A DNA stretch of 64,000 nucleotides from Chitinophaga vietnamensis (GTDB taxonomy: Bacteria; Bacteroidota; Bacteroidia; Chitinophagales; Chitinophagaceae), in NCBI RefSeq assembly GCF_902167635.1, contig NZ_CABHMS010000005.1, positions 124,001 to 188,000 of the forward strand. Direction: 5' to 3'. Positions 1-64,000 of the stretch are shown in pieces. The position numbers and the translations under genes are program-made. Under the pieces are notes generated by a model that was not told where the DNA came from, made no database searches, and saw only the letters and a program-made list of their open reading frames with translations. Every line of letters starts with the position of its first letter. Within the stretch, counting starts at the first letter, position 1.

Positions 1-1
1 C

Positions 2-2404
2 TCTTTTGATAAAGGCAGCTCTACGCAAAACTATCCTAACTCCCTCATGGGATCTATCGCGCTGCTGCGACAAACCTACCTGGATGCACAATGGTATAAA
101 TCACAACCCGCCAAAGAGGGCGTGAACCTCAGCTTGCAGGCATGGAACGAAAACCAGCAACTGCCGCAGCTTTTCGCGGTATCAGATAAATGGGATGCCC
201 TGCGCGCCGACAAGATCGGCGATGAATTTGGCGTGCAATATATCATCAAAGCCGGTGGTAACGAATACCAGCGCATGAAGGAAATGGCCGCTACCAAAGC
301 CACTTTCATCCTGCCGCTCAACTTCCCCGGCGCCATCGATGTAGAAGACCCGGCGGATGCGCGTTACGTGTCGCTGGCCGATATGAAGAACTGGGAAATG
401 GCGCCCTCCGAGCCCGCCGCCTTCGAAAAGGCCAATATCCCCTTCTGCCTCACCGCAGCCGATATCAAAGATGTGAAAACCTTCCTCTCGCAAGTGCGCA
501 AAGCCATCGATTATGGCCTCAGCGAACAGAAAGCCCTGGAAGCGCTTACCAAAACGCCTGCTACCACCCTGAAAATCTACGACAAGGTAGGTAGCCTGGA
601 ACCCGGCAAGCTGGCCAATTTCCTCATCACTTCTGCTCCCCTGTTCCGCGACAATACCGTTGTGTTACAGAACTGGGTACAGGGCAACCGGTATGTGATC
701 AAGGAAGATGGATGGAAAGATATCCGCGGCACTTATACGCTCACCTTCACGCCTGGCAACAGCTACACCATCGAGGTGAAAGGCACGGCCACCGCGCCTT
801 TGGTGTCCGTACTGCAAAAAGATACTTTATCCGGAAAGATAGATGTGAACAACAAACTGATCACACTTTCATTCCCCCTGCAAAAAAATGGCAGCGCAGT
901 ACGCCTCAGTGGTATGGTCGGCGACAACAGCTGGACCGGTACCGGCACTGATACTACTGGCGCCATCGTAAGATGGAATGCCGCATTCGTAAAGGCTTTG
1001 CCGGAGAAAGCCGATTCCGCAAAGAAGAAAGCGCCCATCGATGCCGGCCCGCTCTACTTCCCCTTCAATGGCTATGGCTGGGATAAATTACCGCAGCAAC
1101 AGGATATCCTCATCAAAAATGCAACGGTATGGACCAATGAAAAAGAAGGCAAGCTGGAAAATACTGATGTGTTGATCCGCAGTGGCAAGATCGCGCAGGT
1201 AGGCAAAGGCCTCGCAGCCGGAAATGCCCGCGTGATCGACGGTACAGGCAAACATGTGACTGCCGGTATTATCGATGAGCATTCACATATCGCCATCTCG
1301 AAAGGCGTCAATGAATCTTCCCAATCTGTTACCTCGGAAGTTCGTATAGCCGATGTCGTTAACCCGGATGATATCAACATCTATCGTCAGCTCAGTGGCG
1401 GCGTTACCGCCTCGCACCTGTTGCACGGCAGCGCCAATGCCATCGGTGGACAGTCGCAGCTGGTGAAACTCCGCTGGGGACAGAACGCTGAAGAGATGAA
1501 GGTAGCTGGATGGGACCCCTTCATCAAATTCGCGCTGGGCGAAAACGTGAAACAATCCAACTGGGGCGAGCGTAACACCGTTCGTTTCCCGCAAACAAGG
1601 ATGGGCGTGGAACAGATCTATATGGATGCGTTTACCCGTGCCCGTGACTATGAGCAACAAGGCCCCGGCAAGCGCCGCGACCTGGAGCTGGACGCCCTCG
1701 TGGAGATCCTCCACCATAAACGTTTTATCACCTGTCACTCCTATGTACAGAGCGAGATCAACATGTTGATGCATGTGGCAGATACTTTCCATTTCCATGT
1801 AAACACCTTTACGCATATCCTCGAAGGGTATAAAGTGGCCGACAAGATGAAGGCCCATGGCGCCGGCGCCGGCACCTTCGCCGACTGGTGGGCATACAAA
1901 ATGGAAGTACAGGACGCCATCCCCACCAATGCCGCTATCATGAGCCAGGTGGGAGTAGTCACGGCAATCAATTCCGACGACGCTGAAATGGCACGCCGCC
2001 TCAACCAGGAAGCCGCCAAAAGCGTGAAATACGCGGGCATGACCGAAGAAGACGCCTTCAAAATGGTGACTCTCAATCCTGCCAAACTGCTGCATGTGGA
2101 TAACCGCATGGGAAGTATCAAAGTGGGAAAAGATGCAGACGTAGTTGTATGGAGCGATGATCCGCTGAGCATCTACGCCAAAGCAGAAAAGACGATTGTA
2201 GATGGTATCGTGGAATTTGACCGCGACTATGACCTGCAACTGCGCCAGCGCATTGCCGCGGAGCGCAACCGCCTCATTCAGAAACTGCTGGGCGAAAAGA
2301 AAAAAGGTACGCCCACGCAGAAAACTGCTTCGCCGCGCGATGAGGTGTATCATTGTGAAGACCTGCAAGGCGGCCATCAGCGCAGCAGTGTAGTGGTGGA
2401 ATAA
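2..2404 (+). CDS. Tandem amidohydrolase-family protein, 5' end cut by window
   Basis: The frame is open to the left edge, so the true start lies outside the window and the ATG at 47 is internal. The visible 800 residues hold the end of one amidohydrolase-like domain (its closing Leu-Glu-Pro-Gly-Lys-Leu-Ala segment is near base 600) and then a full second one from about base 1105. The second domain keeps the metal-site HxH (His codons at 1280 and 1286), later His residues in TCHSY and FTHILE, and the Asp of NSDD near 1973, as in imidazolonepropionase-like enzymes. The first domain has a GGN stretch where ligands would be expected and looks non-catalytic. The substrate is unknown. The next gene, 26 bases downstream on the same strand, is a related protein, so the two probably form an operon and perhaps a complex. 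Confidence 0.85.
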   Translation, partial: SFDKGSSTQNYPNSLMGSIALLRQTYLDAQWYKSQPAKEGVNLSLQAWNENQQLPQLFAVSDKWDALRADKIGDEFGVQYIIKAGGNEYQRMKEMAATKATFILPLNFPGAIDVEDPADARYVSLADMKNWEMAPSEPAAFEKANIPFCLTAADIKDVKTFLSQVRKAIDYGLSEQKALEALTKTPATTLKIYDKVGSLEPGKLANFLITSAPLFRDNTVVLQNWVQGNRYVIKEDGWKDIRGTYTLTFTPGNSYTIEVKGTATAPLVSVLQKDTLSGKIDVNNKLITLSFPLQKNGSAVRLSGMVGDNSWTGTGTDTTGAIVRWNAAFVKALPEKADSAKKKAPIDAGPLYFPFNGYGWDKLPQQQDILIKNATVWTNEKEGKLENTDVLIRSGKIAQVGKGLAAGNARVIDGTGKHVTAGIIDEHSHIAISKGVNESSQSVTSEVRIADVVNPDDINIYRQLSGGVTASHLLHGSANAIGGQSQLVKLRWGQNAEEMKVAGWDPFIKFALGENVKQSNWGERNTVRFPQTRMGVEQIYMDAFTRARDYEQQGPGKRRDLELDALVEILHHKRFITCHSYVQSEINMLMHVADTFHFHVNTFTHILEGYKVADKMKAHGAGAGTFADWWAYKMEVQDAIPTNAAIMSQVGVVTAINSDDAEMARRLNQEAAKSVKYAGMTEEDAFKMVTLNPAKLLHVDNRMGSIKVGKDADVVVWSDDPLSIYAKAEKTIVDGIVEFDRDYDLQLRQRIAAERNRLIQKLLGEKKKGTPTQKTASPRDEVYHCEDLQGGHQRSSVVVE

Positions 2405-2430
2405 CGCTCATCTCAAAACCAGACATCAAC

Positions 2431-3708
2431 ATGAAAAAATATCATCTGTTATATATCGCGATGCTTGCAGCAGGCCTGCAACCCGCCGCTGCACAGGAAA
2501 CCATGTCTCCTGCGCCTGCACAGGACAAACCTGTATACCTCACTAATGCTACTATCCATGTGGGTAACGGGCAAGTTATAGAACATGGCACCATTGCCTT
2601 CGCCAAAGGCAAGATCACTGCGGTAGGCAGCAATGTGGCCACCACAGCGGATGGCAAGGTGGTAGACCTGAAAGGACAACACGTGTATCCCGGTATCATT
2701 GCACCGGAAACCAGCCTGGGCCTGGTAGAATTTGAAAGCGTGCGCGCCACCATTGATGCGCGCGAAGTAGGAGAGATCAACCCTTCCGTGCGTTCGCTGA
2801 TCGCGTACAATGCCGATTCCAAAGTGATCAACACATTACGCTCCAATGGCATACTGCTGGCGCAGGTAACGCCCGAAGGCGGTATCATCAGCGGCACTTC
2901 CTCCGTAGTGCAACTCGACGCCTGGAACTGGGAAGATGCTGCTTACAAAACGGATAATGCGATGCACTTTTTTATCCCGCGTTTGTTATTCTTCGGTAAC
3001 AACGCTTCCGAGCAGCTGAAAAATGCTTTGCAGAAAATAGAAAGCGTAAGAACTTTCTTCCGCGATGCCAAAGCCTACCTGGCTGAAAGCAAGCACACGG
3101 CCACCAACCTCAAGTTCGAAGCCATGCGCCGTCTTTTCAACAAAGAACAAAAACTCTTTATCCACACCGATATGATGAAAGAGATGCTGATCGCAGTTGA
3201 TTTTGCTAAAGAATTTGACATCGATGTGGTGATCGTAGGCGGTGGCGATGCCTGGCGCATGGCGGATATCCTCAAACAGCACAACATTCCCATTGTACTG
3301 AACCAGCCACACGGCCTGCCCGAAATGGCGGACGATGATATCGACCAACCTTATAAAACCGCTGCCATGCTGCAAAAGGCAGGCATCCTGTTTTGCATCA
3401 GCAACGAAGGTTTCTGGCAGCAGCGCAACCTCCCGTTCAACGCCGGCACTGCCAGCGCATTCGGCCTGTCGAAAGAAGAGGCATTAAGCGCCATCACGCT
3501 CAATGCGGCTAAAATACTGGGCATCGATGCACGCACCGGCTCCCTCGAAACCGGCAAAGACGCCAATATCACGGTCAGCACCGGCGATATCCTGGACATG
3601 CGTTCCAGCGTGATCACCAAAGCGTTTATTCAAGGACGTGAGATCAACCTGGATAATAAACAGAAACAGTTGTACGAAAAGTACGAGAAGAAATACGGAT
3701 TAAAATAA
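2431..3708 (+). CDS. Secreted amidohydrolase-like protein lacking metal ligands
   Basis: This is a 425-residue protein with an N-terminal signal peptide ending near AAAQ. It has the amidohydrolase composite fold signature: an N-terminal beta-sandwich segment (TNATIHVGNGQ) and a C-terminal GSLETGKDANI segment. The expected HxH after the YPGI strand is replaced by Ala-Pro-Glu-Thr-Ser, the later His positions read HTD and GGGDA, and the catalytic Asp position reads SNEG. It therefore resembles the degenerate first domain of the gene upstream rather than the active second one. It is probably a non-catalytic or divergent partner exported with that protein. The family assignment is firm; the lack of activity is inferred from the missing residues. 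Confidence 0.85.
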   Translation: MKKYHLLYIAMLAAGLQPAAAQETMSPAPAQDKPVYLTNATIHVGNGQVIEHGTIAFAKGKITAVGSNVATTADGKVVDLKGQHVYPGIIAPETSLGLVEFESVRATIDAREVGEINPSVRSLIAYNADSKVINTLRSNGILLAQVTPEGGIISGTSSVVQLDAWNWEDAAYKTDNAMHFFIPRLLFFGNNASEQLKNALQKIESVRTFFRDAKAYLAESKHTATNLKFEAMRRLFNKEQKLFIHTDMMKEMLIAVDFAKEFDIDVVIVGGGDAWRMADILKQHNIPIVLNQPHGLPEMADDDIDQPYKTAAMLQKAGILFCISNEGFWQQRNLPFNAGTASAFGLSKEEALSAITLNAAKILGIDARTGSLETGKDANITVSTGDILDMRSSVITKAFIQGREINLDNKQKQLYEKYEKKYGLK

Positions 3709-3717
3709 GTAGGAGAA

Positions 3718-3750
3718 AGCCCTTGAAGCGCCCGAAGCGCTTCAAGGGCT
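3718..3750. terminator. Bidirectional hairpin between convergent genes
   Basis: A perfect 13-bp stem (AGCCCTTGAAGCG and its complement) encloses a 7-base loop. It lies between the stop of the amidohydrolase-like gene and the stop of tyrS, which converge here. There is no long T tract, so termination strength is uncertain. Confidence 0.7.
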
Positions 3751-3757
3751 ATTAACG

Positions 3758-5041
3758 TTAAACAGCTTTAACGAGATAGTAGTTTTTCTTTCCTTTCTGG
3801 AAGAGAATATATTTATCGCGCAGCAAAGATGAAGTGTTCACCACTGTATCAATGCCTTCGATCTTTTGTTTGTTCATGCTCACACCGCCGCCCTGCACGG
3901 TTTTGCGGGCTTCTCCCTTACTCGGGAAAATACCGGTTTCAGCGAGCAGGCTCACCACATCTTTACCGGCTTCGATATCAGTTTTAGCTACTTCAAATTG
4001 CGGAACACCGGCCATTACATCCAGCAGTTGCTCTTCTGTGAGAGATACCAGCAGTTCGGCCGTATCATTTCTGAACAACAGTTCAGATGCTTTTACCGCG
4101 AAGTCATAATGTTGCTCACCATGAATGAAAACCGTCACTTCTTTGGCGAGGCGCTTCTGTAGAAGGCGCTGCTCGGGAGCCTGGCGGTGTTGCTCAATGA
4201 GCGTTTCCACTTCAGGCTGTTCGAGGAACGTGAATATCTTGATATAACTTTCTGCATCCACATCTGATGTGTTCAGCCAGAACTGGTAGAACATATAAGG
4301 TGAAGTACGCTCCGGATCGAGCCATACCGTGCCTTGTTCTGTTTTACCGAATTTGGTGCCATCAGCTTTTTTGATGAGCGGGCAAGTGAAGGCAAAGGCT
4401 TCCCCACCGGCTTTGCGGCGGATCAGCTCTGTGCCGGTAACGATGTTACCCCATTGGTCGGAGCCGCCCATTTGCAGTTTACAATTCTTGGCGGTGAAGA
4501 GATGATAGAAATCGTAACCCTGTATCAGCTGATAGGTAAATTCAGTGAACGACATACCATTATCGCCTTCGATCCGTTTTTTCACGGAATCTTTGGCCAT
4601 CATATAGTTCACGGTGATGTGCTTACCGGTATCGCGGATAAAGTCGAGGAAAGAAATATGTTGGAACCAGTCGAAATTATTGACCATTTCTGCTGCATTG
4701 GCTTTGGCCGGATCGAAGTCCAGGAAGCGTTCCAGCTGTGCCTTGATACCTGCTACGTTGAAGCTGAGCGTTTCAAGGTCGAGCATCTTTCTTTCTTCTG
4801 CTTTGAATGAGGGGTCGCCTACCATGCCGGTGGCGCCGCCTACCAGCGCCAGTGGCTTGTGACCTGCCTTTTGCAGGTGTACCAGCAAGAGGATAGGTAC
4901 CAGGCTGCCGATATGCAAAGAGGCCGCAGTAGGATCAAAGCCGATGTAGGCAGTGGTCATTTCCTTTTGCAGTTGTTCTTCTGTACCAGGCATCATATCC
5001 TGTAACATCCCCCGCCAGCGCAGTTCTTCTATCAGATTCAT
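3758..5041 (-). CDS. tyrS: Tyrosine--tRNA ligase
   Basis: This cytoplasmic class I aminoacyl-tRNA synthetase charges tRNA-Tyr. The 427-residue length is normal for bacterial TyrRS. The HIGH-type motif appears as HIGS at residues 43-46, preceded by the YIGFDPTA strand. The KMSKS-type loop appears as KFGKT near residue 235, and GGSDQWGN is present in between. The C-terminal 70 residues form the S4-type RNA-binding domain ([12 protein letters not shown]). It lies 54 bases downstream of the nucleotide-sugar genes on the same strand. No promoter was recognised in that gap, so it may be co-transcribed with them. Confidence 0.96.
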
Positions 5042-5095
5042 GATTTTATATAAATTGTAAGAACGCGAAGTTCGAACTTATTTTCGGTAATGGTA

Positions 5096-5962
5096 TTACA
5101 TATTTTTCAGGCAGCGTTGCAGGCTGTCGTGCCAGTAAGGTACTTGTATACCAAAGGTTTCTTTGATCTTTTCTTTGTTAAGTACGCTATAGGCGGGCCT
5201 TTTCGCGGCTGTCTGGTATTTATCGGAAGTCACTGCCGTGATCTTCGTAGTGGCGTTGGTGAGCGTTTTGATCGCGATGGCGAAGTCGTACCAGCTGGTA
5301 ACGCCTTCATTGCTATAGTGATAAATGCCGCCCACTGCGGTTTCCGGATGGTCTGCTTTATATTGCAATATATCCAGGATCGTGTTGGCCAGGTCGCCGG
5401 CGTAGGTGGGCGTACCTACCTGGTCGAATACAACAGTCAGTTCTTCTCTCTCCTGCATGAGTTCCCGCATGCGTTTTACGAAGTTGACAGCGTATTCAGA
5501 ATAGAGCCAGGAGGTGCGGATCACGATGGTGTCTGCATTTTCGCTGGTAGCCGCAGCTTCGCCACGTAGTTTGGAGGCGCCATAGATGCTTTGTGGATCG
5601 GCATCATCGGTTTCTTTATAAGGCCGGTAATGGTTGCCACTGAAAACATAATCGGTGGAGATGTGCAGCAGCTGGGTATTATGCTTGTTACAGGTTTCTG
5701 CCAGCGCCAGCACCGCCTGGAAATTGAGGAGGAAGGCTTTGTCTTCGTCAGACTCGGCTTTGTCTACCGCGGTATAGGCGGCGCAGTTGATGCAGGCATC
5801 CGGTTGGTTGGCGGAGAACCAGGCCTCCAGCGCTTCCGGGCTGGTAATGTCGAGATCTTCGTAATCGGTGCAGAGCAGGTTGAATTGCGGGTAGCTGGCC
5901 ACTGCTTTTTTGAGTGCCTGTCCTAATTGTCCGTTTGCGCCGGTAACAAGAATATTTTTCAT
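5096..5962 (-). CDS. rfbD: dTDP-4-dehydrorhamnose reductase
   Basis: The product makes dTDP-L-rhamnose from dTDP-4-keto-L-rhamnose with NAD(P)H, the last step of the pathway. The 288-residue short-chain fold starts with the nucleotide motif TGANGQLGQ and has the catalytic pair in YGASKLRGE. It is also preceded by STDYVFSG, typical of RmlD. It is the last gene of the nucleotide-sugar run, 4 bases after rfbC, so translation of the two is probably coupled. Confidence 0.93.
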   Translation of the reverse strand: MKNILVTGANGQLGQALKKAVASYPQFNLLCTDYEDLDITSPEALEAWFSANQPDACINCAAYTAVDKAESDEDKAFLLNFQAVLALAETCNKHNTQLLHISTDYVFSGNHYRPYKETDDADPQSIYGASKLRGEAAATSENADTIVIRTSWLYSEYAVNFVKRMRELMQEREELTVVFDQVGTPTYAGDLANTILDILQYKADHPETAVGGIYHYSNEGVTSWYDFAIAIKTLTNATTKITAVTSDKYQTAAKRPAYSVLNKEKIKETFGIQVPYWHDSLQRCLKNM

Positions 5963-5966
5963 ACGA

Positions 5967-6521
5967 TTAAAAAACGAAGTTGTGAGAGATGTCAGCCAGT
6001 TTGGGAAGTATCAGGTCTTTTTCTGAAACAACAGCATCTTTCAGATCAATGCCCCAGTTGATTTCCAGCGCCGGATCATTATAAAGGATGCCGCCTTCAC
6101 TTGCTTTATGGTAGAAGTTATCGCACTTGTACATCACTTCTGCGGTTTCACTGATCACAGAATAGCCGTGGGCAAAGCCTTTGGGCACCAGCAGCTGTAA
6201 TTTATTTTCTGCGCTCAATTCTATCGTGAAGGATTTGCCGTAAGTAGGCGAGCCTTTACGGATATCCACCACGGCGTCGATGATGCGGCCTTCCAGCACG
6301 CGTACCAGCTTGGTTTGCGCATGGGGCTCCAGTTGGTAGTGGAGGCCGCGTAATACGCCATAGGAGGAGCGGGCCTGGTTATCCTGCACAAATTTGTATT
6401 CGATACCGGCATCGCTGAATGTGCTCGCATTATAGCTCTCAAAAAAATATCCCCGGTGGTCACCGTGTACTTTGGGCTCGTAAATCAGCAGGCCCGGTAT
6501 ATTGGTTTCTTGAAATGGCAT
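5967..6521 (-). CDS. rfbC: dTDP-4-dehydrorhamnose 3,5-epimerase
   Basis: The product epimerises dTDP-4-keto-6-deoxyglucose at C3 and C5. It is 184 residues long, the usual size for the RmlC cupin. Family motifs include HGDHRGYFFES, VLRGLHYQ with the catalytic His, and GFAHGYSV. It sits between rfbB (9 bases upstream) and rfbD (4 bases downstream), so three of the four rhamnose-pathway enzymes are together. Confidence 0.94.
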   Translation of the reverse strand: MPFQETNIPGLLIYEPKVHGDHRGYFFESYNASTFSDAGIEYKFVQDNQARSSYGVLRGLHYQLEPHAQTKLVRVLEGRIIDAVVDIRKGSPTYGKSFTIELSAENKLQLLVPKGFAHGYSVISETAEVMYKCDNFYHKASEGGILYNDPALEINWGIDLKDAVVSEKDLILPKLADISHNFVF

Positions 6522-6530
6522 AACTCTCGG

Positions 6531-7586
6531 CTATCGTTTTTGATATTGTTCGTTGTAATATTTCTGATAGTCGCCACTGGTAACATGTTGCAGCCATTCT
6601 TCATTGGCCAGGTACCAGTCAACCGTTTTCTCCAGTCCTTCTTCGAACTGAAGGGAGGGAGACCAGCCCAGTTCCTTGTTCAGTTTAGTGGCATCGATGG
6701 CGTAGCGGAGATCGTGGCCTGCACGGTCTTTCACGAAGGTGATCAGTTTGGCAGAAGTGCCTGGTTCACGGCCTAGTTTTTTGTCCATGATCTGGCACAA
6801 CAGCTGAATGAGATCGATGTTTTTCCATTCGTTGAAGCCGCCGATATTGTAGGTTTCACCTACTTTACCGTTATGGAAGATGGTATCGATCGCACGGGCA
6901 TGATCATTTACGTATAGCCAATCCCGTACGTTTTCACCTTTACCATACACCGGTACCGGTTTGTTGTTCTTGATATTATGGATCGCCAGCGGAATCAGTT
7001 TCTCCGGAAAATGGTGCGAGCCATAATTGTTGGAACAATTAGAGATGATAGCCGGGAGATGATAGGTGTGATAGTAGGCCATCACGAAATGGTCTGAACT
7101 AGCTTTGGACGCGGAATACGGCGACCTGGGATCGTAAGCGGTAGTTTCATGGAAGAAACCTTCTTCCCCTAATGATCCATATACTTCATCCGTGGAAACA
7201 TGATAGAAGAGTTTACCGGCCGGCTGTTCTTTCCAATATTTACGGGCGGTATTCAGTAACACGGCCGTACCCAGGACATTTGTTTTAATGAATGCCAGGG
7301 GTTCCATAATGGAGCGGTCTACATGGCTTTCAGCAGCCAGGTGGATAACACCGTCGAATTGGTATTGCTGAAAGAGCTGGTCGATAAAGGCTTCATCAGT
7401 GATGTCTCCTTTTTCAAAGATGTAATTTGGTTTGTCTTTTACATCCACCAGGTTTTCCAGGTTACCGGCATACGTAAGCGCGTCAAGATTTACGATCTGG
7501 TAGTCGGGGTATTTATTCACAAATAACCGTACCACGTGTGATCCAATAAAGCCGGCGCCACCTGTAATTAAAAGTTTCCGCTTCAT
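6531..7586 (-). CDS. rfbB: dTDP-glucose 4,6-dehydratase
   Basis: The product converts dTDP-glucose to dTDP-4-keto-6-deoxyglucose using bound NAD. The 351-residue protein opens with TGGAGFIGSHV and carries HLAAESHVDRS, STDEVYG and the catalytic YSASKASSDH. The NCSNNYG and PVYGKGENVRDWL segments are diagnostic of RmlB as opposed to other sugar epimerases. It is 8 bases from the upstream decarboxylase gene. The thymidylyltransferase that supplies its substrate (rfbA) is not in the window. Confidence 0.95.
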   Translation of the reverse strand: MKRKLLITGGAGFIGSHVVRLFVNKYPDYQIVNLDALTYAGNLENLVDVKDKPNYIFEKGDITDEAFIDQLFQQYQFDGVIHLAAESHVDRSIMEPLAFIKTNVLGTAVLLNTARKYWKEQPAGKLFYHVSTDEVYGSLGEEGFFHETTAYDPRSPYSASKASSDHFVMAYYHTYHLPAIISNCSNNYGSHHFPEKLIPLAIHNIKNNKPVPVYGKGENVRDWLYVNDHARAIDTIFHNGKVGETYNIGGFNEWKNIDLIQLLCQIMDKKLGREPGTSAKLITFVKDRAGHDLRYAIDATKLNKELGWSPSLQFEEGLEKTVDWYLANEEWLQHVTSGDYQKYYNEQYQKR

Positions 7587-7594
7587 TCCCTAAG

Positions 7595-8539
7595 TTATTT
7601 TAGTAAGGCTTGTTTAAAATATTCGTAAGTGATTTTCAGTCCGTCCTTTCTGTTCACTTTCGGCTCCCAACCCAGCAGGGTGCGGGCTTTGGTGATATCG
7701 GGCTGCCGCTGTTTCGGATCGTCTTTCGGCAATGGATGATAAACGATCTGCTGCTTGCTGCCTGTTAATGCGATGATCTCTTCTGCAAACTGGTTCAGCG
7801 TGATCTCTTCCGGGTTGCCCACGTTCACCGGCAGGTGATAGTCGGACAACAACAATCTGTATATACCTTCGATCAGATCATCTACATAACAGAAAGATCG
7901 GGTTTGGCTGCCATCCCCGAAAACAGTGAGGTCCTGGCCACTCAGTGCCTGGCTCATGAATGCGGGCAATGCACGGCCGTCGTTCAGGCGCATCCTCGGC
8001 CCGTAAGTATTGAAGATACGCACAATGCGGGTATCTACGCCATGAAAATTATGATACGCCATGGTAATAGATTCGAGGAATCGTTTGGCTTCATCATATA
8101 CCCCGCGCGGCCCTACAGGATTCACATTGCCCCAGTATTCTTCGGGCTGTGGATGCACGGTAGGGTCACCATATACTTCAGAAGTGGAGGCTACGAGTAT
8201 GCGCGCTTTTTTATCCTTGGCCAGGCCCAGCAGGTTGTGCGTGCCCAGCGAACCCACTTTCAGGGTTTGTATGGGCATCTTCAGGTAATCGATCGGGCTC
8301 GCAGGAGAAGCGAAATGCAGGATGTAATCCAGCTTCCCCGGGATGTGCACGAACTTCGTGATATCGTGATGATAATATTCAAAATCCGGCGAGGGAAACA
8401 GGTGCTCGATATTTTTGATATTGCCCGTCAGGAGATTGTCCATGGCAATAACATGATATCCTTCTTTTATGAAGCGGTCGCACAGGTGCGACCCGAGAAA
8501 GCCGGCGGCGCCGGCTATCAATATTCTTTTTTTCTCCAT
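7595..8539 (-). CDS. UDP-glucuronate decarboxylase (UDP-xylose synthase) family
   Basis: This extended short-chain dehydrogenase of 314 residues begins with [12 protein letters not shown] and has the catalytic YDEAKRF motif. The segments [22 protein letters not shown] and [15 protein letters not shown] match the UXS family, which turns UDP-glucuronate into UDP-xylose. The gene follows UDP-glucose dehydrogenase by 11 bases, which fits because that enzyme makes its substrate. Other UDP-sugar epimerases are less likely given the SPASP motif. Confidence 0.88.
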
Positions 8540-8550
8540 ATTGCAGCAGG

Positions 8551-9864
8551 TTAAGATAAAACAGGAGTACGGCCCACACTCTCGTAATGATATCCCAGTT
8601 CCTTCATACGGCTCACTTCAAACAGATTCCTGCCATCGAAGATCGCATTGTTCTTCAGTGCGGCAGAGATCTTGTTGAAATCAGGTGTTCTGAATACGCT
8701 CCATTCCGTTGCAATGATCAAGGCATCTGCGTTTTCCAGGCAGGTATATTGATGATCCGCATAAGTGATCTTGTTGCCCAGTAAATGTTTCACATTGTTC
8801 ATTGCTTCGGGATCAAATACAGATACGGTAGCACCTTCGGCCAGCAAGGCATCAATGATGTCCAGTGCCGGTGCTTCCCTGATATCATCGGTATTGGGTT
8901 TAAAGGCCAGGCCCCACAGTGCAAAGTGTTTGCCTTTGAGGTCGCCCTTGAAATAGGCTTTTATTTTCGGCAGCAGGAACAACTTCTGCTGCGCGTTTAC
9001 GTCCATTACGGCATTCAATATCTTGAAATCGTATTCCGCTTCTTCGGATGACCTTACCAGCGCCTGCACATCTTTGGGAAAACAGCTGCCGCCATAACCG
9101 ATGCCGGGAAAAAGGAAACGCTTGCCAATACGGTCGTCGCTGCCGATACCCCTGCGTACCATATCCACATCAGCACCGAGTTTTTCGCACAATATCGCGA
9201 TCTCGTTCATGAAAGATATTTTGGTGGCGAGAAAAGAATTGGCAGCGTACTTGGTAAGCTCGGCAGATTTTTCATCCATATAGATGACAGGATTGCCTTG
9301 TCTTACATAAGGTGCATACAGCTCACCCATCACCTTGCGGGCCCTTTCGGAATTGGTGCCGATCACCACCCGGTCAGGCTTCATGAAATCATCCACCGCA
9401 ACGCCTTCCCGGAGGAACTCCGGGTTGGACACTACATCAAATTCTCCTTTGTAGTGGCGGGCGATGGCCGCTGCTACTTTTTCGGCAGTACCTACCGGCA
9501 CCGTACTTTTATCAACAATCACTTTATAGCCGGTGAGGAGTTGCCCCATCTGTTCGGCTACTCCCAGCACAAAAGACAGATCCGCTGCGCCATCCGCCCC
9601 CGGAGGCGTAGGCAGCGCCAGGAAGATGACTTCCGCATCGCGGATACCATCTGCCAAACTGGTGGTGAAAAACAAGCGGTCTTCTTTCAGGTTCCTTTCA
9701 AACAGTTTCTCCAGCCCGGGTTCATAGATCGTGATCTGCCCGGCGGATAGCTTCTTTACTTTGTTGGCATCGATGTCTACACAGGTTACTTCATTACCTG
9801 TTTCGGCAAAACAAGTACCGGTTACGAGGCCTACGTAACCAGTGCCTACTACTGTAATCTTCAT
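8551..9864 (-). CDS. ugd: UDP-glucose 6-dehydrogenase
   Basis: The product oxidises UDP-glucose to UDP-glucuronate with two NAD. The 437-residue protein has the N-terminal Rossmann motif [10 protein letters not shown] and the catalytic cysteine in [10 protein letters not shown]. The central helix ([14 protein letters not shown]) and a C-terminal UDP-binding domain ([17 protein letters not shown]) are also present. Its ATG overlaps the stop of the upstream aminotransferase gene (ATGA at 9861-9864), so the two are translationally coupled. The product feeds the decarboxylase gene immediately downstream. Confidence 0.95.
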
Positions 9865-11003
9865 GAGGAGGGGTGTTGATTTAGAAATGATTTAACTGAT
9901 TCAATAATGTGATCAAGTTGATCAGCATCCATTTCAGTGTGTATCGGCAAGGAAATCACCTTGGGGGTGAGACTATCGGTTACAGGTAAATTAAATGCCA
10001 TGCCGCCAAAGGCTTCGAACATTTTCTGGCGATGTGCCGGCACAGGATAGTAGATCATGGATGGCACCTGTTTTTCGGCCAGGAACTTTTGCAGTTCATT
10101 CCTGTCGGCGCCATGCAGTTGCAATGTATATTGATGAAAAACGTGATAGCTGTTAGCGGCCCTGAATGGGGTAGTGATCTGCGGCATGCCCGCAAATGCA
10201 GCATCATAGGCATCTGCCACCTGGCGGCGTGCCGCAATATATTGATCCAGCAGGGGCAGTTTGATGTTGAGTATCGCCGCCTGCACGCTATCCAGGCGGG
10301 AGTTAACGCCTACTACATCGTGATAGTAGCGGGCAGACTGGCCGTGGTTGGCCACCATCCTGATCTTCGCTGCCAGCTCGTCGTCGTTGGTGAACAGCGC
10401 ACCGCCATCACCATAGCAGCCAAGATTTTTGGAAGGGAAGAAAGAAGTACAGCCGATATGACCAATGGTACCAGCTTTCTTTTTAGTGCCGTCGGCAAAG
10501 GTGTAATCGCCGCCAATGGCCTGGGCATTATCTTCAATAACGTATAAATTATGTTTTTTTGCCAGCGCCATCAGGGGTTCCATATCCGCCACATGGCCAT
10601 AGAGATGTACCGGCACGATCGCCTTGGTTTTTGGCGTGATCGCTTTTTCGATCTGGGCTACATCCAGGCAATAAGTTTTCGGGTCTACATCTACAAACAC
10701 CGGCTTCAGGCGCAGCAAGGCGATCACTTCTGCGGTGGCGATAAAGGTGAAGGAAGGGGTGATCACTTCATCGCCAGGCTCCAGTCCGAGCGCCATCATG
10801 GCTATTTGCAGGGCATCGGTTCCGTTGGCGCAAGGTATCACGTGCTTGATATGCAGGTATTGCTGCAAAGACGCAGCGAATTGTTGTACCGCGCCGCCAT
10901 TGATATAAGCGGAGCTTTCCAAAACTTCCTGGATGGCAGCGTCTACCTGAGGCTTAATCTTCGTGTACTGGCGTTTCAAATCGACCATCTGAATAGGAAC
11001 CAT
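9861..11003 (-). CDS. DegT/DnrJ/EryC1/StrS-family sugar aminotransferase
   Basis: This PLP-dependent enzyme of 380 residues transfers an amino group to a keto-sugar nucleotide. The PLP lysine is in SFFPSKNLGCYGDGG; ANGTDALQ, EDNAQAIGG and NSRLDSVQAA are family hallmarks. It is the first gene of the minus-strand nucleotide-sugar operon and overlaps ugd by 4 bases. Proximity to ugd raises the possibility of a 3-keto-UDP-glucuronate-type substrate (WbpE-like), but no dehydrogenase of that pathway is present here, so the substrate stays open. Confidence 0.9.
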   Translation of the reverse strand: MVPIQMVDLKRQYTKIKPQVDAAIQEVLESSAYINGGAVQQFAASLQQYLHIKHVIPCANGTDALQIAMMALGLEPGDEVITPSFTFIATAEVIALLRLKPVFVDVDPKTYCLDVAQIEKAITPKTKAIVPVHLYGHVADMEPLMALAKKHNLYVIEDNAQAIGGDYTFADGTKKKAGTIGHIGCTSFFPSKNLGCYGDGGALFTNDDELAAKIRMVANHGQSARYYHDVVGVNSRLDSVQAAILNIKLPLLDQYIAARRQVADAYDAAFAGMPQITTPFRAANSYHVFHQYTLQLHGADRNELQKFLAEKQVPSMIYYPVPAHRQKMFEAFGGMAFNLPVTDSLTPKVISLPIHTEMDADQLDHIIESVKSFLNQHPSS

Positions 11004-11037
11004 ATGCTATGTATATTTTTATTTTGTTTAAAGTGTG

Positions 11038-11045
11038 CAAATTTA
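11038..11045 (-). promoter_or_regulatory. Probable -7 box for the nucleotide-sugar operon
   Basis: On the minus strand this reads TAAATTTG, an exact match to the Bacteroidota -7 consensus TAnnTTTG. It is 35 bases upstream of the aminotransferase start codon and would drive the whole run down to rfbD. No clear -33 TTG was found. Confidence 0.5.
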
Positions 11046-11069
11046 CAAAAATTGAGATTGGTAGCGGAC

Positions 11070-11077
11070 TATCTTTG
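11070..11077 (+). promoter_or_regulatory. Probable -7 box for the Kdo transferase gene
   Basis: TATCTTTG matches the TAnnTTTG consensus and lies 37 bases before the start codon at 11114. Together with the minus-strand box at 11038 it makes a divergent promoter pair for two envelope-polysaccharide transcription units. Confidence 0.5.
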
Positions 11078-11113
11078 TACCGCCTTTAAAATTGAGTAAA
11101 AGTACGCAGACGA

Positions 11114-12373
11114 ATGATAGCAACAGCCATTTATAATGCCGGTATTCGGTTATACAAGACGGGCGTTCAGCTGGCAGCCCTCGGCGGCAATGCCAAAGCG
11201 GCCCGATGGCTGAAAGGCCGCCATCACTGGCAAAAGCAACTACAGGAGTGGCAGCTGGCAGGGCAGCCGCTGGTATGGATGCATGCCGCCTCTCTTGGCG
11301 AATTTGAGCAGGGAAGGCCCGTGCTCGAAGCCATCCGCCAGCAATTTCCTGAGAATAAAATTTTGTTAACTTTTTTTTCGCCCTCAGGCTATGAGGTCCG
11401 GAAGAACTATCCCGGCGCGGATTATATCTGTTACCTTCCCCTGGATACGGCCGCCAATGCCCGCCGCTTCCTCGAGCTGGTACAGCCACAGCTGGCCATC
11501 TTCGTCAAATATGAATTCTGGTACCACTATCTCACGGAGCTGCATATACGAAAAGTGCCCACCTTGCTGATATCGGGTATCTTCAGGCCGGAGCAGCCTT
11601 TCTTCAAAAGCTATGGCGCCATGTTCCGCAGGCTGCTGCAACAATTCAATCATATCTTTGTGCAGAATGAAGCCTCCCTGCAATTGCTGCAAGGCCTGCA
11701 CCTGCAACAGGTGAGCCTCGGCGGCGATACCCGCTTCGACCGGGTAAGCGCCCTCTTGCAAGACCAGCGCGCATTACCGCTGATCGAACAATTCCTCGCC
11801 GGCAAACGCCTGCTGGCCGCAGGCAGCACCTGGCCCTCCGATGAAAAGATGCTCGCCGCCTGGTGGAAAGAACAGCCCGACAAAGACCTGAAACTCATCC
11901 TCGCCCCGCACGAGATCGGCGAAAGCCATATCCAGTCTATATTACAGCTGTTCCCGGATGCATTGCGCTATTCACAGCTCACAGGCCATATCCCGGAAAG
12001 TAATGTGCTGATCATAGATAACATCGGCATGCTCACCGCCCTATACCGCTATGCTACGATCTGTTATGTAGGCGGAGGCCTCGACAAAGGCGGCATCCAT
12101 AACATCCTCGAACCGGCTGTATATAGCAAGCCCGTGATCATGGGGCCTGTATTTGACAGGTATTTTGAAGCCGTAGAACTCGAAGCGGCCGGCGGCGCAC
12201 TGGTGGTGCGTAACCACGAAGAGCTCCTTGCCCGCACAACATTACTGCTGCACAATACAGCCGCCTATAATCAGATCGCCGCCATAGCCGGTAACTATGT
12301 GCAATCCAACAGGGGCGCCACCGAGAAGGTGATCAGCTATATTCAGGAGAAACGTTTTCTCAACAGGGAATAG
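11114..12373 (+). CDS. waaA: 3-deoxy-D-manno-octulosonate (Kdo) transferase
   Basis: The product attaches Kdo to lipid A precursor at the inner membrane during lipopolysaccharide synthesis. The 419-residue GT-B enzyme starts with a hydrophobic stretch typical of the monotopic anchor. The acceptor-side motif HAASLGEFEQGRP holds the catalytic Glu. FVKYEFWYHY, GDTRFDRV and the donor-site CYVGGGLDKGGIHN are also characteristic. It diverges from the sugar-nucleotide operon. Its last 31 bases overlap the 3' end of the convergent gene at 12343. Confidence 0.93.
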   Translation: MIATAIYNAGIRLYKTGVQLAALGGNAKAARWLKGRHHWQKQLQEWQLAGQPLVWMHAASLGEFEQGRPVLEAIRQQFPENKILLTFFSPSGYEVRKNYPGADYICYLPLDTAANARRFLELVQPQLAIFVKYEFWYHYLTELHIRKVPTLLISGIFRPEQPFFKSYGAMFRRLLQQFNHIFVQNEASLQLLQGLHLQQVSLGGDTRFDRVSALLQDQRALPLIEQFLAGKRLLAAGSTWPSDEKMLAAWWKEQPDKDLKLILAPHEIGESHIQSILQLFPDALRYSQLTGHIPESNVLIIDNIGMLTALYRYATICYVGGGLDKGGIHNILEPAVYSKPVIMGPVFDRYFEAVELEAAGGALVVRNHEELLARTTLLLHNTAAYNQIAAIAGNYVQSNRGATEKVISYIQEKRFLNRE

Positions 12374-13152
12374 AAATGTTTTACCAGGTGGTGTTCATCC
12401 TGCCAGCCTTGTAATATCTTGATCTCGCGCTGGATCCAGTAATCAGCTTCCTGCATGGTATGACACTCATTGATCGTTTTGATAGAACGTTCGTAGAGGT
12501 CTTTGTCGCCACGGAAAAGTTCCTGGATAAACTGGTATTTATCATTGATGCCAATGGCCTGCCGGAGGTCTTTGATGGGAGCATCGCCCAGTTTCTGGGC
12601 TACTTCCACTTGCTGCTGCGTGCGCAGGCGGTCGTTGAGCGACTGCCCGTTGTTACCTACCAGTTCATTGAGTTCGCGTGTGATGGCTCCACTGTGGCCA
12701 TTCTTCGGCGCTGCCGGTGTTTCCGCCACGTCAAAAAGTGTAGCGGGGGCAGGTGCAGGCACTTTTTCTTTTTCTTTTGGCGGAGGCGGTGGCGCCTGAA
12801 CAGGCGCCGGTGCTGGCGCTTCCTGCACTGGTACCGCTATGGGCGCCGGCGCCGGAGGAGGCGGCGGCGGTGCTTTCGGTATATCCGTTTCCGTTAGTAC
12901 GGGTTTATTTGATGGTAATGTTGTAGTTTGCGCTGCCGGCGCTGCCGGTTTAATTTCTTCCGCAGGCTGCCGCGCCGGCATGATCACAGCGATCTGGCTT
13001 TGCCTGACTGCCGCTTCCTGCTGGTGTTGCCGGCTACGGGCGTGTAATACCTCTGCCTGCAATAACTGTACGTAGTAAGATATGGTCTGCAGGTCCGCAC
13101 CGGAATTTTTTAATTCCTGAAGTTTTTCAATTAATGCACTTATCTTTTCCAT
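12343..13152 (-). CDS. Conserved hypothetical protein with proline-rich linker
   Basis: This is a 269-residue protein not assigned to a characterised family. Residues about 1-45 are predicted helical (a run starting EKISALIEKLQELK). Residues about 60-135 are a low-complexity linker rich in Pro, Ala and Val, with runs of prolines. The C-terminal 110 residues form a helical module (RQAIGINDKYQFIQELFRG). There is no signal peptide or membrane segment. It converges with and overlaps waaA by 31 bases, leaving no room for a terminator between them. Long Gly-rich open frames on the opposite strand are by-products of the proline linker. Confidence 0.8.
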   Translation of the reverse strand: MEKISALIEKLQELKNSGADLQTISYYVQLLQAEVLHARSRQHQQEAAVRQSQIAVIMPARQPAEEIKPAAPAAQTTTLPSNKPVLTETDIPKAPPPPPPAPAPIAVPVQEAPAPAPVQAPPPPPKEKEKVPAPAPATLFDVAETPAAPKNGHSGAITRELNELVGNNGQSLNDRLRTQQQVEVAQKLGDAPIKDLRQAIGINDKYQFIQELFRGDKDLYERSIKTINECHTMQEADYWIQREIKILQGWQDEHHLVKHFYSLLRKRFS

Positions 13153-13241
13153 GCCTTAATTGTTAACGGTTTGTGAGAGAAATTATTTTATTTGCATAAA
13201 AGTAGAATATTTTAACCAATTAATAATCAAAATAGTATAAT

Positions 13242-13808
13242 ATGTTTATTGAACCTTCTCTTGCAGGAGGACGAAGAGGTTGGATAGAAGTGATATGCGG
13301 TTCTATGTTCTCCGGTAAAACGGAAGAACTGATCCGCCGCCTGAAACGCGCCCGCATCGCCAATCTCCGGGTGGAGATATTCAAACCCGCTGTGGACACG
13401 CGTTACGACGAACAGAGCATTGTATCGCACGATGAAAATAAAATTATCTCTACCCCCTTGGAAAACTCGCAGCAGATATTGTTGCTGGCACAGGAGGTAG
13501 ATGTTGTGGGGATCGATGAAGCGCAGTTCTTTGATGGAGAGCTGCCCAATGTGTGCGACCAGCTGGCCTTGCGCGGCATCCGCGTAATCGTTGCCGGCCT
13601 TGACATGGACTATACCGGCAAACCTTTCGGCCAGATGCCTTTCCTGCTGGCAAAGGCGGATTATATCACCAAACTACACGCTATCTGCGTGAAATGCGGT
13701 CACATCGCCAATTATTCCTACCGTAAATCATCTACAAAAGATACCCTGCTACTCGGCGAAAAAGACCTCTACGAGCCGCGTTGCAGACATTGTTATTTTG
13801 AAATTTAG
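13242..13808 (+). CDS. tdk: Thymidine kinase
   Basis: The product phosphorylates thymidine for nucleotide salvage. The 188-residue type II enzyme has the P-loop GSMFSGKT, the Walker B-like [10 protein letters not shown], and the [12 protein letters not shown] substrate lid. A structural zinc site is formed by CVKC and CRHC near the C-terminus. Its TAG stop lies inside the left end of the inverted repeat at 13803-13908. Confidence 0.96.
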
Positions 13809-13908
13809 GGATGTGAGAATGTGAGAATTTACGGATTTACGGATTTACGAATTTACAAATCCCTAAATCCCTAAATTCGTAAATTCTCACATTCTTACAT
13901 CCCTAAAT
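13803..13908. repeat. AT-rich modular inverted repeat at convergent gene ends
   Basis: Both ends read ATTTAGGGATGT facing inwards, and the arms (roughly 50 bases each) pair imperfectly through repeated modules such as GTGAGAATTTACG and GGATTTA. The outer ends supply the TAG stop codons of both convergent neighbours, tdk and the GtrA gene. No other hairpin terminator is present here, so it probably ends transcription from both sides. It belongs to a family seen again at 29344, 49459, 57055 and 61748. Confidence 0.8.
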
Positions 13909-14382
13909 ATTTTTCACTTTGAACGTGAATTTTTTCTGTGCGAGATAGCTGAAGATCACTACCAGTGCGGTAGTACATATTTTACCGATAGTAGGGTAGA
14001 AGTGGAGATGATCCACAAACAGTTTCATGAAGATATAATTGAGCATGATGCAGATGGCTACCTGCACAAAATAACGGAACAGCTGCACGCGTCCTCTCAG
14101 GTTAGAGTCTGAAAACACCACATATTTGCTCAACAGGAAGCCTATAGGAAAAGTTACTGCCATCGACATGAACAACGCCGCGATATGCGCGCTGATGCTG
14201 AGGAATGGCAGATGCACCATCTGCTGATGCAACACAAAATTATAGCAAACGAAGTACAGGCATATATCCAGCAATGTATTGCCTCCGCCACAGGCCAGGT
14301 AGCGGAAGGTTTGCAGCGGCATGACTTTCCGGAATGGCTGGTAAAAGAAGTCGATGATATTGAGTATAAGTGTACGTACCAT
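13903..14382 (-). CDS. GtrA-family membrane protein
   Basis: The 159-residue protein has four predicted transmembrane helices, at roughly residues 28-50, 60-82, 95-118 and 125-150. The N-terminal FRYLACGGGNTLLD and the C-terminal YLAQKKFTF are typical of GtrA/DPMS-like proteins, which are thought to move or hold lipid-linked sugars. A role in cell-wall polysaccharide export is inferred from the family only. The stop codon is within the right end of the inverted repeat at 13803-13908. Confidence 0.85.
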   Translation of the reverse strand: MVRTLILNIIDFFYQPFRKVMPLQTFRYLACGGGNTLLDICLYFVCYNFVLHQQMVHLPFLSISAHIAALFMSMAVTFPIGFLLSKYVVFSDSNLRGRVQLFRYFVQVAICIMLNYIFMKLFVDHLHFYPTIGKICTTALVVIFSYLAQKKFTFKVKNI

Positions 14383-14457
14383 AAAAAATGTGTCGCAAAG
14401 GTAGACGATTTCCCGGTTTGAGAAAGCACTTTAACTTATCTTAACATACTTTACGGA

Positions 14458-15948
14458 TTATCGTAACGTATTTCTTTTTTTCCAGGCGGATGTTTGTCCG
14501 GATGTCTGTAAAGCAGCTTGTTGTAAAGCTACCTGATCCTGCTGCCACAGTTGTGCAGCCAGGATGGCGGCCACTTTGCTCACCGTTTCATGGTGTTCCT
14601 GCAAGGATTGGGGCGTAAAATATTTACTGATGAAATTGGTATCGAACTGTCCTTTGATGAATGGTGGCTGCTGTAAGGCCCAGTGCCCGAAAGGCAGGGT
14701 GGTGCGGATGCCTTTCACCTGGTATTCTTCGATGGCGCGGATCAGGCGGTGGCGCGCCTCTTCGCGGTTGCTGCCCCAGGCGATCAGTTTCGCGATCATA
14801 GGATCGTAGAAGATAGGGATATCCATGCCTTGCTCATAGCCATCGTCTACCCTTACACCATAGCCCTGTGGCCGGATGTAGGTTTCCAGTTTGCCGGTGT
14901 CGGGCAGGAAGTTATTGGCCGGATCTTCCGCACAGATGCGGAGTTCGATCGCATGACCATTGATGGTAAGGCTTTCCTGTGTGAAAGATAATTTTTCGCC
15001 GCGGGCTATTTTGATCTGTTCCTTTACGAGGTCCAGCCCGGTGATCAGCTCTGTTACCGGGTGTTCCACCTGCAGGCGGGTATTCATTTCGAGGAAATAA
15101 AAATTCAGTTGTTCATCTACCAGGAACTCCACGGTGCCTGCGCCGTAATAGTTACAGGCTTTAGCCACGTCCACTGCGCATTTGCCCATGGCGGCGCGGA
15201 TGGCGGGCGTGAGACAGGAAGAGGGCGCCTCTTCAATCAGCTTCTGGTGGCGGCGCTGGATAGAGCATTCCCTTTCGAAGAGGTATACATAATTGCCATG
15301 CTGATCGCCCAGCACCTGTATTTCAATATGACGTGGTGCGCCTACATATTTTTCGATGAATACGGCATCATCGCCAAATGCGCTCATGGCCTCACTTTTA
15401 GCCATGCGGATCTGTTCTTCCAGTTCTTCGGGAGCATTCACTACGCGCATGCCTTTACCGCCGCCGCCTGCGGAGGCCTTGATGAGAATGGGAAAACCGG
15501 TTTTCTTCACCACTTCCCGGGCCTCGTCCACGCTGCGTAGCGGGGTTTCGGTACCGGGTACCATGGGCACGCCGAATTTTTGTGCAGCCTGTTTGGCGGC
15601 CAGCTTGCTGCCCATCATCTCGATGGAGCTGGCGGAAGGGCCGATGAAAGTAATGCCGGCATCAGCCACCAGCTGGGCAAAGCGGGCGTTTTCACTCAGG
15701 AAGCCATAACCGGGATGGATACCATCCACCCCTTTCTCTTTAGCTACTGCAATGATCTTTTCTCCTAAAAGATAAGACTGGCTGGAAGGTGCTGGCCCTA
15801 TGCATACTGCCTCGTCGGCATATTGAACGAAAGGCATGGTGCGGTCTGCCTCGGAATATACAGCTACTGTTTTAATACCCATTTCATGTGCCGAACGCAT
15901 GATACGCAATGCTATTTCTCCGCGGTTGGCGACCAGTATCTTTTTCAT
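14458..15948 (-). CDS. accC: Biotin carboxylase subunit of an acyl-CoA carboxylase
   Basis: The product carboxylates biotin on a carrier protein, using ATP and bicarbonate. I place the start at 15948 (MKKILVANRGEIA), because the frame extends 23 codons further upstream only through sequence unlike the family. The 496 residues contain the ATP-grasp loop KASAGGGGKGM, GAPRHIEIQVLGD and EMNTRLQVEHPVTE. The C-terminus runs about 40 residues past the usual biotin carboxylase end. No biotin carrier or carboxyltransferase gene is adjacent, so whether it serves acetyl- or propionyl-CoA carboxylase is open. Confidence 0.92.
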   Translation of the reverse strand: MKKILVANRGEIALRIMRSAHEMGIKTVAVYSEADRTMPFVQYADEAVCIGPAPSSQSYLLGEKIIAVAKEKGVDGIHPGYGFLSENARFAQLVADAGITFIGPSASSIEMMGSKLAAKQAAQKFGVPMVPGTETPLRSVDEAREVVKKTGFPILIKASAGGGGKGMRVVNAPEELEEQIRMAKSEAMSAFGDDAVFIEKYVGAPRHIEIQVLGDQHGNYVYLFERECSIQRRHQKLIEEAPSSCLTPAIRAAMGKCAVDVAKACNYYGAGTVEFLVDEQLNFYFLEMNTRLQVEHPVTELITGLDLVKEQIKIARGEKLSFTQESLTINGHAIELRICAEDPANNFLPDTGKLETYIRPQGYGVRVDDGYEQGMDIPIFYDPMIAKLIAWGSNREEARHRLIRAIEEYQVKGIRTTLPFGHWALQQPPFIKGQFDTNFISKYFTPQSLQEHHETVSKVAAILAAQLWQQDQVALQQAALQTSGQTSAWKKRNTLR

Positions 15949-15963
15949 CTGCGCAATATAAGG

Positions 15964-16026
15964 AATTAATAAATGCAGATGTGTTAGGTTGCCAACGGCA
16001 TTCCGGCACATCTGCATTTATTAATT
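15964..16026. promoter_or_regulatory. 20-bp perfect inverted repeat between divergent accC and ccmB
   Basis: AATTAATAAATGCAGATGTG at 15964-15983 is repeated in inverse orientation at 16007-16026, around a 23-base spacer. The inner edges face each other, and the outer edges are 15 and 14 bases from the accC and ccmB start codons. Each arm therefore covers the region just upstream of, or overlapping, the -7 box of its own gene. It could be an operator bound by a dimer or a duplicated promoter segment; a terminator is unlikely between divergent starts. Confidence 0.75.
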
Positions 16027-16033
16027 ATCTTTG
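16026..16033 (+). promoter_or_regulatory. Probable -7 box for ccmB
   Basis: TATCTTTG matches TAnnTTTG and ends 7 bases before the ATG at 16041. The transcript would start at or within a few bases of the start codon, giving a leaderless or nearly leaderless mRNA. It abuts the right arm of the inverted repeat. Confidence 0.5.
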
Positions 16034-16040
16034 CCCTCCC

Positions 16041-16709
16041 ATGAAAAGAAGATCTGCCATACATCAAACGCTCACGCTCGTTAAAAAAGATCTCTTGCTG
16101 GAATTTCGCCAGCAGTACGCTTTTTACGGCGTGTTGCTCTACATTGTGTCCACGGTGTTTGTGATCAACCTGATGATGGGGCGGCCGGATGATAAATTGT
16201 GGAACGCGCTTTTCTGGGTGATCCAGCTCTTCGTGTCGGTGAATGCGATCGCCAAGAGCTTTATGCAGGAGAGCCGTGGGCGACTGCTGTACTTCTATTC
16301 CCTGGTGCATCCCCGTTGTTTCATTGCCGCCAAGCTGATCTACAATGTGGTGCTGATGATCGTGATGAGCCTGATAGCACTGGGTTGCAGCCTCCTCTTC
16401 CTGGGTAATCCCCTGTATAATCCTTTGTATTTTATGAGCATTGTGTTGCTGGGAGGGGTGAGCTTGTCGCTGCTCTTTACCATGCTGGCGGCCATTGCGG
16501 CCCAGGCCAACCACAATGCCGCACTGATGGCGGTGATGGGTTTCCCGCTGATCATGCCCATCCTCATGTTGCTGGCTAATATCTCTTTGTCGGCATTCAT
16601 TACCGTCTACCAGCCCGGCCTTCCCCGCATGTTCTTCCTGCTCGGCGGAATGGATATCCTTGTGATTGCGCTCTCCATGATCCTCTTCCCTTTCCTCTGG
16701 AAAGACTGA
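16041..16709 (+). CDS. ccmB: CcmB-type heme exporter / cytochrome c biogenesis protein
   Basis: This 222-residue integral membrane protein has six predicted helices, the size and layout of CcmB, the permease subunit of the CcmAB system. The start at 16041 (MKRRSAIHQ) fits the promoter box just upstream; longer versions would run into accC regulatory DNA. QESRGRLLYFYSLV near residue 80 resembles the conserved cytoplasmic loop. CcmC- and CcmD-like genes follow on the same strand. The ATPase CcmA is not in the window. Confidence 0.85.
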   Translation: MKRRSAIHQTLTLVKKDLLLEFRQQYAFYGVLLYIVSTVFVINLMMGRPDDKLWNALFWVIQLFVSVNAIAKSFMQESRGRLLYFYSLVHPRCFIAAKLIYNVVLMIVMSLIALGCSLLFLGNPLYNPLYFMSIVLLGGVSLSLLFTMLAAIAAQANHNAALMAVMGFPLIMPILMLLANISLSAFITVYQPGLPRMFFLLGGMDILVIALSMILFPFLWKD

Positions 16710-16803
16710 CACTAGTGAAACATCAAAGAAAAGGCGTCGTTCTGTAAATGATATTTAAAGGGTTTTTGATGATTTTTGATAAACTTAAAATCGCTGAAAA
16801 TCT

Positions 16804-16833
16804 TTGTGATTAGGGATAAAACGTGTAGGTTTG
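16804..16833 (+). promoter_or_regulatory. Bacteroidota-type promoter for ccmC
   Basis: TTG at 16804-16806 and TAGGTTTG at 16826-16833 are separated by 19 bases, the consensus spacing for the -33/-7 promoter. The start codon at 16857 follows by 23 bases. ccmC-ccmD can therefore be transcribed independently of ccmB. Confidence 0.6.
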
Positions 16834-16856
16834 CCCCGGAATATAGCTGCTAAAAA

Positions 16857-17519
16857 ATGGCCAGACATTGGTGGAAAGCATTGGCGATACTGCTTCTTAT
16901 TTATGTAATTATCGCCGGGTTCACTATTAAGATACCGATAATAGGAACTAACGGACAATCATCCCGCGGATTGTTTTTTCACGTGCCGATGTGGATATGT
17001 ATGTACACCATGTTCACCATCTCTGTTGTCAACTCCCTGCTTTTCCTGTCAAAATATGATCTGAAGAGAGATGTATATGCTGCCGCTGCGGCCCGTGTGG
17101 GCGCGCTGTTCGGCCTGATGGGCTTTGCTACCGGTTCACTCTGGGCCACCTATACCTGGGGCGGTACCCTCACCAGCGATCCGAAACAAATGTGCACAGC
17201 CATCGCCATCCTCATCTACCTGGCTTACCTGGTGCTGCGCATGTCTATCCAGGACCTCGACAAACGGGCACGCATATCCGCAGTTTTCAACGTCTTCGCC
17301 TTTGCATTGCTAATACCGCTCACCTATATCATTCCCCGAATGGTAGACTCTCTCCATCCGGGAAGCGCCTCTACACCGGGTTTCGCCTCCAAAGACACGG
17401 ACGGTACCATGAAAATGGTGCTCTATCCCGCCTTCATCGGATGGACGCTGCTGAGCGTATGGATTTACACCCTCGTGGTGCGCTACAAAAAATTAGAGCT
17501 TAAAAATATTTTTAAATGA
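16857..17519 (+). CDS. ccmC: CcmC/CcsA-family cytochrome c biogenesis protein
   Basis: The 220-residue protein has six predicted membrane helices. A tryptophan-rich periplasmic segment, LWATYTWGGTLTSDP, corresponds to the WWD heme-handling domain of CcmC/CcsA proteins. Conserved His residues occur before it (FFHVPMW) and after it (MVDSLHPGS). It would deliver heme for cytochrome c assembly in the inner membrane. Its stop overlaps the ATG of the next gene (ATGA at 17516), implying coupled translation. Confidence 0.88.
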   Translation: MARHWWKALAILLLIYVIIAGFTIKIPIIGTNGQSSRGLFFHVPMWICMYTMFTISVVNSLLFLSKYDLKRDVYAAAAARVGALFGLMGFATGSLWATYTWGGTLTSDPKQMCTAIAILIYLAYLVLRMSIQDLDKRARISAVFNVFAFALLIPLTYIIPRMVDSLHPGSASTPGFASKDTDGTMKMVLYPAFIGWTLLSVWIYTLVVRYKKLELKNIFK

Positions 17520-17752
17520 TCAAAAAAGCATTTTCCTGCTGCCTTACCGTTTTGCTGCTGCTCGTCTCCGTGCTGGCAAACGCGCAACAGCAGGACACAG
17601 AAACAGGTCCTGTGAATGAGTTTTTCCGCAGCAACGGCAAAATTTATGTGATCGTAGGCGTGTTGGTGATCATCTTCCTCGGCATCGTATTATTCCTCAT
17701 CAATCTCGACAGGAAGATCGGCAAACTGGAAGAACGTGAGAAAAATCAGTAG
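17516..17752 (+). CDS. Small CcmD-like membrane protein
   Basis: This 78-residue protein has a cleavable signal peptide (ending near ANAQ), one membrane helix at about residues 42-63, and a charged C-terminal tail ([13 protein letters not shown]). CcmD proteins are small single-helix partners of CcmC. The size, the topology and the 4-base overlap with ccmC support that role. Sequence similarity alone would be weak evidence at this length. Confidence 0.75.
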
Positions 17753-17790
17753 AAAATCTAATCATTATACCAAAACAACAATATAATACT

Positions 17791-19209
17791 ATGTCGCAAG
17801 ATCAGCATTATAGCTTCTTCCAGAGTGTGGAGAGAAGTTTTGACAAAGCCGCTGTATTCACCAAATGGGACAAAGGTATCCTTGAGCAGATCAAAGCCTG
17901 CAACGCAGTATACCAGATCAAATTCCCGGTAAGAATAGGAGATACTGTACAGGTAATCGAAGCTTACCGCGTACAACACTCTCATCACAAGCTGCCTTGT
18001 AAAGGTGGTATCCGTTTCAGCGATGAAGTAAACCAGGATGAAGTGATGGCACTGGCCTCTCTGATGACCTACAAATGCGCGATCGTGAACGTGCCTTTCG
18101 GCGGCGCTAAAGGCGGCCTGAAGATCAATCCCCGCAACTACACTCCGTTCCAGCTGGAAGCGATCACCCGCCGTTATACTGCTGAACTGGTAAAGAAAAA
18201 CTTTATCGGCCCCGGTACCGACGTTCCTGCACCTGATTACGGCACCGGCGAAAGAGAAATGAGCTGGATCCTCGATACTTACATGAGCCTGCGCCCCGGT
18301 GAAATTGACGGATATGGTTGCGTAACCGGTAAACCTGTATCACAGGGCGGTGTACGCGGCCGTACAGAAGCTACCGGCCTCGGCGTATTCTACGGCCTGC
18401 GCGAACTGTGCAACATCAAGGAAGATATGGACCGCCTCGGCCTCACTACCGGCATCGAAGGCAAACGCGTGATCGTACAAGGTATGGGTAACGTGGGTTA
18501 CCATGCCGCCAAATACTTCCATGAAGCAGGCGCCAAAGTGATCTGCCTCATCGAATGGGATGGCGCCATCTTCAACGAAAATGGCCTCAACCCTGATGCC
18601 GTGCTGAAACACAAAAAAGAAACCGGCTCCATCATCAATTTCCCTGGCTCCACCATGCTTAACAAGAACACAGATGGCCTGGAACTGGATTGCGAAATAC
18701 TGATCCCTGCCGCGCTGGAGAACGTTATCGACAAACACAACGCGCCTAACATAAAGGCCAAGATCATCGGCGAAGCCGCTAACGGCCCGCTGACGCCTGA
18801 AGCCGACGAAATCCTCAACAAAAAAGGTGTGATCGTAGTGCCAGACATGTTCCTCAACGCCGGCGGTGTAACCGTTTCTTACTTCGAGTGGCTGAAGAAC
18901 CTGAGCCACGTGCGTTATGGCCGTTTGGGTAAACGCTTCGACGAGAATATGAACATCCATATCCTCCAGACCATCGAAGACCTGACCGGTAAAAAAGTGT
19001 CTGACAAAGAAAGGAAATTCATCGCGCATGGCGCCGATGAAGTAGACCTGGTATACTCCGGTCTCGAAGAAACCATGCACGCCGCCCTCCACGAAGTACG
19101 CGATGTGATGCTCTCCAATCCGCAGATCCACGATATGCGTACCGCTGCTTATGTATGCGCTATCAATAAGGTAGGCGCTGCTTACGAGCAACTGGGTATC
19201 TTCCCTTGA
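17791..19209 (+). CDS. Glutamate dehydrogenase family (Glu/Leu/Phe/Val)
   Basis: The product interconverts glutamate and 2-oxoglutarate plus ammonia. The 472-residue enzyme has the substrate-binding KGGIRF and the catalytic lysine region PFGGAKGGL. It also has the nucleotide-binding motif [11 protein letters not shown] and the C-terminal [13 protein letters not shown]. The length and the [13 protein letters not shown] segment fit hexameric GDH rather than leucine dehydrogenase, which is usually about 360 residues. It is a single gene, ended by the hairpin at 19237. Confidence 0.9.
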
Positions 19210-19236
19210 TTTTCGTATAGTTATAACTGTTATAGC

Positions 19237-19269
19237 CAAAGACCTCTGCCCGCCAGGCAGAGGTCTTTG
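19237..19269. terminator. Intrinsic terminator between convergent genes
   Basis: A perfect 14-bp stem (CAAAGACCTCTGCC with its complement) has a 5-base loop and is followed by TTTT on the plus strand. It ends the glutamate dehydrogenase transcript, and its right side touches the end of the convergent gene at 19272. Confidence 0.85.
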
Positions 19270-19271
19270 TT

Positions 19272-19709
19272 TTATGCGAAACCCGGCAACTCCGTCAGGA
19301 AGCGCCATTGCATATCGTGCCAGGTACAGCAAAAAGTGTGTAGGCCATTTGTGATCACCAGGTAGCTGGCCGGGATCACCATATTATAGCGCACCACCTG
19401 TTCCAGCGTTTGCTGGCTCAGCGGCACATTCATCTCCTTACATTCCACCAACATCCAGGGCTGCATCTCGCGGTTATACACCACAATATCGAAGCGCTTC
19501 TTCATCTCTCCCAGCAAGATCTCCCTTTCTATCCCGATCAGGGAAGACGGATAAGCCAATACCCGCACGAGATATTGCAGGAAGTTCTGCCTTACCCACT
19601 CCTCCGGTGTAAGCGTCACGTATTTCTTCCGGAAACGATCGAAGATGAGCTCTTTATCGCCATTCTTAACAATTTTAAAATCTGGCGCAGGAAATTGAAT
19701 GCTGATCAA
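19272..19709 (-). CDS. Stand-alone HsdR N-terminal-like (PD-(D/E)xK) domain protein
   Basis: The 145-residue protein resembles the nuclease domain found at the N-terminus of type I restriction subunits. The core FDIVVYN...MLVECKE gives the Asp and Glu-x-Lys of a PD-(D/E)xK site, with a GIEREI strand before it and YNMVIPASYLVITNG after it. No helicase domain, methylase or specificity subunit is nearby, so it is not a restriction system by itself. Such short proteins are common in Bacteroidota; the function is unknown. Confidence 0.82.
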   Translation of the reverse strand: MISIQFPAPDFKIVKNGDKELIFDRFRKKYVTLTPEEWVRQNFLQYLVRVLAYPSSLIGIEREILLGEMKKRFDIVVYNREMQPWMLVECKEMNVPLSQQTLEQVVRYNMVIPASYLVITNGLHTFCCTWHDMQWRFLTELPGFA

Positions 19710-19784
19710 GGCTTGAACGGATTTAGTACATGAACCACTGGTGCGAAGATAGCACTATGTTGTGGTGATTAGCGAACAAAACCT

Positions 19785-19792
19785 TATATTTG
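19785..19792 (+). promoter_or_regulatory. Probable -7 box for the AMP nucleosidase gene
   Basis: TATATTTG matches TAnnTTTG and ends 14 bases before the ATG at 19807. A TTG lies 22 bases upstream, slightly long for the -33 element. It supports the start at 19807 over an in-frame codon at 19762, which is upstream of the box. Confidence 0.5.
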
Positions 19793-19806
19793 CGTGTCAA
19801 AAGGCT

Positions 19807-20577
19807 ATGAAGACAAAAGAAGAAATTGTAGCTAATTGGCTGCCCCGCTACACAGGTGAAAAACTGGAGAACTTTGGCTCCCACATTCTCCTCACCAATT
19901 TCAGCAATTATGTAACGATGTTCGCCGAATGGAATGAAGTAGAGGTGGTTGGTGTTGGAAGACCAATGCAATGCGCTACCGCAGGCGATATCACCATCAT
20001 CAACTTCGGAATGGGAAGCCCCGGCGCGGCTACCGTGATGGACTTGCTGTCCGCCATCTCGCCCAAAGCCGTATTATTCCTTGGCAAATGTGGAGGTCTC
20101 AAAAAGAAAAATGCTATCGGCGACCTGATCCTGCCTATCGCAGCGATCCGCGGTGAAGGTACCTCTAACGACTACTTCCCACCTGAAGTGCCCGCCCTTC
20201 CTGCATTTGCGCTGCAAAAAGCAATATCTACCACCATCCGCGATTCCGGCCATGATTACTGGACCGGCACCTGCTACACCACCAACCGCCGCGTGTGGGA
20301 ACATGACGCCGAATTCAAACAATACCTTGAAAGAATACGCGCCATGGCCGTAGATATGGAAACAGCTACCATCTTTTCTGTTGGCTTCTTCAACAAAATA
20401 CCTACCGGCGCGCTGTTGCTCGTATCCGACCAACCCATGATACCGGAAGGCGTGAAAACAGAAGAAAGCGATAAGAAAGTGACCAGCAAATTTGTTGAAC
20501 GCCACCTGAAAATCGGTATCGACTCTTTGCAGAAGCTGATCGACAGTCACCAAACCGTGAAGCACCTGCGCTTCTAG
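19807..20577 (+). CDS. amn: AMP nucleosidase
   Basis: The product splits AMP to adenine and ribose 5-phosphate in purine salvage. At 256 residues it is the short form seen in Bacteroidota rather than the roughly 480-residue proteobacterial enzyme. Nucleoside phosphorylase-fold motifs are visible: [11 protein letters not shown], the base site [10 protein letters not shown] and the closing VSDQPM. The start at 19807 (MKTKEEIV) follows a promoter box. The next gene begins 23 bases on and may be co-transcribed. Confidence 0.88.
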
Positions 20578-20600
20578 GAATTATTGTGTATCTTCCACCC

Positions 20601-22349
20601 ATGCTTACCATGCGGGTAGAGATACAGGACCTGGAAGTGAAGTTCCGGTCAGACAACCAAACAATTACTGCTGTTAACAAGATCTCCCTTTCCATTGGTA
20701 AAGGCGAGATCGTAGGCGTAGTGGGAGAATCCGGCTCGGGCAAGTCCGTGACCGCTCTCTCGCTGATGCGCCTCGTGCAGCATCCCGGTAATATTGCTGC
20801 GGGCAAAATATTATATAATGGCGCCGCTGGAGAGGCAATAGACCTCCTTCAGCTGCCTCTCCCTGAAATGCGCGCCTATCGTGGCAATGAGATTGCCATG
20901 ATCTTCCAGGAGCCCATGACCTCCCTCAATCCTTTGCTCACCTGCGGTTTCCAGGTAACGGAAGCCATCCGCTTACATAAACACATCTCCCGCGAAGCCG
21001 CCGCTGCACAGGCTATCGCGCTCTTTCAGCAAGTGAAGCTGCCCGATCCTGCGCAGGTGATGGACCGTTATCCGCACGAGCTTTCCGGCGGACAGAAACA
21101 ACGTGTGATGATTGCTATGGCCATTTCCTGCGGCCCTAAGCTGCTCATCGCCGACGAGCCCACCACCGCGCTGGATGTGACCGTGCAAAAGGCCATCCTG
21201 GCGCTGCTCCGCGAACTGCAACAGGAGCTGGATATGAGCGTGCTCTTCATCACCCACGACCTTGGCGTGGTAGCCGAGATCGCCTCCCGCGTGATCGTGA
21301 TGTATAAAGGAGATATTGTGGAACAAGGCCCGGTGGAACAGGTGTTCCGGCAGCCACAGCACGCCTATACGAAAGGGCTGCTGGCCTGCAGGCCGCCGCT
21401 GGACAAGCGCCTGCGCCGCCTGCCTGTTACCCGCGACTTTATGGACACCGACTCACAGGGAAGGATATACGAAAAAAGCGGCGCTGTAAAGGAACTGGTC
21501 AATTCATTGGTGATCAGCGAATCCGCATTGGAAGAGCGTGCCCGCAAACTGGCTGCCAGTCCGCCTTTGCTGGAAGTGAACGGCCTCAGTACCTGGTTCC
21601 CGGTAAAGCGCAGCTTCACCGGAAAGGTGCTGCAATGGCGCAAAGCGGTAGATGAGGTGAGCTTTTCCGTCACCACCGGTGAAACACTGGGGCTGGTAGG
21701 AGAGTCGGGATGCGGGAAAACAACATTGGGCCGTTCATTATTGCGATTGATAGAACCAACCGGGGGTACAATTGTTTATAAAGGGCAGGATCTGCGCAGC
21801 CTCTCTCCGCAAGGCATGCGCCACCTGCGTAAAGATATGCAGCTCATCTTCCAGGACCCTTATGCATCGCTGGATCCGAGGCAGCCCATCGGCAAGGCCA
21901 TCCTGGAGCCAATGCAGGTACATGGCCTCTATGGCAACGAACGAGCGCAGCGTGAGAAGGTAACAGAGCTGTTGTTGAAGGTAAACCTGCTGCCTGAGCA
22001 TTTTCATCGTTACCCGCATGAGTTTTCCGGCGGGCAGCGACAGCGCATCGTTATTGCAAGAGCGCTGGCGGTAGCGCCTTCCTTCATCATCTGCGATGAA
22101 TCGGTAGCTGCGCTGGATGTGAGCATACAGGCACAGGTGCTGAACCTGCTCATCAGCTTGCGTGAAGAGTTTGGTTTCACCTGTATATTCATCTCTCATG
22201 ATCTCTCTGTAGTCCGCTTTATCAGCGACCGGATGATGGTGATGCAAAAAGGAAAGATCGTAGAAAGCGGCCCTGCTGATGCAGTGTATAACCATCCGCA
22301 AAATGAGTACACCCGGCAGCTGATTGCTGCCATACCTAAAGGCATTTAA
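20601..22349 (+). CDS. Fused two-domain ABC ATPase, dipeptide/oligopeptide type
   Basis: The 582-residue protein carries two complete ATPase domains. The first has Walker A GESGSGKS, signature LSGGQKQR and Walker [13 protein letters not shown]. The second has [16 protein letters not shown] and [12 protein letters not shown]. This corresponds to DppD and DppF (or OppD/OppF) joined in one chain. The linker around residues 265-320 holds the C-terminal extension typical of the first type. It would energise uptake or export of peptides or similar solutes; no permease or binding protein is adjacent. I prefer the ATG at 20601 to an upstream GTG. Confidence 0.9.
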
Positions 22350-22388
22350 TGTGTAAAAAGCTGATATATAGTTATTTTAGATGATTTT

Positions 22389-22418
22389 TTGATGGACCAG
22401 ATAAATTTAGTACTTTTG
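22389..22418 (+). promoter_or_regulatory. Bacteroidota-type promoter for queA
   Basis: TTG at 22389-22391, a 19-base spacer and TACTTTTG at 22411-22418 give an exact -33/-7 consensus promoter. The start codon is 30 bases beyond the -7 box. Confidence 0.65.
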
Positions 22419-22447
22419 CGAGCTTAAAAATTTATTCATACCGTAAT

Positions 22448-23497
22448 ATGAAACTATCACAGTTCAAATTCGATCTCCCTTTAAATCTGATCGCCCAGCA
22501 CCCTTCCAAGACAAGAGATGAGTCACGCCTGATGGTGGTAAATCGCACTACCGGAAAAATTGAACACAAAGTATTTAAAGACATCCTTGGTTATTTCAAC
22601 GACAAGGACGTAATGATTGTGAACAATACCAAGGTATTTCCTGCGAGGTTGTATGGTCGTAAAGAAAAAACGGGAGCAAAAATCGAGGTGTTCCTGCTGC
22701 GTGAGCTGAACAAGCAAAACCGCCTGTGGGACGTAATCGTAGACCCTGCGCGTAAAATACGTGTAGGTAACAAATTGTATTTCGGCGATGATGAATCGCT
22801 GGTGGCAGAAGTGATCGATAACACCACTTCAAGAGGCCGTACCATCCGTTTCTTATTTGAGGGCAATGATGATGAGTTCAAGCAGGTACTGGATACCCTT
22901 GGTGAAACACCACTGCCCAAGTATATCAAACGTAAACCGGAAGAAGAAGATAAAGAGCGTTATCAGACCGTTTATGCAAAGTACGAAGGCGCTGTTGCTG
23001 CGCCCACAGCGGGTTTGCACTTCAGCCGTGAGCTGATCAAACGCCTGGAGATCAAAGGTGTGAAGTTTGCAGAAGTAACGCTGCACACGGGCTTAGGCAC
23101 TTTCCGCCCGATCGAGGTAGAAGACCTGAGCAAACACAAAATGGATGCTGAGTACTTCCTCATCGATGAACATGCGGTGAAAGTGGTGAACAAAGCGAAA
23201 GAAGAAAACCGCAGGATCTGCGCCATCGGTACTACTTCCGTACGTGCCGTGGAATCTTCTGTAACTGCCCAGAACCACCTGAAAGCAGCCGAAGGATGGA
23301 CCAATACCTTCATCCATCCTCCTTATGATTTCGCCATCCCTAATGCGCTGGTAACGAATTTCCACCTGCCTAAAACAAGCCTGCTGATCATGACCTGCGC
23401 CTTTGCCGGCTACGACCTGATCATGGAAGCTTACCAACAGGCCATCAAAGAGAAATATCGTTTCTTCAGCTATGGTGATGCCATGCTGATCATCTGA
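22448..23497 (+). CDS. queA: tRNA preQ1(34) S-adenosylmethionine ribosyltransferase-isomerase
   Basis: The product transfers and rearranges ribose from S-adenosylmethionine to make epoxyqueuosine at tRNA position 34. The 349-residue protein has the family motifs [20 protein letters not shown], the conserved [11 protein letters not shown] and [13 protein letters not shown], and the closing [13 protein letters not shown]. It has its own promoter and terminator, so it is a single-gene unit. Confidence 0.96.
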
Positions 23498-23513
23498 TGA
23501 CAACCACATTGAT

Positions 23514-23544
23514 AAAAATCCTCTTGCCCCGCAAGAGGATTTTT
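23514..23544 (+). terminator. Intrinsic terminator after queA
   Basis: AAAAATCCTCTTGC and its exact complement form a 14-bp stem with a CCC loop. The right side runs into a T tract, so this is a strong rho-independent terminator. Confidence 0.9.
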
Positions 23545-23576
23545 TGTTTATATCTTGCAGTAGAATTTAATCACAG

Positions 23577-24248
23577 ATGCAACCACGGAAGAAGATAGCC
23601 ATTATCGTTGCAGGCGGCGCTGGTACCCGCATGCAGAGCGCTGTACCCAAACAGTTCCTCGACCTCTGCGGCAAACCGGTGCTCTATCACAGCATGGCCG
23701 CTTTTGCCAATGCCTTCCCCGATATGAAGATCGTGCTGGTATTGCCTGAAGCGCATTTCAGCATGGCCAATGAAGTGCTGCGCTCCTTTGAACAATTGCC
23801 CGATGTGACGATTGTAAAGGGCGGCGAAACCCGCTTCCATTCCGTAAAGAACGGTTTACAGGAAGTGAAGGACGATGCCGTAGTGTTTGTACATGATGGC
23901 GTAAGGCCCCTGGTATCATCTTCGTTGGTGCGTACCTGTTATGAGGAAACTATCGCGCATGGCAGCGCCATTCCCGTGATCGATATGAAAGACAGTATCC
24001 GCGAAGTGGACGGCGCCGCTAACAAAGCGTTGGACCGTGAACGTTATAAGATCATTCAAACCCCGCAAACCTTCCTCTCTGAATGGATACTGCCCGCCTT
24101 TGAACTACCTTATGATCCTTTGTTTACCGACGAAGCTACCGTAGTGGAGCGCCTGGGGCGCCCGGTGCACCTGGTGGCGGGAGAGGAGGCCAACATCAAG
24201 ATCACCCGGCCGCTCGATCTTGTGATCGCTGCCGCATTGATGATGTGA
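23577..24248 (+). CDS. ispD: 2-C-methyl-D-erythritol 4-phosphate cytidylyltransferase
   Basis: The product makes CDP-methylerythritol in the non-mevalonate isoprenoid pathway. The 223-residue nucleotidyltransferase starts with VAGGAGTRM...PKQFLDLCGKP, the CTP-binding loop. It has VHDGVRPLVS and the substrate segment TDEATVVERLG. The neighbouring isoprenoid gene ispF is not beside it. A TATATCTTGC stretch about 25 bases upstream may be a weak -7 box. Confidence 0.94.
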   Translation: MQPRKKIAIIVAGGAGTRMQSAVPKQFLDLCGKPVLYHSMAAFANAFPDMKIVLVLPEAHFSMANEVLRSFEQLPDVTIVKGGETRFHSVKNGLQEVKDDAVVFVHDGVRPLVSSSLVRTCYEETIAHGSAIPVIDMKDSIREVDGAANKALDRERYKIIQTPQTFLSEWILPAFELPYDPLFTDEATVVERLGRPVHLVAGEEANIKITRPLDLVIAAALMM

Positions 24249-24251
24249 ACA

Positions 24252-24286
24252 TTTTTTGATTTACGGATTTCTTGATTTACGGATTT
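24252..24286. repeat. Half-element of the modular AT-rich repeat family
   Basis: TTGATTTACGGATTT occurs twice at 16-base spacing (24256-24270 and 24272-24286) just after the ispD stop codon. The same 15-mer is found inside the inverted repeats at 29344-29435 and 49459-49553. No inverted partner is present here, so it looks like a one-armed or decayed copy. Confidence 0.65.
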
Positions 24287-24321
24287 ATTTATTGGGAGTT
24301 CATGCAGGCAGACAAGAAGAT

Positions 24322-24390
24322 AACTATAGCCAGGCATGAGTACAGATATTTCATGGGTAGAAATTTTCTTTGAAATGCCTGGCTATAGTT
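24322..24390. terminator. Long-loop hairpin between convergent ispD and oxidoreductase gene
   Basis: AACTATAGCCAGGCAT at 24322-24337 pairs perfectly with 24375-24390 (16 bp) across a 37-base loop. TTTTT at 24389-24393 overlaps its right edge. On the plus strand it is a plausible terminator for ispD; the large loop is unusual. Confidence 0.6.
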
Positions 24391-24401
24391 TTTACATGAA
24401 T

Positions 24402-25388
24402 TTATTTGGCGGCCGGCGCTTCCGACAGGCCTTTATTGATCTTCTGTAATATCTGGTGGGCTACATCCAGCGCCTGCAGGCCGTCTATCGCGTTTACCAC
24501 CACTGGTTTGTTATGAAGGATGGCATCACGGAAAAGTTCCAGTTCCATGCGGATGGCATTGGATTGCTTGATCTCCGGGTTGTCGATGGCGATGGTTTTT
24601 CTGCCGCTGTTGGTTTCGATATCGAGGGTGAACAGGCCTTCATCTGCTGGTGTTTTCAATTTGATGATTTCTGTTTTCTTATCGAGGAAATCGATACCGA
24701 TGTAGGCATCTTTCTGGAAGAGGCGCATTTTACGCATTTTCTTCAGGGAGATGCGGCTGGAGGTGAGGTTGGCTACGCATCCGTTATGGAATTCGATGCG
24801 TACATTGGCGATATCGGGCGTGTCGCTCATCACGGCTACGCCACTGGCGGAGATGCGGCTCACGGAAGATTTTACGATACTGAGCACGATATCGATATCA
24901 TGGATCATGAGATCGAGGATCACGCTTACATCGGTGCCGCGGGGATTAAATTCTGCCAGGCGGTGTACTTCGATGAACATCGGTTTGAGATCATATCCTT
25001 TCAGTGCGAGATACGCAGGATTGAAGCGTTCTACGTGGCCTACCTGGAATTTGATATTGGCTTCATCCACCAGTTTTACCAGTGTTTTAGCCTCTTCCAT
25101 GGTGTTGGTCATGGGTTTCTCTACAAAGATATGTTTGCCATTACGGATAGCCAGTTCGCACAATTTGAAGTGCAGCGTGGTAGGGGCAACAATATCGATG
25201 GCATCTACCGCTTGTATCAGTTCTTCGGCTACGGTATAGCGTGGGATATTGTATTGCTCTGCTACGCTGGCCGCGTTGGCATTGCTGGGATCATAGAAGC
25301 CTACCACTTCCACGTCTTTCATGGTTACCAGCTGAGAGAGGTGAATTTTCCCGAGGTGTCCCACCCCGAAGATTCCTATTTTGAGCAT
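24402..25388 (-). CDS. Gfo/Idh/MocA-family oxidoreductase
   Basis: This NAD(P)-dependent dehydrogenase has 328 residues. I place the start at 25388 (MLKIGIFGVGHLGKI), since the upstream 15 codons precede the Rossmann strand without family support. Motifs are GIFGVGHLGKIH, the EKPMTNTMEEA loop containing the conserved Lys, and MIHDIDIVL. Substrates in this family range over sugars and sugar derivatives, and the sequence does not tell which. It may be co-transcribed with radC upstream, although a degenerate repeat lies between them. Confidence 0.85.
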   Translation of the reverse strand: MLKIGIFGVGHLGKIHLSQLVTMKDVEVVGFYDPSNANAASVAEQYNIPRYTVAEELIQAVDAIDIVAPTTLHFKLCELAIRNGKHIFVEKPMTNTMEEAKTLVKLVDEANIKFQVGHVERFNPAYLALKGYDLKPMFIEVHRLAEFNPRGTDVSVILDLMIHDIDIVLSIVKSSVSRISASGVAVMSDTPDIANVRIEFHNGCVANLTSSRISLKKMRKMRLFQKDAYIGIDFLDKKTEIIKLKTPADEGLFTLDIETNSGRKTIAIDNPEIKQSNAIRMELELFRDAILHNKPVVVNAIDGLQALDVAHQILQKINKGLSEAPAAK

Positions 25389-25425
25389 ATTGGAACTGAA
25401 TAAATAAATGCGAAAGTAAATACAT

Positions 25426-25530
25426 TTAGTCATTTAGTGATTTAGATATTTAGAGATTTTGTTTGATCAGGGAGTGTCACATCCTCAAATCCCAAAATCT
25501 CCAAATTCTCCAAATTCCAAAATTCCAAAA
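25426..25530. repeat. Degenerate AT-rich inverted repeat between radC and oxidoreductase genes
   Basis: The left side has ATTTAGTGATTTAGATATTT; the right side is a run of short units such as CCAAAATTCCAAAATC that partly complements it. Pairing is poor compared with the other copies. It lies at the 3' end of radC, consistent with the family's preference for gene ends. Confidence 0.5.
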
Positions 25531-26241
25531 TCACAACACGCCTTCTTCCACGAGGCTGTAGTATCCGGCCTGCGACACGATGATATGGTCCAGTACTTCG
25601 ATATCGAAGAGGTGGCCCAGTTCTTTTATTTTGTGTGTGACGCGGATATCGGCCTGGCTGGGCCGCAGGCTGCCGGAAGGATGATTGTGGCAGAGCAGCA
25701 GCTTGGTGGCATGGGCTTCCAGGGCTTCCCGGAAAATGATCTTGGGATCCACTACGGTGCTGGACATGCCGCCATTGCTGACGCAGCGGTAGTGTAGCAC
25801 ACGGTTGGCGTGGTTGAGGAACATCACATAAAATGCTTCAAAATATTGATCGGCGAGGAGTGGCTTGAAAAAGAGGGCGGCATCGGAACCGCTGTGGATA
25901 ACGGTTTTGCGGTGCATGGACCCTGCTTGCCTGCGCCGGGCCAGTTCCATGGCGGCTACAACAGTAACGGCTTTGGCGGCGCCCATGCCTTGCAGCTTTT
26001 GCAGTTGCTTTACATTTAGGCGGCTCAGTTCCGAAAGATTGTTGCTGGCCATGCGCAATATTTCGCGGGCCAGGTCTATGGCGGATTTCCGCTTATAGCC
26101 GTTGTTCAGTAAAATCGCCAGCAGTTCCGCATCGCTGAGGGCGGCGGGGCCATTATTCATTAACTTTTCTCTGGGTTTGTCATCGTCTGACCAATAGCGG
26201 ATAGCTACGTGGGGCGTAGCAGGGTTAACATTCACAAACAT
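25531..26241 (-). CDS. radC: RadC/JAB-domain DNA repair-like protein
   Basis: The protein has an N-terminal helix-hairpin-helix part (LSDAELLAILLNNG; LQGMGAAKA) and a C-terminal JAB metal-binding domain. The domain's HxH and downstream Asp appear in LLCHNHPSGSLRPSQAD. RadC proteins were once linked to repair, but their real role is unresolved. I set the start at ATG 26241 (MFVNVNPATP). The open frame reaches a GTG at 26277, but a -7 box at 26259-26266 would put that codon outside the transcript. The size is then 236 residues. Confidence 0.88.
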   Translation of the reverse strand: MFVNVNPATPHVAIRYWSDDDKPREKLMNNGPAALSDAELLAILLNNGYKRKSAIDLAREILRMASNNLSELSRLNVKQLQKLQGMGAAKAVTVVAAMELARRRQAGSMHRKTVIHSGSDAALFFKPLLADQYFEAFYVMFLNHANRVLHYRCVSNGGMSSTVVDPKIIFREALEAHATKLLLCHNHPSGSLRPSQADIRVTHKIKELGHLFDIEVLDHIIVSQAGYYSLVEEGVL

Positions 26242-26258
26242 ACCATCCAACATTTTAC

Positions 26259-26266
26259 CAAATATA
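26259..26266 (-). promoter_or_regulatory. Probable -7 box for radC
   Basis: On the minus strand this reads TATATTTG, matching TAnnTTTG. It lies 17 bases before the ATG at 26241 and inside the longest open frame, so it argues for a shorter RadC protein. Confidence 0.5.
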
Positions 26267-26418
26267 CGCTGGATCACGTGTTATTCGCTATTTTGCAGAA
26301 GAAAAAAATATACCCCTGCCGCGTTTTGAAAAATGTTGATATTGTGAATGTTATGATCATAATTTTTTGATTATAAGATTTTTAGGGGAAAAAATTCCTG
26401 CTGATGCACCAAAAATCA

Positions 26419-26426
26419 TAGTTTTG
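26419..26426 (+). promoter_or_regulatory. Probable -7 box for prs
   Basis: TAGTTTTG matches TAnnTTTG and lies 26 bases before the prs start codon. No TTG is found at the expected -33 distance. Confidence 0.45.
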
Positions 26427-26452
26427 CAACCTCTTTTCCACTAGTATCCAGT

Positions 26453-27403
26453 ATGCAACCTTCAGTAAAAATCTTCACAGGAAACAGTAATCCTGCGTTG
26501 GCAGAGAAAATTGCCAGACGATATGGCAACGGGCTTGGTAAAGTAAAGATCCAGAAATTCAGTGATGGCGAGTTCCAGCCTGTTTTCCTGGAGAGTATCC
26601 GCGGCGACTATGTTTTTCTTGTTCAGGGCACCAACGCGCCTTCAGATAATCTGATGGAGCTGCTGTTGATGATCGATGCTGCCAAACGCGCTTCTGCGGG
26701 CTATATTACGGCGGTGATCCCTTATTTCGGCTTTGCGCGCCAGGACAGGAAGGATAAACCACGTGTAGCTATCGGCTCCAAACTGGTGGCCAACCTGCTT
26801 ACTTCGGCAGGCGCCAACCGCGTGATTACCATGGACTTACATGCCCCGCAGATACAGGGCTTCTTTGACATCCCGGTGGATCACCTGGATAGTTCCGCGA
26901 TTTTTATTCCTTATATAGAGAATTTAAAGCTGGAAAATCTTACCTTTGCGTCCCCTGACGTAGGTAGCACCAACAGGGTGCGTGAAGTAGCCTCCTATTT
27001 CAACGCCGAAATGGTGATCTGCGACAAGCACCGCAAGCGTGCCAATGAAATTGCTTCAATGGTGGTGATCGGTGATGTGAAAGACAGGGACATTGTGCTT
27101 ATTGACGATATCTGCGACACGGCAGGCACACTCTCCAAAGCAGCTAACCTGCTGAAAGAAAAAGGCGCCAGAAGCGTACGCGCTTTTTGTACACACCCCG
27201 TTTTCAGCGGCAAGGCGTACGAAAACATCGAAAATTCTGTACTGGAAGAAATCGTGGTTTGCGATACCATTCCTATCAGACCGGAAAGCGGGAAGATCAA
27301 AGTGATCTCTGTTGCTGACCTCTTCGCCGTAGCCATCCGCAATATGCACGAGAATAAATCCATCACCAGCCTGTTCATTCACAGCCAGCGCAGGTCGGAT
27401 TGA
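26453..27403 (+). CDS. prs: Ribose-phosphate pyrophosphokinase
   Basis: The product makes PRPP from ribose 5-phosphate and ATP for nucleotide, histidine and tryptophan synthesis. The 316-residue length is standard. The N-terminal FTGNSNPALAEKIA, the ATP site FGFARQDRKDKPR, and the PRPP loop VLIDDICDTAGTL are all intact. It is followed by the ribosomal protein L25 gene and pth, a gene order common in bacteria. Confidence 0.96.
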   Translation: MQPSVKIFTGNSNPALAEKIARRYGNGLGKVKIQKFSDGEFQPVFLESIRGDYVFLVQGTNAPSDNLMELLLMIDAAKRASAGYITAVIPYFGFARQDRKDKPRVAIGSKLVANLLTSAGANRVITMDLHAPQIQGFFDIPVDHLDSSAIFIPYIENLKLENLTFASPDVGSTNRVREVASYFNAEMVICDKHRKRANEIASMVVIGDVKDRDIVLIDDICDTAGTLSKAANLLKEKGARSVRAFCTHPVFSGKAYENIENSVLEEIVVCDTIPIRPESGKIKVISVADLFAVAIRNMHENKSITSLFIHSQRRSD

Positions 27404-27444
27404 TAACAACGTTTTTTTATCATCAATATAAATTGTTTAAACAA

Positions 27445-28035
27445 ATGAAAACAATAACCATCGAAGGAGAACTCAGGAGCGAATTCGGCAAAAAAGCCAC
27501 CCGCCAGATCCGTTCTGAGGAAAAAGTGCCTTGCGTTATTTACGGGGGTGCAGAAACTGTGAACTTCTCAGCGCCTGCAAAAGCTTTCAAAAACCTGGTA
27601 TACACTGCTGCATTCCAGCTGGCAGAAATTAAACTGGGCAGCAAAACTTACAGATGCGTACTGAAAGACCTGCAATTCGACGTAGTGACCGATGAACTGG
27701 CACACGTTGACTTCCTGGAACTGGTAGAAGACAAACCAGTACTGGTAACCCTGCCGATCAAACTGGTAGGTCAGTCAGCAGGCGTGAAAGCCGGTGGTAA
27801 ACTGGTAAGCAAACTGAAAGCGCTGAAAGTAAAAGCACTGCCTAAGAACCTGGTTGAGAACATCGAAGTAAATATCGATAACCTGGAACTGAACGCTAAC
27901 ATCCGCGTAGAAGATGTGAAAATCGAAGGTATCGAGATCACCAACTCTCCGCGTATTCCGATCGCTTCTGTGGTAATGACCCGTCAGCTGCGTCAGGAAG
28001 AAGCTACCGCTGAAAAAGATGCTAAAAAGAAATAA
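27445..28035 (+). CDS. rplY: 50S ribosomal protein L25/Ctc, long form
   Basis: The protein binds 5S rRNA in the large ribosomal subunit. I use the start at 27445 (MKTITIEGELRSEFGK), since the frame upstream overlaps the end of prs without family sequence. The 196 residues cover the L25 domain (about 1-95) and the C-terminal beta domain found in the Ctc form (GQSAGVKAGGKL). The tail is lysine-rich. It is 41 bases after prs and ends at a hairpin terminator. Confidence 0.93.
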   Translation: MKTITIEGELRSEFGKKATRQIRSEEKVPCVIYGGAETVNFSAPAKAFKNLVYTAAFQLAEIKLGSKTYRCVLKDLQFDVVTDELAHVDFLELVEDKPVLVTLPIKLVGQSAGVKAGGKLVSKLKALKVKALPKNLVENIEVNIDNLELNANIRVEDVKIEGIEITNSPRIPIASVVMTRQLRQEEATAEKDAKKK

Positions 28036-28056
28036 TCTTTTAGAAATATTTTTCAA

Positions 28057-28087
28057 AAAAAGCCTTTCGCATTGCGGAAGGCTTTTT
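28057..28087 (+). terminator. Intrinsic terminator after rplY
   Basis: AAAAAGCCTTTCGC pairs with GCGGAAGGCTTTTT through 14 positions including one G-U wobble, around an ATT loop. The T tract on the right makes this a conventional terminator. It sits only 10 bases before pth, so pth is either read through or has an unrecognised promoter. Confidence 0.85.
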
Positions 28088-28097
28088 AATTTAAATT

Positions 28098-28679
28098 ATG
28101 AAATATCTGATAGCCGGATTAGGCAATATAGGAGAGGAGTACCGCCATACCCGCCACAATATCGGGTTTGACGTGGCAGATGCTTTTGTAGCCAAACATG
28201 GCGCCACCTTCCATAACGACCGCCTGGCCGATGTGGCAGAATGCAAATGGAAAGGGAAAACATTTGTGGTGATCAAACCCACCACCTACATGAACCTGAG
28301 CGGCAAAGCCATCAAATACTGGCTGGACAAGGAAAAGATACCGATCGAAAATCTGTTGGTGATCGTAGACGAGCTGGCATTACCCCTGGATGTGATGCGC
28401 CTCCGCCCCGGCGGCAGCGATGCCGGGCATAACGGCTTGAAGAGCATTCAGGAATCGCTGGGCACCAACCAATATCCACGCCTGCGTTTCGGTATCGGCA
28501 ACAACTATCCGAAAGGCCGCCAGGTGGAGTTTGTACTGGGTAAATGGAAAACGATAGAAGAGCCGGTAGTACAGGAGAAAATAGAGAAGTGTACAGAGAT
28601 CATCGAGAGCTTTGCCTTCATCGGCCTGGCCCGTACGATGAACACCTATAACAACCTGACTTACCCGGCTCTAAAGTAA
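28098..28679 (+). CDS. pth: Peptidyl-tRNA hydrolase
   Basis: The product frees peptidyl-tRNA that drops off ribosomes. The 193-residue enzyme has the catalytic His in TRHNIGFDV and the Asn in YMNLSG. It also has DELALPLD and GGSDAGHNGLKSI, all usual for Pth. The otherwise common GNPG near the start is GNIG here, a minor departure. It follows rplY in the conserved prs-rplY-pth order. Confidence 0.95.
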   Translation: MKYLIAGLGNIGEEYRHTRHNIGFDVADAFVAKHGATFHNDRLADVAECKWKGKTFVVIKPTTYMNLSGKAIKYWLDKEKIPIENLLVIVDELALPLDVMRLRPGGSDAGHNGLKSIQESLGTNQYPRLRFGIGNNYPKGRQVEFVLGKWKTIEEPVVQEKIEKCTEIIESFAFIGLARTMNTYNNLTYPALK

Positions 28680-28684
28680 ATTTG
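28677..28684 (+). promoter_or_regulatory. Possible -7 box for the FAH-family gene
   Basis: TAAATTTG matches TAnnTTTG and overlaps the pth stop codon. It is 48 bases before the next start codon, and no -33 TTG is seen. Confidence 0.4.
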
Positions 28685-28732
28685 TATATTAGGGTGCTAA
28701 CTGTTTAAATTTAGACGCTAAATAAACGCATT

Positions 28733-29344
28733 ATGAAGATTATTTGCGTAGGTAGAAACTATGCCGAGCATGCCAAGGAATTAAAGAATGAAATACCAGC
28801 AGCGCCTGTAGTGTTCATGAAACCCAAGAACGCCTTGCTGCAAAATAACCATCCGTTCTATTACCCCGAGTTCACCACCAACCTGCACTACGAGTGCGAA
28901 CTGGTGCTGCGGGTGAGCAAGAATGGCAAGCATGTACAGGAAAAATTTGCAGATAAATACTATGATCAGCTATCTGTAGGGATAGACTTCACCGCACGCG
29001 ATCTTCAGGAACAACAGAAGGCAAAGGGTTTGCCATGGGAAATTGCTAAATCGTTTGATAACTCTGCTATCGTAGGGAAATTCCTGCCTATCACACCAGA
29101 GATGGACCTGGGCAATATCAACTTCAGTTTGTATAAGAACAAAACCCTGGTACAGGAAGGCAATACCAAAGACCTGCTCTTCAATTTCAATCATCTGGTA
29201 TCTTATATCTCCCGTTTTTTTACGCTGAACATCGGCGATCTCATTTATACAGGAACCCCTGCCGGCGTAGGCCCCGCCGAGATTGGCGACAACTTTGAAG
29301 CATTTATTGAGAAGGAAAGCCTGCTGGAGTTCTCTGTGAGATGA
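28733..29344 (+). CDS. Fumarylacetoacetate hydrolase-family protein
   Basis: The 203-residue protein is the short single-domain form of the family, like acylpyruvases and oxaloacetate decarboxylase-type enzymes. Metal ligands are visible as the Glu pair in YECEL and the Asp in GIDFTARD. The segment PWEIAKSFDNSAIVG and the closing YTGTPAGVGP are diagnostic. The substrate cannot be read from the sequence. Its TGA stop touches the left end of the inverted repeat at 29344. Confidence 0.88.
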   Translation: MKIICVGRNYAEHAKELKNEIPAAPVVFMKPKNALLQNNHPFYYPEFTTNLHYECELVLRVSKNGKHVQEKFADKYYDQLSVGIDFTARDLQEQQKAKGLPWEIAKSFDNSAIVGKFLPITPEMDLGNINFSLYKNKTLVQEGNTKDLLFNFNHLVSYISRFFTLNIGDLIYTGTPAGVGPAEIGDNFEAFIEKESLLEFSVR

Positions 29345-29435
29345 TTTACGAATTTTTTGATTTACGGATTTGGGGATTTGGGCTATTAAGCCCGATACTA
29401 AATCCGAAAATCTGTAAATCAAAAAATCCCTAAAT
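29344..29435. repeat. AT-rich modular inverted repeat at convergent gene ends
   Basis: The outer parts (ATTTACGAATTTTTTGATTT on the left, complement of ATTTAGGGATTTTTTGATTT on the right) pair with a few mismatches. The centre closes on a small GGGCT/AGCCC hairpin. The 15-mer TTGATTTACGGATTT is present at 29357. The element fills the gap between the stop codons of the FAH gene and marR, touching both. It is likely the terminator for both genes. Confidence 0.75.
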
Positions 29436-29881
29436 TATTTACCTGGAACATTACTATAAATCGTATCAAGTATCCTGGTGAGTTCTGCGTAATCGGCTTC
29501 TGTGAGGCCTTTCCAGCCAATCTTGCGCATGTCGTGCACCAGGGGTTTCACATCTTTGTATTTTTCCGTACCCTCGGGTGTGAGCTGTAAATATACTTTA
29601 CGGCGGTCGATACTATCGGCCTCTCTCTTCACCAATCCCTTCTTTACCAGCAATTCAATGATGCGGGAAATGGTGGTAATATCCTTGGAGGTATTACGCG
29701 CCAGCTCGTTGTGGGTTGTTTTCTTGTGCTTGTACAGATTTTCTATCAATAACCATTGATCTACGGTGATGTCTTTTTGTTGGGCATCGAACATCTTCTG
29801 CCAATAATTACGCAATTTTTTAAGGGTAGCATCCAGCTTAAAAAAAGATGGATTACTGACGAAAGTATCAGTCATATTCAT
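29435..29881 (-). CDS. MarR-family transcriptional regulator
   Basis: This 148-residue winged-helix regulator has the recognition region ELARNTSKDITTISRIIELL. The wing follows in GLVKREADSIDRRKVYLQLT, where the DRR motif is typical of MarR. It is transcribed away from the fused E1 gene, and a palindrome suited to MarR binding lies between them. It probably represses itself and the E1 gene, with a small ligand as the release signal. The ligand is unknown. Confidence 0.92.
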   Translation of the reverse strand: MNMTDTFVSNPSFFKLDATLKKLRNYWQKMFDAQQKDITVDQWLLIENLYKHKKTTHNELARNTSKDITTISRIIELLVKKGLVKREADSIDRRKVYLQLTPEGTEKYKDVKPLVHDMRKIGWKGLTEADYAELTRILDTIYSNVPGK

Positions 29882-29893
29882 TAATTTGCATTA

Positions 29894-29917
29894 GCAATAG
29901 TTGCTATTGCAACTATT
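29894..29917. promoter_or_regulatory. Probable MarR operator in the marR/E1 divergent region
   Basis: AATAGTTGC, four bases (TATT) and GCAACTATT form a 9-bp-arm palindrome at 29896-29917 with a TTGC-N4-GCAA core. A second overlapping palindrome, GCAATAG-TTG-CTATTGC, occupies 29894-29910. It is 13 bases from the marR start and covers the probable promoter of the divergent gene. Confidence 0.65.
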
Positions 29918-29956
29918 TTGCTTTTTTACCACAGGCATCACCAAAACAGTCTTACC

Positions 29957-32086
29957 GTGTTTAAAGATAGTACAAGCGTTTCAACTTTAAAAGCGCCGGC
30001 CATCGAAGCGGCGAGGAATATGGGCGGACAGGAAGAATTGTTGACAGCCTACCGGCTGATGTGTGAAGCGGGGCACATGGCGGCCATCTATGAGGCCAAC
30101 CGTGCCATCTGCAAATATGTGCACTCCACCTCAAGGGGCCATGAAGCCATACAGATCGCCACCGGCCTGCAATTGCAACCGTGGGACTTTGTAAGCCCCT
30201 ACTATCGCGATGAAAGCATGCTGTTGGCCATGGGCTTCACACCTTATGAGCTCATGCTACAACTCCTCGCGAAAGCAGAGGATCCCTTCTCCGGTGGCAG
30301 ATCCTACTACAGCCACCCTAACAGCCGCCAGCCAGACAAGCCCAGGATACCACATCAGAGCAGCGCCACCGGCATGCAGGTCATTCCTTCCACCGGTATG
30401 GCACAAGGCGTACAATACCTCGAACAGATACAGTCCGCATTGCTGCAAACCGGCCCTGATGGCGAATTGCCAGTGGTATTATGCTCCCTCGGCGATGGTA
30501 GCGTAACAGAAGGAGAAGTGAGCGAAGCGCTGCAATTTGCGGTATTGAAGCAATTACCAATCATCTACCTCGTACAGGATAACGACTGGGGCATCTCTGT
30601 AACGGCAGCGGAAGCCCGCGCCATGGATGCCTATGAATATGCCGCCGGCTTCAAAGGACTGGAACGCATGCGTGTAGACGGCAGCGATTATGAAGCCTGC
30701 CACGCCGCCATGGATGCGGCAATACGCTATGTGCGGCACGAACGTAAACCCATACTCGTGCAGGCCGCCGTGCCGCTGCTCGGGCATCACACCTCCGGCG
30801 TACGCAAAGAGTGGTATCGCTCCCCGGAAGATCTTGCGCAGCACGCCAAAAACGATCCGCTGCCTAAACTGCGGCAACTGCTGCTGAAGAAAGGTATCAC
30901 CGAAACTGAACTGGAAGACATTGACCGCAAAGCGGCTGAATATATACAAACAGCTTTCGATAAAGCCGTAAACGCTCCAGAGCCTTCGCCGCAAACCGTG
31001 CAGGAGCACGTGTTTGCGCCGACGCCCGTTACCACTGAAAGCGGTATCCGCACACCTGCCACCGGCAACAAAGTAGTGATGGTAGATGCTGCCCTGCATG
31101 CGATCGAAGAGATCATGCAGCAATATCCTGAAGCTATCCTGTTCGGACAGGACGTAGGACGCCGGCTGGGCGGCGTTTTCCGCGAAGCCGCCACGCTTGG
31201 GGAAAAATTCGGCGACCACCGCGTATACAACACCGCCATACAAGAGGCCTATATCATCGGTTCCACAGCAGGATTATCTGCCACCGGCGTAAAACCCATC
31301 GTGGAAGTACAATTCGCGGATTACATCTACCCGGGATTTAATCAACTCGTTACCGAGATATCAAAATCATGCTATCTCTCCAACGGAAAATATCCGGTGC
31401 AAACGCTGATACGTGTGCCTATCGGGGCTTACGGCGGCGGCGGCCCCTATCACTCCGGCAGCGTGGAATCCACCCTGCTCAGTATCAAAGGGATCAAAAT
31501 AGTGTATCCCTCCAATGTGGCAGACATGAAAGGCTTGCTGAAAGCGGCTTTCCTCGATCCTAACCCGGTAGTGATGCTCGAACACAAAGGCCTCTACTGG
31601 AGCAAAGTGCCTGGCACACAGGATGCCATGATGGTGGAACCAGCCGCAGATTACATACTGCCATTAGGAAAAGGAAATATTGTGCAGGCGGCGCATCCGC
31701 GAGATGTAGCCAATGGCCATTCCTGCTGCATCCTCACCTACGGTATGGGGGTGTATTGGGCCAAAGCCGCTGCCAGAGCATTTCCCGGCCATGTGGAGAT
31801 CATAGACCTGCGCACCCTTTTCCCGCTGGATGAAGCACTCGTTTATGAAACGGTGAAGAAACACGGTAAATGCCTCGTGCTTACTGAAGAGCAACTGAAC
31901 AACTCTTTCGCACAGGCTTTGGCAGGAAGGATACAACAACATTGCTTCAGATACTTGGACGCACCCGTGTTCACCCTCGGCGCCATGGATCTGCCAGCCG
32001 TACCGCTCAACATGGGGCTGGAAGCGGCGATGCTGCCAAACGCGGATAAAGTGGAAGCGGCGATAAAAGAATTGTTAGCTTACTAA
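29957..32086 (+). CDS. Fused E1 alpha/beta 2-oxo acid dehydrogenase component
   Basis: The product decarboxylates a 2-oxo acid with thiamine diphosphate and passes the acyl group to a lipoyl E2. The N-terminal half is E1 alpha, with the thiamine diphosphate motif GDGSVTEGEVSEALQFA. The C-terminal half is E1 beta (LFGQDVGRRLGGVFREA; VEVQFADYIYPG). The HTSGVRKEWYRSPEDL segment suggests a branched-chain type, but this is not certain. The start is unclear: GTG at 29957 is used, while ATG at 30020 is equally possible and the upstream frame opens with TTG at 29918. No E2 or E3 gene is adjacent. Confidence 0.88.
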   Translation: MFKDSTSVSTLKAPAIEAARNMGGQEELLTAYRLMCEAGHMAAIYEANRAICKYVHSTSRGHEAIQIATGLQLQPWDFVSPYYRDESMLLAMGFTPYELMLQLLAKAEDPFSGGRSYYSHPNSRQPDKPRIPHQSSATGMQVIPSTGMAQGVQYLEQIQSALLQTGPDGELPVVLCSLGDGSVTEGEVSEALQFAVLKQLPIIYLVQDNDWGISVTAAEARAMDAYEYAAGFKGLERMRVDGSDYEACHAAMDAAIRYVRHERKPILVQAAVPLLGHHTSGVRKEWYRSPEDLAQHAKNDPLPKLRQLLLKKGITETELEDIDRKAAEYIQTAFDKAVNAPEPSPQTVQEHVFAPTPVTTESGIRTPATGNKVVMVDAALHAIEEIMQQYPEAILFGQDVGRRLGGVFREAATLGEKFGDHRVYNTAIQEAYIIGSTAGLSATGVKPIVEVQFADYIYPGFNQLVTEISKSCYLSNGKYPVQTLIRVPIGAYGGGGPYHSGSVESTLLSIKGIKIVYPSNVADMKGLLKAAFLDPNPVVMLEHKGLYWSKVPGTQDAMMVEPAADYILPLGKGNIVQAAHPRDVANGHSCCILTYGMGVYWAKAAARAFPGHVEIIDLRTLFPLDEALVYETVKKHGKCLVLTEEQLNNSFAQALAGRIQQHCFRYLDAPVFTLGAMDLPAVPLNMGLEAAMLPNADKVEAAIKELLAY

Positions 32087-32087
32087 T

Positions 32088-32119
32088 AAAAAAGGTGCTG
32101 AATATTCAGCACCTTTTTT
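32088..32119. terminator. Bidirectional intrinsic terminator
   Basis: AAAAAAGGTGCTGAAT and its exact complement abut to form a 16-bp palindrome with A and T tracts on the two sides. It ends the E1 gene on the plus strand and the DUF4302 operon on the minus strand. Confidence 0.9.
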
Positions 32120-32128
32120 ATGGAGTAG

Positions 32129-33439
32129 TTATCCGTTGACATAGGAGCCAAAGAATCCCGTCCAGTAGATCGTTGATTTCTCTACACAAATGATCTTGCC
32201 TAACAATATCCCGCCTTTCTGGTCGTAGTAATAGTCTACTTTGAAATGATTCTGCGAAAGCAGATCTGTAAAGGGTTTGACCATTGGCGCAATGATGGCT
32301 GCATTACCGCTTGGCTTAACTGCTGTAAAGGTATAAGTGCCATCTACCGTTTTGGTGAATTTGTATTGGAACTGGCCAAGATACAACTTGGTGCCCTGTG
32401 CAAAATACACGTTGAAGTTGAAAACATTTTGGTTGACCAATGCCTCACTTTCGATAGCGTACAACAACAGGCCGCTCTTCTGAAGATTATTATGCAGTTG
32501 TACCCACAGATTAAAGAAATCGGTAGACCATCCGGGAAGGTTTTCGTATAATGGTGTAACAGCCGATATCTCGTTCGGAAACTCCGCTCCCAGCAAGTAA
32601 TGCAGCGGAATAACAGGAATCTTCCTGAGTACGATGTACACTTTTTCTCCGCCGATGAGCGCATATAAGGTGCCTTTGCTATCATCCCAATAGAGGGCGC
32701 GTACCTGCGTGCCTGCTACCGTAAGTGGCCTGCGCAGCGTGATGCCATCGGTGTTGTAGGCAAAATCGGTCATGGCCTTGTCCAGCGCGAGATTGGAGCC
32801 TACGGTGTAAAATCCGAAGATGCGGGATGCGTTGCTGGCAAGCACCAACGACGAATCATTTTTGGTGTAGCATGTTTTAAAGTCGCCGGGTTTCAGGAAC
32901 GTGCCGATGGCGCTCACTGCGGCGCCAAGTTTACCGCTGGTATAGCTGGCTTTGGCGGTGGCGGAGGCTTTAAAAAGTGTGAGCTGATCGCCATAGCGGT
33001 TACCGAGTAACACCATGGTATCGCCCTGGCTGTAGCTGAAAGAGAAGGTGCTGTCGGGCGTACGTTTGCCATCGACGAGGATGCTACCCAAGCCGGAGCC
33101 CTCCCGGAAGGTGATGGAGGCGTTTATAGCCTGTGTTACATTTAATGCGTAGCTGCTTTTGGCAGGCGTGGCGCCACTTTCAGCGCTTGCATCGCTGTAC
33201 ATGGTCACTTCTTTTTTGTTACTGTCCAGTTGGAGATATACGTGGTACAGCTGCCCGTTGCCAGGTGCGAGGTAGCCATCCCAGCCATCAGCGGGTGTTT
33301 GCAGCGCTTTGCTGAAAGAATCGAGCGTACGTTGCGGATCGGTGAAAGATTTTTCTACCGCATAGCTTTCGTTCTTATCCTTGCGACAGGCGCTGGCAGC
33401 AAGGAGTAGCACGAGTGTATATAGTGTGAGTTGTTTCAT
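32129..33439 (-). CDS. DUF4302-type lipoprotein
   Basis: The 436-residue exported protein has a lipoprotein signal with the Cys in AASACRKDK. It is the last gene of an import operon: sigma, FecR, SusC, SusD, metallohydrolase, and two copies of this family. Motifs shared with its upstream paralogue include GW-x-x-YL-x-PGNG near residue 55 and FxY-x-x-x-GDT-type segments. DUF4302 proteins have no established function. Surface location next to SusC/SusD suggests help in binding or processing the imported compound. Confidence 0.78.
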   Translation of the reverse strand: MKQLTLYTLVLLLAASACRKDKNESYAVEKSFTDPQRTLDSFSKALQTPADGWDGYLAPGNGQLYHVYLQLDSNKKEVTMYSDASAESGATPAKSSYALNVTQAINASITFREGSGLGSILVDGKRTPDSTFSFSYSQGDTMVLLGNRYGDQLTLFKASATAKASYTSGKLGAAVSAIGTFLKPGDFKTCYTKNDSSLVLASNASRIFGFYTVGSNLALDKAMTDFAYNTDGITLRRPLTVAGTQVRALYWDDSKGTLYALIGGEKVYIVLRKIPVIPLHYLLGAEFPNEISAVTPLYENLPGWSTDFFNLWVQLHNNLQKSGLLLYAIESEALVNQNVFNFNVYFAQGTKLYLGQFQYKFTKTVDGTYTFTAVKPSGNAAIIAPMVKPFTDLLSQNHFKVDYYYDQKGGILLGKIICVEKSTIYWTGFFGSYVNG

Positions 33440-33462
33440 GATATTTTCTTTTACAGATGAGA

Positions 33463-34773
33463 TTATTGCAGGGCGCCAGCCATAAAATATTGTGTATCGT
33501 CCTGGCTGATCAGCTGTCCCAACAGGCCCGTAGCGGCGGAGGTGTAGAAGTCGGCAGAGAAACGGTCGCTGGCGAACTTGTTATTGATCGGCGCTACGGA
33601 AGGGATCAGCAGCTGGCTGTTTCCGCTGGTCACATCGCCGGGCATGAACTTGAAAGTACCATCAGGCCGCAGGATGTAAGAGAAGGGGAATGGCGCATGG
33701 AATTCGATGGCGCCTCTTCCCAATACATAATCGATCACCATCTGTCCGGCGTTCACATCGAATATGATATCTGTACGTTTGAGGTAGATATTGTAAGGCA
33801 TGGCGAGGATACTTTGCTGCGCTTTCTTGTAAGCTGTTACGAAGCTCGCGGAAGAGGCCACCAGTGTGGCATCGGTGATCCTGATGCCGGAGTAGGTGAT
33901 GCCTATCAGCTTGCTCAGCGGGAAAGCGGGTTTGCTGGCGGGTACCAGGTTGCTGCGCTTGCCGTCTTGCTGGAAGTAAAACTGGCTGGTCGTTTCATCG
34001 AAGAACACTTCCTGGAAACGCAGGTTGCTAAACACAAGGGGCTTGTCAAGGAACAAGCTGTTGGTGCCATAAGCGAAAGCGTAAGTGGCCACTTTTACCT
34101 TGCTGCTATCTTCATACAATAGCGACAATACACGCCTGCTTCTGTTGATGATGAACTGCACCGGCTTATCCACCGGTGTTTGCAGGTTGAGCAAACTGTT
34201 AACCGCCAGATAATCGCTCACTTTCTTTTTGATATTATTCAGCTGACCTGCTTTGTAGGCATCTTCTTCTGCTTTGGATGCTTTGATGAGGATGAGTTGT
34301 GATTTAAACACATTGCCGGTAAGACGGATGGTATCCGTGCGGGTGGAATCGAATCCGAATTCAAAATCGGAGGAAAGGCCCGTCCCGTCTGGCCCGCCGT
34401 TCACGCTGCCATCAGGGTCGGCGAGCTGGTGAAGGTAGTTGTAAGTATCAAAGAAGAGGGAAGGCCTCTGCACGGATTGCATCCGGTAGGAGCTTTCCTG
34501 TATGGAGGCGCCGCTTTGCGCGGTGAAATCGCCAAGCATATTTACGCGGTTGTTATCGGCGAATTTGAAGTAAAAGCCGTAGCCCCGGCCATTGCCCGGG
34601 TACAGATAGGCTCTCCAGCCGTTAGGGCTGCCGGTGAGCTGCGTTTTGTAAGTGTTGAGTATCTGATTCATCCGCTCTTCCGGCTTCTGGCCATAGATGG
34701 AGGTATCGTCATTTTTCCGGCAGGCGGCCAGCACGAAGCAGAACAACAGACCGGTGATGAGAATATTTTTCAT
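33463..34773 (-). CDS. DUF4302-type lipoprotein, paralogue
   Basis: It is 436 residues long, the same length as the next gene, with a lipobox Cys in VLAACRKND. The N-terminal region matches its neighbour (GWRAYLYPGNGRGYGFYF), followed by a beta-rich body. An insertion rich in Gly and Asp near residue 125 distinguishes it. The two copies are 23 bases apart and clearly diverged, so the duplication is old. The role is unknown beyond the operon context. Confidence 0.78.
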   Translation of the reverse strand: MKNILITGLLFCFVLAACRKNDDTSIYGQKPEERMNQILNTYKTQLTGSPNGWRAYLYPGNGRGYGFYFKFADNNRVNMLGDFTAQSGASIQESSYRMQSVQRPSLFFDTYNYLHQLADPDGSVNGGPDGTGLSSDFEFGFDSTRTDTIRLTGNVFKSQLILIKASKAEEDAYKAGQLNNIKKKVSDYLAVNSLLNLQTPVDKPVQFIINRSRRVLSLLYEDSSKVKVATYAFAYGTNSLFLDKPLVFSNLRFQEVFFDETTSQFYFQQDGKRSNLVPASKPAFPLSKLIGITYSGIRITDATLVASSASFVTAYKKAQQSILAMPYNIYLKRTDIIFDVNAGQMVIDYVLGRGAIEFHAPFPFSYILRPDGTFKFMPGDVTSGNSQLLIPSVAPINNKFASDRFSADFYTSAATGLLGQLISQDDTQYFMAGALQ

Positions 34774-34793
34774 ATAGGCGTGATTGTTAGATA

Positions 34794-35645
34794 TTATTTG
34801 GTAGCGTTGAGGATGGCCTGATAGGTTTTGGCCTGTAACGTATCGAAATTGATCTTCCAGCTGTCCTGGAAGTAGTTCCGTACGATGGCGGCTTTCTGCT
34901 TCAGTTTGGCCTGCCCGTCGGGAGCGGCGCTGCTCACGAGGGCATCGAAACCATCTTTGCCTTTTACCAGCATGGTGGAAGTCATCTCCACAAAATCCTC
35001 GTCGAAGGCGGCACGGGAATAAGGGGTAACGAAACCCATATCCAGCGCGGTTTGCGGGGAGGTGTTATACCAGGTGGCCGTATAGCCGCCGGAAGTGATG
35101 GTTTTGAACTCACGCGGGTAGAAAACAGTCTGGTGCAGGATATGCGCAAATTCGTGATGGATGGTATGTAACATCTGTTCTACAAAATTTTTATCCTGGC
35201 GGTCGAAATAATTGAGTTGGGTGAGCAGTATTTTCTTGCCGCCTTCTGCTTCACCAAGGGTAATAGTTCCATCGGAGTTATAGATGGCGCTGCCTACCAA
35301 TACGAATTGTTTGGGACAATAGGTGAGGAAGAAATCCATACCGGCAACATCGCTATAAGGCTTGATCCATGTTTGACGGATGATATCCATCACAGGTTGT
35401 ACCTTATCTTCTTTTACCGGGATGATCACCTTGTTGGTAGCCACCTCAAATGGCTGCCAGCGGTACTTTACATCGATATTGTAAGGTTTGAGATAATTGG
35501 AGATGAGCCATTGATCCAGCACCGTAGGATCAGGGTATTTATTCGGGAAGAGATTGGAGACGTCCAGGTCATCTTTTTTATGGCAGGATAACAAAGTCAT
35601 CATGCAGCAGATAAAAAGTATGGGAAGTGAATATCTTGTTTTCAT
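34794..35645 (-). CDS. Substrate import-associated zinc metallohydrolase lipoprotein
   Basis: The 283-residue protein has a lipoprotein signal (Cys in LLSCHKKDD). A zinc-peptidase motif HEFAH follows HTIHH in the second half, fitting the gluzincin HExxH pattern. This family is known as a companion of SusC/SusD pairs in Bacteroidota and is expected at the cell surface. It may trim a peptide or protein ligand before import, or free a metal-bound ligand. It lies between susD and the DUF4302 genes with short gaps, so one transcript is likely. Confidence 0.85.
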   Translation of the reverse strand: MKTRYSLPILFICCMMTLLSCHKKDDLDVSNLFPNKYPDPTVLDQWLISNYLKPYNIDVKYRWQPFEVATNKVIIPVKEDKVQPVMDIIRQTWIKPYSDVAGMDFFLTYCPKQFVLVGSAIYNSDGTITLGEAEGGKKILLTQLNYFDRQDKNFVEQMLHTIHHEFAHILHQTVFYPREFKTITSGGYTATWYNTSPQTALDMGFVTPYSRAAFDEDFVEMTSTMLVKGKDGFDALVSSAAPDGQAKLKQKAAIVRNYFQDSWKINFDTLQAKTYQAILNATK

Positions 35646-35662
35646 AATTTTTTATTGAGAGA

Positions 35663-37141
35663 TTATCTGGGATTGAGTTCAAGGCCGGAGCTCTGCGCTT
35701 CCTGCGGTATCTGTACTACCCGTCTTGGATCGTTCGGACCGAGGGTCATCCTGGTTTTGTTATCGCGGGTATTATGTGTTACCGGAAGTTTGTGACGCAG
35801 GATATCGAACCAGCGCAATCCTTCGAAGAGAAACTCTACCCTTTTGAAATCGAGGATATTGTTGATGAGCGCGGCTCTCAGGTCTACTGTGCCATAGAAA
35901 TTGGTGATCTTGTCGCGGGTGAGTTTGTGCGCTACAGGATCGTAGTAGTTGTGCGCGTTTTGATCGATGATCATACGTTGACTGGCATACGTATTGAGAT
36001 CGGCGATGGCGGCATCGTAGTTACCCAGTTCGGTGTTGGCCTCGGCACGGTTGAAGAGCACTTCTTCTGCGGTGAGCAACGGCACCATATCATAGGCATT
36101 ACCGATATTGGCATTGATATCTGTTCTGATGAACAGCTCATTGAACTTGGGCGTGAAATAGGTTTCCGGCGTGCCATAGAACATAAAGCCATAGAGGCCC
36201 CCGGTGGAATTATTGCCCCATACTACGCCTTGCAGGATGTTCACATCGCAGCCATAGGCATTGCTGCGCAGCGATCTTGCCCACAGGGAAGCGGTTTCCA
36301 CGAGCAGGAGATTGGCTTTGGTGGTGGCTTGCGTGTATACTTTTCTTTTCACCAGCGGCTCCAGTCCCTGAAATTCCTGCGAGTTGATCGGACGCAGGTA
36401 AGGCAATGCGTTGCCGGAAGGAAATGTGAGATTGGCATGTTGTACTACCTGTTGATAATCTTTTTTGAAGAGATAGAAACGGGTGGCGAAGGCGTGTGCA
36501 GCCGCCCTGGTGAAGTGATAAGAGGGAGCGCCTTTGTAGGAGTTATCATCTATCAACGGTAATCCTTCTGTCAGGTCTTTCTCTATCATATCATACACGT
36601 ATTTCACTGTTTTTCGTTCATACTTGCCCGTTACTACGTTCTCCGGAGCGGTTACATAAGGGATGCCGGGATCAGAGGCGGCAGTATTGGGGTTGTAGAC
36701 TTTAGCATAGATGGTAACGAGCATGAAGTGCGCGTAGGCGCGTGCGAGCAGCGCTTCGCCTTTGCTGGCAGCATAGCTGGCAGGATCGGATGCTTCGCCG
36801 ATCACGCGCAAAGCCTCGTTGGCAGCGGCGATGGCGGCATAGGCCTTTTGCCAGTAGAAGTCGGGCGAATCTTCTTCCCGGTAAGGTACATCGTTCCATT
36901 TCCATGATTCACGGTTCACGATGTCGTTGGGAGCGACGCCTTTATCTTGCGCATTGTCGCTCATTGCTTCCAGGAAAGGAATATAGTTGGCGCGGGGATA
37001 GGCGCTGGTAAGCAGTTCCGCTACTTTGGAAGGGCTGTTCACATCGGTGCGCTGGTCGGGTACCTGCTCCAGGTATTTTTTGCAACCTGGTGCGGTGGCC
37101 AGCAGTACTAACGCTGATATATATACGAATTTTCTTTTCAT
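35663..37141 (-). CDS. SusD/RagB-family outer-membrane lipoprotein
   Basis: The 492-residue surface lipoprotein captures substrate for its SusC partner. The start at 37141 (MKRKFVYISALVLL) gives a clean signal peptide with Cys in APGCKKYLE. Family features include the helical tetratricopeptide-like body (LLARAYAHFMLVTIYAKVYN), the ETYFTPKFNELF region, and the closing RVEFLFEGLRWFDILRHKLP. Only 10 bases separate it from the SusC stop. The partner proteins suggest a peptide or siderophore-like substrate rather than a polysaccharide, as no glycosidase is nearby. Confidence 0.93.
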   Translation of the reverse strand: MKRKFVYISALVLLATAPGCKKYLEQVPDQRTDVNSPSKVAELLTSAYPRANYIPFLEAMSDNAQDKGVAPNDIVNRESWKWNDVPYREEDSPDFYWQKAYAAIAAANEALRVIGEASDPASYAASKGEALLARAYAHFMLVTIYAKVYNPNTAASDPGIPYVTAPENVVTGKYERKTVKYVYDMIEKDLTEGLPLIDDNSYKGAPSYHFTRAAAHAFATRFYLFKKDYQQVVQHANLTFPSGNALPYLRPINSQEFQGLEPLVKRKVYTQATTKANLLLVETASLWARSLRSNAYGCDVNILQGVVWGNNSTGGLYGFMFYGTPETYFTPKFNELFIRTDINANIGNAYDMVPLLTAEEVLFNRAEANTELGNYDAAIADLNTYASQRMIIDQNAHNYYDPVAHKLTRDKITNFYGTVDLRAALINNILDFKRVEFLFEGLRWFDILRHKLPVTHNTRDNKTRMTLGPNDPRRVVQIPQEAQSSGLELNPR

Positions 37142-37151
37142 GGCTGAGAAA

Positions 37152-40100
37152 TTAGAAACCAACTTTTACGGATAAGGTGTACTGTTTGGGTATGGGCAGG
37201 GCCACGCCGCCAGACTGGAAGAACTCAGGATCCTGGCCTTTCAGCTTGGGATCGGCGTAGATGAGCCAGGGGTTATTGGCCACCAGCGCCAGCGATGCGT
37301 TGTGCAGGCCGAGGGCATTGGTATAGCGCAAGGGCAGCGTATAGTTGAGTGATACCTGTTTCAGGCGGATGAAGCCTCCGTCGGCAACGCGCGCGCTGGA
37401 ATAGTTGTAGGTATAATAAGGTGTGACGCCGCCGAGATACATATTGGTACGCACATCCAGCAGGGCAGGTATCTGGGTGATTTTTTCATCACCGGTTTGC
37501 TGCCAGCGGTCGAGGTATTCTTTAGGCAGCGCGGAGAGATCGGAATAGCGCTGATCGAATACAGGGTTCATGCGCACTTTGCTGCCAGCGCTGAAAGTGA
37601 CCAATGCAGAGAGCGTGAAATCCTTGTAGCGTAAGGAGTTGAAGAAACCGCCGGTTATTTTCGGGTCCACCGGGCCTTCGTACTTGAGGTATTTGGTTAC
37701 CTGGCTTTGCAGGTTCACATTGTTGCTCAGTTCTCCTTTTTCGTTGATGAAGGTAGGTGCGCCATCGTAAGCCCCTAATCCTTTGAAGTCGATCGAGAAG
37801 AGGCCTCTGTATGGATAACCCAGCTGCGGACCGCCATCAGGGGCTACGAGCGTCCAGATGTCGGGATTGGTTTTTACGTTGGTGATTTTATTTTCATTCC
37901 AGGCGGCGGTGAGTTGCGAGCGGAAGCCCCAGTCGCGCTGCTGGATGATAGTGCCGCCCACAGTGAGTTCCAGCCCTTTGGATTTCATGTCGGCATAGTT
38001 GGCATTTTTGATGAACTGACCGCCGATGCCGCCGGTGCGGATAGGGCTGATCAGGTCAAAGCCATCGCGCTTATATGCATCGATGGTGAAGGTGAGCCTT
38101 TCCTGGAACAGGCCCGCATCTATGCCGATGTTGGTTTCATATTGCTTTTCCCATGTGAGCTCGCGGTTTTCGAGGTCGGTGATGTTGATCACAGATTCGA
38201 TCTCATCGAGGTAGGGCCTGTTGGTGCGGCCGCTGCGGGTGATGAGGCTGGAATTGGTAGCGCGGCCCATGCTGGCGGTGAGGCCATAGGTGGCGCGCAG
38301 GGTGAGCCTGTTGACGGCCCGCAGCTGTTTCATAAATTCTTCCGTATCCATATTCCATGATCCGCTCACGTTCCAGGTGGGCAGCCAGCGTGCAGTGCGG
38401 GACTTGCCGAGCAGGTTGGAGCCATCATATCGGATGGTACCGTTGAGATTGTATTTTCCTTTGTAAGAGTAGGCGCCGTTAGCCATGTAAGCGAGGAAAC
38501 GATCGTAGTAAGTGCTCATGCCATAGAAGTCGAAATTGCCTTCGATGGCCTGTTTCACGATGCGGGGATCTACATAAGGCACGCCGCCTTTATCGAACTG
38601 ATAGCCGTAACCGTTGGAGAACTTGGTCTGGCGGTCGGCATAGCGCAATTCCTGTGAAGCGTATAACAGGAACTGGTGCGTATTGTTATACAGCTTGCTC
38701 CATTCGAGCGAGTTGCGGATATTATAACTAACAAGGTAATCGTCGTTGGTATTGTAAAAGCCGCCATAGGGCAAAACCACTACAGGTATGGCTTCCGGGT
38801 CATCGGGATTGCGGTAGAGGAACTTGTTATTATCTGCGATGGTAGATGTTTGGTTGGCGCGGTAGGCCATCGCCATGTTGGAGTTTTCTCTCACCTTGTG
38901 TTCGCGGTTTGTTTTGGCATAGCGCAAAGCCCCGAGGAAGGAGTATTTCAGCGTAGGCTTGATCTTGTAACTGGCTTCTCCCTGCAACTTTAGGTCTATC
39001 ATGGTGAGGTCGAGGGTATTGTTGCGTAGCTCGTTCAGGATGTTGAACGGCGCATAGTTACGGCGGAAATATTCGAGGTTGCCTTTTTCGTCATAGGCAG
39101 TGAGGGTGCGGCTGGTATTGAGCGCATAACTGAAAGGGTTGATATCGAAATCGCGGTCAAATTTACCTTCAACAGGATTGCTCACGCGACCGATGCTGCC
39201 GGGCGCCCGCTGATCCCTGATAGAGCCCTGTGTAATGAGGCCCACCGTGAGTTTCGGGCTGATGTTGAAATTAGCGCGTGCGTTGCCCGTGAAACGTTTT
39301 ACTTTATCTCCCACGGTCCATCCGTTATCATTCAGGAAGCTGGTGGAGAAATACAGTTGTGATTTATCGGTGCCGGAAGAGATGCTGAGCGAGTGTTCCT
39401 GCATGAGCGAGTTGCGGAACAGCACATCAAACCAGTCGGTGTTGGCGAGTGCATATCGCTTTAAAAAATCGTTCCGGTGTTGTTCATCATTCACCAGTTT
39501 ATTCTGGGAGATGAGTTCCGCCATTTTCGTATATACGCCACCGTCCTGTTTGTTGGAAATATCGCCATAGTTAAGCCAGCCGAAGTTTTCCATGGATTTG
39601 TATACCGACATCTGGTCGGCGGAGTTCATGATGTTGTAATTGTTATAAGTAGGTTTGATATAGGTAGAGAAGTTACCGGTATAGGAGATGAGCGGTTTGC
39701 CTACGCGTCCTTTTTTGGTGGTGATCACTACTACGCCGTTCATTGCGCGGGCGCCGTACATGGCGGTGGCGGCGGCATCTTTCAATATCTGGAAACTCTC
39801 GATATCATCCGGGTTGAGGCCCGCCACAGAAGAGCCCAGGAGGGTGGTAGGATCGCCGGTAGATAATTGTTCGTTGGATACGTTCACCACATCTTCCAGC
39901 ACGATGCCATCCACTACCCACAGCGGTTTGTTATCGCCGGTGATGGAGGTAGCGCCACGTACGCGGATCTTGGGAGCGGCGCCGAAAGTGCCGGATACAT
40001 TCTGGATGGAAACCCCTGCCACGCGGCCTTCCAGCATGCGGCTCACGTCGGTGATGCCATCGCGTTTCACATCGGAGGCTTTGAGTGAGGCGGCGGAACC

Positions 40101-40745
40101 GGTGAACAGTTTGCGGTCTATCGTTTGATAACCGGTGACTACCACCTGGTTCAGGTTGGTCACATTTTCTTCCAGTGTGATGATGATGGCTTTGTCGGCA
40201 TTGGCTTTTGCTTCCTGTGATTTATATCCGACCATGGAGAATACCAGTGTGGCGCCGGGTTTCACGCGGAGGGTAAAATCGCCTTTGCTATCGGTGGCGG
40301 TGCCATTGGTAGTGCCTTTTTCCACTACGCTGATGCCGGGTACGAAGCTGGCGTCGCCGGCTTCGCTGCGGGTGCCTACGCGTCCTTTTACGGTAATGCG
40401 TTCCTGTTGTTGTGGTGTGGCAGCTGTTTGTGCGGAACGGGTGAGCACTACTTTATCGCCTATTACCTTGCAGGCGATGCCTTTGTTCTCAAGCAGGTGT
40501 AAGGCTTGCTGCATCGACAGTTTGTCGGGATCGAGTTCCACATTCATTTCTTTATTGATGACTGCGGCGTCGTACACAAAAACGATATTGTACTTCTTTT
40601 CCATCCTGTTGAGGACGACTTCGAGTTTTTCCCTGTCCTGTTCATTATTCGCAGGTACTGCCTGGCTTTCGAGGCAGATGAGGGAAAGCAGTACAAAGAG
40701 GAGTTTCGATTTTGGTCGCTTCTTTTTGTTACGGATTTCAAACAT
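37152..40745 (-). CDS. SusC/RagA TonB-dependent transporter with STN domain
   Basis: This 1197-residue outer-membrane transporter has, in order, a signal peptide and an STN signalling domain (about 40-105, with KYNIVFVYD). A carboxypeptidase-like beta domain (about 115-195, FSMVGYKSQE) comes next, then the plug (VVVTGYQTIDRKLFTGS; RVRGATSITGDNKPLWVVDG) and a 22-strand barrel ending in LSVKVGF. The STN domain and the adjacent FecR and sigma genes indicate surface-to-nucleus-type signalling in which substrate binding induces the operon. It pairs with the SusD gene downstream. Confidence 0.94.
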   Translation of the reverse strand: MFEIRNKKKRPKSKLLFVLLSLICLESQAVPANNEQDREKLEVVLNRMEKKYNIVFVYDAAVINKEMNVELDPDKLSMQQALHLLENKGIACKVIGDKVVLTRSAQTAATPQQQERITVKGRVGTRSEAGDASFVPGISVVEKGTTNGTATDSKGDFTLRVKPGATLVFSMVGYKSQEAKANADKAIIITLEENVTNLNQVVVTGYQTIDRKLFTGSAASLKASDVKRDGITDVSRMLEGRVAGVSIQNVSGTFGAAPKIRVRGATSITGDNKPLWVVDGIVLEDVVNVSNEQLSTGDPTTLLGSSVAGLNPDDIESFQILKDAAATAMYGARAMNGVVVITTKKGRVGKPLISYTGNFSTYIKPTYNNYNIMNSADQMSVYKSMENFGWLNYGDISNKQDGGVYTKMAELISQNKLVNDEQHRNDFLKRYALANTDWFDVLFRNSLMQEHSLSISSGTDKSQLYFSTSFLNDNGWTVGDKVKRFTGNARANFNISPKLTVGLITQGSIRDQRAPGSIGRVSNPVEGKFDRDFDINPFSYALNTSRTLTAYDEKGNLEYFRRNYAPFNILNELRNNTLDLTMIDLKLQGEASYKIKPTLKYSFLGALRYAKTNREHKVRENSNMAMAYRANQTSTIADNNKFLYRNPDDPEAIPVVVLPYGGFYNTNDDYLVSYNIRNSLEWSKLYNNTHQFLLYASQELRYADRQTKFSNGYGYQFDKGGVPYVDPRIVKQAIEGNFDFYGMSTYYDRFLAYMANGAYSYKGKYNLNGTIRYDGSNLLGKSRTARWLPTWNVSGSWNMDTEEFMKQLRAVNRLTLRATYGLTASMGRATNSSLITRSGRTNRPYLDEIESVINITDLENRELTWEKQYETNIGIDAGLFQERLTFTIDAYKRDGFDLISPIRTGGIGGQFIKNANYADMKSKGLELTVGGTIIQQRDWGFRSQLTAAWNENKITNVKTNPDIWTLVAPDGGPQLGYPYRGLFSIDFKGLGAYDGAPTFINEKGELSNNVNLQSQVTKYLKYEGPVDPKITGGFFNSLRYKDFTLSALVTFSAGSKVRMNPVFDQRYSDLSALPKEYLDRWQQTGDEKITQIPALLDVRTNMYLGGVTPYYTYNYSSARVADGGFIRLKQVSLNYTLPLRYTNALGLHNASLALVANNPWLIYADPKLKGQDPEFFQSGGVALPIPKQYTLSVKVGF

Positions 40746-40919
40746 CGTATTGAATTATTATAGGTTAAACATATAGGGTGCAGGCATTGCCGGCGCTGTG
40801 TGGGAGCACGGTTCCGGTAGCCGGCAGATTTGGTTGATGCCGAGGCACAGGGCTTTTGGGCATAGAGGGACAACGCAGGATGAAAGGCCGATAACGGGCA
40901 GAAGATGCTACAGTACAGC

Positions 40920-41894
40920 TTAGCGACCCGTTATAATGATGGTGTCGCGATGTTGTACCACAGTGATCGGATAAGCAGCTTGTAATACTGCAAGTACTTC
41001 TTCCAGTTTGTTCCTCTTAAAAGTGGCATTCAGTTTTTTCAGTGGAATCTTGCCTTGCAGGCTGATCTTGACCTGGTAGAGGGATTCCATTGCGCTGCAT
41101 ACTTCCATCAGGGGCGCGTCTATGAACACCAGTTCATGTGTGAGCCAGGCGTCGTTGTTGCTGGTGGCGGCATTGAACGGTGTAGCTTCCCCGGTGGAAA
41201 GATCGAAGGCGAGGCCGTCGCCGGCCGACAGGACGCTGGCCTGTGGGTGGCGCTGACCGCCGTCGAATTGCACCTTACCTGTCTTAACGCCAACGTCTAC
41301 ACGATTATTAGACAGTTGCATGTTAAATGATGTGCCGAGTACGGTAACGCTCGCACTGCCGGCTTTAACGATAAATGGTTGAATGGCATTGGTATTCACC
41401 TCAAAAAAGACATTTCCCTGCTCCAGGATCACGGTGCGGGAGGCCTTCATTTTTTCCGGAAATTTTATTTTGCTGTACTTATCGAGGTATACTTTTGAGC
41501 CATCCGGCAACCGGATGGAGTCGATATTGCCGGCCAGGGTATTCTTTTCGAGATACGCTGCGTGCGGCCGGAAGAGGAACCAGGCGAGGGCGAGCAGGGG
41601 TATGGTAACGGCGGCGGCTACACGGAACCATTTGTAGCGGCGTACCGGTTGCAGGCCGGGGGTATCATCGGGCGGTAATGCTGCATGGAGGCGGGCGATA
41701 GCGGCCGGCAGGGAAAGTTCGTCGAGCGCTTTTGTTTCGGCGGCAAGTTCCCATAGCTGCTGTACCTGCCGGTAGAGAGCTTCGTGGCCCGGCGATTGTG
41801 CCAGCCATTGCTGTACCTGCTCCTGCAAAGCCGTATTACCGGGATCGTTGAGATGTTGTACCAGCTGCTGCCAGTAGTTTGTTTCCTGTTCCAT
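40920..41894 (-). CDS. FecR-family anti-sigma factor
   Basis: The 324-residue single-pass inner-membrane protein has an N-terminal cytoplasmic part (about 1-75), a membrane helix (about 84-103, VAAAVTIPLLALAWFLF) and a periplasmic FecR domain. That domain is marked by LPDGSKVYLD, GNVFFEVN, VTVLGTSFNM and VKTGKVQF. A C-terminal DUF4974-like segment follows. It would hold the sigma factor encoded just upstream until the STN domain of the SusC protein signals. The gap to susC is 174 bases and holds no clear promoter. Confidence 0.92.
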   Translation of the reverse strand: MEQETNYWQQLVQHLNDPGNTALQEQVQQWLAQSPGHEALYRQVQQLWELAAETKALDELSLPAAIARLHAALPPDDTPGLQPVRRYKWFRVAAAVTIPLLALAWFLFRPHAAYLEKNTLAGNIDSIRLPDGSKVYLDKYSKIKFPEKMKASRTVILEQGNVFFEVNTNAIQPFIVKAGSASVTVLGTSFNMQLSNNRVDVGVKTGKVQFDGGQRHPQASVLSAGDGLAFDLSTGEATPFNAATSNNDAWLTHELVFIDAPLMEVCSAMESLYQVKISLQGKIPLKKLNATFKRNKLEEVLAVLQAAYPITVVQHRDTIIITGR

Positions 41895-41971
41895 GAAAGT
41901 GGCGCCTTTGATAAATGATACAATCGGGAAGATGGGGTACCCCCAGGGTTACACAAAGATTTTTTACATAT

Positions 41972-42613
41972 TTATATAGATAATATATTATTGGCAGTGA
42001 CGAGCAGGAAGAGCTGCATCAGCCGGAGATTGGCGCTATAGTCGCGGGTATTATTAGGTCCGAGGAAGAGTTGTTCGCGTAATATTTTCAGGGCATTGAT
42101 GATGTGGTTTTCCACGGTTTTCTCGGAGATGCCCAGCTGTTCGGCGATTTCGCGGTAGCGGAGGCCATCGAAGCGGCTCATCTTGAAAACTTTGCGGCAT
42201 TGGGGCGGCAGCTTTTCTATTTCCTGGTATATCATCACTTTCAGTTCCTGTTCTTCCTGCAGGTGATGCAGGTAGCTATCACTAAGGGTTTCCGCGATGG
42301 CGGAGTGATGTTTGGCGATATTTTTTTCTTTCTTGAGATAATTGAGGCAATGGTTGATGACGGCGCGATAGAGATAGGCGCGGAGCGCGCCGTTTTCGTT
42401 GAGCAGGGAGGGTTGTTCCCATATGCGGATGAATACTTCCTGCACCAGCTCCTGTGCGATACCGGCATCTTTCACGTAGCGCCAGGCCGTGATGGCAAGT
42501 TCCCTGAAATGGCGCTCATACACATAGGTAAAGATTTGTCTGCTTCCTTCGTGGATGCCCCGGATCAATGCTGCTTCGCTTTGCTGGCTGATATTGCTGG
42601 TGTTCACCATCAT
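41972..42613 (-). CDS. ECF RNA polymerase sigma factor
   Basis: This sigma-70 family factor has region 2 (YVKDAGIAQELVQEVFIRIWE) and region 4 (LPPQCRKVFKMSRFDGLRYREIAEQLGISEKTVENHI). The open frame begins at 42697, but the added N-terminus is unlike the family, so I place the start at one of the twin ATG codons at 42613/42610. The protein is then about 213 residues. It leads the operon with FecR, SusC, SusD, the metallohydrolase and the DUF4302 genes, and it probably activates it. Confidence 0.9.
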   Translation of the reverse strand: MMVNTSNISQQSEAALIRGIHEGSRQIFTYVYERHFRELAITAWRYVKDAGIAQELVQEVFIRIWEQPSLLNENGALRAYLYRAVINHCLNYLKKEKNIAKHHSAIAETLSDSYLHHLQEEQELKVMIYQEIEKLPPQCRKVFKMSRFDGLRYREIAEQLGISEKTVENHIINALKILREQLFLGPNNTRDYSANLRLMQLFLLVTANNILSI

Positions 42614-42705
42614 TTCGTCCTCTATATAGGTATATGATGAAAAGGTAAAAAAATATTGCAAATATCCGGCATAATTAGTGCTGGGTGGTGTGTTCAAACG
42701 ATCAC

Positions 42706-44013
42706 ATGCCCATCATCCAAGACCTGGAAATTACGCGGCAGCTGCTGCCGCTGATCAATTTTACCCATAACCGTTTTGCGCAGGAAATGCTGACCGGTAT
42801 CCTGCAGGATCTGCCGCCGGATAAAAAAGGCGTGCTGGAAAAGCAGGCAGTGATACGAACGATCATTGATAACGGTTACGTACATACGAAATTAACTTAT
42901 CACCCGCATGATTTTGAAGAGGTATACCATTTCTTGCAGCAGTTGCAGGAACAGGCGATCCGTTTTGATGACAATAACCTGGTAGCGGGCTGGCAGCTGT
43001 GGCGCCAGCGCAGTTACCGTTTTACGCTGCGGGCAAAACTGGCGCAGGCGGTGTTGTTCTTTGAGCAGGTAGATCGTTACTTCAGGGATGTGCAGGCGGA
43101 AAGCTTTGCTGGCGGCCTGTTAGCGGAGCCGGTAACGCAATTGAAAACATTCCTCAAAGAGCTGGATGCGCCTTCCCTGGCGCCTGAAGTGCGACAGGGA
43201 AATAATCGTCTTGCCGATGAAGTCAGGCTTTTGCAATTGTTCAGCCGCGATATCCGGCTGGCGGCTTTGCAGGGTTTCTGGCGGGCCTTCTTTTTATATG
43301 AGGCCTGGCATTCGCTGGCGCAGGCGGTAGTGCAGCATAACTGGTGCCTGCCGGTGTTTCAGGAGGAAGGTATTCATCTCCGGCAGTGCTATCATCCCTT
43401 GTTGCGGCAGCCGGTGAAGAATGATCTGCATAGCCGGGCGCGGGTATTGCTGCTCACCGGACCGAACATGTCTGGCAAATCCACGCTGCTAAAGACTTTG
43501 GGCCTGTGCGTATACCTGGCGCATGCAGGCATGGGGGTGCCCGCGGCAGCATGCAGCCTGCCTTTTTTCGATGATATTGCAGTGGTGATACAGCTCAATG
43601 ATGATTTGAGAAATGGTTACAGTCATTTTATGATGGAGGTACAACATTTGAAACAGGTGGTACAAACGGCGGCAGCGGGCCGTTGTTGCTTTGCGGTGTT
43701 CGATGAATTGTTCCGCGGCACCAATGTGGATGATGCGCTGGAATTGTCGGTGCAAACGATCGGCGGACTGGCAACTTTTCCGCGGGGATTTTTTGTGATC
43801 TCTACGCATCTGTATCAACTGAAGCAGTTGCTGCCGCCAGTTGCTGCTGTGGAAGCGGGTTTCATTGAATGCAGCCTGGAAGGTAAGCGGCCGGTGTTCG
43901 CTTATCGCCTGCAAAGTGGATGGTCTGATTTGAAGATCGGGAAACTTATTTTTGAACAGGAGGGATTGCCATTATTATTGCAGCAGGCGGCGGTTTCATC
44001 TCTCAAAAAATAA
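42706..44013 (+). CDS. MutS-like DNA-binding ATPase, short form
   Basis: The product has about 435 residues, with the start placed at 42706 (MPIIQDLEI). It carries a helical core (MutS domain III-like, about 1-220) and the MutS ATPase domain. The ATPase domain has P-loop TGPNMSGKSTLL, the NDDLRNGYSHFMMEV signature, Walker B FAVFDELFRGTN and a closing STH. The mismatch-recognition domain I is absent, as are domain II and a C-terminal Smr nuclease. It belongs to the short MutS-related proteins common in Bacteroidota, whose role is not established, and is unlikely to start mismatch repair itself. Confidence 0.88.
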   Translation: MPIIQDLEITRQLLPLINFTHNRFAQEMLTGILQDLPPDKKGVLEKQAVIRTIIDNGYVHTKLTYHPHDFEEVYHFLQQLQEQAIRFDDNNLVAGWQLWRQRSYRFTLRAKLAQAVLFFEQVDRYFRDVQAESFAGGLLAEPVTQLKTFLKELDAPSLAPEVRQGNNRLADEVRLLQLFSRDIRLAALQGFWRAFFLYEAWHSLAQAVVQHNWCLPVFQEEGIHLRQCYHPLLRQPVKNDLHSRARVLLLTGPNMSGKSTLLKTLGLCVYLAHAGMGVPAAACSLPFFDDIAVVIQLNDDLRNGYSHFMMEVQHLKQVVQTAAAGRCCFAVFDELFRGTNVDDALELSVQTIGGLATFPRGFFVISTHLYQLKQLLPPVAAVEAGFIECSLEGKRPVFAYRLQSGWSDLKIGKLIFEQEGLPLLLQQAAVSSLKK

Positions 44014-44699
44014 CCGCTAAAATTAAAAATTATCTCTTCCGTGATAATATTTCATCAGCCCGAAAAAAAATTGCAAAAACGTTTTAGTTGTCGGGAAATA
44101 TTTCTATTTTTAACGTGAAGATGTAGCATTTGTGAAAACCGGAAGCATCTGTATTGTTCTATCAATCAAGAGGGAAAAGCTAACGTCTTTTTGAAAAAAC
44201 CAATGTCACGTTTTATTCAGCGTAGTGGCCAAATCATTGTAAAAAAAGATCTCTTAACAAAAGCATGTAAAACAAACACGTCATGAAATATTCTTTTAGG
44301 AAGAAAGATAGCTAAATCGATTTTCTTCTGAATTTTCACGTTAAGGTATACGGCCTCGATCACCGGATTTTTGTTTCAGCATAACAGCTGGCATTAGCCG
44401 TTGTTGCTATTGCCTGAAGCAGCGAACCGGGTATTCACGTTATGGCGTTGCAGGTTCCGGACAGATTGATGCCCGTTCTGAAAAGTCTTTTTTTTATCAC
44501 ACATGTAAAACTGATTGTTGCTTACTTGTCATCTAACGTCATCGGCTATACGAAATAAATAGCCCATGCAATGGTGCGCTGCGCATCTCACCCAAAGACT
44601 TCCCTTTTATTACTCACCACCGCATTCAGCCGGGGTGCCTGGGCATGCTTTGCTAAAACGTTTTTGCGCGCCATTTTATTCACCAAAAAACCAAAACGT
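44014..44699. other. Long intergenic region upstream of a SusC gene
   Basis: No convincing gene was found in 686 bases. A 10-codon open frame starts at 44284 (MKYSFRKKDS) and could be a leader peptide, but nothing else supports it. No exact TAnnTTTG box was seen, and AT-rich sequence dominates the first half. In-frame codons from 44571 to 44699 precede the SusC signal peptide and are judged untranslated. The length suggests a long 5' leader or distant promoter for the SusC/SusD operon. Confidence 0.5.
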
Positions 44700-47600
44700 A
44701 TGAAGAAAAAATTGACATTCCTTATGCGGTCAGGCTTGATGGGGACAGGACTGCTGCTCTTATCCCTTCTCATTTTTGCCCAGAGCAGGAAGATCACCGG
44801 TAAAGTGATCGATGCCCGGGACAACTCACCGCTGCCCGGTGTATCCGTGCAGATCAAAGGCACCAACACCGGCACACAAACCAAACCAGACGGCACTTAC
44901 AGCATCGATGCTCCCGCCGGCAGCACGCTCATCTTCTCCTTTGTAGGGTATACCCAACAGGAAAAAAGCACCGGCAACAACGCCGTAGTGAACATGGCCC
45001 TCAGCACCGACGTGAAATCATTGCAAGACGTAGTAGTGATCGGTTATGGTACCGCTAAACGTTCCGACGTAACCGGTTCCGTAGCCTCCGTAAGAGCGGC
45101 ACAACTCCAGGAAAGGCCCGCCCCGTCTGTAAACCAGGCACTCAGCGGTCGCATACCCGGCGTACAGGTGAACACTAACTCCGGTCGCCCCGGCGGACAA
45201 ACCAACATCCGCATCCGCGGCTTCAGTTCTATCAACACCACCAACAACCCGCTTTACATCATCGATGGAGTGGCGCTCCCCGTGGGTTCACAAACGCAGA
45301 GCAGTAATGCCATCGATTTCATCAACCCGAATGATATCGAATCTATCGAAGTACTGAAAGATGCCTCTGCCACTGCGATCTACGGTGCGCGCGGCGCCAA
45401 CGGCGTGGTAATGATCACCACCAAAAAAGGTACTGCGCTCGGCGGCCGTGTTACGTACGACACCTACCTCAGCAAAAACACCATCGGCCCGCACCGCGTG
45501 GAAATGCTGAACGCCAAAGAATACATGCAGGTAGAAGACCTCGCCTGGAAAAACTCGCAGATCTACGATCCCGCAGGATGGGCCAATGGCGACTACGTAT
45601 CCAAAAATCCGAAACTGAAGAGAACAGACCCCCGCTTGTTTGATAAAGACGGTAACCCTTACTATGACACCGACTGGTTGAAAGAATCTGTACAACACAA
45701 ACTCACACAAAGCCACCAGCTTGGTTTTACAGGTGGTAATGCCGATAGTCAATACGGCCTGTTCCTCGGTTACCTCGATGATAATGGCCTGCTACTGAAC
45801 TCTTATCTCAAACGTTATTCTGCCCGTTTTACTATTGACAGCAAAATCAAAGAATGGCTGCATGTAGGCGGTTCACTGAGCTATAACAACCAGGAAGAAA
45901 ACCTGGTGGATATCGGTACCGGCGGCCTTAACTCCGTACGTATGATCACCGAAGCGCTGCCTTTCCTCCCTGTTAAATTCAAAGACGGCAGCTGGTCTAA
46001 TAACAAGGTATATCCCGGCGCAGAAGGCGGTTCCAACCCGGTACAGATCCTCACCGACAGGAAATACATCCTCAACACACAGAACCTCCTCGGTAACGTA
46101 TACGCCGACCTGCAACTGGCCAAGGGCCTGACTTTCCGCAGTGTGCTCGGTACCAACATCGTTACCCGCGGACGCAATGAATGGAACGGCCGCTCCCTGC
46201 TCGATATCTCCGCTTCGCAGAAAGGTATCGCCATCGACGCCAACGACCGTGAAAGTTATTGGTCTTTCGAGAACTACCTTACCTACACCAAGCGCTTCAA
46301 CAAAGTGCATAGCTTCACCGGTATGGCAGGTCTGTCATGGCAACAGACCAATATGTTCGGTTTCAATGCAAGAGCAGAGAATTTTTCTACCGACTACTTT
46401 GAGAACAACAACCTCGGTGCAGGTTCCAACATTCCTGCCAGCGGCGTAGGTTCTTACAGGAGCAGCTTTGCCTTCAACTCTTACTTCGCCCGTTTGAACT
46501 ATGGCTTTAAAGACAGGTACCTCGTTACCTTCACCGGCCGTGCAGATGGATCTTCCCGTTTTGGTGAAAACCACAAATATGCCTTCTTCCCTTCAGCAGC
46601 ATTCGCGTGGAGAGCATCAGAAGAAGAATGGCTGAAGAACAATAAAATTATCTCCAACCTGAAACTGCGCACCAGCTATGGTTTAACGGGTAACTCTGAA
46701 ATACCTTCCTATAACTCGCTGGCATCCCTGGCTGCGAGCGGTACTTACGCCGCTGCCATCGGCGGCGCCAAAGTACAGGGCGTGGGTACCAACCGCCTGG
46801 CCAATGCCGACCTCCGTTGGGAAAAAACAGCGCAGTATGATGGAGGCATAGAAATTGGTTTGATCAAGAACAGGATCAACCTGGAAGCAGATTACTACTA
46901 TCGCAAAACCACCGACATGTTGCTGGATGCGCCAGTGCCCACCACCAGCGGTTATACCACCATCCGTCAGAACATCGGCTCCATGGAGAACAAAGGTATT
47001 GAACTGGCAGTGAATGCACTGGTAGTAAACAGCAAGGACTTCAGCTGGAATTCTACCTTTAATATCTCTTTCAACAAGAACAAGGTGCTGTCGCTCGCTA
47101 CGCCGGCCGACATCTTTGGCGTGGGTGGTCCTAACTTCACCAATCAGACCAACATTATTCGTGTAGGCGAGCCCGTTGGTTCTTTCTGGGGCCTGGTGCG
47201 CCTGGGAACCTGGAGCACGGCAGAAGCAGCAGAAGCGGCTAAATTCACCGACTACCGCGGTGGTAAGCCCATCTTGCCTGGTGATATCAAATACCTCGAC
47301 GTGAACGGCGATCATGCCATCAATGACGCCGACCGTCAGATCATCGGTAATGGTAACCCGAAAGGCTGGGGTGGATTTCTCAACACCTTTAAATACAAAA
47401 ACTGGGATCTCACCATCGAGCTGCAATACATGTATGGCAACGATGTGCTGAATATGACCCACCACTCCGGTGAAGACCGTACCGGCCTGGCCAACAGCTT
47501 CAAATCTGTGCTCGACTACTGGACGCCGGATCATCAGAACACCATGATCGCTGCACCACGTAACCCGGCAGCAGGCTACGTTACCAACGTAGATACCCGC

Positions 47601-47855
47601 TGGGTGGAAGATGGTTCCTTCATCCGTGGTAAAAACCTCCTGCTGGGTTACACCTTCCCGGCAGAGATGATACAACCACTGCATCTGTCCAGACTGCGGA
47701 TCTATGGCGCCGTACAGAACTTCTTCCTGAGAACGAAATTCAGTGGCAACGATCCTGAGGTAACTACCTATAGCAACGCTTTTGCACAAGGACAGACCTT
47801 CTTCGACTATCCCAAGCCAACTACTTATACCCTGGGATTAAATGTGGCGTTCTAA
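44700..47855 (+). CDS. SusC/RagA TonB-dependent transporter, no STN domain
   Basis: This 1051-residue outer-membrane transporter is started at 44700 (MKKKLTFLMRSGL), because the signal peptide begins there. The carboxypeptidase-like domain comes directly after the signal (ITGKVIDARDNSPLPGVSVQ). The plug follows (VVVIGYGTAKRSDVTGSVAS; IRIRGFSSINTTNNPLYIIDG), and the barrel ends in LGLNVAF. The missing STN domain means it cannot signal to a FecR protein, unlike the other two SusC proteins here. It is followed by its SusD partner after 29 bases. The substrate is unknown. Confidence 0.94.
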   Translation: MKKKLTFLMRSGLMGTGLLLLSLLIFAQSRKITGKVIDARDNSPLPGVSVQIKGTNTGTQTKPDGTYSIDAPAGSTLIFSFVGYTQQEKSTGNNAVVNMALSTDVKSLQDVVVIGYGTAKRSDVTGSVASVRAAQLQERPAPSVNQALSGRIPGVQVNTNSGRPGGQTNIRIRGFSSINTTNNPLYIIDGVALPVGSQTQSSNAIDFINPNDIESIEVLKDASATAIYGARGANGVVMITTKKGTALGGRVTYDTYLSKNTIGPHRVEMLNAKEYMQVEDLAWKNSQIYDPAGWANGDYVSKNPKLKRTDPRLFDKDGNPYYDTDWLKESVQHKLTQSHQLGFTGGNADSQYGLFLGYLDDNGLLLNSYLKRYSARFTIDSKIKEWLHVGGSLSYNNQEENLVDIGTGGLNSVRMITEALPFLPVKFKDGSWSNNKVYPGAEGGSNPVQILTDRKYILNTQNLLGNVYADLQLAKGLTFRSVLGTNIVTRGRNEWNGRSLLDISASQKGIAIDANDRESYWSFENYLTYTKRFNKVHSFTGMAGLSWQQTNMFGFNARAENFSTDYFENNNLGAGSNIPASGVGSYRSSFAFNSYFARLNYGFKDRYLVTFTGRADGSSRFGENHKYAFFPSAAFAWRASEEEWLKNNKIISNLKLRTSYGLTGNSEIPSYNSLASLAASGTYAAAIGGAKVQGVGTNRLANADLRWEKTAQYDGGIEIGLIKNRINLEADYYYRKTTDMLLDAPVPTTSGYTTIRQNIGSMENKGIELAVNALVVNSKDFSWNSTFNISFNKNKVLSLATPADIFGVGGPNFTNQTNIIRVGEPVGSFWGLVRLGTWSTAEAAEAAKFTDYRGGKPILPGDIKYLDVNGDHAINDADRQIIGNGNPKGWGGFLNTFKYKNWDLTIELQYMYGNDVLNMTHHSGEDRTGLANSFKSVLDYWTPDHQNTMIAAPRNPAAGYVTNVDTRWVEDGSFIRGKNLLLGYTFPAEMIQPLHLSRLRIYGAVQNFFLRTKFSGNDPEVTTYSNAFAQGQTFFDYPKPTTYTLGLNVAF

Positions 47856-47884
47856 TTTGTTCAGTAACCTAAAGACTATTAACC

Positions 47885-49459
47885 ATGAAGCGTAACATAA
47901 TCAACAAAACGATGCTGCTGGCCCTGGGAGGCGCGCTGATGCTGGGTATGGGCACCGGATGTTCCAAGTTCCTGAAAGAGAACGACCCGTCCAACCTCTC
48001 GCCCGACAGCTATTTCACCTTGCCTGAACATGCCGATGCTGCCGTGTTTGCAGCCTATGCACGTACCCGCGTGATCGGTGAAGGCGCCGGTATCTTCTCC
48101 AATAACTTCCAGATGCTGGACGCCCCTACCGGTACCGCTATCACCGGTACTGCGCAGAACTCCGATCTCAATAACCTCCTCGGCCTGGTATACAATGGCG
48201 ATAACCTGCATGTAGGACAGTGGTGGAGAGGGCTCTACAAAGAGATCGCACAGTGTAACCTCACGCTCGATAAAGTACCTGGCATCAACCCGATGGACAG
48301 TGCGCAAAAGAAGCGCGTGCTCGGCGAAGCCAGCTTCCTCCGCGCCTGGGCTTATTTTTATGCAGTAAGGTTATGGGGAGATATTCCACTGATCCTGAAA
48401 TCACAAACAGCATCTTCGCCTGATTTCTTCCCTTCCCGCACGAAAACAGAAGACGTTTATAATGCCATCGTGCAGGACCTGAAGAATGCAGAAGCCGCAG
48501 GCCTCAACTGGACGGACGCCTCCGGCCGCGTAGGCCTCGCCGCTATCAAAACACAGCTGGCGAAAGTATATCTCACCATGGCTGGATTCCCGCTCAACAA
48601 AGGCGCCGCTTATTACAAACTGGCGGCCGACAAAGCCAAGGAAGTGATCGACTATGCAGAAGCACATCCCTCAGAGATAGGCCTGTTCCCGGATTACGCC
48701 AGTTTGCACACCACAGCGATGAACAACAAACTGGAACATCTCTTTGAAGTGCAATACCTGAGCGGCGTAGAAGAGAACCCGCTGCAATCGATCATGCTGC
48801 CCAACAACTCCCTTGCACAGGATATATCCGCGAAAGGCAGTGGCGTAGGCAGTTCCATGCCCTCTCAATCTTTCTACAATTCTTTCAAAAAGTTTGAGCC
48901 TACGGACAAACGTACGGATGAACAACAGTTCTTCTTTACCTCTTATTACGTAAAAGGCAACGGTGCACCGTTTCCGCTCGGCGCTCCTTACATCTTCAAA
49001 CATTTTGACGTAGAAGCGCATGGCGCTCCCGGCAAGCCCGGCACTGCTATCAGCAACCTGAACGTACCACAGATACGTTATGCTGAAACGCTGCTCATCT
49101 ATGCGGAAGCAGAGAACCGTGCAGACGGATCGCCCAATGCAGCCGCTTACAAAGCGCTCAACGCGGTACGCGCACGCGCCGGAAACCCTGCACTGGCGGG
49201 CCTCAGCCAAACCGACTTTGAAACCTATGTTTGGCGTGAGCGCTGGCATGAGTTCTGTTATGAAGGCATCATCTGGTTCGACATGGTGCGCCTGCAGAAA
49301 GTATATAATGAAGATACCAATGGCTTCGATGCTTTCATTGGCCACATCAACAAAAACTCCGGACAGGCATTACAAAAGAAACACCTGCTGTTTCCGCTGC
49401 CTACTTCAGAAATGAAGAACAATCCGAAACTGATACCACAGAACGAAGGCTATAATTGA
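47885..49459 (+). CDS. SusD/RagB-family outer-membrane lipoprotein
   Basis: The 524-residue lipoprotein has its signal peptide Cys in GTGCSKFLK. Helical SusD features include LGEASFLRAWAYFYAVRLWGDIPL, the PQIRYAETLLIYAEAENR segment and the final WHEFCYEGIIWFDMVRL. It pairs with the SusC upstream and ends the operon. No enzyme gene follows, so the locus gives no clue to the ligand. The TGA stop ends at the first base of the inverted repeat at 49459. Confidence 0.93.
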   Translation: MKRNIINKTMLLALGGALMLGMGTGCSKFLKENDPSNLSPDSYFTLPEHADAAVFAAYARTRVIGEGAGIFSNNFQMLDAPTGTAITGTAQNSDLNNLLGLVYNGDNLHVGQWWRGLYKEIAQCNLTLDKVPGINPMDSAQKKRVLGEASFLRAWAYFYAVRLWGDIPLILKSQTASSPDFFPSRTKTEDVYNAIVQDLKNAEAAGLNWTDASGRVGLAAIKTQLAKVYLTMAGFPLNKGAAYYKLAADKAKEVIDYAEAHPSEIGLFPDYASLHTTAMNNKLEHLFEVQYLSGVEENPLQSIMLPNNSLAQDISAKGSGVGSSMPSQSFYNSFKKFEPTDKRTDEQQFFFTSYYVKGNGAPFPLGAPYIFKHFDVEAHGAPGKPGTAISNLNVPQIRYAETLLIYAEAENRADGSPNAAAYKALNAVRARAGNPALAGLSQTDFETYVWRERWHEFCYEGIIWFDMVRLQKVYNEDTNGFDAFIGHINKNSGQALQKKHLLFPLPTSEMKNNPKLIPQNEGYN

Positions 49460-49553
49460 TTTAGGGATTTCTTGATTTACGGATTTATGGATTTGGGGCG
49501 GCCTTCAGGTTCGCCCCAAATTCGTAAATCCGTAAATCAAAAAATCCCTAAAT
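49459..49553. repeat. 42-bp-arm inverted repeat at convergent gene ends
   Basis: Arms at 49459-49500 and 49512-49553 pair with only three mismatches, two of which are G-U wobbles in RNA, around an 11-base loop. Both ends read ATTTAGGGATTT inwards, and TTGATTTACGGATTT is at 49472. The arms close on a GGGGCG/CGCCCC clamp. The element bridges the SusD stop and the stop codon of the convergent sigma gene. No other terminator lies here. Confidence 0.85.
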
Positions 49554-50108
49554 ATTTTCAAGCGTAAAATTCACGGCCTGTGTAAGGCGTTTCATGGCAA
49601 TGGCGAGTTGGTTCTCTACTGTTTTTACAGAGAGGTTGAGTAAAGTTGCCACTTCTTTATAACGAAGCCCGTATTGCTTTACGAGCATATATACCATCTT
49701 GCATTTTGGGGGCAGCTGTTGTATAGTGAACTCCATTTTGCGGATCATCTCTGCGGAAATCATCAGTTGTTCAGGATCGCTGTCGAATGCGATCTCCAGT
49801 TTATCTTCCTCTGTAAAGGCCACCTGGCGCGATGCGGCTTGCTTGCGCAGCGTATCGATCGCTTTGTTTTTAGCGACGACAAATAAATATACCTGTGGGT
49901 TTTTAATATCAGTGAGCGATTGTCTTTTTTGCCAGCAATGCATGAACACATCGTTGGTGATTTCTTCAGCAGTTTCTTTGGAGCGGGTGAGAGAGAAGGA
50001 GAAACGGAGCAGCTTCACGAAAAAATGATTGTAGAAAGCCTTGAATGCCTCTTGATCACTGTTCGCTGTCATATTCCTGAAAAGCTCATTAATTGTACAC
50101 TGGTCCAT
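49548..50108 (-). CDS. ECF RNA polymerase sigma factor
   Basis: The 186-residue sigma-70 family protein has region 2 (SKETAEEITNDVFMHCWQKR) and region 4 (LPPKCKMVYMLVKQYGLRYKEVATLLNLSVKTVENQL). It is transcribed away from the FecR gene 220 bases to the right, instead of sitting in the same operon as in the first locus. It most likely serves that FecR and its SusC. Its stop lies inside the inverted repeat shared with the convergent SusD gene. Confidence 0.93.
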   Translation of the reverse strand: MDQCTINELFRNMTANSDQEAFKAFYNHFFVKLLRFSFSLTRSKETAEEITNDVFMHCWQKRQSLTDIKNPQVYLFVVAKNKAIDTLRKQAASRQVAFTEEDKLEIAFDSDPEQLMISAEMIRKMEFTIQQLPPKCKMVYMLVKQYGLRYKEVATLLNLSVKTVENQLAIAMKRLTQAVNFTLENI

Positions 50109-50328
50109 CCCTTAAAGCTACTAGATATTGGTTGCAAGTTATATAACGCAGATTAAGCTAAAGTTAACAAAATATTTTGTCTGCAAAATGTTTTTCGTCA
50201 ATGGTAGTATATTATCAGGGCCTGATATTTTCTATCCGTATGTTAACCAGATAAAAATTTTTTCCTTGCCTTTGGGGGTTTTTATTTTTCCTTTCGTCCT
50301 CTTCCTGAAAACACGGATGTAAATCAAG

Positions 50329-51411
50329 ATGATCGAGCGTCACCGCATAAATATACTGATGGCCCGGAAAACGGCAGGAGAGGCCACAGTAGCTGAACTG
50401 GAGGAACTGGACCAGTTGCTGATGCAATACCCGGAGCTACAGTATACCTATACTATTATAGAAGAGATACAGTCCGTAGAGATACCGGGTGGTTTCACTG
50501 CAACAGAAGAAGAAGCCGCTCGTGAGCGCGGCCTCGATAAAATGACGCAGTTCCTGCAGGAAGATCATACCGCTGTGGTGCGGCGGCTGTTCCCCTGGAA
50601 AACAGCGGGCGGCATCGCTGCCGGCCTTGCCTTGCTGATAGCGGGTTACAGCCTGTTACGCCTGCCGGCTAAAAATGCTTTCCGTAATGAAGTGGTCACT
50701 AAAACAGGTTCGAAAACCACGCTGGTATTACCTGATGGCACCAGCGTGGCCCTCAATGCCTGCAGCCGCCTTCAGTACGATGCCAAGCGCTTTCTCTCCG
50801 GCGACCGCGAAGTAGTGCTCACCGGCGAAGCCTTTTTCGATGTCAAACATGATCCTTCCCATCCTTTTGTGATACAATCGGGCAACGTGAACATCAAAGT
50901 GCTCGGCACCGCCTTCAATGTAAAGGCCTATACCGAAGATGCCAACGTAGAAACAACACTCATCAGCGGTAAAGTGGAAGTGAGCTTTCCGGATAACGAC
51001 AACACCAAAGCCAGGAGGGTAGTGGTATTGCAGCCGGATCAAAAACTGGTGATCCCTAATATCACCCATATATTCTCCTCAAAAAACCAACCGGTACCTA
51101 CAACGGGATTTGCAGTCGTACCTGTAAAAGCAAGTGAAAGTAATCATACCGGCGCCGAAGATGCAAAGCCGGAAACTGCCTGGATGAACGACCGCTTTGA
51201 ATTTGACAATGCCTCTTTTGAAGAACTGTCGCACGATCTGGAACGCTGGTTCAATGTCACCATCCGCTTCCGCAATGATCGTTACAAACATGAAGCGTTC
51301 ACCGGCGCCTTTAAGAAACAAAGCATAGATGAAGTGTTGCAGGCATTGCAACTGACTTCGTCTTTTCATTATCAGCTGGATAGTAAAGATAATATCATCT
51401 ATATCTGGTAG
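50329..51411 (+). CDS. FecR-family anti-sigma factor
   Basis: The 360-residue protein has a cytoplasmic N-terminal part (about 1-82), a membrane helix near residues 86-106 (GGIAAGLALLIAGYSLL), and a periplasmic FecR domain. That domain shows LPDGTSVALNACSRLQYD, GEAFFDVKHD, IKVLGTAFNV and ISGKVEVSF. The C-terminal segment (FEELSHDLERWFNVTIRF) is DUF4974-like. It is followed by the STN-bearing SusC, so the three parts of a cell-surface signalling chain are together. A hairpin at 51494 separates it from susC. Confidence 0.92.
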   Translation: MIERHRINILMARKTAGEATVAELEELDQLLMQYPELQYTYTIIEEIQSVEIPGGFTATEEEAARERGLDKMTQFLQEDHTAVVRRLFPWKTAGGIAAGLALLIAGYSLLRLPAKNAFRNEVVTKTGSKTTLVLPDGTSVALNACSRLQYDAKRFLSGDREVVLTGEAFFDVKHDPSHPFVIQSGNVNIKVLGTAFNVKAYTEDANVETTLISGKVEVSFPDNDNTKARRVVVLQPDQKLVIPNITHIFSSKNQPVPTTGFAVVPVKASESNHTGAEDAKPETAWMNDRFEFDNASFEELSHDLERWFNVTIRFRNDRYKHEAFTGAFKKQSIDEVLQALQLTSSFHYQLDSKDNIIYIW

Positions 51412-51493
51412 TCCCCTTCATCCATTTACCTGATTAAAAATCCGTTTGATGGACAGCTAATCAAAACAAACAAATATACCTGGCCGGTAAAAT

Positions 51494-51529
51494 AAAAAAA
51501 GGGAAATGCGGCAACATTCCCCCTTTTCT
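51494..51529 (+). terminator. Hairpin between fecR and susC
   Basis: AAAAAAAGGGAAATG pairs with CATTCCCCCTTTTCT over most positions, around a short loop. It is imperfect but ends in TTTTC, suggesting attenuation after fecR. Such a hairpin would let susC-susD be expressed separately from their regulator. Confidence 0.5.
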
Positions 51530-51604
51530 AAATGCTGGCTAAATAATTAAACCGATCCGTTCGATCTGGTAATGGCCTATTATTTAACCTAACGAAACAA
51601 ATTT

Positions 51605-54600
51605 ATGAAAAAAAGCTATTGGTGGCCTTCTGGTCTCCCACAAGGGGATATGAGGAAACTTATGATGCGTATGAAACTGACATCCGTATTGCTATGCGCC
51701 GGTTTTTTACAGCTGAGCGCTCATGGATTTTCGCAGGAAAGGATCAGTGTTGATTACAACAATATCAACATTGGTAAATTCCTGAACATGATCGGGAAAA
51801 AAAGTGATTATACTTTCCTGTATAAGAACGATGCGATCCCCGACAAAAAGATCAGCATCCGCATGGAGAACGCTTCCGTGAAAGAAGTGCTGGACAAGGC
51901 TTTGGCCGGTACCTCGCTGGATTATCGCGTGATGCCTAACAACCTGGTGGTGATCATCCGCGCGGGCGAAACCGTGCGCACCAACAAGGTGAAAGGTATC
52001 GTGAAAGACGAGCTGGGCACACCGCTCATCGGCGTAACCGTACACGTAAAAGGCACTTCGCAGGGCGTTACCACCAATACGAAAGGTGAATATGAAATAG
52101 AAGTACCGGAAAATGCGGTGCTGGAATTTACTTACGTAGGCTACGAATCAAAGCAGCTGAGCGTAAAAGGCCCCGGTGACTATAACATCCAGATGGCGGC
52201 CAATTCCAGCGGCCTCAATGAAGTTGTGGTAGTAGGTTATGGTAAACAGAAAAGGATCAATACCACCGGTGCGGTGGATAATATCTCCGGTAAAGCATTG
52301 GAAAGCCGCCCGATCACCAACCTCGGTACCGGCCTGCAAGGCTTGATCCCCAACCTGAACATCCTGATCAACAACGGTCGCGCGTCTTCCGCGCCAGGCT
52401 TCAACCTGCGCGGTTATACCTCGCTGAATGGCGGCGATCCTTTCATCCTCGTAGATAATATTCCATTCTCTGCTGATGAAGTATCACGCCTCAATCCTGC
52501 CGATGTGGAAAGCGTGACCGTATTGAAAGATGCAGCATCTGCCGCTATCTACGGCGCGCGCGCCGCCTTTGGCGTAGTGCTCATTACCACCAAATCCGCC
52601 AAGGACGGGAGACTGGCCGTATCGGTAAATGCCAACTATGCTATCCGTACACTGGGTAGCGTACCAAAGATCATCACCGATCCGCTCATCACCATGCAGA
52701 TGAAACACGACGCAGCCACCCCGCTCTACGACCTGTACCCGGATGCCGTAAGAGCCTACGCTGCACAGCGATCCAAAGATCCTTCCCTGCCCGCAGTGAT
52801 CGTAGACCCTACCAACAAGAACGCCTGGATGTATTACGGTATGACCGACTGGCTGCATGAAGTGTACAACAAAACAGCACCTGCCACCACGGCCAACTTC
52901 AGCATCTCGCGCGGTGATGATAAACTGAATTATTATCTGTCAGGAGAATTTTATCAACAGGATGGTATGCTCCGCACCAATCCTGATATCTACAAACGCT
53001 ACAACCTGCGTGGAAAGGCTACTTACACGTTCAACGACCGTTTGAAGATCGGTACCAACACCGTGTATACCAACATGGATTATAATTCGCCATCCAATGC
53101 AATGGATTATCTCTTCTTCCACAACGCCAACCGTACGCCTTCGCTCTCCGTGCCGCGTAACCCGGATGGCACCTGGACTTCCGACGGCGCCGCCCTGCTC
53201 GGTCGCCTGGAAAGTGGTGGCCGCAACAAATCCAATCTCGGTGAATTTATGACCACTTTCAATACCGAGATCGGCCTCGTGAAAAAAGTGTGGACGCTGA
53301 AAGCAGATGTCACTTTCCGCCGCAGCAATGGCGTAGGATCTGCTTACACCGTGCCGGTTGCCTACCGCACCGGTCCTGACCAACCGCTGAAATATACCGA
53401 TGGTAACCAGTCCAGCGCCTCCAACAATGCGATGCAGTCGCGTTACAATGTATATAACATCTACACTGATTTCAGCAAGAAATTCGGTAAGCATGAACTG
53501 GGCGCCCTCGCGGGTTTCAACCAGGAATATTATTACATCAATAATTTTTCTGCCAGCGCCAAAGACCTGATCAGCCCTGACTTCCCGACTACCGGCCTTG
53601 CTACCGGAAAGGTAAGCCAGACGCAGAGCATCAACGACTGGGCCGTGAGAGGCCTCTTCTTCCGGGTGAATTATGCCTTCGATGACAAGTACCTGCTGGA
53701 GCTCAATGGCCGCAGAGACGGTTCTTCCCGTTTCCCTGAAAACCACCGCTGGGGCTTCTTCCCGTCGGCATCCGCTGCATGGGTGATCTCTAAAGAACAG
53801 TTCTTCAAGCCTGCTGCAGCAGCGCTGAAGATCGATAACCTGAAACTGCGCGGCTCTTATGGTTCCCTGGGCGATCAGACCGTAGACCAGACCGGCAGCC
53901 TGAGCTATCTCGCTACCATGCCGGCAAAACAAGAGAACGTAATCCTCGATGGTAAACAACCCATCGGCGTTTACCTGCCAAGACCCGTAACGCCCAACTA
54001 CTCCTGGCAAACCGTGAAATCCGTGAACGGCGGCGTGGATGTATCTTTCCTGAAAGAAAGACTGAGCGTAAGCTACGACCGCTACACCCGCTATACGCAA
54101 GGCATGTTCGTGAAAAGCAAAACACTGCCTGCTGTATTCGGCGCACCAGAACCTGTGACCAATGCCGCCGATCTCAAAACACGCGGACAAGAGCTCAGCA
54201 TCCTGTGGCGCGATCAGTTCAATATCAACAGAAATCCTTTCTCCTATAGTGTGAAACTTGCGCTGGCAGATAGCCGCACCTTCATCACCAAATACGACAA
54301 CCCTACCGGCAGCCTGAGCGATTACCGCAACGGACAAGAAATTGGCGAGATATGGGGACTCGTAACAGAAGGCTTCTTCCAGAATGATGCAGAACTGAAA
54401 AACCATGCCGACCAAACCAAAGTGGGTGAAGATGACCAGAACTACAAATTTTATGTAGGCGACCTCAAATTCAAAGACCTCAATGGCGACGGTGAAATCA
54501 GCTATGGTAAAAACACCGTGTCTGATCCGGGTGACAGAAAGATCATTGGTAACAACAGCGTACGTTTTCCTTACAGCATCGATGTAAGTGCCGGCTACAA

Positions 54601-55051
54601 AGGATTTGACCTGCGTGTGTTTGCACAGGGCGTGGGCAAGAGAGACTGGTATCCCGGTCCGGGCAACCACTACTTCTGGGGTATTTATGCACAACCATGG
54701 ACCAACGTACAGGTGCAGAACATGGACCACTGGACGCCGCAGAATACGAACGCTTATTTCCCCCGCGTGAAATCCTACATCGCTGAAGATGCCGACAGCG
54801 AGCTGGCTGCAGCGCAAACCAAATACCTGCAAAATGCCGCTTACCTGCGCCTGAAGAACATCACCCTCGGATACACGCTGCCCAAGCAGCTGACCGAGAA
54901 AATGAAGATCGCCCGTTTGCGTGTATACTTCTCCGCAGAAAACATCTTCACCGTTTCTCACCTGAGAGCGAACATCGATCCGGAAGGCCTGGATGGCGCT
55001 ATCTATCCTTTCCAGAAAACCTATTCATTCGGTTTGAACATGAACTTTTAA
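51605..55051 (+). CDS. SusC/RagA TonB-dependent transporter with STN domain
   Basis: The 1148-residue protein has a signal peptide (several in-frame ATGs up to about residue 22, so the exact start is open). The STN domain is at about 48-115 (SDYTFLYKNDAIPDKKISI). The carboxypeptidase-like domain follows (VKGIVKDELGTPLIGVTV), then the plug (VVVVGYGKQKRINTTGAVDN; NLRGYTSLNGGDPFILVDN), and a barrel ending in FGLNMNF. With FecR upstream and the sigma gene beyond, it probably signals as well as transports. SusD follows after 21 bases. Confidence 0.94.
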   Translation: MKKSYWWPSGLPQGDMRKLMMRMKLTSVLLCAGFLQLSAHGFSQERISVDYNNINIGKFLNMIGKKSDYTFLYKNDAIPDKKISIRMENASVKEVLDKALAGTSLDYRVMPNNLVVIIRAGETVRTNKVKGIVKDELGTPLIGVTVHVKGTSQGVTTNTKGEYEIEVPENAVLEFTYVGYESKQLSVKGPGDYNIQMAANSSGLNEVVVVGYGKQKRINTTGAVDNISGKALESRPITNLGTGLQGLIPNLNILINNGRASSAPGFNLRGYTSLNGGDPFILVDNIPFSADEVSRLNPADVESVTVLKDAASAAIYGARAAFGVVLITTKSAKDGRLAVSVNANYAIRTLGSVPKIITDPLITMQMKHDAATPLYDLYPDAVRAYAAQRSKDPSLPAVIVDPTNKNAWMYYGMTDWLHEVYNKTAPATTANFSISRGDDKLNYYLSGEFYQQDGMLRTNPDIYKRYNLRGKATYTFNDRLKIGTNTVYTNMDYNSPSNAMDYLFFHNANRTPSLSVPRNPDGTWTSDGAALLGRLESGGRNKSNLGEFMTTFNTEIGLVKKVWTLKADVTFRRSNGVGSAYTVPVAYRTGPDQPLKYTDGNQSSASNNAMQSRYNVYNIYTDFSKKFGKHELGALAGFNQEYYYINNFSASAKDLISPDFPTTGLATGKVSQTQSINDWAVRGLFFRVNYAFDDKYLLELNGRRDGSSRFPENHRWGFFPSASAAWVISKEQFFKPAAAALKIDNLKLRGSYGSLGDQTVDQTGSLSYLATMPAKQENVILDGKQPIGVYLPRPVTPNYSWQTVKSVNGGVDVSFLKERLSVSYDRYTRYTQGMFVKSKTLPAVFGAPEPVTNAADLKTRGQELSILWRDQFNINRNPFSYSVKLALADSRTFITKYDNPTGSLSDYRNGQEIGEIWGLVTEGFFQNDAELKNHADQTKVGEDDQNYKFYVGDLKFKDLNGDGEISYGKNTVSDPGDRKIIGNNSVRFPYSIDVSAGYKGFDLRVFAQGVGKRDWYPGPGNHYFWGIYAQPWTNVQVQNMDHWTPQNTNAYFPRVKSYIAEDADSELAAAQTKYLQNAAYLRLKNITLGYTLPKQLTEKMKIARLRVYFSAENIFTVSHLRANIDPEGLDGAIYPFQKTYSFGLNMNF

Positions 55052-55072
55052 TGCCAGAAAAAAATGTGCAAA

Positions 55073-56881
55073 ATGAAAAAAATCAGCATATACGCAACGT
55101 TGATCTTACTGGGCAGTGCAATAGCCTCGTGTAATAAAGATTTCCTCCAGCGCCTGCCACAGACAAGCATTACACCGGAAGCCTTCTTCAATACGCCGAA
55201 AGACCTGGAAACATACAGCAACAGCTTTTATGATAACCCGGTATATGCAACAGATGATATCAACTCCGACAATATTTCCAGCTACAGCGGTGGCGGAGAA
55301 CTGGATATCATGGTGCATAATGGTCTCAACTCCACTACAGTAGGAACTTCCGGTTGGGACGACTGGAACAAACTGCGCAGCTACAACTTTATGCTGGACA
55401 ATGTAGCGAAGACCAAAGGCGATCCCGCTGCCATCAATCATTTCATCGGTATTGCGCGTTTCTTCCGCGCCCGTTTCTACATGGCCAAAGTAGCGCGTTA
55501 TTCTGATGTGCCCTGGTATTCGCACGCCATGTCCAACACCGATTCTTCGCTCTATGCACCGCGTGATCCGCGTACCAAGGTGGTAGATTCCATTATGGCG
55601 GATCTGCAATTTGCCGTGGATAACATCATGCCCGACGAAGGCAACCGCACCCGCGTGAGCAAATGGACCGCACTCGCACTCATGGCACGTTTCGGCGTTT
55701 TTGAAGGAACATTCCGTAAATACCACGATGAGCTGAACCTGCAAAGCTCCGCTAACACCTACCTGCAAAAGGCCGCCTGGGCCTGCGAACAGCTGATGGG
55801 CAGCGGCAAGTTCAAAATTTACAGTACCGGCAATGGTGCACAGGATTACCGCTCGCTGTTCTCTTCTCTTACCCTGAGCGGTAACCCGGAGATGATCCAG
55901 TGGGTAGATTACCAGCAGGCGCTCGGCATTGGTAACAACACACACGCCGTATTAGGCTGGATGTGGTCACTCAGCCAGAGCCTCGTGTACAGCTATCTCA
56001 TGAAAGATGGTACGCCCTTTACCTCACAGCCTGGCTACGACAAAATGGACTTCGTGAAAACCTTCCAGAACCGCGATCCACGTTTAGCCGAAACCGTAGC
56101 CTATCCCGGATATTCTACCACTAACGATAAGAGCCTTTACATTCCGAAGCCCAACCTCGGCGCATACGATCAGCTGAAATTCTTTCCGCGCGATCCCGCG
56201 CAACGTCAGGGCTGGGGCGCCGACTACAGCGGCATCCCGGTATATCGTTATGCAGAAGTGCTGCTGAACTATGCGGAAGCAAAAGCCGAACTGGGCACGC
56301 TCACCCAGAGCGATGTGGATAACACCATCAACCAGCTGCGCCTGCGCGTGCAGATGCCGCCGCTCAATATGGCTGCCGCCAATGCGCTGCCTGATCCGGT
56401 GCAAGCTGCTGCCTATCCTAATGTGAGCGGCGTTAATAAAGGCGTACTGTTAGAGATCAGAAGAGAAAGACGGGTGGAGATGGCCTGTGAAGGCTTGCGC
56501 TTCAACGATGTGAACAGATGGAAAGCAGGTATGCGCTTCCAGGATGCGCAACAAGGTATGTATGTGGCCCAACTTGGCGGCATCGATATGAGCGGCGATG
56601 GCGTAGCCGATATTGCTATCCTCGCGTCTCCCACAGATACCGCTGCCCTGGCGGGTTTGCCGGCAAATGTACGGGCGTCTGTTTCCCGCTTCTATCTGAA
56701 AGATAAAGACGGAAAAGACAATAATTTCTACCTGGAAAATAATACTTCCGGTCACATTATGTTCACCGCTAACCGCGATGTACCACGCAAATTTGAAGAA
56801 CCGAAATATTACTACAGGCCAGTACCATTGGCACAAACAGTGTTAAATCCGAACCTGAAACAGCTGTTCGGTTGGCAGTAA
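55073..56881 (+). CDS. SusD/RagB-family outer-membrane lipoprotein
   Basis: The product has 602 residues from the ATG at 55073; a second ATG lies 9 bases upstream. The lipobox Cys is in AIASCNKDFL. Features are FIGIARFFRARFYMAKVARYSDVPW, the YAEVLLNYAEAKAEL helix, and ERRVEMACEGLRFNDVNRWK near the C-terminus. It is longer than the other two SusD proteins in the window, with extra sequence before the final helices. It closes the operon and is ended by a strong hairpin. Confidence 0.93.
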   Translation: MKKISIYATLILLGSAIASCNKDFLQRLPQTSITPEAFFNTPKDLETYSNSFYDNPVYATDDINSDNISSYSGGGELDIMVHNGLNSTTVGTSGWDDWNKLRSYNFMLDNVAKTKGDPAAINHFIGIARFFRARFYMAKVARYSDVPWYSHAMSNTDSSLYAPRDPRTKVVDSIMADLQFAVDNIMPDEGNRTRVSKWTALALMARFGVFEGTFRKYHDELNLQSSANTYLQKAAWACEQLMGSGKFKIYSTGNGAQDYRSLFSSLTLSGNPEMIQWVDYQQALGIGNNTHAVLGWMWSLSQSLVYSYLMKDGTPFTSQPGYDKMDFVKTFQNRDPRLAETVAYPGYSTTNDKSLYIPKPNLGAYDQLKFFPRDPAQRQGWGADYSGIPVYRYAEVLLNYAEAKAELGTLTQSDVDNTINQLRLRVQMPPLNMAAANALPDPVQAAAYPNVSGVNKGVLLEIRRERRVEMACEGLRFNDVNRWKAGMRFQDAQQGMYVAQLGGIDMSGDGVADIAILASPTDTAALAGLPANVRASVSRFYLKDKDGKDNNFYLENNTSGHIMFTANRDVPRKFEEPKYYYRPVPLAQTVLNPNLKQLFGWQ

Positions 56882-56892
56882 TTGCTACAAAC

Positions 56893-56926
56893 AAAAAGTC
56901 CTGAACGTTTACGTTCAGGACTTTTT
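56893..56926. terminator. Bidirectional intrinsic terminator
   Basis: AAAAAGTCCTGAACG and its exact complement give a 15-bp stem with a TTTA loop and A/T tracts on both sides. It ends the SusD transcript and, on the minus strand, the tRNA transcript 6 bases away. Confidence 0.92.
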
Positions 56927-56931
56927 ATTTG

Positions 56932-57003
<72 letters not shown>

Positions 57004-57054
57004 ATGAGGTTGCAAATGTAGACAATTAAATTAAAGAACAAAATTTATTTTTAG

Positions 57055-57202
57055 CTCAGGATTAAATGATTGAAAGGATTAGCAGGATTTTTTTATCAGG
57101 ATTTTAAAGGATTCGCGAAGATCACCTTGATTTGATCTTCGCGAATCCTTTAAAATCCTGATAAAAAAATCCTGCTAATCCTTTCAATCATTTAATCCTG
57201 AG
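57055..57202. repeat. Perfect 70-bp-arm inverted repeat
   Basis: The arm at 57055-57124 is matched without any mismatch by 57133-57202, around an 8-base loop. The outer ends read CTCAGGATTAAATGATTG inwards; inner modules include AGGATTAGCAGGATT and AAAGGATTCGCGAAGATC. It lies 6 bases past the stop of the NIPSNAP gene and 51 bases upstream of the tRNA. Its outer 37 bases match the element at 61748 except at two positions. Confidence 0.95.
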
Positions 57203-57208
57203 TCCTCA

Positions 57209-57979
57209 TCAGATGTCGGAGTATTCCACCGGGCGGAGGAAGAGGATATCTGAGTGAGAGACGTTGTGGCTATATTCCTGCATGCCTTGAAGCTGCTTCC
57301 AGTCGGGATTGGCGGAGAAGGCTTTCCAGTGGGCATCGCGGTCGGCGCGGCTGTTGAAGGTGGTGAGGTACATGAGGTTGGGCATTTTGCTGCCTGCCAG
57401 TACGGAGCCGTAAAATACAGGATTGAATGCCAGCTTGTCGAAAATGCCTACTTCGTTACCATCGTTGAACATCTTCACTTTGTTGACGTGATATTGTTCT
57501 GTAGGGCTTTCATAACTGCGCAGTTCGTATACGCGTTCGGCTTTGGGAGCGCTGAGCGCAGGCAATGTGAGCTGCGGCCGCTTTTCAAATGCCAGCAGCA
57601 GGATGGATTCTATGCGGTTGTAGGCCGACTGGTTGTAAGCTGCATCCAGAAAGCCCGCGCCAGCGGATTGATATTGTTTGTCGCGTTCCAGTATAGCGGG
57701 CAGGTTGGAGAATTGTTCCAGCGTGCGGAAAGGCACGAGCACGTATATACGAAGATCGGCCGTGTCCTGGTCTATCGGTTTGAAAACGCCTACCTGTGCG
57801 ATACCCGCCCGATGCAATGCAGGCAGGTAGGCCCTTTGCAGGAAACTATCGGTACGTGCTTCCTGACCGGCTTTCAGGTGAAATATCCTGATCTGGTAAT
57901 ATTGACGCGTGCCTTTGCCGGCTGCGGAAACAGAAAGGCAGGCAAGACAGAAGAGTAATAACATCGTGGAATTTCTCAT
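57209..57979 (-). CDS. NIPSNAP-family exported protein
   Basis: The start at 57979 (MRNSTMLLLFCLACLSVSA) gives a signal peptide and a 256-residue product; the longer open frame overlaps the next gene. Two NIPSNAP-like ferredoxin-fold repeats are seen, beginning YYQIRIFHLKAGQE and VYELRSYESPTEQYHVNKV. The second ends in LMYLTTFNSRADRDAHWKAF. Function in bacteria is not established. It lies divergent from the lipoprotein gene at 58048, and its stop is just before the palindrome at 57055-57202. Confidence 0.85.
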   Translation of the reverse strand: MRNSTMLLLFCLACLSVSAAGKGTRQYYQIRIFHLKAGQEARTDSFLQRAYLPALHRAGIAQVGVFKPIDQDTADLRIYVLVPFRTLEQFSNLPAILERDKQYQSAGAGFLDAAYNQSAYNRIESILLLAFEKRPQLTLPALSAPKAERVYELRSYESPTEQYHVNKVKMFNDGNEVGIFDKLAFNPVFYGSVLAGSKMPNLMYLTTFNSRADRDAHWKAFSANPDWKQLQGMQEYSHNVSHSDILFLRPVEYSDI

Positions 57980-58047
57980 CGCAAAAAATTTTTTGACAAG
58001 ACAATGTAGTGTAAAAAAATCAGGTTTTATAGTTATATCTTGCGCCC

Positions 58048-58749
58048 ATGAAATTGCATATATTGTTTGTAGTTCCCTTATTCCTGCTGGCTTGCCAGTC
58101 GGGCAGCAGGCCCTCAACAACGGCGCCTGTAAAGGATTCCCTGGTAAGCGATACTGTCAAAGTCGCCACCGCACAACCCGCAGCAGCTACCGCCGTTCCC
58201 GAAGATTCTGTAATGACCGCCAGCTGTCCTGAATTTTCCCTGGAAATACATGGCATGAGCAATGACGTGCCCTCCGCATGGGGACATGATACATTGATAC
58301 TGTCTGCCGGCCTGGGCGAAATGTTGGACGGATGCAAGGTGATCGTTCAAAGCACACAGCTCGATGATATCACCGTAGAACAGTGCTATGAAACCAGCAT
58401 CACCATTCAGCAGGAAGGCCCGCACTGGGACCTTACCGACTGGAAACATTATACTTCACCCTGGGCCAAACTGCCAACATCCGGCCCGGGCAAGTTCACG
58501 GCCATTACCTATGAAGTAACAGAGCATGCGCCCTTTCCCCAAGTGAGCATGGAAGAACTGAAGGCTGAACTGAAGCGCGGCGGCCTTGATGAGCAATGGA
58601 TCAAAGCCGTTGATACCGTTAAATCTATCTACGATTACCCGGTAGCAGTAGGCATCAGCCGCTATTACCTTCGCGTGAGCGGCAAGCAGAAAAGCACCGG
58701 TAAAACAGTAGTAAGGATCGTTGCTATCGATATGCCGATGGGTTGTTAG
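58048..58749 (+). CDS. Hypothetical lipoprotein
   Basis: The 233-residue protein has a lipoprotein signal with the Cys in LLACQSGS. A Ser/Thr/Ala/Val-rich linker (about 20-60) and a compact C-terminal domain follow, the domain with three cysteines (ASCPEF, DGCKV, EQCYE). I do not recognise the family. The divergent promoter region with the NIPSNAP gene is short (68 bases). Its last 26 bases overlap the end of the convergent gene at 58724. Confidence 0.75.
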   Translation: MKLHILFVVPLFLLACQSGSRPSTTAPVKDSLVSDTVKVATAQPAAATAVPEDSVMTASCPEFSLEIHGMSNDVPSAWGHDTLILSAGLGEMLDGCKVIVQSTQLDDITVEQCYETSITIQQEGPHWDLTDWKHYTSPWAKLPTSGPGKFTAITYEVTEHAPFPQVSMEELKAELKRGGLDEQWIKAVDTVKSIYDYPVAVGISRYYLRVSGKQKSTGKTVVRIVAIDMPMGC

Positions 58750-60544
58750 GCGCATACAACACCTCGGGGTGTTGCTCTTTCAATTCCTTTGCCACAGCCG
58801 GTTTCAGCAGCATATACTGAAACGCCCCTGAATCATCCTGACGGTATAAGGGGTTGGAGTCGATCAATCGTACCAACTGGCAATTGAAGCCCGCTGCCAC
58901 CAAAGCCTTGTTGATAGCTGCTTGCAGCTTATTCATATCAATATCTGCCTGCGGATAGGACTTGCTGTTGAAAATAAAACGCTTTTTATTTTGCGGATAG
59001 GCATTGGATAATGCCCATTGTACACTGCTGATCATCGAAGACAGCCGCGGCTCCGTATTGATGAAAGCAGGCGAGAAGCGTAATACGCCCGTCATATCCT
59101 GCGGGTTCTCTTCGCGGATGGCAGCTTCTAAATGCGGCAACAGCGCCTTGTTGGCTGTGTTAAGCAGCTGGCGTTCTGCGCACCAGGTCACCAGTGCATG
59201 TATCTGTGCAGCACTGAGGCGGCGCTCCGGATAAAAGTAATCGCCGGGATATACGCAGTTTTGGTAGTCGCCCGGACTGCCATTATAACAACCTTCTATG
59301 CGTTTGAAAAGATATTTGCTTTGCAGCAACGCCGCCTGCCGTTCGGTAAGCAGTGCAACGAAAAGCACAATGGGTGCAGGTTCCAGGCCAGTGTATCTTT
59401 CCTGTTCGATAAAGAAGAAACGCCGCGGGTCTTTGCGATCTTCCATCACATGATTCAGGAACTGGAAATTTTCGGGACGTATCCATGTTTCAAATTCTTT
59501 TTCATCGATCACTTCTTTGTACAGATGCCCGCCGATAGTTAATTCTGCAAATTGCAATTTGGCGGAGCGCCGCAATGCCAGCTCTTCTTCATAGGGATAC
59601 TGGCCATCAGAGGATGGCGGTACCTTGTGCGCGCTCCAGGCAGTGATCTCCATGGGTACTATATGCTGATGGATACGGCTGGTGACCCTTTGCATCACGC
59701 TGTGGAGCGCATTGGTATCGATGACGCCATAGGCGTTTTCCGGAAGGCCGGCGTATGGCTCAATATCGGTGGCGTAGTATAACGGTACCGCATATCCGCA
59801 GTTGCCAAAGATATCATTGACGGTGAGCAGGGTAAACGGCTGGTAACGTGTCGTCATCAGCTGCCTTGCGGAGTCGGTGAACAGGCCTGTAGCGCGGAGA
59901 CTATCCAGCAGCGCCATTTGCCGCTGTTGCGCGTAAGGATATTTGTCGAGCCAGTCGAGGCGCTTGCCCAGCTCGCTGGCATTATCCCTCTCTTTGAATG
60001 GGTCATCAGCAGGCAGGATGCCTGCCTGTATAAATGCCTGTGGTATGGCGCCGGGCCTGAACTGGCCGCTGCTGTCGAAAGCGGCTTTGCCGAAGTATTC
60101 ACCAAAACGCTTTATCAGTAAGGGATTGGCGGATGCGTAGTAATCACCGATATATCTCACAAAATTATACAGGTCTCTCTTCACCGGGAATCTGTCTGCC
60201 AGAAAATATTCTTCCTGTAATGCATCGTCGTCAAAGCGTACCTGCCGGGAAACGGAATCGAGCAGGGCTCGGGTGATGCGGGTATCTCCCGGCAAAAGAT
60301 GAATGAATGCACTTTCTGCTACGTATATGGGTTGCCGTAGTTCGTCGAGATCATGCACGTCCTTATATGCCAGCAAAGGCTGCTGTTGTGCAAAGCGGAT
60401 AAGCTCATCACGCCCGAAAGGTGTGAGCAGTTGTTGATCGGTCAGCGACTGCGCCAATTGTTTAACGGCTGGAAGGCTTAATTGCTGGGCAACAGAACAA
60501 AAGGGTATTACTAACAACAGTAATAACAGACAACGGTATTTCAT
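58724..60544 (-). CDS. Secreted hypothetical protein, 606 residues
   Basis: A signal peptide (MKYRCLLLLLLVIPFCSVAQ) is followed by about 585 residues with no recognised domain. The product is probably periplasmic. Notable segments are an N-terminal helical part (PAVKQLAQSLTDQQLL), a Tyr/Pro-rich centre, and four cysteines in the second half (EGCYNGS, NCVYPGDY, WCAERQ, NCQLV). It overlaps the convergent lipoprotein gene by 26 bases and is divergent from the SUFU-domain gene. No function is proposed. Confidence 0.75.
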   Translation of the reverse strand: MKYRCLLLLLLVIPFCSVAQQLSLPAVKQLAQSLTDQQLLTPFGRDELIRFAQQQPLLAYKDVHDLDELRQPIYVAESAFIHLLPGDTRITRALLDSVSRQVRFDDDALQEEYFLADRFPVKRDLYNFVRYIGDYYASANPLLIKRFGEYFGKAAFDSSGQFRPGAIPQAFIQAGILPADDPFKERDNASELGKRLDWLDKYPYAQQRQMALLDSLRATGLFTDSARQLMTTRYQPFTLLTVNDIFGNCGYAVPLYYATDIEPYAGLPENAYGVIDTNALHSVMQRVTSRIHQHIVPMEITAWSAHKVPPSSDGQYPYEEELALRRSAKLQFAELTIGGHLYKEVIDEKEFETWIRPENFQFLNHVMEDRKDPRRFFFIEQERYTGLEPAPIVLFVALLTERQAALLQSKYLFKRIEGCYNGSPGDYQNCVYPGDYFYPERRLSAAQIHALVTWCAERQLLNTANKALLPHLEAAIREENPQDMTGVLRFSPAFINTEPRLSSMISSVQWALSNAYPQNKKRFIFNSKSYPQADIDMNKLQAAINKALVAAGFNCQLVRLIDSNPLYRQDDSGAFQYMLLKPAVAKELKEQHPEVLYAPNNPSAYR

Positions 60545-60615
60545 ATCTGCAAGTAAAGGAAATTAATTGATTCAGACACAATCAGTACATTTACGCCATT
60601 GAAAAAACCATTGCT

Positions 60616-61722
60616 ATGTACCAGGATGCAGAATTATTGATAGAAGTGACCAACAGCCGTGGCACCTTATACGCGATAGTAGAGCAGGATAACCGTACCG
60701 CCTATTTTTATCTTTATCCTTCCGAGTTGATGGGCAACCGCTTCAAGCCGCGTCCCTGCTGGCTGCGCAATCTTCAGCCTGCCCCTCAGCAAAAAGATAC
60801 CGCAGCGATGGACAATGGCGTAGCGCCCATGCTGGAAGCGCGATACTGCAATCATCCGCAAGGGAAGGAGCCTTTGCAGAAAGAACGTATTTCTTTCGTC
60901 TGGAATGAAGAAGAAGATGGCGCCGCTATGTTATATGATGGCGCAATCATGGGCGTAATCCCCGGATGGGCGCTGTATGCTGATCAGCCGGTGGCCTATG
61001 CTGCTGATTGTATCGACGGCGAAGATGGACTCATGTTCCCCTTGGGTACGCCCGCTACCAACCAGCAATATAGCCGGTTTCAGCAGGCAATGGATTTCTG
61101 GAAGGAATGGGATAACAAAGAGAGCCAGCCTTGGAGCCGGATACAGCAACAGTTCCTGTCTGCCTACGAAAAACATTTCGGACCTACGCAACAATACTTC
61201 GCGATAGATGACGGCAAATGGCCGCCCATGGCCCTCGCCAAGTATGACACAGAAGATATCACCTATTTCTTGTCGCTGGGTATGAGCATCCGGCCGATGC
61301 CCTGGGTAGAGATGTTGTACAACGATAACGCATCGGGTTTCCGTCGTGCCGAGCTGGCCATTGCGATGAGCAAGAAAGATTTTTCTGAAGAAGAGATCAT
61401 GAAAGTAGCACAGCTGCTCTCCGGCCTGGCCGACCGTCCCTGGAAGCTCATCACCTGGCTGGGAGAAGGCCATACCATTGCTTCTTCCGCCTTACCCAAA
61501 GGCTATGAAAGCCTGATCCTTTCTGCCGCCATCTACAATGGCCCGGTGATCGATATGCCGGAAATGTATGGCGATAAAGTAAACCTCTACTGGGGTTCCC
61601 CCCTTACCTTCGAAGAGCGCGAATTCGCGCACAGCCGCCCCAATGGCGGTTATGAACTACTGGAATTGATGATCAATAAAGGAATTACGCACATCGTAAA
61701 ACGACGCGGGGCGGTGGTTTGA
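60616..61722 (+). CDS. Suppressor-of-fused (SUFU)-like domain protein
   Basis: The 368-residue cytoplasmic protein has a variable N-terminal half and a C-terminal SUFU-like domain. Its hallmarks are KWPPMALAKYDTEDITYFLSL-type strands, GMSIRPMPWVE, WLGEGHTIASS and YNGPVIDMPEMYG. Bacterial SUFU proteins are often immunity proteins against secreted toxins, but no toxin gene is next to this one. It is the last gene before the 85-bp-arm palindrome. Confidence 0.75.
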   Translation: MYQDAELLIEVTNSRGTLYAIVEQDNRTAYFYLYPSELMGNRFKPRPCWLRNLQPAPQQKDTAAMDNGVAPMLEARYCNHPQGKEPLQKERISFVWNEEEDGAAMLYDGAIMGVIPGWALYADQPVAYAADCIDGEDGLMFPLGTPATNQQYSRFQQAMDFWKEWDNKESQPWSRIQQQFLSAYEKHFGPTQQYFAIDDGKWPPMALAKYDTEDITYFLSLGMSIRPMPWVEMLYNDNASGFRRAELAIAMSKKDFSEEEIMKVAQLLSGLADRPWKLITWLGEGHTIASSALPKGYESLILSAAIYNGPVIDMPEMYGDKVNLYWGSPLTFEEREFAHSRPNGGYELLELMINKGITHIVKRRGAVV

Positions 61723-61747
61723 TGCTCGCTTCGCTCGCATTAATTTG

Positions 61748-61927
61748 GCTCAGGATTGAATGATTGAAAGGATTACCAGGATTTTCGAATTTATTGATTT
61801 TCGGATTTATTGATTTAATTAAAACGGAGATGAACAATTTGCCATCTCCGTTTTAATTAAATCAATAAATCCGAAAATCAATAAATTCGAAAATCCTGGT
61901 AATCCTTTCAATCATTCAATCCTGAGC
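61748..61927. repeat. Perfect 85-bp-arm inverted repeat
   Basis: The arm at 61748-61832 pairs without mismatch with 61843-61927, around a 10-base loop. The outer end is GCTCAGGATTGAATGATTG; inner modules include TTTATTGATTTTCGGATT and a final AAAACGGAGATG. It fills the gap between the convergent SUFU gene and PKD-like gene. Apart from its shared end with the element at 57055, the inner half is different sequence. Confidence 0.95.
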
Positions 61928-62009
61928 TAAAAGGGCCGCGCAGTTGCGCAGCCCCTCATCGTTGGCGTTAACACAGGATAACAATGGATGTGTATGGTGG
62001 TTCGTGATC

Positions 62010-63656
62010 TTATCTTTCTCTGTACGATACGCTGACGATCTTTCCAAACCCGCTGTATTCCTGCTTTTTCACGAGTGCGGCGTGTTGCGATAGGAAGTCT
62101 TGCGGGGAATAGAAGGTGAGCGTGCCGTTGCTGGCAGTGGGTTGGGCGGGATCGTAGGTAGCCACGCCCAGCCAGCTGCCGGGGTAATTGTCTAATGAGC
62201 CGCTCCCCTGCGGATTGTTGTAAGTGTAGCCGTTCACGTAGCCGCCGCGGGAGGGCCCATAGCCTTTGTTCACTGTAAATAGATGCTGGTCGAGCCAGGA
62301 TATTTTTTTGTTGCCTGCATCCAGTACCTGGTAGCATACGCCGGGGAAGTCTTTGTTCATGGCGTATACTTTGCTGCCAACGGAATAGTAGATGGTGCCG
62401 TAGTTTTTATCGACGGTGAAATGCTCTGCTTTTGATATATCCGTTCCCGTTAGTTTCACTTTTCTGTCTTGTGTTACCGAGGACCTTACATCGAAAGTGA
62501 GGAGCCAGGTATCGCCGGCGGCGTCTTTCATAATGGCGAAAGTAAGGTCGAGGCCGGGTACGGAGCGCATCCAGCGCAGGTCCATGCCGGTATTGGAGAA
62601 GTCGAACAAGGGACTGTCGGGATTGGGAATGATATTGCAGGTGCTGCTGCCGGGCGTGGAAAGCAGGAAACGCTTTTTGTCCATATCGAAGAGTACGGAA
62701 TTATAGAAGAAAGCCATGCCGTAGTTTCTGCCCAGGAAGGGCGCAGCCCTGAAATTTCCTTCTCCTGAAACTTTATTCATATTGGTAACGTACCACTGGT
62801 AGGGATCACGTTCATAGAAATTGCCTTTGTTGTCGTAAACATATACATAGTCGCTGCTGGCGGCGCCTTCGTTGGCGCCCACGAAGCCAGGGAGGAAGGT
62901 GGCGCTGTCGGGCCTTGAGATGAACTCTTTGGAAGTGTACCAGGCGCCGGAGGTGTATAGGTAGTCGTTGCGCAGCTTCCAGCTGCCTTTGTCGGTGCAG
63001 AGGTAGATCCATTCCCTGTCGACCAGCGATACTGCCGGGTTGTGATACGGTGGCGGCGCGGCATTGGGCCTGCCGGTAGCATAGTATGCGATATAGCGCG
63101 GGCCTTTCAGAGGCTTGGGAAGATCGGGAGAAAGCGACAGGATATCACGGGTGAAACGGGTGTTGCCGTTCACGAAGTTCACCATATCCAGGCGGGTATT
63201 ACCATCTACATCACATAACACCATCCAGCCTTCGTAGGTGGATGAACCTATTACGAGCTGGGAGGTATACCTGGTGAAGACCTGCCCGGTCTTTTTATCG
63301 GTCATCTCGAAATACAATCCGTAGCTGCCTACGGCATTGGTAACACGGGCATTGAGGTTGCGGTCATAGCTGAGTATCGTGCCTTTTACATAAGAGGAGC
63401 CATTGCCGCCGATAGTCCACTGATAGGCGAAGCGCGCGGTATCATTGAGGATAGACGAATCGAGGGTGGCCGATATTTTCGGCGTGAGCCGCAAGGTATC
63501 GAACTGATATACGAAGATAGAAGATGGAAAAGTATCGATGACCACTTTATTCACATCTTTATAAGCGTAGTTGCCGAGATCTTTATAGCAGGAGCTGAAG
63601 AGCAGGGAAGCGCTTCCTGATGCCAGCAGCAATATATTTTTTATGGTGCGTTTCAT
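62010..63656 (-). CDS. PKD-like family lipoprotein
   Basis: The 548-residue exported protein has the lipobox Cys in LFSSCYKDLG. An N-terminal Ig/PKD-like domain (about 35-135, FAYQWTIGGNGSSYVKG) is followed by a beta-propeller-like body with repeated strand patterns (YEGWMVLCDVDGNTRLDM). This family sits with SusC/SusD pairs and a DUF4843 lipoprotein in Bacteroidota. The next gene on the right looks like that DUF4843 protein, so this is the last gene of a locus that begins beyond the window. Confidence 0.85.
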   Translation of the reverse strand: MKRTIKNILLLASGSASLLFSSCYKDLGNYAYKDVNKVVIDTFPSSIFVYQFDTLRLTPKISATLDSSILNDTARFAYQWTIGGNGSSYVKGTILSYDRNLNARVTNAVGSYGLYFEMTDKKTGQVFTRYTSQLVIGSSTYEGWMVLCDVDGNTRLDMVNFVNGNTRFTRDILSLSPDLPKPLKGPRYIAYYATGRPNAAPPPYHNPAVSLVDREWIYLCTDKGSWKLRNDYLYTSGAWYTSKEFISRPDSATFLPGFVGANEGAASSDYVYVYDNKGNFYERDPYQWYVTNMNKVSGEGNFRAAPFLGRNYGMAFFYNSVLFDMDKKRFLLSTPGSSTCNIIPNPDSPLFDFSNTGMDLRWMRSVPGLDLTFAIMKDAAGDTWLLTFDVRSSVTQDRKVKLTGTDISKAEHFTVDKNYGTIYYSVGSKVYAMNKDFPGVCYQVLDAGNKKISWLDQHLFTVNKGYGPSRGGYVNGYTYNNPQGSGSLDNYPGSWLGVATYDPAQPTASNGTLTFYSPQDFLSQHAALVKKQEYSGFGKIVSVSYRER

Positions 63657-63684
63657 GATGTTTGTTTTCCTGTTTCTGAAAAAA

Positions 63685-64000
63685 TTAATCGCAGAGGTTA
63701 CCGCCGCCTACGCTGGGTTCCATATCGAATTTCTGACCGGTTTTGTCGTTCATATCCTGGATGGGATGCCCGGCTTTCCTGGCTTCCGCGAGATGACAGT
63801 TATACAACTGCGCCAGCGCGAAGAGGTAGCCGATATCGGGCCGGTCGTTGAGCAGGGTGGCCAGCGGGATGTTCATATCATTGATGAGCATCTTCATTTT
63901 AGTAACAGAATAATTGCCCAGGCAATAAGCGCCTATGCTGCCGGAGCCCAGCCACCAGGAAGGTACCGGCAGGTTGTCGGTGATCGCAAACGTACGTTGC
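63685..64000 (-). CDS. Probable DUF4843 lipoprotein, C-terminal end only
   Basis: The frame is open to the right edge, so only about 105 C-terminal residues are visible; an in-frame ATG at 63897 is internal. The residues TDNLPVPSWWLGSG, GAYCLGNYSVTK and the tail rich in Gly and Asp fit the end of DUF4843 proteins. That family precedes PKD-like lipoproteins in import loci. The gap of 28 bases to the PKD-like gene implies one transcript. The family call rests mainly on position and the terminal Trp/Tyr motif. Confidence 0.55.
   Translation of the reverse strand, partial: QRTFAITDNLPVPSWWLGSGSIGAYCLGNYSVTKMKMLINDMNIPLATLLNDRPDIGYLFALAQLYNCHLAEARKAGHPIQDMNDKTGQKFDMEPSVGGGNLCD

Follow-up and report, generated by a model that had tools for sequence, protein, structure and literature searches.

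Long hairpins at gene ends: a genome-wide set of palindromes probably perfected by fold-back copying

Results

Palindromes in the window

The window (the whole stretch of 64,000 nt under analysis, C5:124001-188000 of G000, the source genome of 6.3 Mb in 15 contigs) holds a palindrome at 61748-61927 in which 85/85 arm positions pair around a 10-nt loop, and a second one at 57055-57202 with 70/70 positions paired around an 8-nt loop, whose right-arm edge and the stop codon of gene 57209-58120 are 6 nt apart. If one mismatch is allowed, the former extends to 61744-61931, with 89 nt per arm. The features are listed below in coordinates of the window, together with the palindromes of class B found elsewhere in it.

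13803-13908, no strand: palindrome of class B (8-nt words) that takes up a convergent gap; 45-nt arms, 3 mismatches
29341-29438, no strand: palindrome of class B, decayed; 85% pairing over 39-nt arms
49459-49553, no strand: palindrome of class B that takes up a convergent gap; 42-nt arms, 3 mismatches
57055-57124, plus strand: perfect 70-nt left arm, second copy of class A
57125-57132, no strand: loop of the second class A copy, 8 nt
57133-57202, minus strand: right arm of the same copy
60616-61722, plus strand: left neighbour gene, 368 aa; stop codon 25 nt from palindrome 61748-61927
61748-61832, plus strand: left arm, 85 nt
61749-61785, plus strand: outer module A (CTCAGGATT..CAGGATTTT), common to other copies in the genome
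61786-61832, plus strand: class B inner module, in 8-nt words ATTTNNNG, with the core
61833-61842, no strand: 10-nt loop, AACAATTTGC
61843-61927, minus strand: right arm, the exact reverse complement of 61748-61832
62010-63656, minus strand: right neighbour gene, convergent, 548 aa; stop codon 82 nt from palindrome 61748-61927

The original prediction had described a perfect palindrome with 85-nt arms that shares its outer end with the copy at 57055, and both points were borne out. Over the outer 37 nt (61749-61785 against 57055-57091) there are, as it had held, two differences, G/A and C/G, each compensated in the opposite arm so that both copies remain perfectly paired. The inner halves differ as well, with a 'GATTTTCGG ATTTATTG' module in one copy and a 'CAGGATTTTAAAGGATTCGCG' module in the other, and the nearest relative of the inner module 61786-61832 in the genome is 95% identical over 118 columns and lacks module A. 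The 89-nt arm, used as a query, gave 78 matches in the genome at E <=10, and Rfam returned tRNA alone above threshold over the window.

Orthologues of the left gene were found in 25 relatives, in none of which was the right gene seen within the fetched flank, so that the 61748 site is not comparable across species; in the 200 nt after these left-gene orthologues the best hairpin score was 16 (here and below, matches minus 3 per mismatch). By eye, a GC-rich imperfect hairpin at 61933-61955 adjoins the palindrome, is followed by TTTT on the minus strand and resembles an ordinary terminator of the gene at 62010-63656. Another hairpin, with 25-nt arms and 1 mismatch (56884-56935), lies between a 605-aa reading frame and tRNA-Met and resembles a bidirectional terminator.

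A genome-wide set built of short words

The scanned part of the genome comprised 800 kb (C5 1-520000 and parts of C4) plus the loci of matches, with a loop limit of 60 nt, set at 70 nt in the nearest-copy comparison and at 140 nt in the flank-copy and short-hairpin analyses. A scan of C5 1-520000 without sequence bias found 44 palindromes with a score of at least 20, whereas the maximum was 13 in a single 520-kb sequence simulated from an order-3 Markov model of that contig, which excludes chance. The longest arms on C5 measured 106 nt, and some of the shorter palindromes of the set resemble ordinary terminator hairpins.

Long arms are made of degenerate words of about 8 nt. Among 60 palindromes with a score of at least 28, identity at lag 8 was 0.447 compared with 0.300 after shuffling (z 20.6), the period appearing also at 16 and 24; by class, B, D and E did best at lag 8 or 16, C at 7 and A at 9. 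The word classes were named by eye:

Class A words: ..GGCTCAGGATTTAATGATTGAAAGGATTACCAGG..
Class B words: ATTTACGG..
Class C words: AATTACGGATTACG..
Class D words: GCAAAGAA..
Class E words: TTATTTTGATATTTAG..

Class A has an outer end, GCG(A/G)AGGTTGTCT(G/T)GCTCAGG, beyond which the copies have unlike sequence; in 25 flank pairs compared by eye, this common terminal sequence (GCGAAGGTTGTCT-GCTCAGG) is not kept by every copy. A strict class A palindrome pattern matched the source genome alone among 79 genomes of the genus. With a 24-nt pattern of class A that left 2 positions free, five stretches were matched in named genomes of other groups (L187-L191, one each in Bacteroidales, Spirosoma, Pelotomaculum, Prevotellaceae and Thiosymbion); no palindrome with a score of at least 14 was found at any of these five matches, and the three palindromes of L190 and L191 lie elsewhere in the locus than the class A match.

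Variants of a small hairpin, AGCCCTTGAAGCGCT.., recur mostly at the centres of longer palindromes (G000 C5:301768, C5:380934, C4:246932, C4:275477, C4:604819 and C4:643591). In a relative negative for SbcD, a palindrome with 76-nt arms and 1 mismatch (L040 of G027, 1102-1306) has related words and the outer motif TGTCTGAACCAGGATT. Some contigs of G000 end in or beside long palindromes (C2:1-88, C4:44-86, C4:719061-719153), where the assembly probably breaks.

Position at gene ends

Genes were taken from a home-made gene caller, and a palindrome was counted as intergenic by its midpoint, with a tolerance of 40 nt. All 24 palindromes on C5 with a score of at least 30 were intergenic, 12 of them in convergent, 11 in same-direction and 1 in divergent gaps; from intergenic bases, 3.1 convergent ones would be expected (binomial p 1.4e-5). 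Across the 800 kb, 31/32 palindromes with a score of at least 40 fell within called gaps, C4:604819 being omitted from the gap set as it precedes the first called gap of its block. For these 31 palindromes the distance from stop codon to palindrome edge (41 distances) had a median of 1 nt, with 24 distances within 6 nt, 31 of no more than 10 nt, four above 150 nt, and values down to 34 nt inside a called gene. On the start-codon side, 20/21 distances were at least 18 nt. Half of the convergent gaps (6/12) were left with no more than 7 nt besides the palindrome.

Short hairpins were present in 2/19 convergent gaps that hold a palindrome with a score of at least 26, as against 25/52 without one (Fisher p 0.005), and in 0/29 and 33/320 same-direction gaps, respectively, a difference that is not significant (p 0.09). 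From their scarcity in the convergent gaps we infer that long palindromes replace ordinary terminators; they lie in the terminator position and may carry the terminator function itself. Against such a function, the window copy stands 25 and 82 nt from the two stop codons and has the separate GC-rich hairpin of 61933-61955 as a neighbour. In two loci of relatives (L248 of G074 and L244 of G066), the palindrome seems, by eye, to replace the final codons of the adjacent gene and to provide its stop.

Concerted change of arms within copies

The unbiased test of arm concordance is a scan of the 800 kb for single arms of module A, made with no selection for pairing. It found 53 arms, which form 25 facing pairs and leave 3 unpaired, one of the latter at a contig end; the reversed control of the same scan gave no arms. 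Within copies, the two arms differed at 44/1101 columns (4.0%), 25 of the 44 coming from two decayed or doubtful pairs, whereas copies differed from one another by 14.2%. When partners were shuffled in 10,000 trials, the minimum was 121 differences as against the 44 observed. For 16/25 copies no other copy came as close as the own partner; 5/25 were ties, and in 4/25 the partner was not closer.

Among 46 palindromes with arms of at least 45 nt, 29 nearest pairs at 90% identity or more showed 53 mirrored and 18 one-arm substitutions, a count that leaves out 95 central or unalignable differences and in which one-arm changes are biased low, since the copies were chosen for pairing. At orthologous sites of sister species, 13 overlapping pairs gave 17 mirrored, 13 one-arm and 80 other changes, so that in this cluster mirrored changes hardly exceed one-arm ones; one of the mirrored changes spans 3 adjacent bases. 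The arms within one copy thus change together while copies diverge, which is what the original prediction had maintained: the count that it proposed, of within-copy mismatches against between-copy differences, gave an excess between copies and not arms as divergent as different copies, and mirrored changes are also seen at the orthologous palindromes of sister species.

As for the mismatches that remain, 25/50 palindromes with arms of at least 40 nt were perfect, and all 50 together had 48 mismatches in 3141 positions (20 G-T, 17 A-C, 11 others). Wobble pairs are thus not clearly favoured over A-C, as would be expected if copying of DNA, and not selection on RNA, keeps the pairing.

The same gene ends in sister species

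Three loci, picked because one member had a palindrome, were compared among sister species with 78-93% identity over one compared locus; at the first locus, identity to G074 was 93% for G029, 89% for G101, G100 and G066, and 87% for G011. Both the genus (Chitinophaga) and the labels polA, thiolase, ndh and topA rest on our interpretation of the sequences. In two of the three comparisons, a given gene end bears palindromes of unrelated classes in different sister species. At the polA end, 7/12 species have a palindrome with a score of at least 23: G029, G101, G100 and G066 carry class E, G074 has class B, and G030 and G086 have class C. In the remaining five, hairpins are weak or decayed at best. 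Between G074 (class B) and G029 (class E), the 170-nt flank anchors are 100 and 96% identical. At the thiolase junction, read in 10 species, class B is found in G101, G029, G011 and G030, class E in G066, G100 and G074, and class C in G086 with 53-nt perfect arms, while G065 and, by eye, G091 have a short terminator-like hairpin. At the third locus, where one genome of nine lacked the anchors, every palindrome is of class B, that of G074 being decayed, and G065 and G091 have no palindrome with a score of 12 or more. One and the same gene end can therefore bear different palindrome classes, or an ordinary short hairpin, across sister species.

The source genome has a class C palindrome with 69-nt perfect arms at the ndh junction (C5:301768-301947). 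The genes around it have matches side by side in 16/16 relatives, though partial in G003 and G060, and the junction was read in the other 14 and in the source genome. Arms of 41 nt were found in G086 and of 36 nt in G013, which is positive for SbcD, and short hairpins with scores of 10-23 in 11 others. In G030, arms of 61 nt with 1 mismatch surround a short hairpin. Its right side aligned to the right flank of four sisters with scores of 22, 19, 19 and 22 (shuffle maxima 17-18; z 4.1-5.5), whereas its left side gave no alignment to their left flank (scores 6-10; shuffle maxima 12-13). With only the right side aligning, the left arm has the appearance of the right-hand flank copied in inverted form, as template switching would leave it. 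This is a single case, and it is weak against two of the sisters (19 versus a shuffle maximum of 18).

Spread of whole units

Complete palindromes are duplicated as units too, as some copies have the same asymmetric core. The copies at C1:1084934 and C5:308027 share an identical asymmetric core in opposite orientation and differ by one change that is mirrored (GCGAAG/GCGTAG) and one that is not, and at C4:258992 a 118-nt inner part is 100% identical to a palindrome found elsewhere without module A. Template switching accounts for the arms, but not for class A units reaching new sites.

A search for transposases of the Y1_Tnp family found a single gene, RAYT-like (L101; G000 C4:222211-222555), which has short repeats of the CGCCCC type all around it; these are unrelated to the long palindromes, and class A copies come no nearer than about 6.0 and 6.6 kb. 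A link to RAYT was rejected, as this gene has short repeats of its own. No target-site duplication was noticed by eye in the 25 class A flank pairs. Carriage on plasmids or phages was likewise rejected, given that arm 57055-57124 had no match in plasmid records and arm 61748-61832 none in phage records. At G000 C4:634765-638454, an apparent class A palindrome occurs as two facing halves, separated by 3.7 kb with reading frames of 877 and 123 aa in between; the halves agree by eye over their outer 43 nt.

SbcD in the genus

In E. coli, SbcCD acts on the hairpins that long palindromes form, and its SbcD is a hairpin-nuclease subunit. A profile search for SbcD was above cut-off in 24/79 genomes of the genus and gave no match over cut-off in 55/79; the source genome had no match. 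Among 14 control genomes, 13 were matched, 8 of them above cut-off. A class B palindrome pattern was found in 17/79 genomes, with at least 5 matches in 11/79, and gave 253 matches in the source genome with overlapping matches counted apart; the reversed control matched one genome, once per strand. Of the 17 first-match loci, 9 hold a palindrome with a score of at least 20, G029 and G065, both among the 11, having none of that score there. SbcD was undetectable in 11/11 genomes with at least 5 matches, and the SbcD-positive G073 had 2. The association between SbcD absence and the class B pattern had a Fisher p of 0.013 one-sided and 0.029 two-sided, uncorrected for kinship, and the 11 class-B-rich genomes are probably kin to one another.

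In 100-kb samples from 16 relatives, palindromes with a score of at least 50 occurred in the SbcD-negative G030 only, and the SbcD-positive G007, G064 and G075 had one palindrome each with a score of at least 30. As 7/8 SbcD-negative samples lacked a palindrome of that score, the simple rule that genomes without SbcD have palindromes was rejected. Absence of SbcD may permit such palindromes and is not sufficient for them; a role of SbcD in their persistence is suspected.

Discussion

The account that we consider likely is that the palindromes of the window belong to a genome-wide set at gene ends, where hairpins at terminator sites are perfected by fold-back (template-switch) copying. A strand under copying would fold at a gene-end hairpin and synthesis would switch template, so that one arm, and sometimes the flank too, would be copied back as its reverse complement. 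Such copying would erase mismatches and lengthen the arms, and could build new arms around a terminator, and complete palindromes would also be copied to other gene ends. They would persist because they replace ordinary terminators and because, in a lineage without detectable SbcD, long hairpins probably remain uncut. The original prediction had favoured hairpin-templated repair or copying over simple duplication of arms; the concordance of the arms supports this, with the limits that complete palindromes are also duplicated as whole units and that only half of the palindromes with arms of at least 40 nt are perfect. It had also spoken of a distinct repeat family with a variable core; as a further limit, the window element is part of a larger gene-end system with several word classes.

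A possible though less probable explanation is that mobile palindromic elements, MITE-like or REP-like, insert ready-made at gene ends, their arms agreeing as the copies are young. The common outer end of class A, the two copies that share an asymmetric core in opposite orientations, and the inner palindrome found with and without module A all fit such elements. Nevertheless, the mirrored substitutions, in nearest and in orthologous copies, need change inside a copy after its birth, the sole Y1 transposase-like gene found sits among a different short repeat, and the arms compared with plasmid records (one copy) and phage records (the other copy) were unmatched. Selection on RNA hairpins, where single mutations would weaken a terminator or 3' hairpin and compensating ones would follow, seems to us improbable. 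It would explain the position at gene ends, the paucity of short hairpins in convergent gaps that hold a palindrome and the presence of hairpins at the same place across species. An intrinsic terminator, however, needs far fewer than the 85 to 106 perfect pairs seen here; moreover, G-T mismatches show no clear excess over A-C, mirrored changes outnumber single ones between nearest copies, and one mirrored block covers 3 bases. That the palindromes are fold-back artefacts of assembly or library can practically be set aside, for even though some contigs end in or beside palindromes, sequence runs on at both sides of the window copies and palindromes stand at the same sites in several species whose genomes were assembled separately, some of them within one contig.

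Perhaps fold-back copying at terminator sites reaches further, and in this clade loss of SbcCD has turned gene-end hairpins into self-perfecting and self-spreading replicators by which terminators are continually rewritten across the genome. Fold-back copying would then keep any palindrome perfect regardless of its sequence, palindromes would lengthen up to the stop codons, and one class would overwrite another. We regard this extension as tentative and rather doubtful.

Several known systems resemble these palindromes in part. Inverted-repeat arms that evolve in concert occur in mitochondria of Nematomorpha, with template switching proposed and active maintenance in bacterial genomes cited (PMC6649704), and template switching has been proposed for RNA hairpins as well (PMC8794818). 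In both, paired changes keep the arms identical and the same copying route is proposed, whereas the present case concerns bacterial chromosomes, gene ends, arms of repeated words and class swaps between sisters. Very long inverted repeats of plasmids undergo symmetric insertions and deletions (PMC13155455), and there too changes in both arms preserve the repeat; those are large and on plasmids, while ours are hairpins at gene ends. REP elements lie mainly between same-direction and convergent genes, with dimers inside longer palindromes in A. variabilis (PMC3733652), and some are within 15 nt of stop codons (PMC12306157). They share with our palindromes the intergenic location, the convergent and same-direction gaps and the proximity to gene ends, but measure 20-40 bp (PMC3733652, PMC12306157) as compared with 148 and 180 bp in the window and arms of up to 106 nt here. 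The RAYT-like gene, too, sits here amid a separate short repeat and not among long palindromes as it would in a REP system with RAYT. A likeness to MITEs, a common terminal sequence, is seen in class A only. Cleavage by SbcCD has been described (PMC3733652); compared with the long palindromes of E. coli, the present ones are natural, numerous and found in genomes without detectable SbcD. One inverted-repeat survey covers repeats of 6-30 bp only (PMC10434271).

A parallel in position is the intrinsic bidirectional terminator. Such terminators sit between convergent stop codons, and here as well the hairpin follows directly on the stop codon (median 1 nt), short hairpins of that kind occupying the orthologous site in other species. 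The stems described here, on the other hand, are much longer, with arms of 8-nt words. In the literature searched, we found no description of this palindrome system, nor of class swapping at fixed gene ends; concerted arms are already known, whereas this scale and the class swapping were found nowhere described.

Hairpin-templated copying is known mostly from reporters. The dozens of hairpins in the 800 kb scanned would offer a natural, genome-wide record of it, which could show compensated changes arising without selection on RNA, as well as the pace of terminator turnover. Since SbcD is patchy across one genus, the suspected role of this nuclease is testable. The source bacterium and some of its relatives bear long mirror-image hairpins where their genes stop, and copying from a folded strand is suggested as the process that writes them.
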